DNA from: Nocardioides panacis
GTDB taxonomy: Bacteria > Actinomycetota > Actinomycetes > Propionibacteriales > Nocardioidaceae
DNA length: 64,000 nt
NCBI RefSeq assembly: GCF_019039255.1
Contig: NZ_CP077062.1
Location: 3,162,001-3,226,000, forward strand
Direction of reading: 5' to 3'
In this document: in pieces, positions 1-64,000 of the stretch
How positions within the stretch are numbered: position 1 is the stretch's first letter
Layout of the letters: every line of letters begins with the position of its first letter
The notes under the pieces: model-generated
Seen by the model: the letters and a program-made list of their open reading frames with translations, nothing else
Told to the model about the DNA's origin: nothing
Databases searched by the model: none
Program-made: the position numbers and the translations under genes

Positions 1-64
1 TCGCGAGGTCGTCGAACGAGTACGCGCGGCGTCCGCGCTTGGCGCGACCGATCTCGATGTCCAT
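1..64 (-). CDS. guaB3: GuaB3-type IMP dehydrogenase family protein, N-terminal fragment
   Basis: Only the first 21 codons lie in the window; the gene continues past base 1. The ATG at 64-62 opens a peptide beginning MDIEIGRAKRGRRAYSFDD, which is the characteristic start of the actinobacterial GuaB3 family of IMP dehydrogenase-related proteins, distinct from the catalytic GuaB. In actinobacteria this gene commonly sits close downstream of guaB on the same strand, as here (guaB at 2735-4252). The assignment rests on the short N-terminal signature and the neighbourhood; the catalytic part cannot be seen. Confidence 0.7.
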   Translation of the reverse strand, partial: MDIEIGRAKRGRRAYSFDDLA

Positions 65-102
65 GCCAGCGAGCCTATCGGGGCCGCCGGACCGGCCAGG
101 AG

Positions 103-660
103 TCAGGAGTAGACGGGCGCGTAGCGGACCAGCAGCACGCCGCTGGCCAGGGCCCGGCTCTCGGTCAGCTCCAGCGGGACGGTCCCGGTCCCCTCGAAGA
201 GCCGCTGGCCGGTGGCGACCGCGACCGGGTGCACCAGCAGCGCGAGCTCGTCGAGCAGGCCCTGGGCGATCAGCCAGCGCACGGTCGTGGCGCTGCCCGA
301 CATCGTGACCTCGCCGTCGGCGGTCCGCTCCTTGAGCGCGCGCACCTGCTCGGCGACCGCCGCGTCGTCGACCCCGGACAGGACCGTGGTGTTCTGCCAC
401 CGGGCCTCGAACGGCTCGTGGGCCAGGACGTACTTCGGCATCGGGTTGATCACGCCGCCGAAGTCCTCGTCGCCCTGGTCCGGCCAGTACTGCGACCACT
501 CGTCGTACAGCGTCCTGCCCATCAGGATCGCCCGGGTGCTCGCCATCCCCGAGCCGACGACCTCGCCCATCTCGTCGTCGAAGTAGCCGAAGTGCCACTG
601 GTCGGGTCGCTCCACGACGCCGTCCATCGAGATGAAGAAGTTCGAGACGATCCTGCCCAT
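103..660 (-). CDS. Dihydrofolate reductase family (RibD C-terminal domain-like) protein
   Basis: A 185-residue soluble protein starting MGRIVSNFFISMDGVVERP, the usual opening of the stand-alone RibD_C/DHFR-like family. The first strand is followed by a Ser-Met-Asp-Gly turn, then a 'MGRTLYDEW' segment and a late 'GSATTVRWLIAQGLLDEL' segment that shape the NADPH-binding fold. Members are presumed NADPH-dependent reductases of unknown substrate and should not be equated with folate-pathway DHFR. An AGGAG ribosome-binding site lies about 8 bases before the ATG. It stands alone between guaB3 and the MFS gene. Family assignment is firm, function is not. Confidence 0.8.
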   Translation of the reverse strand: MGRIVSNFFISMDGVVERPDQWHFGYFDDEMGEVVGSGMASTRAILMGRTLYDEWSQYWPDQGDEDFGGVINPMPKYVLAHEPFEARWQNTTVLSGVDDAAVAEQVRALKERTADGEVTMSGSATTVRWLIAQGLLDELALLVHPVAVATGQRLFEGTGTVPLELTESRALASGVLLVRYAPVYS

Positions 661-717
661 GGTGGCCGCTCCTCGGTCGGTGGTGTCAGGAACGTAGACC
701 GGCGGACCGGCCGGGAC

Positions 718-2140
718 TCATCGCTGCGGGGCGGTTCCTCGCGTCCGGGCGGCGAGCACCACGAGCGCGCCCACCACGGAGACCGCCGCGGTCACCACGG
801 CCGCGTGGTTCCACCCGGCGACCAGGCCGGCGGGCGTGGTGGCCCCGGCGGCGATCACCGACACGACCGTGACCCCGACCGCCGAGCCGACGTACCGCGC
901 GGTGTTGTTGGCGCCGCTGCCGACGCTCCCGCGGCCGTCCGGGACGCTGGCCACCGCCTCGCGGCCCAGCGCGGCGTTCAGCACGCCGCTGGCCACGCCG
1001 GCGACCAGCAGGCCGGGCACGAAGCGCACCCAGGTCGAGTCCACGTCGACGCCGTGCTGCATCGCCTGGCCCACGGCGACGCCGAGCAGCCCGAGGGCCA
1101 GCTGGGTCCGCCCGGACACCCGCGCCGGGATCCGGCGGGCCAGCAGCGCGGTGACCACGCTGGAGCCGGACCACAGCAGCATCAGCAGCGAGGCGCTGAG
1201 CGCGGAGATGCCGAGGGCGCGGCCGGCGAAGCCGGGCAGGTACGACGTCAGGGCGATCACCCCGGCACCGGTGGCCAGCGCGGCGACCGTCGCGGCCACG
1301 AAGGGCGGGTGCCGGAACAGCGCGAGGTCGAGCATCGCGGCGGGGCTGCGGCGCTCAACCGCCACGAACGCGCCGAGCAGCACCACGGCCGCGACCGCGA
1401 GCACGAGGACCAGGGGGGCCGTCCAGCCCTCCCGCCCCTCGACCAGGGCGGCGAGCAGCGCGCTCATCCCGCCGGCGAGCAGCAACAAGCCAGGCAGGTC
1501 CAGGGGCCGGGGCTGCGCCGAGCGTGACTCGTGCACCACCCGGAGCGCCGCGACCGTGACCGCGGCGCCCGCCACCGCGAGCACCCAGTAGGCGTCGCGC
1601 CAGGAGGCGACCAGGTCGAGGGAGGCCGAGAGCAGCGGCCCCACGGCGATCCCGGCGCCCACGCTGGCGCCCCACACGCCGCTGGCCGCCGCGCGGGCCG
1701 GGCCGGGGGGCGTACGTCGCCGCGATGATGCCGAGGCTGGAAGCCACCACGGCCGCCCCGCCGAGGCCCTGCAGCACCCGCGCCGCCACGAACAGCAGGG
1801 TCCCGGGCGCGAGGGCGGCGAGCACCGAGCCGAGCACCAGCACGGCCATCCCGGCCGCGAAGGTGCGGCGCCGGCCGAAGTCGTCGGACAGCGTGCCGGT
1901 GGACAGCAGGGCCGCACCCAGCCCGATGCTCATCGAGCTGAGGATCCAGGTCCGCCCCGAGGTCCCCGCCCCGAGCGTGGCCGCGGTGCTGTTCAGCGTC
2001 GCGATCGGGGCGGTGAAGGCGACCAGGGTCAGCAGGGTGCCGAGGGCCGCGACCGTCAGCTGGGCACCGGGCCGGTGACCGGTCGGCGCTGCGGAGGCGG
2101 AGGCAGCCGTGGCGGGGGGTGACGCGTCGGCGCGGGACAT
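718..2140 (-). pseudogene. MFS drug-exporter-type transporter, interrupted by a +1 frameshift
   Basis: The ATG at 2140 opens an MFS protein whose first part (TM helices, then motif A-like 'DDFGRRR' and 'RVLQGLGGAA') runs to about 1710; the reading then continues one frame over, from 'ASGVWGASVGAGIAVG' to the stop at 718. Joined, the product is about 474 residues with 12-14 predicted helices, typical of the DHA2/EmrB-like exporter group. The break is in a run of six C (minus strand) at 1705-1710; five would restore the frame. The gene diverges from an HxlR regulator at 2200, a common regulator-exporter arrangement. Either a sequencing error or a true pseudogene. Confidence 0.8.
1705..1710 (-). 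other. Frameshift site in a six-base C run (MFS gene)
   Basis: On the minus strand the codons Tyr-Ala-Pro are followed by a C6 run; reading five C joins the N-terminal MFS half to the C-terminal half without loss of conserved helices. The gene has another G6/C6 tract (1413-1418) that is in frame, so run length alone does not force a break. Confidence 0.75.
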
Positions 2141-2147
2141 GCCCAGC

Positions 2148-2193
2148 AGACTACCAGGCTTTGGTTCGTTCACCAGACCAAGTGCGCTACGGT
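2148..2193. promoter_or_regulatory. Divergent leaderless promoters for MFS gene and HxlR regulator, with inverted repeat
   Basis: On the minus strand TAGTCT (2153-2148) ends 7 bases before the MFS ATG. On the plus strand TACGGT (2188-2193) ends 6 bases before the HxlR ATG at 2200. This TANNNT-to-start spacing is the usual actinobacterial leaderless layout. Between them TTGGT (2161-2165) and ACCAA (2177-2181) form an inverted repeat that could be the HxlR operator. Position is seen; regulator binding is inferred. Confidence 0.5.
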
Positions 2194-2199
2194 GGTGGC

Positions 2200-2733
2200 A
2201 TGGCACTCGGCATCGACTACGCACGGCAGGACTGCTCGCTGGCCCGCACCCTGGAGGTGGTCGGGGAGCGCTGGACGATGCTGATCCTGCGGGACTGCTT
2301 CCTCGGCGTCCGCCGGTTCTCCGACTTCGCCGCGCACCTCGACATCTCGCGGGCGGTGCTCACCCAGCGGCTGGCCGGGCTGGTGGAGGCGGGCCTGCTC
2401 GAGCGCGCCGGCACCGGCCACGCGGAGTACGTCGTGACCGAGCGGGCGCGCGGCCTGTGGCCCGCGCTGTTCGCCCTGGCCCAGTGGGGCGACGCGGAGC
2501 TCGCGCCGCGCGGCCCGCGCCGGCTGTTCGAGCACGAGGCCTGCGGCACCCGGGTGGACCGCACCGGCCGGTGCCCGGCGTGCGGCACCCTGCCCGGGCC
2601 CGAGGACCTGCTCACCCGGCCCGGTCCCGGCGCCGACCCGTCCGTCCGCGACGACCAGGTCTCGCTGGCGCTGCGCACGCCGCACCGGCTGCTCGAGCCG
2701 GTCGACGTGCGCGGGGCTCAGCGCCCCGGGTAG
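2200..2733 (+). CDS. HxlR family winged-helix transcriptional regulator
   Basis: A 177-residue protein beginning MALGIDYARQDCSLARTLEV. Residues 14-105 form the HxlR winged helix: Cys in 'DCSLARTLEVVGERWTML', then 'RRFSDFAAHLDISRAVLTQRL' and 'GLLERAGTGHAEYVVTERA'. HxlR proteins often sense thiol or electrophile stress through an N-terminal Cys such as the one here. An earlier in-frame start at 2119 is rejected because 2200 aligns with the family and sits correctly behind a -10 box. The C-terminal 70 residues carry a 'CGTRVDRTGRCPACG' segment with Cys pairs that might bind zinc. It probably controls the divergent MFS gene. Confidence 0.85.
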   Translation: MALGIDYARQDCSLARTLEVVGERWTMLILRDCFLGVRRFSDFAAHLDISRAVLTQRLAGLVEAGLLERAGTGHAEYVVTERARGLWPALFALAQWGDAELAPRGPRRLFEHEACGTRVDRTGRCPACGTLPGPEDLLTRPGPGADPSVRDDQVSLALRTPHRLLEPVDVRGAQRPG

Positions 2734-2734
2734 C

Positions 2735-4288
<1,554 letters not shown>

Positions 4289-5017
4289 CTAGGCACCCAG
4301 GTAGCGGGTCGGCACCGCCCGTTCGACGTGTCCGCCGTCACCGTCCGCCGCGACCCACCAGGCCTGTGACCCGCGCCGCACGGTGACCGCCTCGCGCAGC
4401 TCGGTGCCCACGTAGTGCAGGCCGACGCCGTCCTCGGAGGCGTACCCCGCGGCCAGCTGCCCGGTCGCGACCAGCCGCCGGTACGTCGTCCGGCGGGGCT
4501 GCGCGGCGACGTCGTCGTGCACGCCGTTGGACCAGGGCAGGAACCCGAGCCCGTCGTCGAACGGGTCGAGCGCGTCGCGGTAGGAGTCGGTCGGACCGCC
4601 GAGGTGCCAGCACAGGCTGCCGGCGCTCACCCCGGCCAGCACCACCCCGGACTGCCAGCACTCCCGGAGCACCGCGGCGAGCCCGTGCGCCCGCCACACC
4701 GCCATCAGGTTGACGACGCTGCCGCCCTCCACGAACAGCAGGTCCTGGCCGAGGAGGTGGCGGCGCACGTCGGGCACGTTCGGCTGCGGGAACAGCGTGA
4801 GCACCGAGAACCGGACGTGCGGGTGCCGCTCGGCGAAGTCGCGCCGTTTCGCGGCGATGGTCTCCGCGGCGTCCCCCATCGCGGTCGGCACGAAGCAGAC
4901 CCGCGGCGAGGCCACGCCGGCCAGCGAGAGCGCGTGGTCGACGAGGTGGTGGTTGGACAGCTCGTCGTCGTCGGTGCGCCGCAGGCCCGAGCAGGCGAAC
5001 ACCTGGGGAGGTCTCAT
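4289..5017 (-). CDS. Peptidase E-like (family S51) serine peptidase
   Basis: A 242-residue soluble protein of the PepE/cyanophycinase clan. The nucleophile elbow is 'GVSAGSLCWH', giving Ser131 as catalytic nucleophile; 'VEGGSVVNLM' (97-106) is the conserved segment before it. S51 peptidases cleave Asp-X dipeptides or polymer beta-Asp linkages; which applies here cannot be read from the sequence. No signal peptide. It ends 36 bases upstream of guaB on the same strand and follows the acetyltransferase gene by 12 bases, so all three may be cotranscribed. Confidence 0.8.
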   Translation of the reverse strand: MRPPQVFACSGLRRTDDDELSNHHLVDHALSLAGVASPRVCFVPTAMGDAAETIAAKRRDFAERHPHVRFSVLTLFPQPNVPDVRRHLLGQDLLFVEGGSVVNLMAVWRAHGLAAVLRECWQSGVVLAGVSAGSLCWHLGGPTDSYRDALDPFDDGLGFLPWSNGVHDDVAAQPRRTTYRRLVATGQLAAGYASEDGVGLHYVGTELREAVTVRRGSQAWWVAADGDGGHVERAVPTRYLGA

Positions 5018-5029
5018 CCCGCCATCGTG

Positions 5030-6110
5030 TCAGGCGGGCGTCGACTGCTCCGCGATCGATGCCTTCCGCGCCGTTGCGGCCGGCACCATGGTGAGCGGCT
5101 TGAGGCCGTCCACCCCGACCGTGACCACGACCGTGTCCCCGTCGAGCCTGATCCGCGCCCGGAGCCCCGACGCGAACGCCAGCGACATCAGCGCCGGGTT
5201 GTGGGTGCGGCTGCGCAGCACCACGTCGGCGGCGCCGTGCCCCCGCGCCAGCCGGGCCGCGCCGGAGAGCAGCCGGGTGCCGATCCCGCGGCGCTGCCAG
5301 CCGTCCTCGACGAGCAGCGACACCTCGGCGATGGCGTTCTCGCAGGTGGAGATGGACGCGATGCCGACGACCTCGTCGCCGACCGTCGCGACCAGCGCGC
5401 CGTTGCCGGCCAGCAGGAGGCGCCGGGCGAACCGGTCGTCGATCCGGGCCAGCGGCGTGGCGTAGCGCCTGTAGACCGAGTCCGCCGAGCAGCGGGCGTG
5501 CATCCGGATCAGCGACGCCGTGTCGTCGAACGTCGCGAGCCGGACGGTCGGGGCGTCGGGCGACGCCGGCGTCGGCGCGACGGGTCCCTCCTCGTCGGAC
5601 GCCGGGGAGGGGGTGAGCAGCTCGGAGGCCACCTCGGCGAAGGCCACCGCGCGGGCGTGCTCGGTGGCGGTGAACGGAGCGGTACGTCGCAGCACGACCT
5701 GGTGCGGGCCGACCGTGACGGAGAGGGTGTCCTGGACGGCGCTGAGGTCGGTCGCGTGCGGGGAGGCCGGCGTGGCGTCGAGCAGCCGGCCCAGCACCTC
5801 GGCGAGCGTGGCCGAGTCGTGCGCCAGCCTGCGCAGGCCGTGGAGGTACTGGATCGGGCCGTCGACCAGGGCGTGCTCGGTGCACGTGCCGACCGTGACC
5901 TGGCCGCCGCCGGCCTCCTCGATCAGCTCGGCGACGTCGACCATCCCCCACGAGTCGGGTGCCCGGAGCACCAGCTCGTCGGTCACCCCGGCGACGCCGG
6001 GGAAGATCTGCAGGCCGAGGATGTTGACCCCCCTGCTCGCCGCAGTGCCGGGCCAGGGTCGCCAGCGACCCGGGACGGTCGGCCATCGTCGTACGCACGC
6101 GGAACAGCAC
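5030..6110 (-). pseudogene. ACT-domain/GNAT fusion acetyltransferase, interrupted by a +1 frameshift
   Basis: The GTG at 6110 has a GAGGAGG ribosome-binding site 5 bases upstream and opens 'LFRVRTTMADRPGSLATLA', an ACT amino-acid-binding domain. A G6 run at 6033-6028 shifts the frame; with five G the protein reads 'HCGEQGVNILGLQIFPGVAG' and is about 359 residues. After the ACT domain (1-75) and a linker rich in Pro/Ser, a GNAT domain occupies roughly 200-325 with the acetyl-CoA loop 'RRGIGTRL'. ACT-GNAT fusions are known in actinobacteria as amino-acid-regulated protein lysine acetyltransferases (described in Micromonospora). Substrate inferred only. Frameshift may be a sequencing error. Confidence 0.75.
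6028..6033 (-). other. Frameshift site in a six-base G run (ACT-GNAT gene)
   Basis: Minus-strand CAG GGG GGT CAA reads out of frame; removing one G gives Gln-Gly-Val-Asn-Ile, the expected continuation of the ACT domain. Confidence 0.75.
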
Positions 6111-6210
6111 GGCTGCCTCCTCGGAAGGGTGTGATCGAGCCCCTCCAGGGTGGCCGGGGCAGGTTCCGCCCGTGCTGCGCTGGTGTTGCGGGTGTGAAAA
6201 CTTCGCCGGG

Positions 6211-6612
6211 TCACTGGACGGCGGCGGCATCCATCCACATGACCTCCCAGGCGTGCCCGTCGAGGTCGTAGAAGCTGCGGCCGTACATGTAGCCCTCGTC
6301 CTGCGGCTCCTTGGTCGGCGAGCCGCCGAGGGCGAGCGCCTGGTCGACGAGGGTGTCGACCTCCTCGCGGCTGTCCGCGGAGACCGCGAGCACCACCTCG
6401 GTCGCGCTCGACGCGTCGGCGACGTCCTTGGTGGTGAAGGAGCCGAAGAACGGCCGGACCAGCAGCATCACGCAGGCCTGCTCGCTGACCACCATGCAGG
6501 TGGCGTTCTCGTCGGTGAACTGCTGGTTGAACGTGAAGCCGAGCTTGGTGAAGAAGTCGACGGACGCGTCGAGGTCCTGCACCGGGAGGTTCACGAAGAT
6601 CATGCGCGACAT
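6211..6612 (-). CDS. VOC superfamily (glyoxalase/bleomycin-resistance-like) protein
   Basis: A 133-residue protein with the paired beta-alpha-beta-beta-beta modules of the vicinal oxygen chelate fold. The start 'MSRMIFVNLPVQDLDASVDFFTKLGF' and the end 'GRSFYDLDGHAWEVMWMD' are typical of the stand-alone VOC group often annotated as glyoxalase or extradiol-dioxygenase-like. The late Asp-Gly-His and Glu residues are plausible metal ligands. AAGGAGAACC-type ribosome-binding site precedes the ATG. The substrate is not predictable. It sits between the ACT-GNAT gene and the groEL terminator. Confidence 0.8.
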   Translation of the reverse strand: MSRMIFVNLPVQDLDASVDFFTKLGFTFNQQFTDENATCMVVSEQACVMLLVRPFFGSFTTKDVADASSATEVVLAVSADSREEVDTLVDQALALGGSPTKEPQDEGYMYGRSFYDLDGHAWEVMWMDAAAVQ

Positions 6613-6682
6613 CTGGTTCTCCTTGGTGGTGTGCGGTCACCAGGAGAGACCGGGGCCGCGCGGAGAACTCATCGCCGGACGC

Positions 6683-6718
6683 ACGAACGCCGCCCGGGGA
6701 CACCCGGACGGCGTTCGT
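6683..6718 (-). terminator. Strong hairpin downstream of groEL
   Basis: ACGAACGCCG (6683-6692) pairs perfectly with 6709-6718; after one mismatch five more pairs close on the loop GACA (6699-6702). It lies 19 bases past the groEL stop. No U-tract is present, as is common for actinobacterial terminators. Confidence 0.7.
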
Positions 6719-6736
6719 CACTGCACGTGCTGTGGA

Positions 6737-8398
<1,662 letters not shown>

Positions 8399-8469
8399 TT
8401 AAGACATGCACCCCAGGGGCCCGAACGATTTCAGGCCGCCCGGGGCGGTGTCGGACGAAGCGGTTGAGC

Positions 8470-8763
8470 TCAGCCGATGACGGCGAGCACGTCGCGCGCC
8501 GAGAGGATGAGGTACTCCTGGCCGGAGTACTTGACCTCGGTGCCGCCGTACTTGCTGTAGATGACCTTGTCGCCGACGTTGACGTCGAGCGGGACCCGGT
8601 TGCCGTTGTCGTCGATGCGACCCGGACCGATGCTCAGGACCTCGCCCTCCTGGGGCTTCTCCTTGGCAGTGTCCGGGATGACCAGGCCGGAAGCCGTGGT
8701 CTGCTCGGCCTCGAGGGCCTTGACGACGATCCGGTCCTCGAGAGGCTTGATGTTGACCGACAC
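8470..8763 (-). CDS. groES: Co-chaperonin GroES
   Basis: The 97-residue lid of the GroEL cage, starting [18 protein letters not shown] and containing the mobile loop '[19 protein letters not shown]' and '[16 protein letters not shown]'. The GTG at 8763 has GGAGG 8 bases upstream; no ATG is available. It is the first gene of the groES-groEL operon and its promoter carries two CIRCE operators, so heat-shock control by HrcA is expected. Confidence 0.96.
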
Positions 8764-8869
8764 GATGCCGACCTCCACTTTCGAAGTTGTCGAGGGGTGA
8801 TGTTTCTGCAGAACGTTTGGTGCCGGCTTCGTCGCACGCCGTCGCGGGGGTCGCGCGGGTCCACCTGCA

Positions 8870-8896
8870 CTGGCACACTCGAGGTGAGAGTGCCAA
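8870..8896 (-). promoter_or_regulatory. CIRCE element, promoter-distal copy
   Basis: Plus-strand CTGGCACAC - 9 bases - GAGTGCCAA, a two-mismatch version of the CIRCE palindrome (TTAGCACTC-N9-GAGTGCTAA), downstream of the groES -10. Expected HrcA repressor site. Confidence 0.75.
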
Positions 8897-8900
8897 CGTA

Positions 8901-8930
8901 AATCTAGCACTCGGTGGCCACGAGTGCCAG
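8901..8930 (-). promoter_or_regulatory. groESL promoter
   Basis: Minus-strand -35 CTGGCA (8930-8925), 18-base spacer, -10 TAGATT (8906-8901). The -35 lies inside the upstream CIRCE and the -10 touches its other end, so a bound repressor would block polymerase. Confidence 0.65.
8904..8930 (-). promoter_or_regulatory. CIRCE element, promoter-overlapping copy
   Basis: CTAGCACTC (8904-8912), 9-base spacer, GAGTGCCAG (8922-8930): the exact 9-9-9 CIRCE geometry with minor end changes. Known target of HrcA. Confidence 0.9.
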
Positions 8931-8976
8931 ACGGGTCCGCGGGTCTCTTCCCGGCCCGGCCTGACAGGATGACGGC

Positions 8977-10152
8977 GTGGACCTCGACGCCTTCCGCTGG
9001 CTGCTGACCGAGCCCGGCCAGGCGCTGCTGGTCCGGGCCACCCAGCTGTACGTCGCCCACGCCGGCGACCCGGTGCGGACCGCCACCGCCCTGCGCCGCC
9101 ACGACGTCTCGCCCGAGCACGCCGCCGCGGCGCTCACCCAGGTCGACCTGCGGGCCCGGGCGGTGGCCAAGCTCGGCGACGACGCGGCGCGGATGTACTT
9201 CACCCCCGAGGGCCTCGAGCAGGCCACCCGGTCCCGGGTCGCCACGCACCGCGCGGCGCGGGTCGCGTTCGCCGCCCCCGACTCGGTGCTCGACCTCGGC
9301 TGCGGCATCGGTGGCGACCTGGTGGCGCTGGCCCGGGCCGGGCTGACCGTCGCGGGCGTGGACCGCGACGAGCTGCGGGTGGCGGTGGCCCGGGCCAACC
9401 TCGACGCCCTCGGGCTCGGCGGGGCGGTGCAGGTGGCGTCCGCGCAGGACGTCGACGTCTCCGGGTTCGGCGTGGTCTTCGCCGACCCCGCCCGTCGTAC
9501 CGACCGGGGGCGGGTGTTCGACGTGGACGGCTGGTCGCCGCCGTGGGACTTCGTCACCGCGCTGCTGGCCCGGCCCTCGTGCGTCAAGGTCGCGCCCGGC
9601 ATCCCGCACTCCCTGCTGCCCGACGGCGTCGAGGCCGAGTGGGTCTCCGACGAGGGCGACGTCAAGGAGGCCGCGCTGTGGTCCCCGCAGCTGGCCACGG
9701 CGCGCCGCCGGGCCACGGTGATCAAGGGCGGCGGGCTGGTGTCCGTGACCGACGAGGACGACCCCGGCTCCCCCGGCGTCCGGGCCGTCGGCCGCTGCCT
9801 CTACGAGCCCGACGGCGCGGTGATCCGGGCCGGCCTGGTGACCGCGGTCGCGGCCGGCGTGAACGGCGGGCTGGTCGACGAGCACATCGCCTACGTGACC
9901 AGCGACGAGGCGTTCTCCACCCCGCTGGCCCGCTCCTACGAGGTGCTCGACGAGCTGCCCTACAAGGAGAAGCCGCTGCGCGCCGCGCTCCGGGCCCGCG
10001 GGGTGGGGCGGCTGACGATCAAGAAGCGCGGCGTCGACGTGGTGCCCGAGGAGCTCCGCAAGCGGCTGTCCCTGCACGGCGAGCAGGAGGCCACGATCGT
10101 GATGACCAGGGTCGCCGGCAAGGGCACCTGCCTGCTCGTCCGCCCCTTCTGA
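8977..10152 (+). CDS. THUMP-like-domain class I SAM-dependent methyltransferase
   Basis: A 391-residue cytoplasmic protein. The SAM-binding motif I is 'DLGCGIGGD' (106-114), followed by '[17 protein letters not shown]' and the motif-IV-like '[12 protein letters not shown]'. The last 70 residues resemble the THUMP-like C-terminal domain that gives this actinobacterial family its name; the target is presumably RNA but is unproven. The GTG start directly follows the divergent groES control region, and CAGGAT ends 6 bases before it, which could be a leaderless -10. Function beyond methyltransferase is uncertain. Confidence 0.8.
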
Positions 10153-10255
10153 CGCGACCCGTCACCCGTGCAGGGGTCCTCCCGGTGTGTCGTCGCAGGA
10201 GTGACGGGTCGATAACCCCTGGCGCCGGCCGGCCGCTGATGGGGACACTCGTCGC

Positions 10256-10894
10256 ATGGTCTCCCCCGAGCAGCTCCTCGCCTTCGGCGTCGCCGCCCTG
10301 GTGCTGATCGCGATCCCCGGTCCGAGCGTGGTGTTCGTGATCGGCCGCGCCCTCACCTACGGCCGCGGCGTCGCGCTGTCCACGGTGCTCGGCAACAGCC
10401 TCGGCCTGCTGGTGGTGCTGGTGCTCGTCGCGCTCGGCCTCGGCGTCGTCGTGCAGGAGTCGATCGCCGTCTTCACCGTGCTCAAGCTGGTCGGGGCGGC
10501 GTACCTCGTGGTGCTGGGGGTGCAGGCCGTCCGGCACCGCCGCGGCCTCACCCTCGGCACCGGAGAGCCGGCCGCTCCCCTGTCCCGACGTACGGCGGTC
10601 CGCCAGGGGTTCGTCGTCGGCGTCTCGAACCCCAAGGCGTTCATGATCTTCGCGGCCGTGCTGCCGCAGTTCGTGGAGCGCGGCGCGGGGCACGTGCAGG
10701 CGCAGATGCTGCTGCTCGGGCTGCTGGCGTTCGGGATCGGGCTGGGGTCCGACAGCGTGTGGGCGCTGCTCGCCAGCCGGCTGCGCGCCTGGTTCGGCGC
10801 CTCCCCGCGCCGCGGCGAGGCGATGGGCGCACTGGGTGGCGTCTCGATGATCGGGCTGGGCGTCGGCCTCGCGGTCACCGGACGGCCGGAGTAG
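10256..10894 (+). CDS. LysE/RhtB family amino-acid exporter
   Basis: A 212-residue integral membrane protein with about six helices. The start 'SPEQLLAFGVAALVLIAIPGPSVVFVIGRAL' has the family's Pro-Gly-Pro after helix 1, and 'GFVVGVSNPKAFMIFAAVLPQF' is the conserved centre. LysE-type carriers export amino acids or related metabolites by proton exchange; the substrate is not predictable. It converges on the AraC regulator gene (9-base gap). Confidence 0.88.
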   Translation: MVSPEQLLAFGVAALVLIAIPGPSVVFVIGRALTYGRGVALSTVLGNSLGLLVVLVLVALGLGVVVQESIAVFTVLKLVGAAYLVVLGVQAVRHRRGLTLGTGEPAAPLSRRTAVRQGFVVGVSNPKAFMIFAAVLPQFVERGAGHVQAQMLLLGLLAFGIGLGSDSVWALLASRLRAWFGASPRRGEAMGALGGVSMIGLGVGLAVTGRPE

Positions 10895-10903
10895 CGCTCC
10901 GCG

Positions 10904-11701
10904 TCAGCGGGTCGCCTCGCGGTGGTACGTCGCCGGCGGCGTGCCGACGACCGAGGTGAACGCGCGGGTCAGGTGCGCCTGGTCGGTGAAGCCCAGCTCG
11001 GTCGCGAGCGCGGACCAGTCGACCGCCCCGCCGCCGTGCGCGACCGCCGCCGCGTCGAGGATCCGGCTGCGCGAGATCACCCACTTCGGCCCGACGCCGA
11101 CGTACTCGGTGAACAGCCGCTGCAGCGAGCGCAGGCTCGTCGTCGCCAGGTCGGCGAGCTGCTCGGCGCGGGTCAGGCCGCGGTCCCGCTCGACCGCCGC
11201 GACCAGGGCCCGCACCTCGGCGACGACCGGGTCCGGGCGCGGGCCGACCGCGAGGAGGTAGTCCTCCAGGGCCTCGACCATCTCCGGGACGCCGACGTCG
11301 CCGAGCACGCGCGCCGCGACCGGCCGGTCGTCGACGCCGAGCAGGTCGCCGGCCGGCTGCACGGTGCCGGCGATCCCGCCGACGCCGCGGCCCAGGAACG
11401 GCCGGAACCCGCCGGGGTGGAACGCGACGCCGATGGTGTGCCCGGTGCCGGTCAGGGTGCGGAAGAACGGCTCGCGGCTGATGCCGTGCACGAGCAGCCG
11501 GCCCTCCTCCGCGGCGAGGTGGATGCGCGGCTGCGGCACGACCTGCTGCCGGTGCGGCTCGGCGGTGCGCCACCCGACGTACCAGTGGTAGTCGACGAGC
11601 CCGGCCAGCGCCGGGCCGGCGGCCACCCGCTCGACGCTGATCGCCCGCTCCGCCGCGGCGGGACGCAGGATCGCGTCGGGTCTGCCGAGCTGCTCGTCCA
11701 T
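10904..11701 (-). CDS. AraC family transcriptional regulator
   Basis: A 265-residue protein with an N-terminal sensor region containing 'YHWYVGWR' and 'IGVAFHPGGFRPFLG', as in the DUF6597-type AraC group, and a C-terminal double helix-turn-helix (about 165-260) including 'TSLRSLQRLFTEYVGVGPKW' and 'GFTDQAHLTRAF'. The ATG at 11701 is preferred to the upstream start at 11722 because TACCCT (11713-11708) ends 6 bases before it, a leaderless layout. Four 22-bp repeats lie directly upstream and may be its operators. Confidence 0.88.
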   Translation of the reverse strand: MDEQLGRPDAILRPAAAERAISVERVAAGPALAGLVDYHWYVGWRTAEPHRQQVVPQPRIHLAAEEGRLLVHGISREPFFRTLTGTGHTIGVAFHPGGFRPFLGRGVGGIAGTVQPAGDLLGVDDRPVAARVLGDVGVPEMVEALEDYLLAVGPRPDPVVAEVRALVAAVERDRGLTRAEQLADLATTSLRSLQRLFTEYVGVGPKWVISRSRILDAAAVAHGGGAVDWSALATELGFTDQAHLTRAFTSVVGTPPATYHREATR

Positions 11702-11733
11702 GGCGCGAGGGTAGCCAGGCACGAGGCCCGGCT

Positions 11734-11821
11734 CGACCTGAACCCAGGCCCGGGTCGACCTGAACCCAGGCCCGGGTCAACCTGAACCCAGGCCCGGGTC
11801 GGCCTGGACCCGGGCCCGGGT
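11734..11821. repeat. Four tandem 22-bp repeats between divergent genes
   Basis: Units start at 11734, 11756, 11778 and 11800; the consensus is CGACCTGAACCCAGGCCCGGGT. Units 1 and 2 are identical, unit 3 differs at one base and unit 4 at three; unit 4 contains a perfect 14-base palindrome ACCCGGGCCCGGGT. The 22-bp period (two DNA turns) puts each unit on the same helix face. They sit between the AraC gene and the DUF3224 gene, so they could be regulator sites or simply a minisatellite. Confidence 0.9.
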
Positions 11822-11858
11822 GGCGTGTTTGTGCAAGACCGGCGGCCGGGGTTCTCAC

Positions 11859-11864
11859 TACCTT
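11859..11864 (+). promoter_or_regulatory. Leaderless -10 box for the DUF3224 gene
   Basis: TACCTT ends 7 bases before the ATG at 11872, with the tandem repeats beginning about 40 bases further upstream. Confidence 0.4.
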
Positions 11865-11871
11865 CTCGGGC

Positions 11872-12312
11872 ATGAGCTATGCACAGAAGGCGACCTGCAC
11901 GTTCACCGTCTCGTCCTGGAGCGAGGAGGTGTACGCCGACATCGACGGCGAGGGGACGACGGCCGGGGAGCTGTACTTCCCGAAGCGCGGGCTGTCCCGC
12001 GCGGCCGTCGGGTACACCTACTCCGGGGACGTCGAGGGCACCTCGACGCTGGTGTACCTGATGGGCTACCGCGACGGCGACGACCTGGTGATCGGCCTGG
12101 AGCGGTTCGAGGGATCGATCGGCGGCCAGGAGGGGTCCTGCGTGCTGCGGCACGAGGCGGTGCACGACGCCACCGGCGTGCGCGGCACCGCGACGGTCGT
12201 GCCCGGCATGGGCACCGGCGGCCTGGAGCGGCTGAGCGGCGAGGCCGCGCTGGAGATCGCCGGGCACAGCGAGACCGGCTACCCGCTGGTGCTCGGCTAC
12301 GACCTCGGCTGA
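11872..12312 (+). CDS. DUF3224 domain-containing protein
   Basis: A 146-residue single-domain protein with the DUF3224 pattern: 'TCTFTVSSWSEE' at the start, 'GDVEGTSTLVYLMGYR' in the middle, then 'VIGLERFEGSIGGQEGSCVLRH' and a late 'VVPGMGTGGLERLSGEA'. The family is predicted to be a small beta-barrel (allene-oxide-cyclase-like); no enzymatic role is established. It diverges from the AraC regulator across the 22-bp repeats and so is the best candidate target of that regulator. Family call is confident, function unknown. Confidence 0.8.
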   Translation: MSYAQKATCTFTVSSWSEEVYADIDGEGTTAGELYFPKRGLSRAAVGYTYSGDVEGTSTLVYLMGYRDGDDLVIGLERFEGSIGGQEGSCVLRHEAVHDATGVRGTATVVPGMGTGGLERLSGEAALEIAGHSETGYPLVLGYDLG

Positions 12313-12331
12313 GGGCGACCGGGCGGGGCGC

Positions 12332-12631
12332 TCAGGAGTGCCGCCGCCAGGCGTCCTCGACGAGCTCGGCCACCACGGCCGGGTCGCAGTCCGGCAGCGA
12401 GACGCGGACCGCCGAGAGGGTCCTGCCCCACCACTTCTCCTCGCACCACCGCGGCCACTCGGCGACGGCGGCACGGATGTCCTCCTCGCCGAGCATCACG
12501 TGCAGGTGCTCGGGATCCGGGACCGTCACGAAGATCCGCCGGGCGGTCCGGAAGGACGGGAAGCCGTGGTGGTCCCGCTCGGTGGCGCCGTCGAGCGCCA
12601 GCGCCACCCTGCGTACGTCGTCCGGGCTCAT
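12332..12631 (-). CDS. MmcQ/YjbR family protein
   Basis: A 99-residue protein of the MmcQ/YjbR family, a small fold often annotated as DNA-binding. Typical are 'DVRRVALALDGATERDHHGFPSFR', 'RIFVTVPDPEHLHVML' and the end 'AVVAELVEDAWRR'. The ATG at 12631 is the natural family start; a long upstream open frame is only GC-driven. It converges on the DUF3224 gene with a 19-base gap and follows the NagZ-like gene by 32 bases. Confidence 0.85.
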   Translation of the reverse strand: MSPDDVRRVALALDGATERDHHGFPSFRTARRIFVTVPDPEHLHVMLGEEDIRAAVAEWPRWCEEKWWGRTLSAVRVSLPDCDPAVVAELVEDAWRRHS

Positions 12632-12663
12632 GCCCCGACCCTGCCAGAGGACCCGGGTCCGCG

Positions 12664-14334
12664 TCAGCAGCCGTCGCGGGGCACGCCCGCGACGTCGACG
12701 GGCAGCCGGCCCGGAGCCGTCGCCCGGCCGAGGAGCACCGCGAGCAGCGCGTCGAACGCGCCCGGGGTCTCGCCGTACGTCGCGATCCGGACCGGGGCGG
12801 TGCTGCCGCCCAGCACGTAGGGGATGTCCAGGGCGACGACCACGTCCCCGCGCGCGGGGCCGCCGGTGGAGTCCACCAGCCGGACCGTCGTGGCCCGCGG
12901 CGGTCGCTTCGCGTGCTTGCCGGTGCGCCTGGCCGGACCGACCACCCGCAGGCCGGCCGACGCGGCGGCCGCGCGGAACCGGGCCACTGCGGACGCCGGG
13001 CCGCTCACCCGCACCCGCGGGCCGACGAGCCGTCCGGAGCAGGGCCCGGACACCGAGGTGATCCCCGCCGCCGACAGCCGCCGCGACACGTCGCCGCCGG
13101 AGCCGGCCGGACGCGGCCGGTGCGCCTGGTCGCGCTGGTGCAGCAGCAGCGCCACCATCCGGATGGCCGCCTGGTCGAGCCGGGCCTGCGGCAGCCTCCC
13201 GTCGCGTACGGCGGCCACGATCCCGTCCCGGGCCGCGCGCGGGTCCGGCGGCATCAGCAGCACGTCCTCGCCGGCCCGCAGCGCGCGCACCGCGGATCCG
13301 GCGCTGCCGAACCGGTCGGCGACCGCGGCCATCTGCAGCGAGTCTGTGAACGCCACGCCGCGGAAGCCGAGCTCGTCGCGCAGCAGCCCGGCCACCACCG
13401 CGTGGGACAGGGACGAGGGGGTCCGCGGGTCCACGGCGCGGACGTCGAGGTGCCCGACCATCACCGCGGACGTGCCCGCGTCGACGGCGGCGCGGAACGG
13501 CACCAGGTCGCGGGCGCGCAGCTCGGCCAGCGACCGGTGCTGGACCGGCAGCCCGTAGTGGCTGTCGGTGGTGACCGAGCCGTGGCCCGGGAAGTGCTTG
13601 ACGACCGGCACCAGCCCGGAGGACGCGAAGCCCTGGACGGCGGCGGTGACCTGCGCGGCGACCCGCTCGGGCGAGGAGCCGGCCGAGCGTGCGCCGATCG
13701 CCGGGTCGGCCGGCCCGACGGTGACGTCGGAGTCCGGCGCGAAGTCGACGGTGAAGCCGAGCCCGAGCAGCTCGGCGCCGCTGGCGGCGTACGCCTCGCG
13801 GGTCAGTCCCGGGTCGCCGGCCGCCCCGGCGGTCATGAAGGCCGGGAAGCCGGTGACCCCGGACGTCACGCGGGCCACCCGGCCGCCCTCCTGGTCGACG
13901 CCGACCAGCACCGGCCAGCGCCGGCCGTCGCGGGCCGCAGAGCGCTGCAGCGCCCGGTTGCTGCGGGCGACCTGCCCGGCGCCGGCGAGGTTCTCGCTGA
14001 ACGCGACGACCCCGCCGAGGTGCAGCCGGCGGACCAGGCCGGTGGGCGCGGCGGTGCCGCCGTAGGAGGCGACGATGACCTGGCCGGCCCGCTCGCGCAG
14101 GGAGAGCCCGCCCACCAGGCTCCGGGCCCGATCGATCTCGCCCGGCGAGGGCCCCCAACCGGTCTCCACGGGCAGCGGCCGGAAGGTCCCGGTGCCGCTG
14201 CTGCCGCCTTGCTTCCAGCTGCCGCCCGAGCTCGTGGGGCGCGGGTCGGGCCCGTCCGGGCCGGCGGCGCCGCACGCGGACACGGCGAGCAGGGCTGCCG
14301 TCGCGACAGCCGCACCGGTCCGGGGCAGGAGCAT
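12664..14334 (-). CDS. Glycoside hydrolase family 3 lipoprotein (NagZ-like beta-N-acetylhexosaminidase)
   Basis: A 556-residue exported lipoprotein: signal 1-20 and lipobox LAVSAC with Cys21. The GH3 barrel shows 'GVDQEGGRVAR' (145-155), 'KHFPGHG' (246-252), the Asp257-Ser-His259 dyad that replaces the acid/base in NagZ, and 'FTDSLQM' with nucleophile Asp331. The last 170 residues form an extra C-terminal domain like that of actinobacterial lipid-anchored NagZ homologues. Probably removes N-acetylglucosamine from peptidoglycan fragments at the cell surface. The specificity is inferred from motifs. Confidence 0.88.
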   Translation of the reverse strand: MLLPRTGAAVATAALLAVSACGAAGPDGPDPRPTSSGGSWKQGGSSGTGTFRPLPVETGWGPSPGEIDRARSLVGGLSLRERAGQVIVASYGGTAAPTGLVRRLHLGGVVAFSENLAGAGQVARSNRALQRSAARDGRRWPVLVGVDQEGGRVARVTSGVTGFPAFMTAGAAGDPGLTREAYAASGAELLGLGFTVDFAPDSDVTVGPADPAIGARSAGSSPERVAAQVTAAVQGFASSGLVPVVKHFPGHGSVTTDSHYGLPVQHRSLAELRARDLVPFRAAVDAGTSAVMVGHLDVRAVDPRTPSSLSHAVVAGLLRDELGFRGVAFTDSLQMAAVADRFGSAGSAVRALRAGEDVLLMPPDPRAARDGIVAAVRDGRLPQARLDQAAIRMVALLLHQRDQAHRPRPAGSGGDVSRRLSAAGITSVSGPCSGRLVGPRVRVSGPASAVARFRAAAASAGLRVVGPARRTGKHAKRPPRATTVRLVDSTGGPARGDVVVALDIPYVLGGSTAPVRIATYGETPGAFDALLAVLLGRATAPGRLPVDVAGVPRDGC

Positions 14335-14389
14335 CCGGCCAGTGTGCCAAGCGCGGCCCCCGCGCCGGAACCCGGTGGCCGGTGGACGT

Positions 14390-14428
14390 GCCGACGGCGG
14401 TCACCCGGACCGGGTGACCGCCGTCGGC
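14390..14428 (-). terminator. Hairpin with 19-base arms downstream of the acid phosphatase gene
   Basis: 14390-14408 is the perfect reverse complement of 14410-14428, separated by one base. It lies 20 bases past the phosphatase stop and before the NagZ-like gene, so it likely ends the phosphatase transcript. Confidence 0.75.
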
Positions 14429-14448
14429 GGGTGCGGCGCGCCTGCCGG

Positions 14449-15327
14449 TCAGGGCAGGTAGTACATCGGGTTCGGCAGCTTGAACGTCTTGTCGGCGTAG
14501 CCGCCGGACAGGTCGCTGAGCTGGTCGCCGAAGTTGGCCTTGATGTCGTAGCCCAGGGACTCGATGTACTTGCGGGTCTCGGACTTCACCTCGATCGTCG
14601 AGCAGGCGTTGTCGCCGGTCGTGTCGCACGTGGTCCAGGCGTGGTTGACGTCCTTGAGGAACACGTTGTCGGGGTTCGCGCCGACCGGGGTGCCGGTCAC
14701 CGGGAAGCCGGTGTTCCTCAGGTTGGTCTCGGTGCCGGCGCGCTGCGACTCGGGGCGGCCGGTCAGGAAGAAGACCGTGTAGCCGGCCTTCTGCGCCGAG
14801 GCCACGAGGTCGGGCATGCCGAAGACGGCCGGGAACGCGGCCGCGTCCACGAACGACCCGTTGGTCGACGGGTTGTAGGTGAAGTTGCTGTAGATCTCGT
14901 AGTTGTAGGTGTTCAGCGACGTGTCGTCCACGTCGAGCAGGATCGCCTTGCTGCCGGTGCCGTGCTTCGAGCCGTGCTCGTGACCCCGCTTGAGGTAGCC
15001 GTCCGCGGACTTCTCGAGCCGGGCCATCTCGCGGGCGTAGGCGCCGGTCGGCGACGCGACGTGCAGGGCGTTGTCCTTGCCGTCCACCGAGTTCGGCACC
15101 GGGTCGGCCGTGGTGGTCAGCGTGTCGCCGTAGTACGCCTTGATCGCGGTGCGGACCTGGTCGATGTTCTGGATCTGGTCGGCGCTGGTCGGGCTGGCCG
15201 GCGGCGCGGCCACGGCGTGGAAGCCGTGGGAGACGGCGGAGGACTGGAAGCCGAGCGTGGCCAGGGTGGCCAGCGCGGCGACCGACGCGAACGCGGTCAG
15301 CGACCGCCGCGAACGGGACGGGGACAT
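14449..15327 (-). CDS. Secreted HAD-family acid phosphatase (class IIIB type)
   Basis: A 292-residue protein with a signal peptide (basic residues then a hydrophobic stretch, about 1-35). The nucleophile motif is 'LLDVDDTSLNTYNY' with Asp132 and Asp134; 'VFFLTGRPE' is HAD motif II and 'ANFGDQLSDLSGGYADKTFKLPNPMYYLP' covers motif IV and the end typical of HAD IIIB acid phosphatases. GGAAGG lies 8 bases before the ATG at 15327; the longer upstream frame is rejected. Probably releases phosphate from external substrates; phosphate regulation is possible but no pho box is recognised. Confidence 0.88.
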   Translation of the reverse strand: MSPSRSRRSLTAFASVAALATLATLGFQSSAVSHGFHAVAAPPASPTSADQIQNIDQVRTAIKAYYGDTLTTTADPVPNSVDGKDNALHVASPTGAYAREMARLEKSADGYLKRGHEHGSKHGTGSKAILLDVDDTSLNTYNYEIYSNFTYNPSTNGSFVDAAAFPAVFGMPDLVASAQKAGYTVFFLTGRPESQRAGTETNLRNTGFPVTGTPVGANPDNVFLKDVNHAWTTCDTTGDNACSTIEVKSETRKYIESLGYDIKANFGDQLSDLSGGYADKTFKLPNPMYYLP

Positions 15328-15354
15328 GGGTGAGACCTTCCGAGGAGGAGGGGA

Positions 15355-15373
15355 TGCAGATTGCACTCTGCAA
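15355..15373. promoter_or_regulatory. Small palindrome upstream of the acid phosphatase gene
   Basis: TTGCA-CTC-TGCAA (15361-15373) is a perfect 5-3-5 palindrome nested with TGCAGA/TCTGCA (15355-15372), 28 bases before the start codon. A repressor site is possible; nothing more can be shown. Confidence 0.35.
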
Positions 15374-15447
15374 GCAGACAAGATGCCACGCGGCACCCCG
15401 GCTGTCACCCCTCATGTCGGCCTTTGTCAGCCTTCGGTCGGCCCGCG

Positions 15448-17184
15448 TTAGCCCAGCACGACCGCGCTCCGCGGGGGTACGTCGATCACCCCGGCGTGCA
15501 CGGCCAGGTCCGGCTCCCAGCCCAGCAGCACCCGGCCCGGCACGTCGTGGCAGGTCCAGGGCCGGTCGCCGAGGTTGACCAGCACCAGGCAGTCACCGCG
15601 ACGCGTCCGCAGCCGCCCGTCGGACCACGCGACGTCGGTGCGCCCCAGGTCGGCGTCCCGCAGCGCGGGGTGGGCCCGGCGCAGCGCGATCAGGTCGCGG
15701 TACCACCGCAGCAGCCGGGCGTGCGGCTCCTGCTCGGGCTCGGACCAGTCGAGCCGCGAGCGGCGGAACGTCTCGGGGTCCTGCGGGTCCGGGACGTCGT
15801 CCTCGTCCCAGCCGTGCGAGCCGAACTCCGCCTTGCGGCCGGCCGCGGTGGCCGCCGCGATGCCGGGGTCGGTGTGGTCGGTGAAGAACTGCCAGGGGGT
15901 GCGGGCGCCCCACTCCTCGCCCATGAACAGCATCGGCGTCCACGGCGAGGTCAGCAGGATCGCCGCCCCGCAGGCCAGCAGGCCGGGGTCGAGGCCGAGC
16001 TGGGCGCCGGACAGCCGGTCGCCCTGGGCGCGGTTGCCGATCTGGTCGTGGGTCTGCAACGACGCCACGAACCGCCAGCCGGGGACGGTGCCGGCGTCGA
16101 CCGGGCGGCCGTGCGGGCGCCCGCGGAACGTGGAGAACGTGCCGTCGTGGAAGAACGGCGTGCGCAGCACCTTGGCCAGCGCGCCGGGGTCGGCGAAGTC
16201 GGCGTAGTAGCCACCTGTCTCGCCGGTCAGCGCCACGTGCAGCGCGTGGTGCACGTCGTCGGACCACTGCGCGTGCACCCCGAGCCCGGCGACCGCGTCG
16301 CCGGAGCCGCGCGGGGTGACCGTGCCGGGGTCGTTGCGGTCGGTCTCCGCGACCAGCCACAGCGTGCGGCCGGTGCGGGCGGCCAGGGCGTCGACCTCCC
16401 GGGACATCTCCTCGAGCAGCGGCACCGCGGTGGCGTCGTGCAGCTCGTGCACGGCGTCGAGCCGCAGGCCGTCGACGTGGAAGTCGCGCAGCCACAGCTG
16501 GACGTTGTCGAGCACCCAGCGCCGCACCTCGTGGCTGTCGCGGCCGTCGAGGTTGAGCGCCTGCCCCCACGGCGTCTCGTAGGCGTCGTTGAAGTAGGGC
16601 CCGATCTCGCCGAGGTAGTTCCCGTCCGGACCGAGGTGGTTGTAGACCACGTCGAGGCAGACCGCGAGGCCGTGCGCGTGCGCGGCGTCGACGAAGCGCT
16701 GCAGCGCGACGGGACCGCCGTACACCTCGTGCACGGACCAGGGCGAGATGCCGTCGTACCCCCAGTTGTGCGCGCCCGGGAAGGTCGCCAGCGGCAGCAG
16801 CTCGACCACGTCGACGCCGAGGTCGACCAGGTAGGGCAGCCGCGCGACGGCGGCGTCCAGGGTGCCCTCGGGCGTGAAGGTGCCGACGTGCGTCTCGTAG
16901 ACGACCGCGCCCTCGAGCTCGACGCCGCGCCAGTCACCGTCGCCCCAGGCGTACGACGGGAGGTCGACGTGCGCGCTCGGGCCGTGCGGGCCGTCGGGGA
17001 GCCGGACGCCGCGCGGGTCGGAGCGCGGGTCGCCGCCGTCCAGGGAGAATGCGTAGCGGTCGCCGTCGGCGACCTCGACGTCCCCGTGCCACCAGCCGCC
17101 GTCGCCGCGGCGCAGCGGGTGCCGGGCGCCGTCGAGCACCAGCTCGACGGTGCCGGCGCGCGGGGCCCAGATCGCCGGGGTCAC
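15448..17184 (-). CDS. treZ: Malto-oligosyltrehalose trehalohydrolase
   Basis: Cleaves trehalose from maltooligosyltrehalose, the second step of the TreY-TreZ route from glycogen. At 578 residues it is of normal length, with an N-terminal early-set domain ('TPAIWAPRAGTVELVLDG') and a GH13 barrel: 'DVVYNHLGPDGNYLG', 'GLRLDAVHELHD' (nucleophile Asp), 'WLVAETDRND' (acid Glu) and 'LQTHDQIGNRAQG'. The GTG at 17184 overlaps the treY stop by GTGA, so translational coupling is expected; upstream in-frame codons are shadow. Confidence 0.95.
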   Translation of the reverse strand: MTPAIWAPRAGTVELVLDGARHPLRRGDGGWWHGDVEVADGDRYAFSLDGGDPRSDPRGVRLPDGPHGPSAHVDLPSYAWGDGDWRGVELEGAVVYETHVGTFTPEGTLDAAVARLPYLVDLGVDVVELLPLATFPGAHNWGYDGISPWSVHEVYGGPVALQRFVDAAHAHGLAVCLDVVYNHLGPDGNYLGEIGPYFNDAYETPWGQALNLDGRDSHEVRRWVLDNVQLWLRDFHVDGLRLDAVHELHDATAVPLLEEMSREVDALAARTGRTLWLVAETDRNDPGTVTPRGSGDAVAGLGVHAQWSDDVHHALHVALTGETGGYYADFADPGALAKVLRTPFFHDGTFSTFRGRPHGRPVDAGTVPGWRFVASLQTHDQIGNRAQGDRLSGAQLGLDPGLLACGAAILLTSPWTPMLFMGEEWGARTPWQFFTDHTDPGIAAATAAGRKAEFGSHGWDEDDVPDPQDPETFRRSRLDWSEPEQEPHARLLRWYRDLIALRRAHPALRDADLGRTDVAWSDGRLRTRRGDCLVLVNLGDRPWTCHDVPGRVLLGWEPDLAVHAGVIDVPPRSAVVLG

Positions 17185-19559
17185 GCGCGGTGCACCCGTC
17201 GCAGCAGCGCCACGGGGTAGTCCGCGAGCACGTCGGCGCAGCTGTTCTCGGCGCCGCCGTGCAGGCTCCCGGTCAGCTCGTCGCGCCACAGCCCCTCGGG
17301 GAGCGCGAACGTCGCGCCCTCCCAGCCGCCGACGACCTCGAGCCGCTTGGCGGCGCGGGTGGCGAGCACCGCGACCTCTCCCCCGCGGACGAACCCGACG
17401 AGGTGCCGCGACGTGCCGACCAGCGGCTGGTGGTCACCCGCGTCGGCGAACGCGTCGCGCAGCTCGCGGCGCAGCGCCAGCGCCTTGTGGGTGACCAGGA
17501 GCTTCTCGTCGTCGAGGTCGCGGGGGGCGCCGCCCTCGCGCAGGTGCGCGAGCCGCGCGCGGCGGTCGTCGTAGTCGACCGGGCGGCGGTTGTCGGGGTC
17601 CACCAGTGACAGGTCCACCAGCTCGCAGCCCTGGTAGGTGTCGGGCACCCCGGGCAGCGTCAGCTGGAGGAGCTTCTGGCCGAGCACCATCGCCCGGACC
17701 GCCGTCGCGTTGTGGTCGACGGCGGTGCGGACCAGCGCCGCGAGCCGGCCGTGGCCGTTGGCGTCGGCGGCGAGCTCCAGCACGCGGGCCTCGTACTCCG
17801 GATCGGAGTCCAGCCACGACGTGCGCTGCTTGGACTCCCGCATCGCCTTGACGAGGTAGCCCTTGAGCCGCTCGCCGTCGATGTCCCCGATCCCGGCGAG
17901 CGTCTGCCAGACGAGGTGCGCGGTCGGCAGGTCGACGCCGCGCTTGCGGGCCGCGGCGGCGAACTCCTCCGAGCAGCGCTGCCAGGACTCGGCGTCCCCG
18001 GCGACCGCGACCAGGCGGGCCCGGACGTCCTCGCTGCGCTTGGTGTCGTGGGTGGACAGCGTGGTCATGCCCAGCGGCCAGTGCTGCTGCTGGTGCGCGG
18101 CCCACCGGTGCAGCAGGTCGGCGGAGGCGCTCTCGAGCAGGTCGGGGTCGCCGCCGACCTCGTTGAGGCCGACCTGGCGGTGCCAGCGGTAGAACGCGGT
18201 GTCCTCGATGCCCTTGGCCATCACCGGGCCCCAGGTCTGCTGTAGGCGGACGGCGAAGTCCCGGGCCGCCTCGCTGTCGGTGTCCCCGGTGGCGAGCCCG
18301 ACGAGCTGCGCGATCTCGTCCTTCAGGTCCGGACGGGCCGCGCCCGCGGTGTCGCCGGCGTGCTGGATCCGGGTGCGGGCGAGCTCCTCGGTCGGGGTCC
18401 CGGGCCGGACGTAGGCGCGGTAGACCTCGCAGGCCACCAGCAGCTCGACGACCGCCTCCTCGAGCCGGGCGGGGTCCACCTCGGGCAGCGCGTCGGCGGC
18501 CCGCCGGACCAGCCGGCGGCGCTCGGGCACCAGGACGTCGGCGACCACCTGCCGCTTGGAGTCGGCGATCACCCGCTCCAGGGACGGGTCCCCGCCAGTC
18601 TCCTCCCAGGCGTGCTGGAGGGCCGGGGCGACGGCCGGGTCGATCAGGGCGTAGGAGACCACCTTGGCGGCGTCGTACCCGGTGGTGCCGTCGCAGGCCC
18701 ACTCCGGCAGCGTCTCGTCGCCCTCGAGGATCTTCTCCACCCAGATCGCGGTGCCCGGACGCAGCGCGGCGCGCAGCCGCTCGAGGTAGCCCTCCGGGTC
18801 GGCGAGGCCGTCGGGGTGGTCGATCCGGTAGCCCTCGACGATCCCGCGCTGGTTGAGGTCGACCAGCACCCGGTGGGTGGCGTCGAAGACGTCGGGCAGC
18901 TCGACGCGCACGGCGATCAGGCTGTCCACGTCGAAGAACCGGCGGTAGTTGAGCACCTCGTCGCGCTCGCGCCAGCCGGCCAGGACGTAGTGCTGCTGCG
19001 CGAGCACCGCGGCCACCGCGGCGCCCGGGTCGCCGTCCCAGGTGCCGGCGGCGACCGGGAACACGTGGTCGTGGTAGCGCAGCACCCGGCCGCCGTTCTC
19101 CTCGCCGAGCCGCAGGTCGCCCTTGGCCAGGACGTCGGCCAGCGGCTCCCACAGCACCGGCAGGCCGATCCGGCCCTCGAGCGCGTCCCAGTCGACGTCG
19201 AACCAGTGCGCGTGCGCGGCGTCGCGGCCGTGCTCGAGGACGTCCCACAGCGGGGCGTTGCTGCTCTCCGGCGCGACCAGGGCCATGTGGTTGGGCACCA
19301 CGTCGACGACGATGCCCAGGCCGTGCTGGCGGGCGGTCGCGGCCAGCGCCACCAGGCCCGCCTCGCCGCCGAGCTCCTCGCTGATCCGGTCGTGGTCCAG
19401 CACGTCGTAGCCGTGCATCGAGCCGGGGACCGCCTGCAGCACCGGGGAGAGGTAGAGGTGGCTGACGCCGAGGTCGGCGAGGTAGGGCACCACGCCCTCG
19501 GCGTCGGCGAAGGTGAAGCCGGCGTGGAGCTGGAGGCGGTAGGTGGAGGTCACGACCAC
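17181..19559 (-). CDS. treY: Malto-oligosyltrehalose synthase
   Basis: Converts the reducing end of maltooligosaccharides to an alpha,alpha-1,1 linkage. The 792-residue GH13 protein has 'STYRLQLHAGFTFADAEGVVPYL' at the start, 'VVDVVPNHMA', 'GYRIDHPDGLADP' (nucleophile Asp) and 'IWVEKILEGDE' (acid Glu). Start is GTG; the GTG two codons in (19553) is an alternative. The usual partner treX/glgX is not in the window. The gene follows the MBL hydrolase by 45 bases on the same strand, but the functions are unrelated. Confidence 0.95.
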   Translation of the reverse strand: MVVTSTYRLQLHAGFTFADAEGVVPYLADLGVSHLYLSPVLQAVPGSMHGYDVLDHDRISEELGGEAGLVALAATARQHGLGIVVDVVPNHMALVAPESSNAPLWDVLEHGRDAAHAHWFDVDWDALEGRIGLPVLWEPLADVLAKGDLRLGEENGGRVLRYHDHVFPVAAGTWDGDPGAAVAAVLAQQHYVLAGWRERDEVLNYRRFFDVDSLIAVRVELPDVFDATHRVLVDLNQRGIVEGYRIDHPDGLADPEGYLERLRAALRPGTAIWVEKILEGDETLPEWACDGTTGYDAAKVVSYALIDPAVAPALQHAWEETGGDPSLERVIADSKRQVVADVLVPERRRLVRRAADALPEVDPARLEEAVVELLVACEVYRAYVRPGTPTEELARTRIQHAGDTAGAARPDLKDEIAQLVGLATGDTDSEAARDFAVRLQQTWGPVMAKGIEDTAFYRWHRQVGLNEVGGDPDLLESASADLLHRWAAHQQQHWPLGMTTLSTHDTKRSEDVRARLVAVAGDAESWQRCSEEFAAAARKRGVDLPTAHLVWQTLAGIGDIDGERLKGYLVKAMRESKQRTSWLDSDPEYEARVLELAADANGHGRLAALVRTAVDHNATAVRAMVLGQKLLQLTLPGVPDTYQGCELVDLSLVDPDNRRPVDYDDRRARLAHLREGGAPRDLDDEKLLVTHKALALRRELRDAFADAGDHQPLVGTSRHLVGFVRGGEVAVLATRAAKRLEVVGGWEGATFALPEGLWRDELTGSLHGGAENSCADVLADYPVALLRRVHRA

Positions 19560-19604
19560 TGTCTACCCGGAACCGCGAGGGGTGACACGGTCGCGGTGGG
19601 CAAT

Positions 19605-20213
19605 TCAGGTCACATTCGCGCGCTCGGCGCCGATCGTCGTGTCGTCCCCGTGCCCGGTGTGCACCACGGTCGCGTCCGGCAGCCCGAGCAGCCGGTCGGT
19701 GATCGAGGCGACCAGCAGCTCCCGGTCGCTGTAGGAGCGTCCGGTCGCGCCGGGCCCGCCGTTGAACAGGGTGTCGCCGGTGAACACGCAGCCCAGCTCC
19801 GGGGCGTGGAAGCAGACGCCGCCGGGCGCGTGCCCCGGGGTGTGCAGCACGCGCAGGGTGGTGCCGGCGACCTGGATCTCCTGCCCGTCGGCGAGGTCGA
19901 CGTCCCACAGCTCGTCGGTGTGCGTGAGCTCCCACAGCGGCCGGTCGTCGGGGTGCAGCAGGATCGGCGCGGTGACCCGCTCCCGCAGCGCCGGGGCGAC
20001 GCGGACGTGGTCGTCGTGGGCGTGCGTGCAGAGGATCGCCCGGACCGTGCGGTCGCCGACGACCGCGAGGATCCCCTCGACGTCGTGGGGGGCGTCGATC
20101 ACCACGCACTCGGAGTCGTCGCCGACGACCCAGACGTTGTTGTCGACGTCGAAGGTCTCCCCGTCGAGGGTGAACGTGCCCTGCAGGACGGCCTTGTCGA
20201 TGCGGGCGGTCAC
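19605..20213 (-). CDS. MBL-fold hydrolase paired with mycothiol formaldehyde dehydrogenase
   Basis: A 202-residue glyoxalase-II-like metallo-beta-lactamase protein. Metal motif 'THAHDDH' (His64, His66, Asp68, His69), with 'HTPGHAPGG', 'FTGDTLF' and 'HTGHGDDT' completing the binuclear site. Its GTG overlaps the stop of the dehydrogenase gene by GTGA, the arrangement conserved for this pair in actinobacteria. By analogy with glutathione systems it probably hydrolyses S-formylmycothiol; that role is inferred from the coupling. Confidence 0.85.
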
Positions 20214-21298
20214 GAGAGCACCACGACGCTGCGCAGCACGTCACCGTCGTGCATCTTGGTGAACGCCGCCTCGACGTCCTCCAGGGCGATCTCCTCGGAC
20301 ACGAACGCGTCCAGGTCGAGCCGTCCCTGCTGGTAGAGGTCGACGAGCATCGGGAAGTCGCGCGAGGGCAGGCAGTCGCCGTACCAGCTGGACTTGAGCG
20401 CGCCGCCCCGGCCGAACACGTCGATGAGCGGGATGTCGGGGATCACCATGTCCGGGGTGGGCACCCCGACGAGCACGACGGTGCCGGCCAGGTCGCGGGC
20501 GTAGAACGCCTGCTTCCAGGTCTCCGGACGCCCGACCGCGTCGATGACCACGTCGGCGCCGTTGCCGCCCGTGAGCGCCTGGATCGCCGCCACGACGTCG
20601 CCGGCACCGGCGTCGACGGTGTGCGTGGCACCGAGGTTCGTGGCCCACTCGAGCTTCTTGGGGTCGAGGTCGACCGCGATGATGGTGCCGGCGCCGGCCA
20701 GCCGGGCGCCGGCGACGGCCGCCGCACCCACCCCGCCGCAGCCGATCACCGCGACGCTCTTGCCGCGGCCCACGTTGCCGGTGTTGATCGCCGCACCGAG
20801 CCCGGCCATCACGCCGCAGCCGAGGAGGCCGACGGCGGCCGGCCGTGCGGACGGGTCGACCTTGGTGCACTGGCCGGCGTGCACCAGCGTCTTGTCGGCG
20901 AACGCGCCGATGCCGAGCGCCGGGGACAGCTCGGTGCCGTCCTCCAGGGTCATCTTGCGGGTGGCGTTGAAGGTGCTGAAGCAGTACCACGGCTCGCCGC
21001 GGGTGCAGGCCCGGCAGGTGCCGCAGACGGCCCGCCAGTTGAGCACCACGAAGTCGCCGGGGGCGACCGAGTCGACGCCCTCGCCGACCGACTCCACGAC
21101 GCCCGCGGCCTCGTGGCCGAGCAGGAACGGGAACTCGTCGTTGATGCCGCCCTCGCGGTAGTGCAGGTCGGTGTGGCAGACCCCGCAGGCGGAGATCGCG
21201 ACGACCGCCTCGCCCGGCCCGGGGTCGGGGATGTTGATCGTCTCGATCGAGACGGGCTCGCCCTTGGCCTTGGCGACCACTCCGCGGACCTGCTGCAT
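20210..21298 (-). CDS. S-(hydroxymethyl)mycothiol dehydrogenase
   Basis: Zinc-dependent medium-chain alcohol dehydrogenase (362 residues) that oxidises the formaldehyde-mycothiol adduct with NAD+ and can reduce S-nitrosomycothiol (AdhE2/MscR family). Visible are catalytic zinc ligands Cys38 and His62-Glu63, structural zinc cysteines 92, 95, 98 and 106, and the Rossmann loop GCGGVG (186-191). Start '[20 protein letters not shown]' is family-typical with AGGAGG just upstream of the ATG. The longer upstream frame is shadow. Implies that the organism makes mycothiol. Confidence 0.92.
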
Positions 21299-21333
21299 GA
21301 ATCCTCCTGCTGTCGGGACGGTGTCCTCGCAGG

Positions 21334-22302
21334 CTAACGGGCGAGCAGAAAACCCATCGCCCCGACGTAGGCCACGACCAGCAGCGCACCCACGGCCTTG
21401 GGCAGCCGGCCGGTGCGCAGACCGACCAGCAGCACCAGCGGGAGCACCGCGGTCACCCCGGCGGTCGTCACGACGAGGTTGTGCCGTCCCAGGCCGAGCG
21501 GGCTGACCAGGGCGGCCAGGCCGAGCGAGACGGTGGCGTTGTAGGCGACCGCGCCGACCGTGCCCGCGACGACGACCTCGGTCAGCCCGCGGCGCCGGGC
21601 CGCCCAGACCAGCGCGACCATCTCGGCGCTGGTGGCGAGCGCGAGCACGGTGAGCCCCACCACGGACTCGGTGAGCCCCAGCGCGTCGACCAGGCCCTCG
21701 GCGCCGCGGACCGCGAGGAAGCCGCCGACCACCATGCCGAGCAGCCCGAGCAGCACCATCAGCAGCGCGCGGCCGGTCGCCTCGTCCCCGGCCCCCTCGC
21801 CGACGTGCAGCCGGTCCTTCTCCTCGAGCTCGGCCATCTCGCCGATCAGCGGTGGCGTCCGCTCCCGGCGCCACACCCAGACGACCCCGGCGACGTACAG
21901 CGCCACCAGGACCGAGCCTTCGAGCCGGTCGAGCACCCCGTTGAGCATGAACAGGTAGGCCACCGCGCCGAGCACGGCCGCCGCGACGCCGTACTCCACG
22001 CTGCGCCGGGTGACCGGCAGCCGGGTGACCAGGGCGGCGAGGCCGAGGGTGAGGGTGAGGATCACCAGGTTCGCGCCGATCGCGTCCCCGGCGGCCAGGG
22101 CCGGGTGCCCCTGCCCGGAGGCCAGCATCGCGGTGACCGCCTCCTCCGGCTCGGCGCCGGCCAGCAGCAGTGCGAGCGCGAGCACGCTGACCCCCAGCCG
22201 GGACGAGGCCGCGGTGACGTTCTCGGCGAAGCCCTCGGCGCCGGCCGTGAGCAGGGCGGCACCGACGACGAGCAGCAGGAGGGCGACCAGGAGGCTGAGC
22301 AC
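21334..22302 (-). CDS. Calcium/cation antiporter (CaCA family, YrbG-like)
   Basis: A 322-residue membrane protein made of two inverted repeats of about five helices. Each repeat has a variant of the alpha motif: '[17 protein letters not shown]' with '[16 protein letters not shown]', and '[17 protein letters not shown]' with '[15 protein letters not shown]'. The canonical GNxxGSN is diverged, so ion selectivity is unclear. The start is the GTG at 22302, since no ATG fits the first helix. It diverges from the sigma factor gene with about 130 bases between. Confidence 0.8.
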
Positions 22303-22429
22303 GGCCTCATCGTCCCGCGCCCGGGCGGCGCGGCGGATGCAACCCGCCGGGCCGGTTCCGCGTCTTGGTGGCAGGGATGCGGAGAGGATGGTGGGACGGG
22401 TGCAGCTGGCAGCCGAGACGGGGGTCGGG

Positions 22430-22957
22430 ATGGCGCCGGACCGGGACGCGGACTTCGCGGCGTACATGGCCGCCCGTCAGCCGAGCCTGCTGCGGACCGC
22501 CTACCTGCTGAGCGGGGACCGGCACACCGCCGAGGACCTGGTGCAGGTGGCGTTCGCGAAGCTGTACCTGTCGTGGGACAAGGTGCAGCGCCGGGAGCTG
22601 GTCGACGGCTACGTCCGCCGGATCCTGGTCAACGAGCACACCTCGCTGTGGCGGCGGGCGTTCACGCGCCGCGAGGTGGTCTCGGGGGCCGTCCCGGAGA
22701 CGCAGACGCTCGACCGCACCGACGACGGCGAGAGCGCGGCGCTGTGGGCGTTCGTGCAGACCCTGCCGCGCAAGCAGCGTGCGGTGATCGTGCTGCGCTA
22801 CTACGAGGAACTCTCGGAGGCGGAGACCGCCGAGGTGCTCGGCGTCTCCGTCGGCACCGTGAAGTCACAGGCCAGTCGGGCGCTCGCCGCGATGCGGTCC
22901 CGCGTCCACGACCACCCCGGGATCGGCCGGGGAACGCCTCGGGAGGAGGAACGATGA
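22430..22957 (+). CDS. SigE-type ECF RNA polymerase sigma factor
   Basis: A 175-residue two-domain sigma factor. Region 2 is 'DFAAYMAARQPSLLRTAYLLSGDRHTAEDLVQVAFAKLY', region 4 'LPRKQRAVIVLRYYEELSEAETAEVLGVSVGTVKSQASRAL', the pattern of the actinobacterial SigE (SigE/SigM-like) ECF group. I take the ATG at 22430, which aligns with the family; the in-frame ATG at 22388 would add 14 residues. The last codon overlaps the next gene (ATGA), so the downstream membrane protein is translationally coupled and likely regulates it or responds to the same signal. Confidence 0.88.
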   Translation: MAPDRDADFAAYMAARQPSLLRTAYLLSGDRHTAEDLVQVAFAKLYLSWDKVQRRELVDGYVRRILVNEHTSLWRRAFTRREVVSGAVPETQTLDRTDDGESAALWAFVQTLPRKQRAVIVLRYYEELSEAETAEVLGVSVGTVKSQASRALAAMRSRVHDHPGIGRGTPREEER

Positions 22958-24156
22958 GCACCCACGACGAGGACCGTCTCGCCCACGGCCTGCGCGAGCG
23001 GGCCGGGGACGTGCAGGGCGCACCGGTGGGCCTGGCCGACGTGCAGCGCAGCGCCCGCGGCATCCAGCGGCGCCGGCGGGCCGTCGGCGGGGTGGTCGCG
23101 GCGGTGGTGCTCGCGGTCGCCGTTCCGGTCGGGCTGAACGCCGCCACCGGCCCCCGGGCCGACCGGCCGGCGGCCCCGGCGACCACCTCGCCGTCGGTGC
23201 CGCCGGTCACGCCGTCGCCCTCGCGGCGGACCGGGGAGCCCGTGCCGCTGACCGTGTCCGGCGCCCCGACGGGCGCCCCGGCGGCACTGGCCTACCTGCG
23301 CGGCACGACGGTGCTGGTCCCCGGCGCCGACCCGGCCGAGCTCCCCGCGGCGTACGACACGGTGGCGGCGTACCGCGGCGGCTGGCTGGCCGTCCAGCGC
23401 CGGCAGGGCACGCCGTACGTCGTCCACCTCGACGCCTCGGGACAGGTCCTCGGCAGCCGGCCGGGCGGCGACCGGATCGTGGTCAGCCAGGACGGCGTCG
23501 AGGTCAGCTGGGTCGAGGGCGACCGGCTGTACCTCGACACCACCAACGGGCACAGCGAGCAGCCGCGGTCGATCGCGCTGCCCGCGGGCGCGTCGGCGAG
23601 CCCGGTCGGGTTCGTCGGGCCCGGCGCGGTCCTGGCCCGGGTGGACGGCCCGGAGGACGACTACTGGGTGACCTCGTTCGAGGACTTCCAGGTGGTCCGG
23701 GGGCTGCTCTCGGTGCGGGCCACCGACGAGTCGCACGGCGTGCTCGGGGCGCAGACGTCGTACAGCAACCAGACGGGCACCTCGTGCTGGGCGCTGCGGA
23801 CCGACGCCGGCGGGGACCCGGAGCCGAAGACCTGCGACTGGACGATCGAGCGGTTCAGCGCCGACGGGGCGCACTTCGCCGGCTACCCCTCCGGCACCGA
23901 CGGGCTCGGCTCGGCGGCGGTGGCGCTGCTGGACTCGGCCACCGCGACGCCGGTCGTCACCTTCCAGCGGCGGGGCGACGGCGTCACGTTCGTCGCCGAC
24001 GTGGCCTGGGAGGACGGGACCCACGCCCTGGCGTCCCTGTACGAGGACGGCCGCTGGTACCTCGTCCGGCTCGGCCTCGACGGCTCGCTGGAGCGGCTCG
24101 ACGAGGCACCCGGGGCCCCCGAGGAGAGCCCGTTCCACTTCGCCGCCCGGCCCTGA
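22954..24156 (+). CDS. Single-pass membrane protein coupled to the SigE-type sigma factor
   Basis: A 400-residue protein not assigned to a named family. About 40 cytoplasmic residues end in 'RRRRAVGG', then a transmembrane segment (44-62), a Pro/Thr/Ser-rich linker (65-100) and a large extracytoplasmic region rich in beta strands, with two Cys (in 'TSCWALR' and 'KTCDWTI') likely forming a disulfide. The layout is that of an anti-sigma or sensor partner, but no classical zinc anti-sigma motif is present. Coupled to the sigma factor by ATGA. It ends at a bidirectional terminator shared with tsaD. Confidence 0.75.
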   Translation: MSTHDEDRLAHGLRERAGDVQGAPVGLADVQRSARGIQRRRRAVGGVVAAVVLAVAVPVGLNAATGPRADRPAAPATTSPSVPPVTPSPSRRTGEPVPLTVSGAPTGAPAALAYLRGTTVLVPGADPAELPAAYDTVAAYRGGWLAVQRRQGTPYVVHLDASGQVLGSRPGGDRIVVSQDGVEVSWVEGDRLYLDTTNGHSEQPRSIALPAGASASPVGFVGPGAVLARVDGPEDDYWVTSFEDFQVVRGLLSVRATDESHGVLGAQTSYSNQTGTSCWALRTDAGGDPEPKTCDWTIERFSADGAHFAGYPSGTDGLGSAAVALLDSATATPVVTFQRRGDGVTFVADVAWEDGTHALASLYEDGRWYLVRLGLDGSLERLDEAPGAPEESPFHFAARP

Positions 24157-24164
24157 GCCCAAAG

Positions 24165-24194
24165 CGCTGGTCGAGGCGCGAGCCTCGACCAGCG
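24165..24194. terminator. Bidirectional hairpin between convergent genes
   Basis: CGCTGGTCGAGGC (24165-24177) and its perfect complement 24182-24194 enclose GCGA. It sits between the ends of the sigma partner (24156, plus) and tsaD (24203, minus) and would serve both transcripts. Confidence 0.8.
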
Positions 24195-24202
24195 GAGGGC
24201 GG

Positions 24203-25267
24203 TCAGGCGAGGACGGACGTCACCGGCAGCGAGGAGTCGGCGGGCAGGTCGAGCGGCGAGGCCTGCCGGCCCCGGGCCACCATCTCCGCGCCCAGCGCGG
24301 CGACCATCGCGCCGTTGTCGGTGCACAGTCCCGGCCGCGGCACCCGGACCCGGATGCCCTTCGCGGCGGCGCGCTCCTCGGCCAGCACCCGGAGCCGGGA
24401 GTTCGCCGCCACCCCGCCGCCGATCAGGATGTCCTCGATGCCCTCGCTGACCGCGGCGTCCACGGCCTTGCGGGTCAGCACGTCGACCACCGCCTCCTGG
24501 AACGAGGCGGCGACGTCGTCGACGGGCACCGGCTCGCCGGACCGCTCGCGGGCCTCGACCCAGCGCGCGACGGCGGTCTTCAGCCCGGAGAACGAGAAGT
24601 CGAACCGGTGCCGCTCCAGGTCGCGCCGCGAGGTGAGGCCGCGCGGGAAGTCGACGTACACCGAGGAGCCGGAGCGGGCAGCCCGGTCGATGTGCGGGCC
24701 GCCGGGGAACGGCAGGCCGAGCAGCCGGGCGACCTTGTCGAACGCCTCGCCGGCGGCGTCGTCGATCGTCGCGCCGAGCGGGACGACGCCCTGGTCCCCG
24801 CCGGTCACGTCGCTGACCCGCAGCAGCGAGGAGTGCCCGCCGCTGACCAGCAGCGCCACGCACGGCGAGGGCAGCGGGCCGTGCTCGAGCTGGTCGACCG
24901 CGACGTGCGCGGCGAGGTGGTTGACCCCGAAGATCGGCTTGCCCAGCCCCACGGCCAGCGCCTTGGCGGCCGCGACCCCGACCAGCAGCGCGCCGGCGAG
25001 GCCCGGGCCGTTGGTCACCGCGATCGCGTCGACGTCGAGCAGCCGGATCCCGGCGTCGGCGCAGGCCCGCTCGATCGTCGGCACCATCGCCTCGAGGTGC
25101 GCCCGGGAGGCGACCTCGGGCACCACGCCGCCGAAGCGCGCGTGCTCCTCGACGCTGGAGGCCACCGCGTCGGCGAGCAGGGTGTTCCCGCGCACGATGC
25201 CGACCCCGGTCTCGTCGCAGGAGGTCTCGATGCCGAGCACGAGGGGCTGGTCCGTCATGAGGGTCAT
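24203..25267 (-). CDS. tsaD: tRNA t6A37 threonylcarbamoyltransferase
   Basis: Transfers the threonylcarbamoyl group from TC-AMP to A37 of ANN-decoding tRNAs, acting with TsaB and TsaE. The 354-residue Kae1/ASKHA protein starts '[16 protein letters not shown]' and has the metal-binding '[12 protein letters not shown]', '[13 protein letters not shown]', '[21 protein letters not shown]' and '[10 protein letters not shown]'. The ATG at 25267 overlaps the rimI stop by ATGA. Last gene of the glmS-to-tsaD run. Confidence 0.97.
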
Positions 25268-25677
25268 TGTGTCGCGCGCTCCATGACGACCGCGTCCGCC
25301 CCGTCCCGGTAGTAGCGCCGGCGCCTGCCGATCTCGGTGAACCCCTCGGCCTCGTAGAACGCGCGCGCCCCCGTGTTGCGCTCGCTGACCTCGAGCAGCA
25401 TCCGCCCGCCGGTGCTCACCGCGGCCAGCAGCCGGTGCGCCAGCCCGGTGCGCCGGTACGTCGCGGCCACCCCGATCCGCTGCAGGTCCACGACGTCGGA
25501 GGACAGCGTCACCGCGTAGCCCACGACGCCGGCGTCCACCGCGACGACCGCCGTCCGCCGCTCGCCGGTCAGCTCCTCGGCGACCGAGCCGGCCGGCCAG
25601 GCGTCCGGGCCGAACAGCTCGGCCTCCAGGTCGGTCACGGCCGGGACGTCGTCAGCGGTCGCCGGGCGCAGGATCAC
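25264..25677 (-). CDS. rimI: Ribosomal protein S18-alanine N-acetyltransferase
   Basis: A 137-residue GNAT that acetylates the N-terminal alanine of S18 in E. coli; in actinobacteria RimI may have wider targets. The motif A loop is '[16 protein letters not shown]' and the family's '[29 protein letters not shown]' follows. The GTG overlaps the tsaB stop (GTGA) and its own stop overlaps tsaD, giving a coupled tsaB-rimI-tsaD trio as in many bacteria. Confidence 0.93.
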
Positions 25678-26312
25678 GAGACGGGCTTGGGCTTCGCGGG
25701 TGCCGCCACGTCCGGGCGCCGGAGGTAGAGCGGCTCCGGGTCGAGCAGCTCGGCGCGCTCGTCGCTCACCACGCGGGCCAGCACCCCGGCGTCCGGGTGC
25801 TCCGGGCCGACGGCGTGCGGGAACGCCTCGGGGTAGAGCAGCGCGCCCGCCCCCACGACCGGCAGCCCGGTGGCGACGTCGGCCGGCTTCGCGACGTGCG
25901 GGCCGTCGAGGCGCACGCCCTGCCCGTCGTACGACGCCCAGTAGACCTCCTTGCGGCGCGCGTCCGTCGCGACCAGGAACGGCCCGTCCACCGCGCCCTC
26001 GTCGACGGCCTGCACCGCGAGCACGTCGAGCGTGCACACGCCGTACACCGGGACCTCCAGCGCGAGCGCCAGCGTCCGCGCGGTGACCAGGCCGACCCGC
26101 AGGCCGGTGAACGGCCCGGGCCCGACGCCGACGGCGATCGCGGTGACGTCCTGGCGGGGCACCCACGCCTCGTCCAGCACCCGGGTGATGCCGGGGGCGA
26201 GCAGCTCGCCCTGGCGGCGGGCGTCGACGACGGTGTGCGAGGCGACGACCCGCTCGCCGTCGTGCAGGGCGACGGTGACGGCCGGGGTGGAGGTGTCGAA
26301 GGCGAGCAGCAC
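25674..26312 (-). CDS. tsaB: t6A biosynthesis protein TsaB
   Basis: Non-catalytic ASKHA paralogue of TsaD that forms the TsaBDE complex for t6A synthesis. The 212 residues open with 'LLAFDTSTPAVTVALHDGE' and contain the family signature 'GVGPGPFTGLRVGLVTARTLA'. Starts at a GTG; the gap to tsaE is 10 bases. The C-terminal 90 residues are less conserved, as usual for TsaB. Confidence 0.95.
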   Translation of the reverse strand: MLLAFDTSTPAVTVALHDGERVVASHTVVDARRQGELLAPGITRVLDEAWVPRQDVTAIAVGVGPGPFTGLRVGLVTARTLALALEVPVYGVCTLDVLAVQAVDEGAVDGPFLVATDARRKEVYWASYDGQGVRLDGPHVAKPADVATGLPVVGAGALLYPEAFPHAVGPEHPDAGVLARVVSDERAELLDPEPLYLRRPDVAAPAKPKPVS

Positions 26313-26322
26313 GCGGACGAGG

Positions 26323-26805
26323 TTACGCGCCCGCGACCGGGCCGAGGTCGACGCCGTTCCAGCGCGGGCCGAGGGCGGTCAGCCTCACCGTGCGGGTCTC
26401 GCCGTCCTCGTCGGCGTGCGCGCGCAGGATCTCGACCTCCAGCCGGTCCTCGGCCAGCTCCTCGGCCACGCCGGTCCCCCACTCCACGACGGTGACCGCG
26501 TCCTCGAGCGAGGTGTCCAGGTCGAGGTCGTCGAGCTCGAGACGGTCGCCGAGCCGGTAGGCGTCGACGTGCACCAGCGCCGGGCCGCCGGACAGCGACG
26601 GGTGCACCCGGGCGATCACGAAGGTGGGCGACGTGACCGCGCCGCGGACCCCCAGTCCGGCGCCCAGGCCCTGGGTGAACGTGGTCTTGCCGGCCCCCAG
26701 GTCGCCGCTGAGGATGAGCAGGTCCCCGGAGCGCAGCAGGGTGGCCAGCCGGACCGCGAGGTCGCGGGTGTCCTCGGCGGTGTCCGCCACGACGGAGAGC
26801 GTCAC
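26323..26805 (-). CDS. tsaE: t6A biosynthesis ATPase TsaE
   Basis: Small P-loop ATPase that powers the TsaBD complex. Walker A is 'GDLGAGKTTFTQGLGAGLG', followed by 'SPTFVIARVH' and 'HVDAYRLGD', with 'VVEWGTG' after; 160 residues. The GTG at 26805 overlaps the stop of the hydrolase gene by GTGA. A much longer in-frame open region upstream is a GC shadow and is not used. Confidence 0.95.
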   Translation of the reverse strand: MTLSVVADTAEDTRDLAVRLATLLRSGDLLILSGDLGAGKTTFTQGLGAGLGVRGAVTSPTFVIARVHPSLSGGPALVHVDAYRLGDRLELDDLDLDTSLEDAVTVVEWGTGVAEELAEDRLEVEILRAHADEDGETRTVRLTALGPRWNGVDLGPVAGA

Positions 26806-27923
26806 GAGACCTGGCTGGTCGGGCCCGCGGCGGCGGCCGCGAGCAGCTCGTCGAGGGCGGTGTTGACCCGGTCCTTCTGCTCCAGGATCACCATGTGCCC
26901 GGCCCCGGCGCACTCGACCAGCTTCGCGCCGCCGATCCGCTGGGCCATCTTGCGGCTGTGCCCGACGGAGGTGAGCACGTCCTCGGTGCCCGAGAGGATC
27001 GTCGTCGGGACCTCCGCGAAGGCCCCCAGGGCGCCGTACTTGTCGAGCGTGTCGAAGTTCGGGAAGAACTCCGCGAGCACCTGGAAGGAGGTGGCGGCCA
27101 GCATGTTGTTCACGAACTCGACGTAGGAGGCCGGCACGTCCCCGCCGAACGCGAACTGCTCGGCGACCAGGAAGCCGATGTTCGAGCCGCGGCGGCGCAG
27201 CGAGTCCACGAGCTGGGGCGCGCGCGCCAGGCCGGCGATCACCCGGGAGCCGACCTGCCCGCCGATGGAGTCGGGGATCAGCCGGCTGACGATGTGGTGG
27301 GTCTTCAGGCCCCCGGCGGTCGTGGACATCAGCGCCACGCCGGTGACCCGCTCGTCGAACAGGTCGCGGTGCCGCTCGGCGAACGCCATGATCGACATGC
27401 CGCCCATCGAGTGGCCGACGAGCACGACCGGCCCCTCGGGGACCAGCTCCTCGATCACCTGCCGGAGGTCGTCGCCGAGCTGGTCGATGGTCGCGTGCGC
27501 CTTGTCCGACCTGCCCGACCGGCCGTGCGAGCGCTGGTCGTAGAACACCAGGCGGTGCTTGCCCCGGAAGTACGCGCGCTGGAAGTGCCAGCAGTCGAGG
27601 TTCAGCGCGTAGCCGTGCACGAAGACGACCGTCGGGTCGGGCGCCACCCGCCGGCGCGGCTTGCCGACCCGGCTCACCGGCCGGGTCTTGGCGGCCTCCT
27701 CGGAGTACGGCGCCACCTCGTCGACCTCGGCGTGCAGGCTCACGCCGTCCTCGGTGCGGACGGTGAGCGCGTCGCTGTGCAGGCTGCCGAGCTCGTCGGC
27801 GCCGGGCGCGCCCGCGCGCCGGGTGTGGTCGACCTTGCGCTCGACGAAGAAGCCGGCGGTCACCGCGGCCGCGGTCGCGCCCATCCCGGCAGCGGCGAGC
27901 CCGAGCCACCGTCGCTTGGTCAT
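26802..27923 (-). CDS. Alpha/beta-hydrolase inserted between alr and tsaE
   Basis: A 373-residue protein with an N-terminal membrane-anchor-like stretch ('RRWLGLAAAGMGATAAAVTAGFF', about 3-27) and an alpha/beta-hydrolase domain: 'FVHGYALNLDCWHFQ' (oxyanion region), nucleophile 'GHSMGGMSI' (Ser in the elbow), and 'CAGAGHMVILEQ' with the catalytic His. Resembles lipase/esterase or haloperoxidase-type hydrolases found at this locus in many actinobacteria. It overlaps alr by ATGA and tsaE by GTGA, so it is embedded in the operon. Substrate unknown. Confidence 0.87.
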   Translation of the reverse strand: MTKRRWLGLAAAGMGATAAAVTAGFFVERKVDHTRRAGAPGADELGSLHSDALTVRTEDGVSLHAEVDEVAPYSEEAAKTRPVSRVGKPRRRVAPDPTVVFVHGYALNLDCWHFQRAYFRGKHRLVFYDQRSHGRSGRSDKAHATIDQLGDDLRQVIEELVPEGPVVLVGHSMGGMSIMAFAERHRDLFDERVTGVALMSTTAGGLKTHHIVSRLIPDSIGGQVGSRVIAGLARAPQLVDSLRRRGSNIGFLVAEQFAFGGDVPASYVEFVNNMLAATSFQVLAEFFPNFDTLDKYGALGAFAEVPTTILSGTEDVLTSVGHSRKMAQRIGGAKLVECAGAGHMVILEQKDRVNTALDELLAAAAAGPTSQVS

Positions 27924-29113
27924 GCGTTCCTCAGTTCCTTCGAGACGTGCCGCCGGACGAACCGGCCACCGATCCTGGTGACGATCTCATAGGAGATCGT
28001 GCCGCAGGCCTCCGCCCAGTCCTGTGCGGTCGGCGCGCCGTCCCGGCCGGAGCCGAAGAGCACCACCGGGTCCCCGGCCGCGAGCTCGTCGTCGCCGAGG
28101 TCCAGCACCAGCTGGTCCATGCAGACCCGGCCCGCGACCTGCCGCTGCCGCCCGCCTGCCAGGACGTGCGCGGTCGAGGAGGCGTGCCGCGGCACCCCGT
28201 CGCCGTACCCCGCCGGCACCAGCCCCAGGAAGGTGTCCCGCGGCGCGGTCCAGCCGTGCCCGTAGGACACGCTCGCGCCGGCCGGCACGTGCTTGACCAG
28301 GGCGAGCCGGGCCCGCACGGTCATCGCCGGCACCAGGCCGAGCTCGGCGGAGGTGACCACGTCGGGTGCCGGCGAGAGGCCGTACGCCGCGATGCCGCAC
28401 CGGACCAGGTCGTAGGAGGACCACGGCCGCAGCAGGGCGCCGGCGGAGTTGGACAGGTGCCGCACCTCCGGCTCGATGCCGACCGCGTCGACGACCTGCA
28501 GGGCGTGCACGAACGCCTTCTCCTGCGCGTCGTTGGCCGGGTGGTCCGGCTCGTCGCTGCAGGCGAAGTGCGACCAGATCCCGGTGACCCGCAGCGCGCC
28601 GACCTGCTCGGCGTCGGCGGCGGCCGCGACCAGGGCCGGCCAGTCCTCCGCGGTGGCCCCGCCACGGCTCAGCCCGGTGTCCACCTTGAGCTGCACCCGG
28701 GCGCGCACGCCGAGCGCGCGGGCGGCGGCGGCGATCTCGTCGACCTCGCGGACGGTGTAGGCGGTCAGGTCGACGCCGGCCTCGACGGGCCGGGTGTAGT
28801 CCTCACCGGGGACGGTCAGCCAGGTCAGGATCGGGCCGGTGTCGCCCGCGGCCCGCAGCGCGAGCGCCTCCTCGATCACGGCGGTGCCGAGCCAGTCGGC
28901 GCCGCCGGCGCGGGCGGCCCGGCCGGACTCGACCAGGCCGTGGCCGTAGCCGTCGGCCTTGACCACCGTCATCATCGCGGCGTCGCCGACCCGGGCCCTC
29001 AGGGTCGCCACGTTGTCGCGGATCGCGTCGAGGTCGACGACGATCTCGGCGCGGGCGTCGGGCGAGGCGGGTGCCCCGGTCGCGGGGAGTGCTGCGGGCT
29101 CTGGCGTGCTCAT
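27920..29113 (-). CDS. alr: Alanine racemase
   Basis: PLP enzyme that makes D-alanine for peptidoglycan. 397 residues; the PLP lysine is Lys52 in 'VVKADGYGHG', and the C-terminal 'SYGHGWTAP' holds the second catalytic Tyr, with 'GRVCMDQLVLDLG' in the C-domain. Start at 29113 (MSTPEP) is preferred to the 18-codon-longer form because GGGAGG lies about 11 bases upstream and the extra residues are unlike the family. A strong hairpin separates it from nnr. Confidence 0.96.
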   Translation of the reverse strand: MSTPEPAALPATGAPASPDARAEIVVDLDAIRDNVATLRARVGDAAMMTVVKADGYGHGLVESGRAARAGGADWLGTAVIEEALALRAAGDTGPILTWLTVPGEDYTRPVEAGVDLTAYTVREVDEIAAAARALGVRARVQLKVDTGLSRGGATAEDWPALVAAAADAEQVGALRVTGIWSHFACSDEPDHPANDAQEKAFVHALQVVDAVGIEPEVRHLSNSAGALLRPWSSYDLVRCGIAAYGLSPAPDVVTSAELGLVPAMTVRARLALVKHVPAGASVSYGHGWTAPRDTFLGLVPAGYGDGVPRHASSTAHVLAGGRQRQVAGRVCMDQLVLDLGDDELAAGDPVVLFGSGRDGAPTAQDWAEACGTISYEIVTRIGGRFVRRHVSKELRNA

Positions 29114-29140
29114 CTCCCGTCCATCCTCCCAAACCCCCGT

Positions 29141-29219
29141 CGACCCGGCGACTCCGGCGCCCGCCACCCCGCCGACCCGGCGACTCTGGCGACGTTTCTC
29201 CGCCAGAGTCGCCGGGTCA
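29141..29219. repeat. Three copies of a 19-base element, two direct and one inverted
   Basis: CGACCCGGCGACTCCGGCG at 29141-29159, the same with one change at 29173-29191, and the second copy's reverse complement at 29201-29219. The pattern suggests a REP-like palindromic element with one extra half. Confidence 0.75.
29174..29218 (-). terminator. Perfect 18-bp hairpin at the end of nnr
   Basis: Arms 29174-29191 and 29201-29218 pair without mismatch around a 9-base loop. The hairpin includes two bases of the nnr stop codon and lies 61 bases before the alr start, so it may terminate or attenuate transcription between nnr and alr. Confidence 0.65.
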
Positions 29220-30599
29220 GCGGAGCAGGGTGCGCAGCACGGCGGGCAGGGCGCGGGCCACCTCGGGGGCGGTGACCGGGCCGTCCTGGCCGGCCACCAG
29301 CGCCGCCGTGCCGTGCAGCCACGAACCGACCGATCCGGCGTCGAACGTGCTCAGCCCGGCTGCGAGGAGCGACCCGCAGAGCCCGGCGAGCACGTCGCCC
29401 GCCCCGGCGGTGGCCAGCCAGGGCGGACCGACCGTGGTGACCCGCACCTCCCCCGTCGGCTCGGCGACCAGCGTGTGCCGGCCCTTGAGCAGCACCGTGG
29501 CGTCGTACCGTCGGGCGGCGTCGCGGGCGAAGCGCAGCTGCTCGGCCTCCACCTCCTCGCGCTCGACGCCGAGCATCCGGGCCAGCTCCCCGGCGTGCGG
29601 CGTGAGCAGGGCGGGTACGCCGAGCGGGCCGTCGACGTGGGTGAGGCCGTCGGCGTCGACCACCACCGGCACGCGGTCGGCGAGCGAGTCGGCCAGCGCC
29701 TGCTCGGCGTCCGCGCCGCCGCCGGAGCCGATCACCCAGGCCTGCACCCGGCCCGCGCCGACCACCACCTCCGGGTGCGCCGCGCGGACCAGGTCGGCGG
29801 CCCCGCCGACGTAGCGGACCATGCCGACCAGGCCGGAGCCCGCTCCGGAGACGCAGAGCACCCCGGCGCCCGGGTACTGCTCGGAGCCGGCCCGCACACC
29901 GACGACGCCGCGGGTGTACTTGTGGGCGTCCGGCGCCGGTCGCGGCAGCAGCCCCCGGACGTCGTCGTCCTGCAGCGCGGTCACCGCCGGTTCCGGCAGG
30001 TCCAGGCCGAGGTCGACGAGGTGCACGACGCCGGAGGCCATCGCCGCGGGGTCGACGAGGTGCGCGACCTTGTGGGTCCCGAACGTCACCGTCACGGTCG
30101 CCCGCACGTGCGCGCCCCCGACCTGGCCGGTGTCCACCTCGACGCCCGAGGGGGTGTCCACGGCGACCACCGGGACGCCCTCGAGGGCGGCGACCACCGC
30201 GGCCGCGTCGTCGCGCAGGCCGCCGCGGCCGCCGATGCCGACGATGCCGTCCACCACCACGTCCGGGCGGGCGGCCTCCTCCACCGAGCCGACGACCCGT
30301 CCGCCCACGCCGAGCAGCGCCGCGAGGCCCGCCTCGTGGACGTGGTCCGGGCTGAGCAGCAGGGCCTCGACCCGGACGCCGCGCCGGGCCAGCAGCACGC
30401 CGCCGTACAGCGCGTCACCGCCGTTGTTGCCGGCGCCGACCAGGAGCAGCACCCGGGCGCCGTACGCGCGGCCGAGCAGGTCGAGGACGGCGTAGCCCAG
30501 ACCGGCGGCGGCCCGCTGCATCAGGGACCCCTCGGGGACCCGCGCCATCAGCGCGGCCTCGGCGGCCCGGACCTGCTCGACGGTGTGTGCGCTGCGCAT
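29217..30599 (-). CDS. nnr: Bifunctional NAD(P)H-hydrate epimerase / ADP-dependent NAD(P)H-hydrate dehydratase
   Basis: Repairs hydrated NADH and NADPH. The N-terminal YjeF-N epimerase part (1-205) has 'VGAGNNGGDALYGGVLLARRG' and 'VAVDTPSGVEVDTG'; the C-terminal ribokinase-like dehydratase (215-460) has 'HKYTRGVVGV', 'LTPHAGELARMLG' and 'TAGAGDVLAG'. 460 residues from the ATG at 30599; six upstream in-frame residues are rejected. Located between acpS and alr as in many actinobacteria. Confidence 0.94.
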   Translation of the reverse strand: MRSAHTVEQVRAAEAALMARVPEGSLMQRAAAGLGYAVLDLLGRAYGARVLLLVGAGNNGGDALYGGVLLARRGVRVEALLLSPDHVHEAGLAALLGVGGRVVGSVEEAARPDVVVDGIVGIGGRGGLRDDAAAVVAALEGVPVVAVDTPSGVEVDTGQVGGAHVRATVTVTFGTHKVAHLVDPAAMASGVVHLVDLGLDLPEPAVTALQDDDVRGLLPRPAPDAHKYTRGVVGVRAGSEQYPGAGVLCVSGAGSGLVGMVRYVGGAADLVRAAHPEVVVGAGRVQAWVIGSGGGADAEQALADSLADRVPVVVDADGLTHVDGPLGVPALLTPHAGELARMLGVEREEVEAEQLRFARDAARRYDATVLLKGRHTLVAEPTGEVRVTTVGPPWLATAGAGDVLAGLCGSLLAAGLSTFDAGSVGSWLHGTAALVAGQDGPVTAPEVARALPAVLRTLLR

Positions 30600-30609
30600 G
30601 CCGGCCAAC

Positions 30610-31341
30610 CTACCCACCCGGCCCGCCCCCGCCCCCTGCCGTACGGCGGTCCCGTCGGCGTCCCGCGGCCACCCACGGCCAGGTGATCAGCGCCCACCCG
30701 GCCAGCAGGACCGCGAGCGCGGCGAGGACGTACACCGGCCACGGCCCGAGCAGGTCGAGCAGCGACGCGGACCCGGGCTTGTGGTTGACGTAGCCGTAGT
30801 TGACGTCGAGGGCCGAGTTGAAGGCGAAGACCAGGACCGCCCACACCACGGTGACGGCGACCGTGACGCGGTACTCCCGCCACCCGGGGCCGAGGCCGAG
30901 CCCGAGGGCGAGGTAGACCGCGGCCCACACGATCAGGAAGTGCATCGCCCAGAACGCGAGGTAGCCCGGCTGCGGGAAGGTCTCGACCAGCGAGGGCGTG
31001 AGGAGGCCCTGGACGCTGAGCGTGAGGCCCCAGTAGTAGGTGAGGGCGACGGGCACCCGGCCGTGGGTCCACAGCGCCCAGACCGCCGCCATCCACGCCA
31101 GGTCGCACAGCTGGAGCGGCAGCGAGGAGCCGAGGCTGAACCGGTCCGGTGTCAGCTGGACCACCTGGCTCGGGACCGTCACGCAGGGGATCGCCACCGC
31201 GAGGACCCGGCTGGACCGCCGGGCCCGGGCCGTCCCGCGCTGCGCCCTCCCCAGCAGCACGAGCCCGACCGCGCCGGCCAGGAAGAGGCCGAGCAGCAGG
31301 AAGTGCTCGGCGCCGAACGTCGTGAAACGTCCGGCGGCCAT
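30610..31341 (-). CDS. TIGR02206/YwaF-like integral membrane protein
   Basis: A 243-residue membrane protein with seven or so helices; conserved features are 'FGAEHFLLLGLFL' at the start, 'LPLQLCDLAWMAAVWAL' and 'FNSALDVNYGYVNHKPGSASLLD'. These match the TIGR02206 (Bacillus YwaF) family, whose role is unknown. The C-terminus is Arg/Gly-rich. It ends 10 bases before nnr and starts 1 base after the acpS stop, so it is cotranscribed with both, but this is not a conserved member of the run and was probably inserted. Confidence 0.8.
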   Translation of the reverse strand: MAAGRFTTFGAEHFLLLGLFLAGAVGLVLLGRAQRGTARARRSSRVLAVAIPCVTVPSQVVQLTPDRFSLGSSLPLQLCDLAWMAAVWALWTHGRVPVALTYYWGLTLSVQGLLTPSLVETFPQPGYLAFWAMHFLIVWAAVYLALGLGLGPGWREYRVTVAVTVVWAVLVFAFNSALDVNYGYVNHKPGSASLLDLLGPWPVYVLAALAVLLAGWALITWPWVAAGRRRDRRTAGGGGGPGG

Positions 31342-31342
31342 C

Positions 31343-31693
31343 TCAGGACTCGAGGATCACGACGGCCGAGGAGATCCCGGCGTCGTGGGACAGCGAGACG
31401 TGCACGCTGCGGACGCCGAGCTCGTCGGCGCGGGCCTGCACCGAGCCGCGGATGTCGAAGCGCGGGTCGCCGGTCGGGGCGTTGACGATCTCGGCGTCGT
31501 GCCAGCCCATCCCGGTCGGCGCCCCGAGCGCCTTGGCGAGGGCCTCCTTGGCGGCGAACCGGGCGGCCAGCGAGGCCAGCGGCCGCTCCCGCTCGGCCGG
31601 GGTGAACAGCCGGGTCAGCAGGCCCGGGGTGCGCTCGAGGGACTCCCCGAACCGGGCGATGTCGACGACGTCGATGCCGACTCCGAGGATCAC
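31343..31693 (-). CDS. acpS: Holo-[acyl-carrier-protein] synthase
   Basis: Transfers 4'-phosphopantetheine from CoA to acyl carrier protein. 116 residues with the two Mg2+/CoA motifs '[13 protein letters not shown]' near the start and '[12 protein letters not shown]' in the centre, plus the 'HVSLSHD' C-terminal segment. Starts at a GTG 13 bases after the glmS stop. Works with coaA, located just beyond glmS, in CoA-dependent carrier activation. Confidence 0.95.
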
Positions 31694-31706
31694 TCGACGT
31701 CCCGCA

Positions 31707-33550
31707 TCACTCGACGGTGACGGACTTGGCCAGGTTGCGGGGCTGGTCGACGTCGTTGCCCATCTGGGTGGCCAGCTCGCACGCGAACAGCTGGAGCGGC
31801 ACCACCGCGACCATCGGCTGCAGCAGCGTCGGCACCCTGGGCAGCCTGATCAGCTCGTCGGCGTACGGCGTGACCTCGTCGTCGCCCTCCTCGGCGAGCA
31901 CGATCGTGCGCGCACCGCGGGCCCGGACCTCCTGGATGCCGCTGACCATCTTGTCGTGCAGGAAGTCGCGGCCCTGCGGCGGCACGACGCAGAAGACCGG
32001 CAGCCGGTCCTCGACCAGCGCGATCGGACCGTGCTTGAGCTCGCCGGCGGCGAAGCCCTCGGCGTGGATGTAGGCGAGCTCCTTGAGCTTCAGCGCCCCC
32101 TCGAGGGCGACCGGGTAGCCGGCGTGCCGGCCCAGGAACAGCACCGACTTGGCGGTGGAGAGCTCGGCGGCCAGCGCGTGGATCGCGTCGGCCTGGTCCA
32201 GGATCGTCTGGACGTGCCGCGGCATCTGCTCGAGCTCGTGCACCACCCCGGCGATCTCGTCGCCGAACTTGGTGCCGCGCACCTGGGCGAGGTACAGCCC
32301 GAGCAGGTAGCAGGCGACCAGCTGGGTCATGAACCCTTGGTCGAGGCGACCCCGATCTCGGGCCCGGCGTGGGTGTAGATCACGGCGTCGGACTCGCGCG
32401 GGATCGTCGAGCCGTTGGTGTTGCAGATCGCCAGCACCCGGGAGCGCTGCTCGCGGGCGTGCCGGATCGCCATCAGGGTGTCCGCGGTCTCCCCGGACTG
32501 GCTGATCGCGACCACCAGGGTGTCGCGGGTCAGGATCGGGTCGCGGTAGCGGAACTCGTGGGCCAGCTCGACCTCGCACGGGATCCGGGTCCAGTGCTCG
32601 ATGGCGTACTTCGCGACCATGCCGGCGTAGAACGCGGTACCGCAGCCGATCAGGATGATCTTGTCGATGCCGCGCAGCTCCTCCTCGCTGATCCGCAGCT
32701 CGTCGAGCTGCAGGGCGCCCTGCTCGTCGTGCCGACCGAGCATCGAGTCGGTGATCGCGGCCGGCTGCTCGTGGATCTCCTTGCGCATGAACCAGTCGTA
32801 GCCGCCCTTCTCGGCGGCCGACAGGTCCCAGTCCACGTGGTAGGGCCGGGCCTCGGCGGGCTGCCCGGCGAAGTCGGTGACCTGCACGCCGTCCCGGGTG
32901 ATCGTGACCACCTGGTCCTGGCCGAGCTCGAGGGCGTCGCGGGTGTGCTCGATGAACGCGGACACGTCGGAGGCCAGGAAGTTCTCGCCGTCCCCGATGC
33001 CGACCACCAGCGGGCTGTTGCGGCGGGCGGCGACGACCCGGTCGGGGTCCTCGCCGTCGATCGCGACCAGCGTGAACGCGCCGTGCAGCCGGCCGCAGAC
33101 GTGCTGCATGGCCTCGGTCAGCGTGCCGCCCGCGACGAGCGCCTGCTCCACGAGGTGGGCGGCGATCTCGGTGTCGGTCTCGGAGGTCAGCACGTGGCCG
33201 GCCGCCTCGAGCTCGCCGCGCAGCGCGGCGAAGTTCTCGATGATGCCGTTGTGCACGAGCGCGACCCGGCCGGTGGCGCCGAGGTGCGGGTGCGCGTTGG
33301 CGTCGTTCGGGGCGCCGTGGGTGGCCCAGCGGGTGTGCCCGATGCCCGTCGACGACGGGGGCAGCGGGTGCTCGGCCAGCGCCTTGTCCAGGTTGGCCAG
33401 CTTCCCGGCGCGCTTCTCCGAGGCGATCGTGCCCTCGTGGACCAGCGCGATGCCCGCGGAGTCGTAGCCGCGGTACTCCAGCCTGCGGAGACCGTCGATC
33501 ACCACGCCCTCGGCCTGCCTCGGTCCGACGTACCCGACGATTCCACACAT
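31707..33550 (-). CDS. glmS: Glutamine-fructose-6-phosphate aminotransferase, with an internal frameshift in this sequence
   Basis: Makes glucosamine-6-phosphate for the cell wall. The ATG at 33550 opens '[17 protein letters not shown]', with Cys2 as the glutaminase nucleophile; two SIS sugar-isomerase domains follow and the C-terminus 'NLAKSVTVE' carries the catalytic Lys. At about 32335 the frame breaks: ACC AAG GGT TCA TGA, where 'STKAFMTQ' is expected (one base missing between GG and GT). Repaired length is 614, normal for the family. Essential in bacteria without an alternative, so the break is probably an error in the sequence. Confidence 0.92.
32331..32338 (-). other. Frameshift site in glmS
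   Basis: Minus-strand AAGGGTTCATGA ends the first frame with TGA; a C inserted after AAGG restores Lys-Ala-Phe-Met-Thr-Gln. Unlike the other breaks this is a missing base, and not in a long run. Confidence 0.8.
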
Positions 33551-33557
33551 GGCCGTC

Positions 33558-33607
33558 ACTCTACCGGCGGTGCCGCCCCCGGCCGCACGGCACACGCCTG
33601 CCACAAT
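33558..33607. promoter_or_regulatory. Divergent leaderless promoters of glmS and coaA
   Basis: TAGAGT (33563-33558, minus) ends 7 bases before the glmS ATG; CACAAT (33602-33607, plus) ends 7 bases before the coaA ATG at 33615. Only 64 bases separate the two starts. No -35 element is convincing. Confidence 0.5.
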
Positions 33608-33614
33608 CCTCGGC

Positions 33615-34607
33615 ATGGCTTCCGGCAACGGCGACGGTGCGTCCGCCCACGGGCATCCGCGGGGCGACCGGGAGTCGGGCCCGTACGTCGAGCTCGACCG
33701 GGACGCGTGGGCGGCCCTCGGCGCGGCCACCGAGCAGCCGCTGCTGCCCGAGGAGATCGACCGGGTCCGCGGGCTCGGCGACGAGCTCGACCTCGACGAG
33801 GTGCAGCAGGTCTACCTGCCGCTGTCCCGGCTGCTGAGCATGTACGCCGAGAGCGCCGGCGCGCTGCACCGCGCGCAGGAGGCCTTCCTCGACCAGCCGC
33901 AGCCGCCGCGCACGCCGTTCGTGATCGGCCTGGCCGGCTCGGTCGCGGTCGGCAAGTCGACGACCGCCCGGGTGCTGCAGCAGATGCTCGCGCACTGGCC
34001 CGAGCACCCGTCGGTGGCGCTGGTCACGACCGACGGCTTCCTCTACCCCAACGCCGAGCTGGAGCGCCGCGGGCTGATGGCCCGCAAGGGCTTCCCCGAG
34101 TCCTACGACCGCCGGGCGCTGCTGCGCTTCGTGATGGACATCAAGTCCGGGAAGGACGAGGTGGAGGCCCCGACGTACTCCCACCTGGTCTACGACGTCG
34201 TCCCCGACGAGAAGGTCGTGGTCGCGCACCCCGACATCGTGATCATCGAGGGCCTCAACGTGCTGCAGCCGGCGCGGGCCCGCGACGACGGCCGGGTGGG
34301 CCTGGCGATCAGCGACTTCTTCGACTTCTCGGTGTACGTCGACGCCGCGACCGCCGACATCCGGCGCTGGTACGTCGACCGGTTCCTGCGGCTGCGGGAG
34401 ACCGCGTTCCGCAACCCGGCGTCGTACTTCGCCCGCTACGGCGACCTGACCGAGGACGAGGCGGTCGCCGAGGCGAACCGGATCTGGGACTCGGTCAACG
34501 GCCCGAACCTCAAGCAGAACGTGCAGCCGACCCGCGGCCGGGCCACCCTGGTGCTGCGCAAGTCGGCCGACCACTCGGTCCGCTTCGTCCGGCTCCGCAA
34601 GCTGTGA
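33615..34607 (+). CDS. coaA: Type I pantothenate kinase
   Basis: Phosphorylates pantothenate, the first step to CoA. 330 residues with the P-loop 'GSVAVGKST' (108-116), 'VTTDGFLYPN', 'RKGFPESYDRRALLRFV' and 'HPDIVIIEGLNVLQ' as in bacterial CoaA. The ATG at 33615 is preferred over the longer reading, which lacks family similarity and runs into the glmS promoter. It converges with a GNAT gene (10-base gap). Confidence 0.96.
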   Translation: MASGNGDGASAHGHPRGDRESGPYVELDRDAWAALGAATEQPLLPEEIDRVRGLGDELDLDEVQQVYLPLSRLLSMYAESAGALHRAQEAFLDQPQPPRTPFVIGLAGSVAVGKSTTARVLQQMLAHWPEHPSVALVTTDGFLYPNAELERRGLMARKGFPESYDRRALLRFVMDIKSGKDEVEAPTYSHLVYDVVPDEKVVVAHPDIVIIEGLNVLQPARARDDGRVGLAISDFFDFSVYVDAATADIRRWYVDRFLRLRETAFRNPASYFARYGDLTEDEAVAEANRIWDSVNGPNLKQNVQPTRGRATLVLRKSADHSVRFVRLRKL

Positions 34608-34617
34608 CCCGCGGGTC

Positions 34618-35616
34618 CTAGAGACGGCGGAGGAACTCCGGGACCAGCGCCACCGGCTCGAAGCCGAGCCGGGCGTTGATGCCGATCATCTGCGCGTTCA
34701 CCTCGGCGTTCTGGGTGACCACCTCGGTGAGGTAAGGCCGCTCGCGCTGCAGCCGGCGCAGGTTGGCGACCTTGACCGCGGCCCCGAGCCGGTGGCCCCG
34801 GTGGTCGCGGTGCACGAGCGTGGCCCACTGGACCGCCCGGGTGCCGTGCGGGCGGACCAGCAGGTCGCTGTGCGCGACCGCTTCCCCGTCACGGACCGCG
34901 AGGCTGCGCAGCACCGTGCGGCCGACCTTGCGATCGCGGGCCGCCTCGTGCCGGAACGCCTCAGGGGTGAACGCCTCCTCCTCGAACTCCAGCTCGCCGG
35001 TCGGTGCGTCGAGGGCGAGCTGGTTGACCAGGAAGCAGTAGGACTCCAGCAGCTCGTCGGGCAGGTCGTCGACGAACGTGCGGACCTCGTACCCCGCGGC
35101 GTGCGCGGCGACCTCCGCGTCGATCTCGTCGAGCAGCGGGTCCGGGACCGGGAGCGGGAGCTGCCGCACGACCTCGAGGTTCGCGGGCGCGAAGCCGTGC
35201 GCGGCGGCGAACCGCTGGGCGCGGGAGTCCTCGCGCTCCTCGAACCGGTACGACGCCCCGCTCATCACCTCGGTCCGGCCCAGGCCGCCGACGTGCTCGA
35301 CGAGCGCCTCGAGCAGCGCACCGCCGACGCCGCGGCCGCGCAGGTCGGGCTCGACGGCCGGGAAGACGAAGGCCTTGTCGAGGTTGTCGTCCAGCGAGAG
35401 CCACGCGAGGCCGCCGCCGACCATCCGGTCCCCGTCGAAGATCCCGAGCGCGTCGGAGCGCTGGCCCGGCGAGGGCTCGCGCAGCGCGACGGCCATCTCC
35501 TCGAAGGACTGGAAGGTGTTCCAGGGGCGGCCGTCCTCCATCTCGGCGCGCCAGCCGATCTCGTGGAAGCGGCGGAGCTGGGCGTCGTCGTGGACGTCGA
35601 TCGCGCGGGTCTGCAT
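34618..35616 (-). CDS. Double-GNAT acetyltransferase, paralogue 1 of 3
   Basis: A 332-residue protein with two tandem GNAT folds, as in mycothiol synthase-like proteins. The first half has the acetyl-CoA loop 'RGRGVGGALLEALV' (about 104-117), the second 'DHRGHRLGAAVKVANLRRLQ', and the end 'NAEVNAQMIGINARLGFEPVALVPEFLRR' is shared with the two paralogues at 38898 and 39913. The start at 35616 (MQTRAIDVHDD) fits the family; upstream codons are rejected. Substrate unknown; assignment as MshD itself is not supported because the context lacks mycothiol genes. Confidence 0.85.
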   Translation of the reverse strand: MQTRAIDVHDDAQLRRFHEIGWRAEMEDGRPWNTFQSFEEMAVALREPSPGQRSDALGIFDGDRMVGGGLAWLSLDDNLDKAFVFPAVEPDLRGRGVGGALLEALVEHVGGLGRTEVMSGASYRFEEREDSRAQRFAAAHGFAPANLEVVRQLPLPVPDPLLDEIDAEVAAHAAGYEVRTFVDDLPDELLESYCFLVNQLALDAPTGELEFEEEAFTPEAFRHEAARDRKVGRTVLRSLAVRDGEAVAHSDLLVRPHGTRAVQWATLVHRDHRGHRLGAAVKVANLRRLQRERPYLTEVVTQNAEVNAQMIGINARLGFEPVALVPEFLRRL

Positions 35617-35669
35617 GCGGCCGAACCTAGGCGGCCGGAGGGCCACCCGTCACCTGGTTTACTTCGGTC

Positions 35670-36626
35670 GTGCTGCACCTCCGGATGCGGGTCCCCGCTC
35701 CCCTCACCGACCAGGTCGTCGGCCTGCTGTGCGACGACGACACGGTGACGAACGTCGCGGTCCTCGACGACGCCTACGCCAAGCCGCCCGGCACGCTGGT
35801 CACCGCGGACGTGGCCCGCGAGGGCGCCAACCCGGTGGTCGCGGCGCTGCGGGCACTCGACCTGCACCACGTCGGCTCGATCATGATCTCCGAGCCGGGG
35901 ACGCTGCTCTCGGACGCCGCCGACGCGGCCGAGAAGGCGGCGCCCGGCATCCCCGACGACGGGATCGTGTGGGACGTCGTGGAGAACCGGGTCCGCACCG
36001 AGAGCGTGCTGTCCTGGGCGTTCCTCAGCTTCCTGACCCTGGCCACCCTGATCGCCGGCGCCGGCCGGCTGCTCGACCAGCCCATCCTGATCATCGGCGC
36101 GATGGTCGTCGGTCCGGAGTTCTCCCCCGTCGCCGCGATCTGCCTGGCCCTGGCGCGCCCGCGCTTCGCGCTCCTGCCGCAGGCCCTCACCACGCTGTTC
36201 GGCGGCTTCCTCGTCGCCATCCTGGTCTCGGTGCCGTTCTGGGTGGTCGCCCGCGCCCTCGGGCTCGCCTCCGCGGCCGACGCGGGCACCGGCCCGCAGA
36301 CCGAGTTCATCATCCAGCCGGACATCTGGTCCTTCCTCATCGCGCTGCTCGCCGGGGTCGCGGGCGTGCTGGCGCTCACCACCTCGAAGTCCGGGCCGCT
36401 GGTCGGCGTCTTCATCTCGGTCACCACCGTCCCGGCGGTCGGCACGCTCGCGCTGTGCATCGGCGTCGGCCTCTGGTCGGAGATCCCCGGCGCGCTGGCC
36501 CAGCTCGGGATCAACCTGGCCGGCATGGTCCTCTCCGGTACGGCGACCCTGCTCCTCCAACGCGTGGTCTGGGCCCGGGTGGACCGCTCGTCGCGGCTGG
36601 CCGGCACGAAGGGGTTCCCCCGGTGA
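35670..36626 (+). CDS. DUF389 family membrane protein
   Basis: A 318-residue protein with a soluble N-terminal part (1-115) and six or seven helices carrying the DUF389 signature 'LIIGAMVVGPEFSPVAAICLAL'. DUF389 proteins are uncharacterised conserved membrane proteins of actinobacteria and cyanobacteria. Start GTG; TTTACT ends 6 bases upstream, a leaderless -10. The stop overlaps the next gene by GTGA, so it is cotranscribed with the YihY-type gene. Confidence 0.85.
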   Translation: MLHLRMRVPAPLTDQVVGLLCDDDTVTNVAVLDDAYAKPPGTLVTADVAREGANPVVAALRALDLHHVGSIMISEPGTLLSDAADAAEKAAPGIPDDGIVWDVVENRVRTESVLSWAFLSFLTLATLIAGAGRLLDQPILIIGAMVVGPEFSPVAAICLALARPRFALLPQALTTLFGGFLVAILVSVPFWVVARALGLASAADAGTGPQTEFIIQPDIWSFLIALLAGVAGVLALTTSKSGPLVGVFISVTTVPAVGTLALCIGVGLWSEIPGALAQLGINLAGMVLSGTATLLLQRVVWARVDRSSRLAGTKGFPR

Positions 36627-37600
36627 CGACCGCACGGGTCGTGCCGGTCACCACCGAGATGGACGGCGACGAGCTCGACGCCGAGGACGCCTGGCACCTG
36701 AGCCGCCGGATCGGCGTGCGGCGGCTGCTGCTCGACTCGTTCGTGCGGTTCCGCTACGCCGACGGGTTCAGCCACAGCCGTGCCCTGGCCCTGCAGGTCG
36801 CCCTGTCCGTCGTACCGTTCCTGCTGGCGCTGTCCGGCCTGGCCGCCGACATCGACCACGAGCGCCCGGCGCGGGTGCTGGCCCGCACCATCGAGCAGCT
36901 CTCCCCCGGCGGCGGGTCGCGCGACGCGCTGGCGTCGGCGGTGACGAGCGGGCAGACCGGCGACCGGGCCGGCGAGATCGCCCTGGTGGTCGGGCTGTTC
37001 TTCTCGCTGCTGTCGATGACGACCGCGATGGCGCAGATCGAGCGCGGCACCAACCGGATCTACGGCATCCGCCGCGACCGCCAGGCCCTGGCGAAGTACG
37101 GCCGGGCGCTCGTGCTCACCGCGGTGCTCGCGGTCCCGGTGGGCGCCGGGTTCCTGCTGCTGGTCGCCGGCGGGTCGTTCGGGGACGCGATGAGCTCGAC
37201 CTACGGCTGGTCGGAGACCACCGTGCACGTCTGGAACGTCGCCCGCTGGCCGGCCGGCGTCGCGCTGATGGTGTTCGCGATCGCCGTGCTGCTCGACCAC
37301 GCGCCCCGCCGCCGGCAGCCCGCGCTGTCCTGGCTCGCGCTCGGCGCCGGGCTGGCGGTGCTGCTGGCCATGGCGGCCACCGCCTTCCTGGCCGCCTACG
37401 TGCACCTGAGCGGCTCGTTCGGGGCGATCTACGGCCCCCTCGGCGGCGTGTTCGCGCTGCTGCTCTGGTCCCTGCTCAGCTCGATCGCGCTGTTCGCCGG
37501 CGCCGCGGTCTGCGCCCAGCTGGAGTTCCTGCGCGCCGGCGGCGGGCACCCCGTGCACGACGACCCGGGCCGCCCGCCGTCCCAGGTCGTGCAGGGCTGA
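36623..37600 (+). CDS. YihY/BrkB family inner-membrane protein
   Basis: A 325-residue protein with six helices in its C-terminal 270 residues and the family pattern 'SRALALQVALSVVPFLLALSGL', 'SMTTAMAQIERGTNRIYGI' and 'YGPLGGVFALLLWSLLSSIALFAGA'. The name BrkB (once called ribonuclease BN) is historical; the function is unsettled. The GTG start overlaps the DUF389 stop. It converges with the MarR regulator; CCCGGC-7-GCCGGG (37601-37619) is a weak terminator candidate there. Confidence 0.85.
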   Translation: MTTARVVPVTTEMDGDELDAEDAWHLSRRIGVRRLLLDSFVRFRYADGFSHSRALALQVALSVVPFLLALSGLAADIDHERPARVLARTIEQLSPGGGSRDALASAVTSGQTGDRAGEIALVVGLFFSLLSMTTAMAQIERGTNRIYGIRRDRQALAKYGRALVLTAVLAVPVGAGFLLLVAGGSFGDAMSSTYGWSETTVHVWNVARWPAGVALMVFAIAVLLDHAPRRRQPALSWLALGAGLAVLLAMAATAFLAAYVHLSGSFGAIYGPLGGVFALLLWSLLSSIALFAGAAVCAQLEFLRAGGGHPVHDDPGRPPSQVVQG

Positions 37601-37625
37601 CCCGGCACCGGTCGCCGGGACGCCC

Positions 37626-38132
37626 TCAGCAGGTCGGCGGGCCGGCGCAGGCCGCGTGGTCCGCGGGCGGCCCGTCCGCGGTGACCCGGTCCAGCAGCCG
37701 CCGGAAGGTGGCCGCCTCGTCGGCGTCGAGGCCCGCGAGGACCGCGCTCTCCACCTCCGCGAGCCGGGCGGTCGCCTCGGCCAGGGTGGCCTCGCCGGCC
37801 GGAGTGAGCAGCACCTGGCGGGCCCGCCGGTCGACCGGGTCGGGTCGGCGCTCCACCAGGCCGGCCTTCTCCAGGTCGTCGACGAGGTAGGTCATCACGG
37901 TCCGGTCGATGCCGATGCTCGCGGCGATGCCGGCCTGGTTGGCGCAGCGGCCCGACGAGGCGGTGGCCAGCAGCTGGTAGCCGCGCGGGCCGCCGGGCAG
38001 GTCGGCGACCGCGGTGCCGGCCTGCTGCAGGTAGGCGCGCAGCAGCGTCCCCAGCGCCTGGCCGAGGTCGGCGCGCACGGACGCGCCCCTCGGGGCGACG
38101 GTCGGGGCCTCGGTCGCGGTGCTGTCGGTCAC
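37626..38132 (-). CDS. MarR family transcriptional regulator
   Basis: A 168-residue winged-helix regulator. The DNA-binding part is 'QAGIAASIGIDRTVMTYLVDDLEKAGLVERRPDPVDRRARQVLLTPAG', with the Asp-Arg-Arg wing of MarR proteins. The C-terminus 'DHAACAGPPTC' has two Cys that could be redox-active or bind metal. Divergent from the azoreductase gene at 38230, with AT-rich direct repeats in the shared region, so it likely represses that gene in response to quinones or azo/electrophilic compounds (inferred). Confidence 0.88.
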   Translation of the reverse strand: MTDSTATEAPTVAPRGASVRADLGQALGTLLRAYLQQAGTAVADLPGGPRGYQLLATASSGRCANQAGIAASIGIDRTVMTYLVDDLEKAGLVERRPDPVDRRARQVLLTPAGEATLAEATARLAEVESAVLAGLDADEAATFRRLLDRVTADGPPADHAACAGPPTC

Positions 38133-38173
38133 CCGCCCAGTCTAGGCGGCCCTCCCCTGCGGTCGTCCCGCAT

Positions 38174-38204
38174 GATAATCTTTTCCACAGATCATCTTTT
38201 GACG
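38174..38204. promoter_or_regulatory. AT-rich control region between MarR and azoreductase genes
   Basis: ATAATCTTTT (38175-38184) and ATCATCTTTT (38191-38200) are direct repeats 16 bases apart, and ATGAT/ATCAT form an inverted pair over the same stretch. This is the only AT-rich island in the neighbourhood and probably holds both promoters and the MarR site. Confidence 0.45.
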
Positions 38205-38229
38205 AGACCTTCTGCCACAAGGAGCACCC

Positions 38230-38886
38230 GTGCACACCCTCTTCCGCCTCGACGCCAGCATCCGCCAGGACGGCTCGGTCTCCCGGGCCGTCGCCGACAC
38301 GATCGAGTCCACCCTCCGCGCCGAGCTCGGGGACACCACGGTGGTCCGCCGCGACGTGGCTGCCGACCCCGTCGACCCGCACGTCTGGGGCACCGCCGCG
38401 TTCGCCGGCTACACCCCCGAGGACCAGCGCTCCCCCGCACAGCGCGGCGCACTGGCCACTGCCGCGTCGTACGCCGACGAGCTCGCGGGGGCCGACGCGC
38501 TGGTGTTCGCCGTCCCGCTCTACAACTTCGGCGTCTCGCAGCACTTCAAGACCTGGTACGACGTGGTCTGCACCGACCCCCGCTTCGCCCCCGGCACCCG
38601 GACGCTCGCCGGCCGGCCCGGCTTCCTGGTCACCACCCGCGGCGGCGGGTACGGCGAGGGCACCCCGCGCGCCGGGTGGGACCACGCGACGGGCTGGATG
38701 CGCCGCGTCCTCGAGGACGTCTGGGGTCTGGACCTCGAGGTGGTCGAGACCGAGCTGACCCTCGCCGAGGTCACGCCCGCGATGGCCGACCTGCGCGAGC
38801 TGGCCCGTCAGCAGCTCGCCGACTCGCACGACGCCGCCCGGCACGCGGCCCGCTCGGTCACCGTCCGGCTGCGGTCGGTCGCCTAG
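38230..38886 (+). CDS. FMN-dependent NADH-azoreductase-like flavoprotein
   Basis: A 218-residue flavodoxin-fold protein of the AzoR/quinone reductase family: FMN-phosphate loop 'LDASIRQDGSVSR', central 'LVFAVPLYNFGVSQHFKTWYD' and 'VTTRGGGYGEGTPRAGWDHA'. Such enzymes reduce azo dyes and quinones with NAD(P)H by a two-electron route. Starts at a GTG with AAGGAG 6 bases upstream. Faces a MarR regulator across an AT-rich region. Confidence 0.88.
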   Translation: MHTLFRLDASIRQDGSVSRAVADTIESTLRAELGDTTVVRRDVAADPVDPHVWGTAAFAGYTPEDQRSPAQRGALATAASYADELAGADALVFAVPLYNFGVSQHFKTWYDVVCTDPRFAPGTRTLAGRPGFLVTTRGGGYGEGTPRAGWDHATGWMRRVLEDVWGLDLEVVETELTLAEVTPAMADLRELARQQLADSHDAARHAARSVTVRLRSVA

Positions 38887-38897
38887 CCCGCACCGGG

Positions 38898-39908
38898 TCA
38901 GAGCCGCTTCTGGAACTCGCCGAGACGCTGCACGGGCCGGAAGCCCATCGCCTCGTTCACCGCGACCATGTGGGTGTTCACCTCGGCGTTGTAGGTGAAC
39001 AGCAGCGACCGCCCGGACTCGGCCGCCTGGAACCGGCGGAGGTTGTGCACCTTGGTGGCCAGCCCGAGCCGGTGCCCGCGGTGCGCGGGCCGCACCAGCG
39101 TGCCCCACTGGTAGACGTGCTCCGGGTCGTACGACGGGACGGCGAGCTCGGAGTAGGCGACCAGCGCGCCGTCCGGGGCGACCGCGACCGTCGTGTACTT
39201 CGTCCGGCCGGACGCCGCGAAGACCTCCTCGTCGGCGCGGATCCGGGCGGCGTCGAACACCTCCGGCTCGAAGTCCAGGTCGCCCATCGGCGCCTCGGTG
39301 ATCAGCGACCCGATCAGCGCGCCGAACTCGTCGAGCAGGTCCTCGGGGACCGGCCCGACGAAGTCGCGCAGCCGGTAGCCGGGGTGCCGGGTGGCCGCCT
39401 CGGCGGCCAGCCGCCCGAGCAGCGCCTCGTCGGCCGGCAGGTCGAGGGCCCGCTTGACGTCGCCGAGGGAGAAGGAGAACCCGTGCCGGGTCAGGAAGTC
39501 GGCGTTCGGGGTGCCCACGCCGTCCGGCCGGCCGTGCACGGACCAGGCCGCGTCGGCGTTCAGCGTGCTCCGGCCGTGCGAGACCGCGACCGCGGTGAGG
39601 TGCTCCAGCAGCGCGGACGCGTAGCCGCGGCCGCGGTGGTCCGGGTGGGTGGCCACCTCGACGCGGGCGAGGTGCCGGTTGTCCATCAGCGGGAGCTCGA
39701 CGAACCCGGTGCTCACGCAGCGCCCGTCGACGTACAGGCCGAAGGGCTCCATCCGCTCGCCGGTCCGGTCGCCGAGCATCTCCGCGCGCATCTCCTCCAG
39801 CATCCAGGGCGACGGGTACTCCTGCCCGAACACGTGGGCGGCGTGGTAGCTCGCGTGCCAGGCGGCCATCGCCGCCGGGTCGGCGGCGTCCAGCGGACGG
39901 ATCTGCAC
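38898..39908 (-). CDS. Double-GNAT acetyltransferase, paralogue 2 of 3
   Basis: A 336-residue protein with two GNAT modules. The N-terminal one keeps the canonical loop 'DHRGRGYASALLEHL', the C-terminal one has 'AHRGHRLGLATKVHNLRRFQ', and the shared ending 'AEVNTHMVAVNEAMGFRPVQRLGEFQKRL' (two segments) matches the other paralogues. Starts at a GTG. It is separated from paralogue 3 by only 4 bases, so the two are cotranscribed, whereas paralogue 1 is 3.3 kb away on the same strand. Substrate unknown. Confidence 0.83.
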   Translation of the reverse strand: MQIRPLDAADPAAMAAWHASYHAAHVFGQEYPSPWMLEEMRAEMLGDRTGERMEPFGLYVDGRCVSTGFVELPLMDNRHLARVEVATHPDHRGRGYASALLEHLTAVAVSHGRSTLNADAAWSVHGRPDGVGTPNADFLTRHGFSFSLGDVKRALDLPADEALLGRLAAEAATRHPGYRLRDFVGPVPEDLLDEFGALIGSLITEAPMGDLDFEPEVFDAARIRADEEVFAASGRTKYTTVAVAPDGALVAYSELAVPSYDPEHVYQWGTLVRPAHRGHRLGLATKVHNLRRFQAAESGRSLLFTYNAEVNTHMVAVNEAMGFRPVQRLGEFQKRL

Positions 39909-39912
39909 CGGC

Positions 39913-40908
39913 TCAGACGGCCTTCTGCATCTCGACGCAGCGCTCGACCTCGCGGTAGCCGAGCGCGTCGTTGACGGCGTTCATCGGCGCGTTCACGTCG
40001 GCGTTGCCGGTGAGCAGGATCCGCAGGTCGGGGTACGCCGCGCGGGCCTGCCGGTGGTTCGCGAGCTTGATCGCGAGGCCGAGCTGGTGGCCGCGGTGGT
40101 CCCGGGAGACCAGCGTTCCGCTCTGGAAGCCGCGGGTGGTGATCCGCTCGTTGACCATCAGCTCGGTGACGGCGACCATCCGGCCGTCGGGGCTGATCGC
40201 GCCCGCCGACAGCTCGCGCCGCCCGGTGCGCAGGTTGCGGGCCTCGCGCTCCTCCACCCGCTTGCGGTCCCAGCGCTCGGGCTCGATCTCCATCTCCCCG
40301 ATCGGGGCCTCGTCGAAGAACGCCTCGCAGAGCGCGCAGTAGTCGTCGACGTACTCCTCCGGGACGTGGTCGCGCCAGGTGATGACCCGGTAGTCCCCGC
40401 GGCTCGCGGCGGCCTTGGCCTCCAGGGCCGCCCAGGTCGGCTCGGTCTCGATCAGGTCGACGACCTTCATGCCGTCCTCGATGCCCGCCACGTAGCCCAT
40501 CGACCGCGCGAACAGCACCCCGGGCGAGTCGCCGCCGGGAGGCGCGTAGGCCTCGGTCATCAGCAGCCGGCGGCCCGCGGCCCGGGTCACCTCGACGCAG
40601 GCCGCGTCCAGCGCCCGGCCGAACCCCTGCCGCTGGCGGGCCGGGTCCACGAAGATCACCGAGGAGGCCGAGTGCAGGTTGTCGAGCAGGTTCAGGTCCG
40701 TGCGGCCGGCCCCCACCATGGTGTCCCCGTCGAAGGCACCGAGCAGCACGAAGCGGATGTCCTCACGCCCGACCTGGTAGGTCGTCCACGCGGTCTCCCA
40801 CTGGGGGTAGAAGTCGTAGGGACGGCACGCCGCCTCGGCGTCCCGCCCGATCTCCCAGTGCCGGTGCACCAGGGACTCGTCGGCCTGGTCGATCTCCCTG
40901 ATCTCCAC
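39913..40908 (-). CDS. Double-GNAT acetyltransferase, paralogue 3 of 3
   Basis: A 331-residue protein with the same two-module plan. The first loop is degenerate ('ARQRQGFGRALD'), the second intact ('DHRGHQLGLAIKLANHRQAR'), and the C-terminus 'ADVNAPMNAVNDALGYREVE' corresponds to the other two. Divergence of one module in each paralogue suggests that only one site is catalytic. Upstream lies a short gap then glmM on the same strand; no cotranscription with glmM can be shown. Confidence 0.83.
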   Translation of the reverse strand: MEIREIDQADESLVHRHWEIGRDAEAACRPYDFYPQWETAWTTYQVGREDIRFVLLGAFDGDTMVGAGRTDLNLLDNLHSASSVIFVDPARQRQGFGRALDAACVEVTRAAGRRLLMTEAYAPPGGDSPGVLFARSMGYVAGIEDGMKVVDLIETEPTWAALEAKAAASRGDYRVITWRDHVPEEYVDDYCALCEAFFDEAPIGEMEIEPERWDRKRVEEREARNLRTGRRELSAGAISPDGRMVAVTELMVNERITTRGFQSGTLVSRDHRGHQLGLAIKLANHRQARAAYPDLRILLTGNADVNAPMNAVNDALGYREVERCVEMQKAV

Positions 40909-40967
40909 GACATGGGAGCCTAGGGACGCGAGTGACGTCGCGCACCCGAATTGCGCAGTCGGTGCGG

Positions 40968-42317
40968 TCAGGACAGGGACAGCTGGCTGCGGACCACGTC
41001 CGCGAGCCGCTCGGCCACGGTCCGCGCGTGGTCGGCGGTGCCGGCCTCGACCATCACCCGGACCAGGGGCTCGGTGCCCGAGGGGCGCAGCAGCACCCGG
41101 CCGCCGTCGCCCAGCTCGTACTCCGCCTCGGCGACCGCCGCGGCGAGCACCGCGTCCTCGTCGGCGCGGCCCTTGTCGACGCCGGGGACGTTGACCAGCA
41201 CCTGCGGGAGCCGGTTCATCACCCCGGCCAGCGAGGCGAGCGACGCGTGCTGGTCGGCCATCCGGGCCAGCACGTGCAGGGCGGTCAGGATGCCGTCCCC
41301 GGTGGTCGCGTGCCCGCTCATGATCACGTGGCCGGACTGCTCGCCGCCCAGGGTGTAGCCGAAGGCCTTCATCGCCTCGAGGACGTAGCGGTCACCGACC
41401 TTGGTCTGGCGCACCCCGACGCCCTCGGCCCGCATCGCCTGGACGAAGCCCAGGTTGCTCATCACCGTGGCCACCACGGTGTCCGACCTCAGGGTGCCCG
41501 CGTCGCGCATCGCCAGGGCGAGCACCGCGAGCAGCTGGTCGCCGTCGACGACGTTGCCCTCGTGGTCCACCGCGAGGCACCGGTCGGCGTCGCCGTCGAG
41601 CGCGAAGCCGACGTCGGCGCCGTTCTCGAGGACCGCGCGCTGGAGCACGTCGAGGTGCGTGGAGCCGCAGCCGTCGTTGATGTTGAGGCCGTCCGGCTCG
41701 GCGCAGATCGCCACCACCTCGGCCCCGGCGTCGCGCAGCACCCGCGGCCCGGCCTCGGAGGCCGCCCCGTGGGCGCAGTCGAGGACCACCTTGATGCCGG
41801 CCAGCGTGGTGCCGACGGTGGAGACGAGGTGGGCGGCGTAGTCGCTGACCGCCGCGTCGTACGTCGAGACCCGGCCGACCGCGGCGCCGGTGGGCCGGTC
41901 CCACGGCTCGCGCAGCCGCTTCTCGATCGCCATCTCGATGGTGTCGTCGAGCTTCACCCCGCCGCGGGCGAGGAACTTGATGCCGTTGTCGGGCATCGGG
42001 TTGTGGCTGGCCGAGAGCACCACGCCGAGGTCCGCGCGCAGCGACTCGGTGAGGTACGCGACCCCCGGCGTCGGGAGCACGCCGAGCAGCAGCACGTCGA
42101 CGCCGGCGGAGAGCAGCCCGGCCACGACCGCGGCCTCGAGGAACTGCCCCGAGATCCGGGTGTCCCTGCCGACGACGGCCAGAGGCCGGTGTCCGGAGAA
42201 GACACCGGCCTCGCCGAGGACGTGCGCGGCGGCGACGGAGAGGTCGAGCGCGAGCTCTGCGGTGAGCTCGGTGTTCGCCCGGCCTCGTACGCCGTCCGTC
42301 CCGAAGAGCCGACCCAT
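40968..42317 (-). CDS. glmM: Phosphoglucosamine mutase
   Basis: Isomerises glucosamine-6-P to glucosamine-1-P on the UDP-GlcNAc path, one step after GlmS. 449 residues starting '[12 protein letters not shown]', active-site phosphoserine Ser104 in 'SASHNP', metal loop 'DGDADR' and sugar-binding 'GEQSGHVI', then the C-terminal '[14 protein letters not shown]'. It follows rpsI by 10 bases, an order conserved in actinobacteria (rplM-rpsI-glmM). The longer upstream reading overlaps rpsI and is rejected. Confidence 0.97.
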
Positions 42318-42327
42318 CAGGGCCGGA

Positions 42328-42834
42328 TCAGCGCTTGCTGTACTGCGGAGCCTTGCGGGCCTTCTTGAGGCCGGCCTTCTTGCGCTCGATGACGCGGGCG
42401 TCACGCGTGAGCAGCCCGGCCTTCTTCAGCGACGGGCGGTTCGCCTCCTCGTCGATGGCGTTCAGCGCACGGGCCACGCCGAGGCGCAGGGCGCCGGCCT
42501 GACCGGTGATGCCGCCGCCGTGGATGCGGGCGATCACGTCGAAGCGGCCCACCAGGTCGGTGTTCACGAAGGGCTCGTTCACGACCTGCTGGTGCAGCTT
42601 GTTCGGGAAGTAGGAGTCCAGCTGGCGACCGTTGACGGTCCAGACGCCGGTGCCGGGGACGAGACGCACCCGGGCCACGGCCTCCTTGCGACGGCCGGTG
42701 GCCGCTGCGGGAGCGATGGTCGCCGGGCGCGCGGGAGCGTCGTCGGACGGCGCGCTCTCGGAGCTGTAGGCGACGCCCTGCTCGTTGGGCTCGTAGGTCT
42801 CCTCGACCTCGGTGCCCTCGGTGGTGTCAGTCAC
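42328..42834 (-). CDS. rpsI: 30S ribosomal protein S9
   Basis: 168 residues, of which the last 130 are the conserved S9 domain ('[17 protein letters not shown]', '[28 protein letters not shown]', terminal 'KAPQYSKR' that reaches the P-site tRNA). The first 40 residues are an acidic, low-complexity extension (Glu/Thr/Ser-rich) found in some actinobacterial S9 proteins. Start is a GTG with GAGGAAA upstream. Confidence 0.97.
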
Positions 42835-42893
42835 GGGTTTCCTCGCTGCTTCGTTTTCTCGTACGGGTGCCGGCCGCGCCGGATGACTCGGAG

Positions 42894-43337
42894 TTACTGG
42901 GAGATCTGCTTGATCTCGAACGGCTGGGCCTTCTGCGCCGCGTGCGGGTGCTCGGGGCCGGCGTACACCTTGAGCTTGCCGAGCATCTGGCGGCTGAGCT
43001 TGTTCTTGGGGAGCATGCCCCACACGGCCTTCTCGATCGCGCGGCGCGGGTCCTTCTCGAGGAGCTCGCCGAACGGGGTGGAGGACAGGCCGCCCGGGTA
43101 GCCGGAGTGGCGGTAGGCGAGCTTCTTGGTCGCCTTGTCGCCGGAGAGCGAGACCTTGCCGGCGTTCACGACGATGACGAAGTCACCTCCGTCGACGTGC
43201 GGCGCGAACGTGGGCTTGTGCTTGCCACGCAGAAGGGTCGCGACCTGGACGGCGAGACGGCCGAGCACCACGTCTGTGGCGTCGATGACGTGCCACTCGC
43301 GCTGGAGGTCAGCGGGCTTCGGGCTGTACGTACGCAC
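42894..43337 (-). CDS. rplM: 50S ribosomal protein L13
   Basis: 147-residue L13 with '[17 protein letters not shown]' and '[19 protein letters not shown]'. Starts at a GTG; first gene of rplM-rpsI-glmM. A consensus-like promoter lies about 155 bases upstream, so the message has a leader of roughly 150 bases. Confidence 0.97.
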
Positions 43338-43675
43338 GTTGCTTACTCTCTCAGGTTGCTGATCAGGAGACCGGGTTGAGCTCAGAGATGGCTCGCCGGG
43401 GCGGGCCGGGCGCCGCGAGGCGGGTCCGAGGCGGATGCCCGACCGAGGGCCGGATCGACTCAGGACCGCAGGGAGGCAGCCGCGACCGATAAGAATACCG
43501 GCGGCGCGGCGCCTGGGTCAAAACGGCCCCGGTTTCGCCCCACGCAGGTTACGGCATAGGTTGGACGGGTATCCCACAGGACCGAACGACCAACTGAACA
43601 CGATCCTTCCCGACCCTCGTCCACCTGCACCCCAGGTGACCTCTGGCGGCCGGGGACCACGAGCGAGGAGCCGAC
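43338..43675. other. 338-base divergent region between rplM and gltA
   Basis: Holds the rplM promoter (43492-43521), the GC-rich rplM leader (43338-43485) with several possible stems but no identified ribosomal-protein binding site, and the gltA upstream region. For gltA TAGGTT at 43556-43561 is a possible -10, giving a leader of about 110 bases. No coding potential is seen. Confidence 0.6.
43492..43521 (-). promoter_or_regulatory. rplM-rpsI-glmM promoter
   Basis: -35 TTGACC (43521-43516), 18-base spacer, -10 TATTCT (43497-43492) on the minus strand: one of the best sigma-70-type matches in the window, as expected for ribosomal protein genes. Confidence 0.75.
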
Positions 43676-45010
<1,335 letters not shown>

Positions 45011-45042
45011 ACGACGGCCGCCCGTCGGCCTGATCAGCACTC

Positions 45043-45085
45043 GTCACTCCCCACGAGCAAGCCTCGTGGGGAGTGACCTCTTTTT
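45043..45085 (+). terminator. Rho-independent terminator of gltA
   Basis: A perfect 15-bp stem (45043-45057 with 45063-45077, loop CAAGC) followed by CTCTTTTT (45078-45085), 33 bases past the gltA stop. The only textbook U-tract terminator in the window. Confidence 0.95.
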
Positions 45086-45122
45086 CGGTGACCTCGCAGT
45101 GTGACGACAGGGGAAGACAGCG

Positions 45123-45746
45123 GTGGAGATGGCGTACGACGACCTGGCCGTCGTGTTCGACCTGGGCAACGTGCTGATCCGGTGGGACCCGCACCCGGCC
45201 GTCGCCGCCGGCGTCGGCGCCGAGGAGGCCCGCCGGTTCCTGGCGGCCGAGGACTTCGACTTCCTGGCCTGGAACCACCTGATGGACGCGGGAGCACGGT
45301 GGGCCGACGCGTCCGCGCAGGTCCGGGACAGCCACCCGCACTGGTCGCCGCACGTCGCGGCCTACGGCGACCACTTCGCACTCAGCATCGCCGACCCGAT
45401 CGAGGCCAACGTCGCGGTGCTGCGCGACCTGCACGCGGCCGGCGTCCCCGTCTTCGCGCTGACCAACTGGTCCGACGAGCTGTTCCCGCAGGCGCTCGCC
45501 CGGCACGACTTCCTCGGCCTTTTCGCCGACATCGTGGTGTCCGGGGCGGAGGGTCTCGCCAAGCCGGACCCGGCCATCTTCGAGCGGCTGCGCGAGCGGA
45601 TCGGCCGACCGCTGGGGACCTGCGTGTTCGTCGACGACTCGGCGGCCAACGTGGCCGCCGCCGCCGCGGCCGGGATGGACGCGATCCGGTTCACCGGGGA
45701 GGTCGAGCTCCGGCCTCAGCTGCGGCGCCGCGGGCTGCCCGTCTGA
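45123..45746 (+). CDS. HAD-IA family phosphatase
   Basis: A 207-residue HAD hydrolase: nucleophile loop 'VFDLGNVLIRWDP' (Asp13), motif II 'ALTNWSDELF', motif III Lys in 'GLAKPDPAIF' and motif IV 'VFVDDSAANVAAA'. Phosphatase or haloacid-dehalogenase-like; substrate unknown. Start is the GTG at 45123, with an ATG two codons later as alternative. Its tail overlaps the convergent DUF2127 gene by 31 bases. Confidence 0.87.
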   Translation: MEMAYDDLAVVFDLGNVLIRWDPHPAVAAGVGAEEARRFLAAEDFDFLAWNHLMDAGARWADASAQVRDSHPHWSPHVAAYGDHFALSIADPIEANVAVLRDLHAAGVPVFALTNWSDELFPQALARHDFLGLFADIVVSGAEGLAKPDPAIFERLRERIGRPLGTCVFVDDSAANVAAAAAAGMDAIRFTGEVELRPQLRRRGLPV

Positions 45747-46562
45747 GGGGCGCTCCGGCCCGGGCGGCGACGCAGCCGCTCCCGCTCCGCGCCCGCCGCG
45801 GCCCGCTCGACCTCGAGCAGCGAGAGGCCCTCCCGCTCGGCCTCGAAGGCCTCCCTGCCCCCGCGGATCCCGAACAGCCGCTTGGTCCAGAGCAGGTAGA
45901 CCACCGCGAAGACGTTGAGCACGAACGCGACGGCCCGCAGCCAGGTGACCTGCTCGGCGAGCTCGTAGACCTCGAGCGGGATGAACACCGACGTGCCGAC
46001 GACCGCGACGTACTCGCCCCAGCGCTTCATCATCCAGAGCCCGACCGCCTCGACGAGCTCCAGGACCCCGTACGCCAGGACGCCGGCGGCCACCATCAGC
46101 AGGGTGGAGTGCTGGGCGTTCAGCGCCTTCTCGATCAGCCGCACCGGACCGGCGGACTCCAGGTCGATCCCGAGCCGGTCGGTGACCGGGCGGAGCAGCG
46201 GGAGGTACTCGTCGAAGACCTGGCGCAGGGAGTTCCGGGAGCCGTTGAAGGCGTAGACGCCGTAGGCGAGCAGCACCAGCAGGACGCCGCGGATCCCCCC
46301 GCTCGACGGCCAGCACCCGCAGGATCGCCGCGTCGCGCAGCGCCTTCCCGCGCAGCACCACCGGCGCCTGGTCGGCCGGGCCGTGGCCGCGGGCCTCCCC
46401 CACCACGAAGGCGCCGCAGCGCAGGCAGCGCCACGCGGGACCGGTCGCGGTGGCGACGCTGAGCCGGTCGGCGAGGCCCGCCTCGGTCGGTCGGTAGGTC
46501 GCGTGGCCGTGCCAGCCGCAGGATCGCAGCTCCCAGTCGAAGTTCCTCAGCGGTCGCTGCAC
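45716..46562 (-). pseudogene. DUF2127 family membrane protein, interrupted by a +1 frameshift
   Basis: The GTG at 46562 opens 'NFDWELRSCGWHGHATYRPTEAGL', with a 'WRCLRCGAFVVGE' Cys pair and 'LRGKALRDAAILRVLAVERG', the usual N-terminal part of actinobacterial DUF2127 proteins. A G6 run at 46300-46295 throws the frame; five G give 'VERGIRGVLLVLLAYGVYAF' and continue through four helices to the stop at 45716 (repaired length 281). Function unknown. Likely a sequence error, otherwise a recent pseudogene. Confidence 0.75.
46295..46300 (-). other. Frameshift site in a six-base G run (DUF2127 gene)
   Basis: Minus-strand GAG CGG GGG GAT CCG; with one G less, Arg-Gly-Ile-Arg-Gly-Val continues directly into the first transmembrane helix. 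Confidence 0.75.
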
Positions 46563-46862
46563 GCTCGCAGCCTACGACCGGGGTCCCGCCCGGGACGGCG
46601 GACGCAGGTATCAGGACGCCCGCCCGGGGGCTCCTCCCGGGCATGACACCTCACCCGCTCGCCACCTGGGTCCAGCTCTCCGTCTCCCCCGCAGCGGCAC
46701 GCCACCCGACGGCGCCGCCGCCTGCGGGCCGCGCGCCTGGTGCTCGGCGCCGCCGTCCGGCGCGAGGCCGACGGCGCCGTCGAGACCACCACCCCACCGC
46801 GGATCCCCGCGCAGCGCAGCCGTCCCGTCGGGCTCTGAGACCGGCACCGCGGCGCGCCGACC
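46563..46862. other. 300-base stretch with a doubtful small reading frame
   Basis: Between the DUF2127 start and the end of the ABC permease gene. On the plus strand an ATG at 46643 begins 'MTPHPLATWVQLSVSP' and, if the C5 run near 46690 is read as C4, continues 'RAARLVLGAAVRREADGAVE' to a TGA at 46836-46838 (about 64 residues). It lacks a ribosome-binding site and no family is recognised. Otherwise nothing identifiable. Confidence 0.25.
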
Positions 46863-47624
46863 TCAGGCGACCGTGCGGCGGTAGCCCGCCGTCGCGACGG
46901 CGTAGGCGACGACCAGGAGGCCCAGGCACCAGGCCAGCGCGACCCAGATGTCGGCGCTGACCGGCTGCTGCGCCAAGAGGTCGCGGATCGTGTCGACCAG
47001 GGACGTCACCGGCTGGTGCTCGGCGAACGCACGCACCGGGCCGGGCATGGTGTCGGTGGGCACGAAGGCCGAGCTGATGAACGGCAGGAAGACGATCGGG
47101 TAGGAGAAGGCGCCCGCGCCGTCCACGGTCGTGGCGGACAGCCCGGCGATCACCGCGACCCAGGTCACCGCCAGCGTGAACAGCACGAGGATCCCCGTGA
47201 CGGCGAGCCAGGCCAGCACCCCCGCCGGGGAGCGGAACCCGATCAGGAGAGCGACGAGCACCACGACCGCGAGCGAGACCAGGTTCGAGACCACCGAGGT
47301 CAGCACGTGCGCCCACAGCACGCTCGAGCGGGCGATCGGCAGCGACTGGAACCGCTCGACGATGCCGCTCTGCAGGTCGGTGAAGAGCCGGAAGGCGGTG
47401 TAGGAGATGCCCGTCGCGATCGTGATGAGCAGGATCCCGGGCAGCAGGTAGTCGACGTACCGGCCCGACCGGGTGTGGATCGCGCCGCCGAACACGTAGA
47501 CGAACAGCAGCATCAACGCGATCGGCATGATCGCGACGGTGAGGACGGTGTCCAGGCTGCGCGTGACGTGCCGCACGGACCGGCCGAGCAGGACGACGGT
47601 GTCGCCGAGGGCGTGGGTGGTCAT
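46863..47624 (-). CDS. ABC-2 type transporter permease (DrrB-like)
   Basis: A 253-residue permease with six helices: 'PIALMLLFVYVFGGAI', 'YVDYLLPGILLITIATGISYTAF', 'IVERFQSLPIARSSVLWAHV' and 'PFISSAFVPTDTMPG' match the DrrB/NodJ-type drug or lipid exporters. The ATG overlaps the ATPase stop (ATGA). Last gene of a PadR-DUF1048-ATPase-permease set; exported substrate unknown. Confidence 0.9.
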   Translation of the reverse strand: MTTHALGDTVVLLGRSVRHVTRSLDTVLTVAIMPIALMLLFVYVFGGAIHTRSGRYVDYLLPGILLITIATGISYTAFRLFTDLQSGIVERFQSLPIARSSVLWAHVLTSVVSNLVSLAVVVLVALLIGFRSPAGVLAWLAVTGILVLFTLAVTWVAVIAGLSATTVDGAGAFSYPIVFLPFISSAFVPTDTMPGPVRAFAEHQPVTSLVDTIRDLLAQQPVSADIWVALAWCLGLLVVAYAVATAGYRRTVA

Positions 47625-48427
47625 CGTGGCTCCTCGACTCTCGTGCGGCCGGCCGCGGCGACCGCGGTGCCGGTGCCGACGACCGCGAGGAAGACGTCCT
47701 CGAGGGTCGGCTGCTTCTCGACGTGCTCGACCTCGGCGGGCGGCAGCAGCCGCCTCAGGTCGGCGAGGGTGCCGTTCGCGATGATCCGTCCCTCGTGGAG
47801 GATCGCGATCCGGTCGGCGAGCTGCTCGGCCTCGTCGAGGTACTGCGTGGTGAGCAGCACCGTCGTGCCCTGCCGGGCCAGCTCCCGGACGCTGTTCCAC
47901 ACCTCGAGGCGGGACTGCGGGTCGAGGCCGGTGGTCGGTTCGTCCAGGAAGATCACCGGCGGGTCGCCGACCAGGCTCATCGCGATGTCCAGGCGGCGCC
48001 GCATCCCTCCGGAGTACGTCGCCACCCGTCGCCGAGCCGCGTCGGTGAGGCCGAAGCGGGCCAGCAGCGCGTCCGCGACCCGGCCGACGTCGTCCAGGTG
48101 CCGCAGCCGGGCCACCAGCACCAGGTTCTCGCGCCCGGTGAGGACGTCGTCCACCGCCGCGAACTGCCCGGTGAGGCTGATGGACTCCCGCACGTCCGCG
48201 GCTCGCGCGACGACGTCGAAGCCCTCCACGGTCGCCGACCCCGCGTCGGGTCGGAGCAGCGTGGACAGGATCCTCACCACCGTGGTCTTGCCGGCGCCGT
48301 TGGAGCCGAGCAGGGCGAAGATGCTTCCCCGCGCCACCGCGAAGTCCGTGCCGCGCAGCACGTGCAGGTCGCCGAAGGACTTCTCGAGGCCGCGCACGCG
48401 GATCGCCTCCCCCGGCCGGGTCGTCAT
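47621..48427 (-). CDS. DrrA-like ABC transporter ATP-binding protein
   Basis: A 268-residue single-domain ATPase: Walker A 'GSNGAGKTTVVRIL', signature 'YSGGMRRRLDIAMSLV', Walker B 'VIFLDEPTTGLDPQ', and 'LLTTQYLDEAEQLADRIAI' as in daunorubicin-resistance ATPases. The C-terminal 60 residues carry the extension typical of DrrA. Coupled by ATGA overlaps to both the DUF1048 gene upstream and the permease downstream. Confidence 0.93.
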   Translation of the reverse strand: MTTRPGEAIRVRGLEKSFGDLHVLRGTDFAVARGSIFALLGSNGAGKTTVVRILSTLLRPDAGSATVEGFDVVARAADVRESISLTGQFAAVDDVLTGRENLVLVARLRHLDDVGRVADALLARFGLTDAARRRVATYSGGMRRRLDIAMSLVGDPPVIFLDEPTTGLDPQSRLEVWNSVRELARQGTTVLLTTQYLDEAEQLADRIAILHEGRIIANGTLADLRRLLPPAEVEHVEKQPTLEDVFLAVVGTGTAVAAAGRTRVEEPR

Positions 48428-48786
48428 CGGGACGCCTCCGCGTCGCCGGTGTCCTCCCGGACGGCGCGCTCGACGGCACTGGTCAGCCGCTCCCGTTCCT
48501 TGCCGGTCCAGCCCTCCGGGTAGTTCCGGAGGAACGCCGCGGCGAACTCCACCGGGTCCTCCCCGACGATCGCGCGGACCGGGGTGCCGCTCGCCGCGCT
48601 CTGCTCGAAGAGGTCGGCCAGGTCCTCGAGCATCGAGGACAGGCTGTCACCGTCGCTCGGCCCGAACACCATGAGGTACCGCTCCAGCCCGTCGACCGCC
48701 GTGCGGTAGCTCGCGGGCAGCCGCCTCGTGCGGGCCTTGTACTGCCGGTACCGCCGTTTCTCGGCGATCATCCTGGTGGGGAACAT
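48424..48786 (-). CDS. DUF1048 domain-containing protein
   Basis: A 120-residue mostly helical protein: 'MIAEKRRYRQYKARTRRLPASYRTAVDGLERYL' then 'IVGEDPVEFAAAFLRNYPEGW' and 'KERERLTSAVERA'. This is the DUF1048 family, repeatedly found beside PadR regulators and ABC exporters. The ATG at 48786 has GGAGG 9 bases upstream; a GTG at 48792 overlapping the PadR stop is the alternative. A role in sensing or signalling for the exporter is only suggested by context. Confidence 0.82.
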   Translation of the reverse strand: MFPTRMIAEKRRYRQYKARTRRLPASYRTAVDGLERYLMVFGPSDGDSLSSMLEDLADLFEQSAASGTPVRAIVGEDPVEFAAAFLRNYPEGWTGKERERLTSAVERAVREDTGDAEASR

Positions 48787-48788
48787 GG

Positions 48789-49118
48789 TCACCTGCCTCC
48801 TTCGCGGAGCTGTTCGAGCCGTTCTGCGAGGAAGCTCCAGGTCCTCCAGAACTCTTCGAGGTAGTCCTGTCCCTGCGCGTTGAGCGAGTAGACCTTGCGC
48901 GGCGGCCCCTTCTCCGAGGGGACCTTCTCCACGTCCACGAGTCCGCGCTGCTCGATCCTGATGAGCAGCGCGTAGACGGTGCCCTCGGCGATGTCGGAGA
49001 AGCCCTTCTCCCGCAGCCAGGCGGTGATCTCGTAGCCGTAGGCGGGCCGACCGGCGAGGACCGCGAGGACGATGCCCTCCAGCGTCCCCTTGAGCATCTC
49101 CGTGACCAGCTTGCCCAT
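48789..49118 (-). CDS. PadR family transcriptional regulator
   Basis: A 109-residue winged-helix protein: 'MLKGTLEGIVLAVLAGRPAYGYEITAWLREKGFSDIAEGTVYALL' (in two halves) and 'PPRKVYSLNAQG' with the PadR wing, plus a C-terminal dimer helix. The ATG at 49118 has AGGAGG 6 bases upstream; seven upstream codons are rejected. First gene of the ABC cluster and probably its repressor, binding the inverted repeat over its own -10. Confidence 0.92.
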   Translation of the reverse strand: MGKLVTEMLKGTLEGIVLAVLAGRPAYGYEITAWLREKGFSDIAEGTVYALLIRIEQRGLVDVEKVPSEKGPPRKVYSLNAQGQDYLEEFWRTWSFLAERLEQLREGGR

Positions 49119-49154
49119 GGAGCACCTCCTGCGTCCCACTACTCAGTGTCAGTG

Positions 49155-49193
49155 ACTACCGGTACATAGTAACGCTGAATAGCGAGTGCGCAA
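49155..49193 (-). promoter_or_regulatory. Promoter and putative PadR operator
   Basis: Minus-strand -35 TTGCGC (49193-49188), 16-base spacer, -10 TACTAT (49171-49166). ACTA-8 bases-TAGT (49155-49170), the spacing seen in PadR sites, overlaps the -10. Confidence 0.5.
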
Positions 49194-49243
49194 GGGGTGC
49201 GTGACGCAGGCGGCCGGGGCCTCCCGCGGGGGCTGCGGCGGCC

Positions 49244-50926
49244 TCAGCGGACCCGCTCGACCCGTCCCTCGTCCCAGACCGGTCCGTCGGACTCGTAGAC
49301 CGAGCCGTCGGCGCCGTACACGAGGTAGCGGTCGAAGCCGCGCGCGAACCAGCGGTCGTGCGTCACCGCCAGGACCGTGCCGTCGAAGGCCTCCAGGCCC
49401 TCCTCGAGCGCCTCGGCGGACTCCACGTCCAGGTTGTCGGTGGGCTCGTCGAGCAGCAGCAGCGTGGCGCCGGACAGCTCGAGCAGCAGGATCTGGAAGC
49501 GCGCCTGCTGGCCGCCCGAGAGCGACTCGAACTTCTGCTCAGAGGCGTGCGCGAGCTCGTAGCGGTCCAGCGCCCGGGCGGCCGGCTCCCGCGGCATGCC
49601 GTCGCGGTGCGCGTCGCCGCGGTGCAGGATCTCCAGCAGCGTCCGGCCGACCAGCTCCGGGTGCTCGTGGGTCTGCACGAACCAGCCCGGCCGGACCCGG
49701 GCGCCCAGGCGGGCCTTGCCGGTGTGCTCGACCGGGACGACCGGGACCTCGCTCACCGGCCGGTGCTCGACGTCCGGGTCGGTGCCGCCGGCCGCCAGCA
49801 GCCGCAGGAAGTGCGACTTGCCCGACCCGTTGGAGCCCAGCACGGCCACCCGCTCGCCGTACCAGACCTCGAGGTCGAACGGCTTCATCAGCCCGGTCAG
49901 CTCGAGGCCCTCGCAGACCACCGCGCGCTTGCCGGTGCGGCCGCCCTTGAGGCGCATCTTGACCGACTGCTCGCGCGGGATCGCCTGCGGCGGGCCGGCC
50001 TCCTCGAACTTGCGCAGCCGGGTCTGGGCGGCCTTGTACTGCGAGGCGAGCCCGTCGTTGTACTCCGCCTTGATCTTGTAGCGCAGCACGAGGGCCTTGA
50101 GCTTGGCGTGCTCCTCGTCCCAGCGGCGGCGCATCTCCTCCAGGCGGGCGAACCGGTCGCGGCGCGCCTCGTGGTAGCTGGAGAACCCGCCCGGGTGCGT
50201 CCACACGGTGTTGCCGGCGGCGCCGAGCTCGACGGTCACCACCCGGGTGGCGGTGTTGTCCATCAGCTCGCGGTCGTGGCTGACGTAGAGGATCGTCTTC
50301 TGGGACTCGTTGATCCGCGCCTCGAGCCAGGTCTTGCCGGGCACGTCGAGGAAGTTGTCCGGCTCGTCGAGGAGCAGCACCTCGTCGGGGCCGCGGAGCA
50401 GGAACTCCAGGACCAGGCGCTTCTGCTCGCCGCCGGACAGCGTCGCGAGGTCGCGGTACTTCGCCCGCTCGTAGGGCACGCCGAGACCGGCCGTGGTGCA
50501 GACGTCCCAGACCACCTCGATGTCGTAGCCACCCGCGTCCGCCCACTCCGAGAGCGCCTCGGCGTAGCGCATCTGGGTCTTCTCGTCGTCGGTGTCCATC
50601 AGCGCCAGCTCGCAGGCCTCGACGTGGGCGGCGGCCTCCCGGACCCGCTGCGGGGAGACCGACAGCAGCAGGTCGTGGACGGTGCTGCCCTCGTTGCCGT
50701 GGGTGACCATCTGCCGCATCACGCCGAGGCCGCCGGTGCGGGTCACCGCACCCGCGTGCGGCACCAGGTCGCCGGTGATGATCCGCAGCAGCGTCGTCTT
50801 CCCAGCCCCGTTGGCGCCGACCAGCGCGACCTTGGCGCCCTCCCCGACCCGGAACGAGACGTCGTCGAGCAGCACCCGCCCGTCCGGCAGCTCGAAGCGC
50901 ACTCCGGCGATGTCCACGTGTCCCAC
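49244..50926 (-). CDS. ABC-F family ribosome-associated ATPase
   Basis: A 560-residue soluble protein with two ABC cassettes and no membrane domain: Walker A 'GANGAGKTTLLRI' and 'GSNGSGKSHFLRLL', signatures 'LSGGEQKRLVLEF' and 'LSGGQQARFQILL', Walker B 'VLLLDEPDNFLD' and 'LLLLDEPTDNLD'. The linker (about 240-325) is basic and helical ('KLKALVLRYKIKAEYND', 'AAQTRLRKFEEAGPP'). ABC-F proteins act on the ribosomal E site in translation or antibiotic protection; the subfamily is not clear. Start GTG. A lone gene. Confidence 0.9.
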   Translation of the reverse strand: MGHVDIAGVRFELPDGRVLLDDVSFRVGEGAKVALVGANGAGKTTLLRIITGDLVPHAGAVTRTGGLGVMRQMVTHGNEGSTVHDLLLSVSPQRVREAAAHVEACELALMDTDDEKTQMRYAEALSEWADAGGYDIEVVWDVCTTAGLGVPYERAKYRDLATLSGGEQKRLVLEFLLRGPDEVLLLDEPDNFLDVPGKTWLEARINESQKTILYVSHDRELMDNTATRVVTVELGAAGNTVWTHPGGFSSYHEARRDRFARLEEMRRRWDEEHAKLKALVLRYKIKAEYNDGLASQYKAAQTRLRKFEEAGPPQAIPREQSVKMRLKGGRTGKRAVVCEGLELTGLMKPFDLEVWYGERVAVLGSNGSGKSHFLRLLAAGGTDPDVEHRPVSEVPVVPVEHTGKARLGARVRPGWFVQTHEHPELVGRTLLEILHRGDAHRDGMPREPAARALDRYELAHASEQKFESLSGGQQARFQILLLELSGATLLLLDEPTDNLDVESAEALEEGLEAFDGTVLAVTHDRWFARGFDRYLVYGADGSVYESDGPVWDEGRVERVR

Positions 50927-51004
50927 GCGGGCCAGTCTCCCCCGCGTCGTGCCCCGGGCGCGAACCGATTAGCCGCGCGCGGGACCCGGGCGCGGTCCTC
51001 CCCG

Positions 51005-51010
51005 TAGAGT
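51005..51010 (+). promoter_or_regulatory. Leaderless -10 box of the NYN gene
   Basis: TAGAGT ends 6 bases before the ATG at 51017. Confidence 0.5.
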
Positions 51011-51016
51011 CCGGGC

Positions 51017-51589
51017 ATGGACAGCCGCGAGGACCGCACCAGGACGACGTACCTCCTGGTCGACGGCGAGAACATCGACGCGACGCTCGGCACGTCCATC
51101 CTGGGCCGCCGGCCGCGCCCGGAGGAGCGGCCCCGCTGGGACCGGCTGCTGCAGTTCGCCCGCGACCGCTGGGGCCAGGAGCCGGTCGGGCTGTTCTTCC
51201 TCGCCGCCAACAACGAGCTGCCGATGTCGTTCGTGCAGGCGCTGCTGTCGATGGGCTACCGGCCGGTCCCGCTGGCCGGCGCGCCCAGCGAGAAGGTCGT
51301 GGACATCGCGATCCAGCGCACGCTGGCCGCCCTGGCCGACCGGGACGACGACGTGCTGCTGGTCAGCGGCGACGGCGACTTCCTGGAGGGCGTCGAGGGC
51401 CTGCTGGACGGCAGCCGCCGGGTGGGCGTCGTCGGGTTCACCGAGTTCCGCAACCACGAGTTCAACGGGCTGGTCCCGCGCGGCCTGGAGTGCATCGACC
51501 TGGAGTACGACGTCGAGGCGTTCACCGCCCGGCTGCCGCGCGTCCGGATCATCCCGATCGACGAGTTCGACCCGCTCGAGTTCCTCTAG
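51017..51589 (+). CDS. NYN (PIN-like) domain protein
   Basis: A 190-residue protein with the NYN nuclease-like fold: 'YLLVDGENIDATLG' (acidic Asp16 and Asn19), 'SEKVVDIAIQRTLA' and 'VLLVSGDGDFLEGVEGLLD' supply the conserved acidic cluster of metal-dependent RNA nucleases. Possible RNA processing or quality-control enzyme; no target is known. Divergent from the ABC-F gene and convergent with ppdK. Confidence 0.85.
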   Translation: MDSREDRTRTTYLLVDGENIDATLGTSILGRRPRPEERPRWDRLLQFARDRWGQEPVGLFFLAANNELPMSFVQALLSMGYRPVPLAGAPSEKVVDIAIQRTLAALADRDDDVLLVSGDGDFLEGVEGLLDGSRRVGVVGFTEFRNHEFNGLVPRGLECIDLEYDVEAFTARLPRVRIIPIDEFDPLEFL

Positions 51590-51610
51590 CCCGTCCCCGG
51601 GGGGCGTGCC

Positions 51611-54295
<2,685 letters not shown>

Positions 54296-54363
54296 GGACC
54301 CCTCTCTACCTCACCCACGGCCTCCCGAACAGGGGCGAGCGGCCCGGGCTCCCGGGCCGGGGC

Positions 54364-55398
54364 TCAGTCCTGGGTCACGCCCGCCCAGAGGTTCACCCCG
54401 GCCTCGACCGCGTCCTGGTCGATCGCGGCCAGCTCGGCGTCGGTGAGCGGCGGACCGTCGAGCGCGTCGAGGTTGGTGTCGAGCTGCTCGACCGAGGAGG
54501 CCCCGATGACCGCGGAGGTGACCCGGCGGTCCCGCAGCGCCCACTGCAGCGCCAGCTGGGCGAGCTTCTGGCCGCGCCCCACGGCGATCTCGTTGAGCCG
54601 TCGGACGTGCTTGAGGGTGGCCTCGTCGAGGTGCCGGTCACCGATCGTGCTGCCCTCGCGGGCGGCACGGGAGTCCGACGGGACCCCGTCGAGGTAGCGG
54701 TCGGTCAGCAGCCCCTGGGCCAGCGCGGTGAACACGATGCAACCCATGCCCTGCTCCTCGAGCTCGTCGAGCAGGCCCTTCTCGATCCAGCGGTTGAGCA
54801 TGGAGTACGACGGCTGGTGGATCAGCAGCGGCGTGCCCAGCTCGCGGGCGATCGACGCGGCCTCCTTCGTCCTGGCTGCGGAGTAGGAGGAGATGCCGGC
54901 GTACAGCGCGCGGCCGGAGCGGACCGCCGTGTCCAGCGCCTGCATGGTCTCCTCGACGGGCGTCTCGGCGTCGAAGCGGTGGCTGTAGAAGATGTCGACG
55001 TACTCCACCCCGATCCGCTTCAGCGACTGGTCGAGGGAGGACAGGACGTACTTCCGGGAGCCGCCGCCCTGGCCGTAGGGCCCCGGCCACATGTCGTATC
55101 CGGCCTTCGTGGAGATCACCAGCTCGTCGCGCAGCCCGGCGAAGTCGGTGGCCAGGAACCGGCCGAAGTTCTCCTCCGCGCGGCCGTAGGGCGGGCCGTA
55201 GTTGTTGGCCAGGTCGAAGTGCGTGACGCCCCGGTCGAACGCACGGCGCAGGATCGCCCGCTGGGTCTCCTCGGGCCGGTCGGTGCCGAAGTTCTGCCAG
55301 AGGCCGAGGGACAGCGCGGGCAGCTTGAGGCCGCTCCGTCCGGTGTAGCGGTAGTCCATCGTGTCGTAGCGGTCGTCGGCCGGCTGGTAGTCGCTCAT
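54364..55398 (-). CDS. Aldo/keto reductase (YghZ/GAP-reductase-like)
   Basis: A 344-residue AKR barrel with the tetrad elements 'FDLANNYGPPYGRAEE' (Asp, Tyr), 'ISTKAGYDMWPGPYG' (Lys) and 'FYSHRFD' (His), and the NADPH-binding end 'VTSAVIGASSVEQLDTN'. The 'MDYRYTGRSGLKLPALSLGLWQNFG' start is that of the YghZ/Kv-beta-like branch, often L-glyceraldehyde-3-phosphate reductase. Start at 55398. It follows the ClpN gene by 35 bases and appears to be the last gene of that operon; link to proteolysis unknown. Confidence 0.9.
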   Translation of the reverse strand: MSDYQPADDRYDTMDYRYTGRSGLKLPALSLGLWQNFGTDRPEETQRAILRRAFDRGVTHFDLANNYGPPYGRAEENFGRFLATDFAGLRDELVISTKAGYDMWPGPYGQGGGSRKYVLSSLDQSLKRIGVEYVDIFYSHRFDAETPVEETMQALDTAVRSGRALYAGISSYSAARTKEAASIARELGTPLLIHQPSYSMLNRWIEKGLLDELEEQGMGCIVFTALAQGLLTDRYLDGVPSDSRAAREGSTIGDRHLDEATLKHVRRLNEIAVGRGQKLAQLALQWALRDRRVTSAVIGASSVEQLDTNLDALDGPPLTDAELAAIDQDAVEAGVNLWAGVTQD

Positions 55399-55433
55399 CC
55401 GCCCATCGAACCACCCGGCCGCCGGCCGCGGGG

Positions 55434-55982
55434 TCAGCCGGTCTGCTCGCCCGCCTGCCGGACCGCGGCGACGACCGCATCGCGCAGCCCCGCCCGCTCG
55501 ATGCCGAAGGCGCCGAGCGTGTCCAGGACGACCCGGTCCCCGCCGCGGACCAGGCCGAGCAGCAGGTGCTCGGTGCCGATGTAGTTGTGCCGCAGGGCGA
55601 TCGCCTCGCGCAGCGCGAGCTCCAGCGCCTTCTTGGACCCGCGCCCGAACCGCGGCGGCCGGCTGGCCGGCAGCGCGCCGCCGAGGTTGCGGTCGATCCG
55701 CCGCACGACCTCGTCCAGGTCGATGCCGATCGCCTGCAGCGCGGCGGCGTCGTCGGCGTCCAGCCCGTCGACGTACTGCATCCGCAGCCGGTCGAGCTCG
55801 GCGCGCAGGTCGGCCGGCGCGGCGCCCAGCCCGGCCAGGACCCGCGTCGCGAGGCACTGCTCGTCGGCCAGCAGCGCGGCGAGCAGGTGCTCGGGGCGCG
55901 TCTCGGCGGCGGTGGCGTCCCGCGCGACGAGCGCCGCCTGCTCCACCACCTGGCGCGCGGGCCGGGTGAACCTCTCGAACAT
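55434..55982 (-). CDS. Stand-alone Clp N-terminal-domain protein
   Basis: 182 residues forming two Clp N repeats without any AAA+ ATPase: first 'QVVEQAALVARDATAAETRPEHLLAALLADEQ' (two segments, about 10-75), second 'LELALREAIALRHNYIGTEHLLLGLVRGGD' (about 115-165). In ClpA/ClpC this domain binds adaptors and substrates, so a free copy could be an adaptor or inhibitor of ClpC. AAGGGG ribosome-binding site before the ATG. It follows the small HTH gene by 15 bases; the pairing recurs in actinobacteria. Domain certain, role inferred. Confidence 0.88.
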   Translation of the reverse strand: MFERFTRPARQVVEQAALVARDATAAETRPEHLLAALLADEQCLATRVLAGLGAAPADLRAELDRLRMQYVDGLDADDAAALQAIGIDLDEVVRRIDRNLGGALPASRPPRFGRGSKKALELALREAIALRHNYIGTEHLLLGLVRGGDRVVLDTLGAFGIERAGLRDAVVAAVRQAGEQTG

Positions 55983-55997
55983 GTCCGTCCCCTTCTC

Positions 55998-56207
55998 TCA
56001 GCGCCGGCCGTGCTTCTTGTGCACGGCCTGGCGGCTCACACCGAGCACGTCGGCGATCTCCTGCCACGACCAGCCCAGCGAGCGGGCCCGGCGCACCTGG
56101 GTCTCCTCCAGGTGCTCGAGCAGCCGTCCCAGCGCCCGCACCGCCCGCAGGCCGGTGCGGGGGTCGGCGTCCGCGGCGGCGGTGGCGAGGTCGTCGGTGC
56201 CGGTCAT
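55998..56207 (-). CDS. Small helix-turn-helix protein upstream of ClpN
   Basis: A 69-residue protein whose C-terminal half, 'SLGWSWQEIADVLGVSRQAVHKKHGRR', is a clear sigma-70-region-4/HTH helix pair; the N-terminal half is a helix ('VRALGRLLEHLEETQVRRA'). The ATG at 56207 lies 7 bases after the -10 box, so the message is leaderless; the TTG three codons earlier is not used. Probably binds the two palindromes over its promoter and autoregulates the HTH-ClpN-reductase operon (inferred). Confidence 0.85.
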   Translation of the reverse strand: MTGTDDLATAAADADPRTGLRAVRALGRLLEHLEETQVRRARSLGWSWQEIADVLGVSRQAVHKKHGRR

Positions 56208-56211
56208 GGCT

Positions 56212-56227
56212 GTCAACCTACGTTGAC
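56212..56227. promoter_or_regulatory. Palindromic operator 1 (overlaps -10)
   Basis: GTCAAC-CTAC-GTTGAC, a perfect 6-4-6 palindrome covering most of the -10 region of the HTH-ClpN promoter. Confidence 0.8.
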
Positions 56228-56244
56228 GTCACGGGTCCTGTCAA
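56215..56244 (-). promoter_or_regulatory. HTH-ClpN operon promoter
   Basis: Minus strand: -35 TTGACA (56244-56239, consensus), 18-base spacer, -10 TAGGTT (56220-56215), then 7 bases to the ATG at 56207. Confidence 0.8.
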
Positions 56245-56255
56245 CGTTGGTTGAC
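56240..56255. promoter_or_regulatory. Palindromic operator 2 (overlaps -35)
   Basis: GTCAAC-GTTG-GTTGAC, centre 28 bases from operator 1, overlapping the -35 of the HTH gene and upstream of the divergent ketopantoate-reductase-like gene. Confidence 0.8.
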
Positions 56256-56273
56256 GACTGGCAGGCTGGCGCC

Positions 56274-57242
56274 ATGCGATGGATGGTGTACGGCGCCGGG
56301 GCGGTCGGCGGGGTGCTCGGCGGACTGCTGCACGAGGCCGGCCGCGACGTGGTGCTGGTGGCGCGCGGCCCGCACCTCGACGCACTGCGCCGCGACGGGC
56401 TGACCCTGGCGTCCCCCGAGGGCACCCGCTCGATCGACGTACCCGCCGCCGGGGACGCGCGCGAGGCCCTCGGCGCGGACGGACCGGTCACCGTGCTGCT
56501 GGCGGTCAAGAGCCACCAGACGCAGGCCGCCGTCGAGGACCTGACCTCGGTGCTGCCCGCCTCCACCCCGGTGGTGTCGCTGCAGAACGGCGTGGCCAAC
56601 GAGCCGTGGCTGCTGCGGTTCTTCGCCGACGTCCAGGGCGTCTGCGTGATGATGCCGACCGGCCACCTCGAGCCCGGGGTCGTCGAGCAGCACTCGGCGC
56701 CGGTCCCGGGCATCCTCGACGTCGGTCGCTACCCGGGCGGCACGGACGCCACCAGCCGGGCCGTGGCTGCAGCCTTCCGGGACGCCGGGTTCGTCTCGGA
56801 GCCCCGACCGGACGTGATGGCCTGGAAGCACCGCAAGCTGATGATGAACCTCGGCAACGCGGTCCAGGCCTGCTGCGCCCCCGGCCCGGCCGCCGACGAC
56901 CTGGCCGGGCGGGCGGTGGCCGAGGGCGAGGCCGCCCTGGCTGCGGCCGGGATCCCCGTGGTCGGCGTCGCGCAGGACCGCGAGCGCCGCGGCGACCTCC
57001 TCCGGGTCGCCCCGGTCGCCGGTCGCGAGCGCGCCGGCGGGTCGTCCTGGCAGAGCCTGCGGCGCGGCACGGGGAGCATCGAGACCGACTACCTCAACGG
57101 CGAGGTGGTCCGGCTCGGTCGGCTGCACGGCGTGCCCACCCCGGCCAACGCGCTGCTCCAGGCCACCGCCCGGCGGCTGGCCGCCACGGGCGGCGTGCCC
57201 GGCTCGGTCCCGGCCGCGGACCTGCTCGCCCGGCTCGGCTAG
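56274..57242 (+). CDS. Ketopantoate reductase family (PanE/ApbA) protein
   Basis: A 322-residue NADPH-dependent enzyme: Rossmann loop 'YGAGAVGGVLGGLL', 'LLAVKSHQTQAAVEDL', 'VSLQNGVANE' and catalytic Lys in 'AWKHRKLMMNLGNAV'. Would reduce 2-dehydropantoate to pantoate, but several paralogues of this family exist in actinobacteria, so the gene symbol is withheld. Divergent from the HTH-ClpN operon and possibly under the same operators. Its TAG stop overlaps the stop of the convergent methyltransferase gene. Confidence 0.85.
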   Translation: MRWMVYGAGAVGGVLGGLLHEAGRDVVLVARGPHLDALRRDGLTLASPEGTRSIDVPAAGDAREALGADGPVTVLLAVKSHQTQAAVEDLTSVLPASTPVVSLQNGVANEPWLLRFFADVQGVCVMMPTGHLEPGVVEQHSAPVPGILDVGRYPGGTDATSRAVAAAFRDAGFVSEPRPDVMAWKHRKLMMNLGNAVQACCAPGPAADDLAGRAVAEGEAALAAAGIPVVGVAQDRERRGDLLRVAPVAGRERAGGSSWQSLRRGTGSIETDYLNGEVVRLGRLHGVPTPANALLQATARRLAATGGVPGSVPAADLLARLG

Positions 57243-57835
57243 GCCCGGCGCACCTCCAGGACCCGGAAGCCCTTGGCGCTCGAGAGCCGCGCGGTGGGCC
57301 AGCCCTGCTCCCCGAGCCAGCGCTGCAGCGAGTCGGCGCCGAGGTTCTTGCCGACCACCAGGACCGCGCGGCCGCCGGGCGCGAGCCGCGGCAGCCAGGT
57401 CAGCAGCAGCGCGTGCAGCGCCTCCTTGCCGATCCGGATCGGCGGGTTGGACCAGATCTCGTCGTAGGTCTCGTCGGCGGGCACGTCGGCGGGCGTCGCC
57501 GCGGTGAGCCGGTCGGCCACCCCCAGCGCCGCGGCGTTCTCGGCCGCCAGCAGCACCGCCCGCTCGTTGACGTCCACCGCGCGCACGACGGCGCCGGGGA
57601 CCGCGACCGCGAGGGCCAGCCCGATCATCCCGTAGCCGCACCCGAGGTCGAGGTAGGTCCGGGCCGTCGGCGGCTCGGTCTCCCGGAACAGCACCGCCGT
57701 CCCGACGTCGAGGCGGCCGACGGCGAAGACGCCCGACCCCGAGGTCAGCGCGAGCTCGTGCCCCCACACCTCGGCCTGCAGCGGCACCCGCTTGAACGCG
57801 ACCGTGGGGTCGGCGGAGAAGTAGTGGTCATCCAC
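57239..57835 (-). CDS. RsmC-like class I methyltransferase
   Basis: A 198-residue single-domain SAM methyltransferase: motif I '[16 protein letters not shown]', '[15 protein letters not shown]', and catalytic '[12 protein letters not shown]' (Asn-Pro-Pro, typical of N2-guanine or N6-adenine transfer). Corresponds to the C-terminal catalytic half of RsmC, common in actinobacteria. Start GTG at 57835 overlaps the truA stop by 8 bases, so it is coupled to truA, supporting an RNA target. Confidence 0.85.
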
Positions 57836-58682
57836 GGGGCTCCTCCACGCCGCCGGCCAGCACCCGGCGTCGGCGCGACTCCCGGGCGCGGGCAGCCAGC
57901 CCGTCGGCGTCCGGGTAGGCGACCTCCTCCAGCGTCAGCCCGTGCGGCTGCGCCACGGTGACACCCGGGTCCCGCACCCGGGCGGCCAGCACGTCCGCGG
58001 CCCACGACGCCGGCCGGCGCCCCTCGCCCACCGGGAGCATCACCCCGACCAGCGAGCGGACCATGGTGTGGCAGAACGCGTCGGCGCGCACCCGGGCGAC
58101 GGCGAGACCCGCCGGGTCCCGCTCCCAGGACAGGTCGAGGAGCGTGCGGATGGTGGTGGCGCCCTCGCGGCGCCGGCAGAACGCCGCGAAGTCGTGCTCG
58201 CCGACCAGCGCCTCGGCGGCGCGGTTCATCGCCTCCAGGTCCAGCGGGCGCGACCAGGCCAGCACGTTGCGACGCACCAGCGGGTCGACCAGGCTGGGGC
58301 GGTCGGCGATCCGGTAGGCGTAGCGCCGCCAGACCGCGGAGAACCGCGCGTCGAAGCCGTCCGGCGCCTCGACCACCGACCGCACGCGTACGTCGGGGGG
58401 CAGCACGCCGTTGAGCCGGCGCAGCAGCGCCCGTGACGGGGTCTCCGCGCTGCGACCCGCGGCTCGCAGCACCGCGTCGGCGTCGACGTCGACGTGCACC
58501 ACCTGCCCCCGGGCGTGCACCCCGGTGTCGGTGCGCCCGGCGCAGGTGACCGCGACACCGTCCAGGCGCAGCACCCGGGCCAGGGCCTCCTCGAGGAGCC
58601 CCTGCACGGTGCGCAGGCCCGGCTGGACGGCCCAGCCGTGGAAGTCGGTGCCGTCGTAGGCAAGGTCGAGTCGGAGCCGCAC
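57828..58682 (-). CDS. truA: tRNA pseudouridine(38-40) synthase
   Basis: Isomerises uridines 38-40 in the anticodon arm. 284 residues with the catalytic Asp52 in '[17 protein letters not shown]', start '[20 protein letters not shown]' and '[16 protein letters not shown]'. The usual gene after rplQ in this ribosomal operon in actinobacteria, here separated from rplQ by a GntR gene on the opposite strand. Confidence 0.95.
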
Positions 58683-58725
58683 GGCGACATCCTCCCAACC
58701 GGGCGCCGTGGGTGCACATCCGCCC

Positions 58726-58731
58726 TAGGGT
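58726..58731 (+). promoter_or_regulatory. Leaderless -10 box of the GntR gene
   Basis: TAGGGT ends 6 bases before the ATG at 58738. Confidence 0.5.
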
Positions 58732-58737
58732 CGGCGC

Positions 58738-59091
58738 ATGACGTTCCGCATCGACGCGACCTCGAGCACGCCGCCGTACGAGCAGCTGCGCACGCAGATC
58801 GCCGCCGGCGCGGCCGGCGGCGGGCTGCCGGCGGGCACGAAGCTGCCCACGGTCCGCGCGCTCGCCGAGCAGCTCGGGGTGGCCGCGAACACCGTGGCCC
58901 GCGCCTACCGCGAGCTGGAGGCCGACGGGGTGGTGGTCACCGAGGGGCGGCGCGGCACGTTCGTGCGCTCGGACGCGCTCTCCGCCCGGCTCGACGACGG
59001 TCTCGCGGACGCCTTCGTGGCCGGCGCCCGGCGGGCCGGCCTCACGCTGCCCGAGGCGGTCCGGCTCGTCGAGCAGGCCTGGGCCCGCTGA
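58738..59091 (+). CDS. GntR family (YhcF/YtrA-type) transcriptional regulator
   Basis: A 117-residue regulator with only the winged helix and a short tail: 'PPYEQLRTQIAAGAAGGGLPAGTKLPTVRALAEQLGVAANTVARAYRELEADGVV' (in parts, 10-65), then about 45 residues of helix instead of a large sensor domain. That build is the YtrA-type GntR group, often controlling ABC exporters. It is inserted on the opposite strand between truA and rplQ; no target is adjacent. Confidence 0.88.
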   Translation: MTFRIDATSSTPPYEQLRTQIAAGAAGGGLPAGTKLPTVRALAEQLGVAANTVARAYRELEADGVVVTEGRRGTFVRSDALSARLDDGLADAFVAGARRAGLTLPEAVRLVEQAWAR

Positions 59092-59098
59092 GCAGCAG

Positions 59099-59134
59099 AA
59101 CGGCCCGCCGCCCCCGGAGGGGCGACGGGCCGTT
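59099..59134. terminator. Bidirectional hairpin between GntR gene and rplQ
   Basis: AACGGCCCG pairs with CGGGCCGTT (59099-59107 / 59126-59134), a C/A mismatch, then CGCCCC/GGGGCG around the loop CGGA. Lies in the gap between the two convergent ends. Confidence 0.8.
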
Positions 59135-59148
59135 GCAGGCGTGACGCG

Positions 59149-59850
59149 TCAGGAACCGGCCTTGGTGAAGCCGGCCGCCTCGGCCGCCTCGGCGGTGGCG
59201 AACCACACCTCGGCGACGGTCTGCTCGAACCACTGGCCGTCGGGCTCGTGGTACTTCTTGGAGTCCTCGTTGCCCTTGATCGGGAAGCCCTCCGGAGCCT
59301 GCGACTCGTCCTCGAGCGGGACGTGCGAGCCCTCGTAGGGACCCGCCACACCGCCCTCGGTCTCCTCGAAGGCCTCGATGTCGGCGCCCTCGACCTCGAC
59401 CACGGTCTCCTCGGCCTCGGCCGCAGCCGGGGTCTCGGCGGCCGGGGCGGCGGTCGTGGTGCGGGACTGCGTGGCACGGGTGGTCGGGGAGTACTCCTCG
59501 GTCACCAGCTCGATGACCGCCATCGGGGCGTTGTCGCCCTTGCGCGGACCGATCTTGGTGATGCGGGTGTAGCCACCGGGGCGGTCCGCGTAACGGGGGC
59601 CGATCTCCTCGAACAGGGCGTGCACGATGCCCTTGTCGCGGATGACCGCGGCCACCTGGCGACGGTTGTGCAGGTCGCCCTTCTTGGCCTTGGTGATCAG
59701 CTTCTCCGCGTGCGGACGCAGGACCCGGGCCTTGGCCTCGGTCGTGGTGATCCGACCGTGCTCGAAGAGGCTGGTCGCGAGGTTCGCGATGATCAGCTTC
59801 TGGTGGGCCGAGCTGCCGCCGAGGCGGGCGCCCTTCTTGGGGGTAGGCAT
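59149..59850 (-). CDS. rplQ: 50S ribosomal protein L17 with a long C-terminal extension
   Basis: 233 residues; residues 1-118 are L17 ('[20 protein letters not shown]', '[21 protein letters not shown]'). It is followed by an acidic Ala/Glu linker (about 130-185) and a 45-residue module '[20 protein letters not shown]...[16 protein letters not shown]', a small domain (sometimes called sunset domain) that is found elsewhere fused to or standing alone in actinobacteria. Common L17 is 115-130 residues, so the tail is real and unusual. Last gene of the alpha operon. Confidence 0.94.
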
Positions 59851-59952
59851 TCTTCTTCTCGATTCTCCCGGGCCGTGTCAGGTACCCGGATAGATGTGAC
59901 TACGTCGTGGTGGAGCTGGTCGAGGCTCGTGGGTGGTCGAGCCGGTCGAGAC

Positions 59953-60966
59953 TCAGTACTGCTCGTCCTCGACGAACGAGTCGTCGTCGTCGTCGTACGC
60001 CGCGAGGGCAGCCTGCGGGTCGAAGCCCGGCGCGCTGTCCTTGAGCGAGAGACCCATCTCGTGCAGCTTCGCCTTGACCTCGTCGATGGACTTGGCGCCG
60101 AAGTTGCGGATGTCGAGCAGGTCCTGCTCCGAGCGCGAGATGAGCTCACCCACGGTGTGGATGCCCTCGCGCTTGAGGCAGTTGTAGGAACGGACCGTGA
60201 GCTGCAGGTCCTCGACCGGCAGGGCGAGGTCCGCGGCGAGCTGCTCGTCGACGGGCGACGGGCCGATGTCGATGCCCTCGGCCTCGACGTTGAGCTCGCG
60301 GGCCAGGCCGAACAGCTCGACGAGCGTCTTGCCGGCCGAGGCGATCGCGTCGCGGGGACGGATCGACGGCTTGGTCTCGACGTCCAGCACCAGCTTGTCG
60401 AAGTCGGTGCGCTGCTCGACACGGGTGGCCTCGACCTTGTAGGTCACCTTCAGCACGGGGCTGTAGATCGAGTCGACCGGCATGCGGCCGATCTCGTTGT
60501 CGCCGCCCTTGTTCTGGACCGACGAGACGTAGCCGCGGCCGCGCTCGACGACCAGCTCCATCTCGAGCTTGCCCTTGTCGTTCAGGGTGGCGATCTTGAC
60601 CTCGGGGTTGTGCACCTCGACACCGGCCGGGGGCGCGATGTCGGCGGCGGTCACGTCACCGGGGCCCTGCTTGCGCAGGTACATGGTCACGGGCTCGTCG
60701 TGCTCGGAGGAGACGACGAGGTCCTTGAGGTTCAAGATGACCTCGGTCAGGTCCTCCTTGACGCCCTCGATGGTGGAGAACTCGTGGAGCACCCCGTCGA
60801 CCTTGATGCTGGTGACCGAGGCACCGGGGATCGAGGAGAGCAGGGTACGGCGGAGGGAGTTGCCGAGCGTGTAGCCGAAACCGGGCTCGAGGGGCTCGAT
60901 CACGAACCGCGAGCGGAACTCGTCGACGGACTCTTCCGACAGGGTCGGACGCTGAGCGATAAGCAC
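59953..60966 (-). CDS. rpoA: RNA polymerase subunit alpha
   Basis: 337 residues: N-terminal dimerisation domain ('[20 protein letters not shown]', '[19 protein letters not shown]'), linker, and the C-terminal domain that contacts activators and UP elements ('[17 protein letters not shown]', '[14 protein letters not shown]'). Ends in an acidic [13 protein letters not shown] tail. The GTG at 60966 has AAAGGAAA 8 bases upstream, so the longer frame from 60990 is rejected. Confidence 0.98.
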
Positions 60967-61037
60967 TTCTGGTTTCCTTTCCGAGCCCACCCGCTATTTG
61001 ACGGACTCGAACACCGATTGTGGAAAGGGAGGGTGGT

Positions 61038-61069
61038 GGTGGGGGCCGCGGCGGGCCGGAGCCCCCACC
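61038..61069 (-). other. Hairpin in the rpsD-rpoA spacer
   Basis: GGTGGGGGC (61038-61046) pairs with GCCCCCACC (61061-61069). Lies just past the rpsD stop; may adjust read-through into rpoA. Confidence 0.45.
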
Positions 61070-61077
61070 GGGTGGTG

Positions 61078-61686
61078 CTACTTCTTCGAGTAGTACTCGA
61101 CGATGAGCTGCTCCTGGACCGGGATGTCGATCTGCTGACGGACCGGGAGCGAGTGGATCAGCACGCGCATCCGGCCGGGCAGGGCCTCCATCCACGCCGG
61201 GACGATCCGCTCGCCGTGGGTCTCGCGAGCCACGATGAACGGGGTCGTCTCGAGGGACTTCTCCTTGACGTCGATGACGTCGTGCGCGGCGATCTGGTAC
61301 GACGGGATGTCGACCTTCTTGCCGTTCACCTTGAAGTGGCCGTGGTTGACGAGCTGACGCGCGTGGCGACGCGTGCGGGCGAACCCGGCGCGGTAGACCA
61401 CGTTGTCGAGACGGCACTCCAGCAGCTGCAGAAGGTTGTCACCGGTCTTGCCGGCGCGCCGGCTGGCCTCGGTGTAGTAGTTGTGGAACTGCTTCTCGAG
61501 GACGCCGTAGGTGAAGCGGGCCTTCTGCTTCTCCTGCAGCTGCGAGCGGTACTCGCTCTCCTTGATGCGCGCGCGACCGTGCTGGCCGGGCGGGTAGGGA
61601 CGACGCTCGAACGCGGCGTCGCCGCCGACCAGGTCGACGCCGAGGCGGCGCGACTTCTTGGTCATGGGGCCGGTGTAACGGGCCAT
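61078..61686 (-). CDS. rpsD: 30S ribosomal protein S4
   Basis: 202 residues with the S4 RNA-binding domain (about 90-155: 'RLDNVVYRAGFARTRRHARQLVNHGHFKVNGKKVDIPSY' in parts) and 'RYTGPMTKKSRRLGVDL' at the start. The N-terminal region has no Cys cluster, so this is the zinc-free form. In enterobacteria S4 represses its own operon; no equivalent site is evident here. Confidence 0.97.
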   Translation of the reverse strand: MARYTGPMTKKSRRLGVDLVGGDAAFERRPYPPGQHGRARIKESEYRSQLQEKQKARFTYGVLEKQFHNYYTEASRRAGKTGDNLLQLLECRLDNVVYRAGFARTRRHARQLVNHGHFKVNGKKVDIPSYQIAAHDVIDVKEKSLETTPFIVARETHGERIVPAWMEALPGRMRVLIHSLPVRQQIDIPVQEQLIVEYYSKK

Positions 61687-61718
61687 TTCTTAAGCCTCCT
61701 GGATCTTGCTGGTCGGGG

Positions 61719-62126
61719 TCAGACGCGGCGGCGCTTGGGCGGCCGGCATCCGTTGTGGGGCGTGGGCGTGACGTCCTGGATGGTGCCGACCTCGAGGCCG
61801 ATCGCACCCAGCGAACGGATCGCCGTCTCGCGGCCCGAACCCGGGCCCTTCACGAAGACGTCGATCTTCTTCATGCCGTGCTCCATCGCCCGACGACCAG
61901 CAGCCTCGGCTGCCATCTGCGCGGCGAACGGGGTGGACTTGCGCGAACCCTTGAACCCGACCGTGCCGGACGAGGCCCACGCGATCACCGCACCCGTGGG
62001 GTCGGTGATCGTCACGATGGTGTTGTTGAACGTGCTCTTGATGTGGGCTTCGCCCTGAGCGATGTTCTTCTTCTCCTTGCGGCGCACCTTCTTGGCGCCG
62101 GAAGCCGTACGGCCCTTGGGAGGCAT
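61719..62126 (-). CDS. rpsK: 30S ribosomal protein S11
   Basis: 135 residues with '[44 protein letters not shown]' (in parts) and the C-terminal '[18 protein letters not shown]', the usual S11 ending. Starts at an ATG; 32 bases separate it from rpsD. Confidence 0.98.
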
Positions 62127-62197
62127 ATGTCTGTTCTCCTGAAGTCTGGTGAAAGCGAACTGCGGAAGTCAGCGGGTGGCTGCGTCGAGACGCAGGG

Positions 62198-62572
62198 TCA
62201 CTTCGCCTTCTTCTTGCCGGCGACGGTGCGCTTCGGGCCCTTGCGGGTGCGAGCGTTGGTCTTGGTGCGCTGACCACGGACGGGCAGGCCCTGACGGTGC
62301 CGTCGTCCCTGGTAGCTGCCGATCTCGATCTTGCGGCGGATGTCCGCCTGGACCTCACGCCGGAGGTCACCCTCGATCTTGTAGTCGGCTTCGATGGCGT
62401 CGCGGAGCTTCACCAGCTCGTCGTCACCCAGCGTGTGGACCCGGGCGTTCGGGTCGACCCCGGTGACGGCCAGGAGCTTCTGGGAGGTGGTACGGCCGAT
62501 GCCGTAGATGTAGGTGAGTGCGATCTCGATGCGCTTGTCACGCGGGAGATCCACACCAACGAGGCGTGCCAT
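62198..62572 (-). CDS. rpsM: 30S ribosomal protein S13
   Basis: 124 residues: '[29 protein letters not shown]' (in parts) at the start and a basic C-terminal tail '[25 protein letters not shown]' that contacts tRNA. It follows rpmJ after an unusually long spacer (177 bases). Confidence 0.98.
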
Positions 62573-62749
62573 GTGGTGGCGTTTCCCTTCGGTTCTGCTG
62601 GAGGTGTCTGTGACGTGTCGCGTCCTGGCCCGCCTCGGGTCAGGCCCCGGCCTCCAGACCGGGGGTGGTTCGCTGCGTCCCCCGGGGGGCGACGAGCTAA
62701 GCGATCACGTGGAGATGTTCAGTTGTTCTGCTGTCACACCAGGGCTGGA
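62573..62749. other. 177-base spacer between rpmJ and rpsM
   Basis: Contains two GC-rich stem candidates (62645-62664 with CCCCGG/CCGGGG, and a CCCCCGGGGG palindrome at 62679-62688). No open reading frame is convincing. It might carry a promoter or a regulatory leader for rpsM; nothing definite can be seen. Confidence 0.4.
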
Positions 62750-62759
62750 TCAGCCCTGG
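62739..62759 (-). terminator. Short hairpin over the rpmJ stop
   Basis: CCAGGGCTG-GAT-CAGCCCTGG: 9-bp perfect stem around the stop codon. Could attenuate transcription or slow ribosomes between infA-rpmJ and rpsM; no U-tract follows. Confidence 0.4.
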
Positions 62760-62863
62760 CGCTGCTTGTGGCGAGGGTTCTCGCAGATCACCATGACGCG
62801 GCCGTGGCGACGGATCACCTTGCACTTGTCACAGATCGGCTTGACGCTCGGGTTGACCTTCAT
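62750..62863 (-). CDS. rpmJ: 50S ribosomal protein L36
   Basis: A 37-residue protein, [20 protein letters not shown] at the start, with zinc ligands Cys11, Cys14, Cys27 and His32, the zinc-binding form of L36. Start ATG at 62863, stop TGA at 62752-62750. It lies between infA and rpsM in the conserved order. Too short to be caught by a length-limited gene search, but unmistakable. Confidence 0.97.
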
Positions 62864-62920
62864 CAGAGGCCTTTCGGAATCGGCTGGAGCTCCTCCCCGG
62901 CAGGCCGGTGAGGAACGTGC

Positions 62921-63142
62921 TTACTTGTACCGGTAGACGATCCGCCCGCGGGTCAGGTCGTACGGCGAGAGCTCGACGACGACCCTGTCCTCGGGGAGGA
63001 TCCGGATGTAGTGCTGACGCATCTTGCCGCTGATGTGGGCGAGGACCTTGTGACCGTTGCTGAGCTCCACCCGGAACATTGCGTTCGGGAGAGCCTCCAC
63101 AACCGTGCCCTCGATCTCGATCACGCCTTCTTTCTTCGGCAT
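62921..63142 (-). CDS. infA: Translation initiation factor IF-1
   Basis: 73 residues with the S1/OB fold: '[25 protein letters not shown]', '[41 protein letters not shown]' (in parts). Start ATG at 63142 behind GGAGG. First gene of the operon in this window; the map and adk genes that often precede it are absent here. Confidence 0.98.
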
Positions 63143-63202
63143 GTCCTCCGCAATCTCATGTCTAGAAAAGTCTGACTGGTCTACCGTGGACCCGGGAACC
63201 GC

Positions 63203-63219
63203 CTCGTACGTCGTACGAG
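63203..63219. promoter_or_regulatory. 17-base perfect palindrome upstream of infA
   Basis: CTCGTACG-T-CGTACGAG lies about 60 bases before the infA ATG. Placement suggests an operator or a supercoiling-sensitive element for the infA operon; no family of regulators is identified. Confidence 0.5.
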
Positions 63220-63361
63220 TGGACCTCGTGGAACCGCCGCCGCACCCTGACCCACGCACACCGCGAACTGGTTCTCACCGGGTGCCGGGCAGCCGCAGGG
63301 CGCCACGAAACGAGCCCACGTTGGGCCGACGCACCAGTCTACGGGAAGAGCTTCACAACCC

Positions 63362-64000
63362 CTAATCGCGGCGGGCCTCCCCGAGCAGCCGCAGCACCGC
63401 CGCCGCCACACCGGCCGGGTCGACGAGCTGGTGCAGGTGCCCACCGGGCAGCGTGCGGGTCGGCCAGCCCCGCGCGACGGCCTCGGCCCGCTCCTCGGCG
63501 TAGGTGTCCCCGAACCCGAGGTACGCCGCCGGCAGCCGCTCCCAGCCGGCCGGGCTGGGCACCTCGGCCGCGAAGTAGGACAGCGGCAGCCGGCGCTGCT
63601 CCCCCTCGACCGCGGCGCGCGAGCCGGCGTCCGGGAACAGCTCGTCGAGGCCGGCGGCGGGCCACCAGCCGGTCCAGGGCGGCAGCAGCCCGTCCGCGCC
63701 GGCCAGCGTCGCCAGGTGCTCCCGCAGCGCCGGCGGCGCGGCGGGGGTGCCCGGCGCGGACGACGGCAGCCCGGCGTCGACGAAGACGACCGCCTGCACG
63801 CGGCGCGCGGAGGCGAGGGCGGCGACGTACAGCCCGGCGTTGCTGTGCGGGACGAGCACCAGCGGCTCGCCCGCGGGCAGCCGGTCGAGCAGCCCGGCCA
63901 CCACGTCGGCGGGTGACGCCACCGGGTCGGGCAGGTCGGGCACCGTCACCGGGCGCCCGTCGGCGCGCAGCCGCTCGGCCACCGGCTCCCACACCGCGGG
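63362..64000 (-). CDS. Alpha/beta-hydrolase, N-terminus beyond window
   Basis: The C-terminal 212 residues or so of an alpha/beta-hydrolase; the frame stays open to base 64000 and the true start lies outside. The nucleophile elbow is 'LVPHSNAGLYVAAL' (His-Ser-Asn-Ala-Gly) and the catalytic His is in 'LPGGHLHQLVDP'. Resembles small lipase- or esterase-like hydrolases; substrate unknown. Same strand as infA but 219 bases away with its own promoter region in between. Confidence 0.75.
   Translation of the reverse strand, partial: PAVWEPVAERLRADGRPVTVPDLPDPVASPADVVAGLLDRLPAGEPLVLVPHSNAGLYVAALASARRVQAVVFVDAGLPSSAPGTPAAPPALREHLATLAGADGLLPPWTGWWPAAGLDELFPDAGSRAAVEGEQRRLPLSYFAAEVPSPAGWERLPAAYLGFGDTYAEERAEAVARGWPTRTLPGGHLHQLVDPAGVAAAVLRLLGEARRD

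Follow-up and report, generated by a model that had tools for sequence, protein, structure and literature searches.

The HTH-ClpN operon of Nocardioides panacis as a probable two-gene form of the ClpC2 autorepression circuit

A small operon in a 64,000-nucleotide stretch of the Nocardioides panacis genome (the whole stretch analyzed, here called the window) raises the question of what a helix-turn-helix (HTH) protein and a Clp N-terminal (ClpN) protein without an ATPase do together behind a promoter covered by twin palindromes. The preliminary description of this DNA knew of no established function for such a module. An established relative exists, however: ClpC2 (Rv2667, and its M. smegmatis homologue), in which an N-terminal dimerizing domain is reported to be fused to a ClpC1-NTD-like domain (PMC10030653). 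We consider it probable that the window operon is the two-gene (split) form of the ClpC2 autorepression and sponge circuit. By title or abstract, we found no report of a split HTH-ClpN operon in the open-license PMC literature.

Operon and promoter in the window

Both genes lie on the minus strand. The HTH gene (55998..56207, ATG at 56207), supported by CDS call, domain search, homology, and a structural model, encodes 69 amino acids and matches HTH_23 in Pfam at 1.2e-5. Its model (mean pLDDT, 92.4) predicts helices at residues 2-11 and 16-43, with the HTH at 48-55 and 59-66. An intergenic gap of 15 nt (55983..55997), in which a Shine-Dalgarno-like GAGAAGGGG was read by eye, separates it from the ClpN-only gene (55434..55982; CDS call and Pfam). 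The 182-residue product is ClpC1-NTD-like and lacks AAA modules: Clp_N (PF02861) occurs twice (E 3.4e-21), and no ATPase family matched as a domain in the Pfam search.

Pattern searching located two exact copies of GTCAAC-N4-GTTGAC upstream of the HTH gene, 28 bp apart from center to center: the proximal operator GTCAACCTACGTTGAC at 56212..56227 and the distal operator GTCAACGTTGGTTGAC at 56240..56255. Reading the minus strand by eye, we placed a -35 element (TTGACA, 56239..56244) at the edge of the distal operator, whose arm carries it, and a -10 element (TAGGTT, 56215..56220) inside the proximal operator, in its spacer, with 18 nt between the two elements. The TA of the -10 element is conserved in position. 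Only 7 nt lie between the -10 element and the ATG, so a transcript from this predicted start would be leaderless. The sequence thus confirms both the operon of an HTH protein and a double Clp_N protein without ATPase and the predicted leaderless promoter overlapped at both elements by palindromes, as the preliminary description had them.

In the 4.9-Mb genome, these two sites are the only exact ones. With up to 3 mismatches allowed, the window holds 5 sites versus 19.3 in shuffles; with up to 2, the genome holds 65 versus 19 for the reversed pattern, and the 50 of these 65 that were listed include no second close pair. Weak sites are no evidence; exactness and pairing carry the weight. The rest of the genome has two 1-mismatch sites, located inside long mechanical open reading frames (ORFs) or right at their end, and because one of them also lies 26 nt before the next ORF, a single weak site is possible there.

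The operon is flanked by a PanE/ApbA-like reductase gene (56274-57242, plus strand), which starts 18 nt from the distal operator, and by an aldo-keto reductase gene (54364-55398, minus strand) 35 nt behind ClpN. As constant members of the arrangement both were rejected: among 142 loci, the divergent PanE-like gene turned up in none but the window's copy, and an aldo-keto reductase in third place was limited to the window and one locus of the same genus (L093). The PADLOC models gave no match. When phage and plasmid copies of ClpN were sought, query P0001 matched none of 50,697 phage records and none of 72,556 plasmid records, and the plasmid search with P0002 returned 6 records, none covering 80%.

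Operator spacing and downstream genes across genomes

We surveyed 393 genomes of the class, their actinomycete label being inferred from named relatives. Exact twin palindromes with a 4-nt spacer (N4) were present in 57 genomes and those with a 5-nt spacer (N5) in 85; the reversed pattern scored 0 in every row of both searches. All 57 twin-N4 loci (58 places, including an overlapping pair in one genome), together with 63 of the 90 twin-N5 places, were then classified with an HTH motif that had been drawn up after the first loci had been viewed. A stand-alone HTH gene lay downstream at 45 of the 57 N4 loci, the window included, and fused ClpC2 at none. Conversely, 56 of the 63 N5 loci had fused ClpC2 and none had a stand-alone HTH gene, the rest comprising one broken fused copy (L247) and 6 others. 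An HTH gene was absent beside the twin N4 sites at 10 of the 57 loci, and at 2 more (L237 and L238) a divergent one was seen by eye.

The HTH ATG followed the operator by 2 to 5 nt at 43 of the 45 N4 loci (36 and 65 nt at the other two), and ClpN was the next gene at 35 of the 45 (34 by phmmer; L180 by Pfam). The TA of the -10 element fell in the proximal spacer at 41/45 N4 loci and 56/56 N5 loci, and in the distal spacer at 1/45 and 9/56, respectively. Nineteen genomes carried both kinds of site; both loci were classified in 11 of them, and in 10 of these 11, N4 went with the split and N5 with the fused arrangement. Across the 393 genomes, one base of operator spacing separates the predicted split circuits from the predicted fused ones.

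Next, we approached the operators from the protein side. HTH matches at E ≤ 1e-6 occurred in 263 of the 393 genomes, a count that includes fused ClpC2 N termini. From these we took 90 HTH loci, made up of the 30 best-scoring matches and 60 picked by hand from the matches listed to spread families and avoid exact-twin loci. The best upstream palindrome had a spacer of 4 and at most 1 mismatch at 79 of the 90 loci (66 of the 77 newly counted), a level reached by 7 of 1,800 shuffles; with up to 2 mismatches, a spacer-4 palindrome was found at 85. ClpN was the next gene at 79 of the 90. The preliminary description had made its case depend on conservation of the palindromes at homologous loci, which is what we found, and the cross-genome comparison strongly supports its proposal of self-repression through twin palindromes. 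The putative split variant of the ClpC2 circuit is widely conserved.

The gene following the HTH was not always ClpN. ABC exporters follow the same HTH gene and N4 operators at L154-L156 and L354 (Pfam was run on L154 only), and a beta-lactamase-fold serine hydrolase (PF00144) does so at L162-L164 (Pfam was run on L162 only). The predicted HTH/operator cassette is therefore not Clp-specific.

Kinship with ClpC2 and the DNA-reading domain

According to its published description, ClpC2 represses its own gene, proposed to be leaderless, at CGTCAAC-n5-GTTGACG over the -35 and -10 elements; cyclomarin releases this repression, and ClpC2 acts as a cyclomarin sponge (PMC10030653). The window shares with ClpC2 a ClpN domain without ATPase, an HTH homologous to the ClpC2 N-terminal domain, operators built from GTCAAC/GTTGAC half-sites, a pair of which covers -35 and -10, a leaderless start as judged by sequence, and the pocket residues F2, F80, and E89. 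It differs in that HTH and ClpN are separate genes and not one polypeptide, in that the operator spacer is 4 and not 5, and in having alanine (A129) at the equivalent of ClpC2 R189. The earlier suggestion that the module titrates the Clp protease would fit the decoy role toward a ClpC1 ligand reported for ClpC2 (PMC10030653).

Alignment of 42 stand-alone HTH proteins against 56 fused N termini by hhalign gave a probability of 98.1 (E 6.4e-14, 56 columns), a score to be read with the caveat that HTH motifs resemble each other. The two HMMs also matched each other's members reciprocally in the four named loci in which one is present, and in a tree of HTH domains, the 56 fused proteins and 118 others fell into two groups without exception (support, 0.795). 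For ClpC2, dimerization-deficient R57A and CTD variants are cited as showing the importance of the dimer for tight DNA binding (PMC10030653). By alignment, the dimer pair D46-R57 maps to E31-R42 in the window protein; across 13 proteins, R42 hardly varies, and 11 of them have an acidic residue at position 31. A Foldseek search of the PDB returned no match at E ≤ 0.001 for either model, and the ClpC2 crystal 8ADA was absent among the best 50 matches listed. In the PDB matches of the window HTH, RelI ranked second with a weak E of 0.024 and 8ADA ninth (E 0.79). Fis-type dimeric proteins with a helix bundle and HTH match weakly, as a common arrangement gives, and we claim no homology with them. 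Judged by these comparisons, the window HTH protein is a stand-alone homologue of the ClpC2 N-terminal domain.

The ClpN protein retains the ligand pocket. ClpC1 residues F2, F80, and E89, named as critical for cyclomarin contact (PMC10030653), correspond to F2, F112, and E121 in the window. Among 35 split ClpN proteins, their equivalents are kept in 29, 30, and 28 and replaced in 6, 5, and 7, respectively; in a larger set, reduced from 113 to 100 split ClpN proteins by removing repeats, they are found in 89, 88, and 76. The distance from F2 to F80 is 78 in ClpC1; its median is 78 for fused proteins and 120.5 for split ones, and it is at least 90 in 98 of 100 split versus 2 of 56 fused proteins. 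Unlike ClpC1 and all but a few of the fused proteins examined, split ClpN proteins, including that of the window, carry an extra segment between the two repeats. This segment often reads GIDLD.VR..VE..FG.GAL (a loose motif is present in 54/100 split and 4/56 fused proteins) and is a candidate for the place where the separate HTH protein docks.

Which of the two domains reads the DNA is less straightforward. Taylor et al. (2023) placed DNA binding in the C-terminal domain (CTD) of ClpC2, whose surface they described as conserved and positively charged: an R185A/R189A mutant gave weaker DNA binding in EMSA, and repression was reduced in the equivalent mutant of M. smegmatis (PMC10030653). The terms "helix-turn-helix" and "HTH" occur 0 times in the main text of that paper; a 2026 paper on RelS-RelI does mention an HTH region in ClpC2 (PMC13284704). 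The published double-arginine mutant argues against the HTH as the reader. This mutant and the presence of arginine at position 189 in 53 of 56 fused proteins favor an alternative in which ClpN reads the DNA or is required as a corepressor and the HTH only dimerizes or assists. On the other hand, R189 is matched by arginine in only 7 of 35 split proteins, and the R185 equivalent (R125 in the window) is generic, being found in 32/35 split and 54/56 fused proteins and also in ClpC1. The extent of the crystals also counts against ClpN as the reader: the 8ADA chain ends at residue 72 (...SMGV), the other ClpC2 crystal, 8AD9, covers residues 94-252 (PMC10030653), and our model of the fused protein puts the last HTH helix at 72-79 (mean pLDDT of 77.5, about 90 over residues 71-80). 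The likeliest DNA-reading helix would therefore be missing from both crystals. Since N4 operators also precede HTH genes that are followed by exporters or hydrolases instead of ClpN, the HTH is probably the DNA reader, and we regard DNA reading by ClpN as quite unlikely.

A proposed circuit, its alternatives, and its reach

The circuit that we favor builds on the observed gene and operator anatomy, the HTH homology, operator conservation seen from both directions, and pocket conservation. The HTH protein would dimerize through its long helix and the E31-R42 pair, and one dimer per GTCAAC-N4-GTTGAC site would cover -35 and -10 and repress its own leaderless mRNA; we rate such autorepression as very likely. 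The second gene would supply a ClpN decoy whose ClpC1-NTD ligand pocket is intact, a sponge role that we consider likely on the strength of homology. On the arrival of a ClpC1 ligand, be it a cyclomarin-like peptide or an unfolded or marked protein, ClpN would bind it, the HTH would leave the operators, and the resulting rise in ClpN would shield ClpC1. Repression, its relief by ligand, and the sponge action are carried over from ClpC2; as for how relief would work, loaded ClpN may contact the HTH, perhaps through the split-specific segment. In M. tuberculosis, a cyclomarin analogue alone was reported to raise ClpC2, and ilamycin and ecumicin bound it without inducing (PMC12913811), so the pocket alone does not predict the inducer. 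Nor need the signal be a ClpC1 ligand at all, given that the same HTH precedes non-Clp genes.

Other readings change the signal or the role of ClpN. ClpN could be a ClpC1P adaptor, a holdase, or a substrate-competing regulator in an operon that answers general protein stress, in line with reports that ClpC2 is mildly heat induced and its proposed role as holdase or substrate competitor (PMC10030653); the genes otherwise found behind these operators, in a small, hand-viewed set, are exporters and hydrolases and not chaperones, and we hold this reading to be rather unlikely. The HTH might instead repress alone and itself be a ClpC1P substrate, the signal being its changed proteolysis as ClpN competes at the ClpC1 receptor site. 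A small unlinked repressor adjoining a mimic of the ClpC1 receptor invites this idea by reasoning only, and it overlaps our preferred explanation in the repression step, but a ClpC1-blocking ligand would then increase the HTH and decrease ClpN, which is opposite to what defense requires unless the ligand activates ClpC1; we judge it improbable. Finally, the M. tuberculosis antitoxin RelI, whose HTH is described as similar to that of ClpC2 (PMC13284704) and which ranked second in the PDB matches above, might suggest a toxin-antitoxin-like pair with a RelI-like HTH that neutralizes its partner. Yet the partner of RelI is a rRNA-cleaving toxin of the RelE superfamily, with no ClpN described (PMC13284704), and that of the window HTH is a Clp_N protein, which makes such a pair extremely improbable.

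The operators may reach further genes. In six genomes (L230-L235, around position 1500; Pfam was run on L230 only), twin N4 sites precede ABC exporter genes that have no adjoining HTH gene. The same six genomes hold an HTH-ClpN operon elsewhere with N4 sites of at most 1 mismatch, which suggests a shared regulon, although other HTH copies in these genomes could regulate the exporters instead. In three genomes, twin N5 sites lie upstream of FAD-binding (PF01494) monooxygenase-like genes (L255:252-1457, L256:1567-2811, and L258:260-1465); none of the three has an adjoining ClpC2, and no NCBIfam model reached its cutoff for these genes among the matches listed. A joint reading, which we put forward only tentatively, would make the split operon a widespread actinomycete response to ClpC1-targeting natural products, with the HTH reading DNA across the ClpC2 superfamily, N4 and N5 insulating paralogous circuits within one genome, and the regulon extending to ABC exporters (N4) and FAD monooxygenases (N5). 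A sponge, a pump, and a modifying enzyme would then answer the same signal. ClpC1 is the target of several antitubercular peptides, and ClpC2 is the known rescue from one of these. The split form indicates which part would read DNA, and the published CTD assignment deserves a retest. The N4/N5 contrast offers a natural comparison for how paralogous repressors stay apart, and the operator signature can find further genes of such a response.

Three further loci stood out during classification. At L247, fused ClpC2 is broken after its N-terminal part and three N5 operators stand in a row; the locus was counted as unclassified. At L190, a methyltransferase-domain gene (662-1498) begins 2 nt after a twin N5 operator. 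At L236, a ClpN-only gene (about 1585-2076) directly follows twin N4 sites, with no HTH gene in between.
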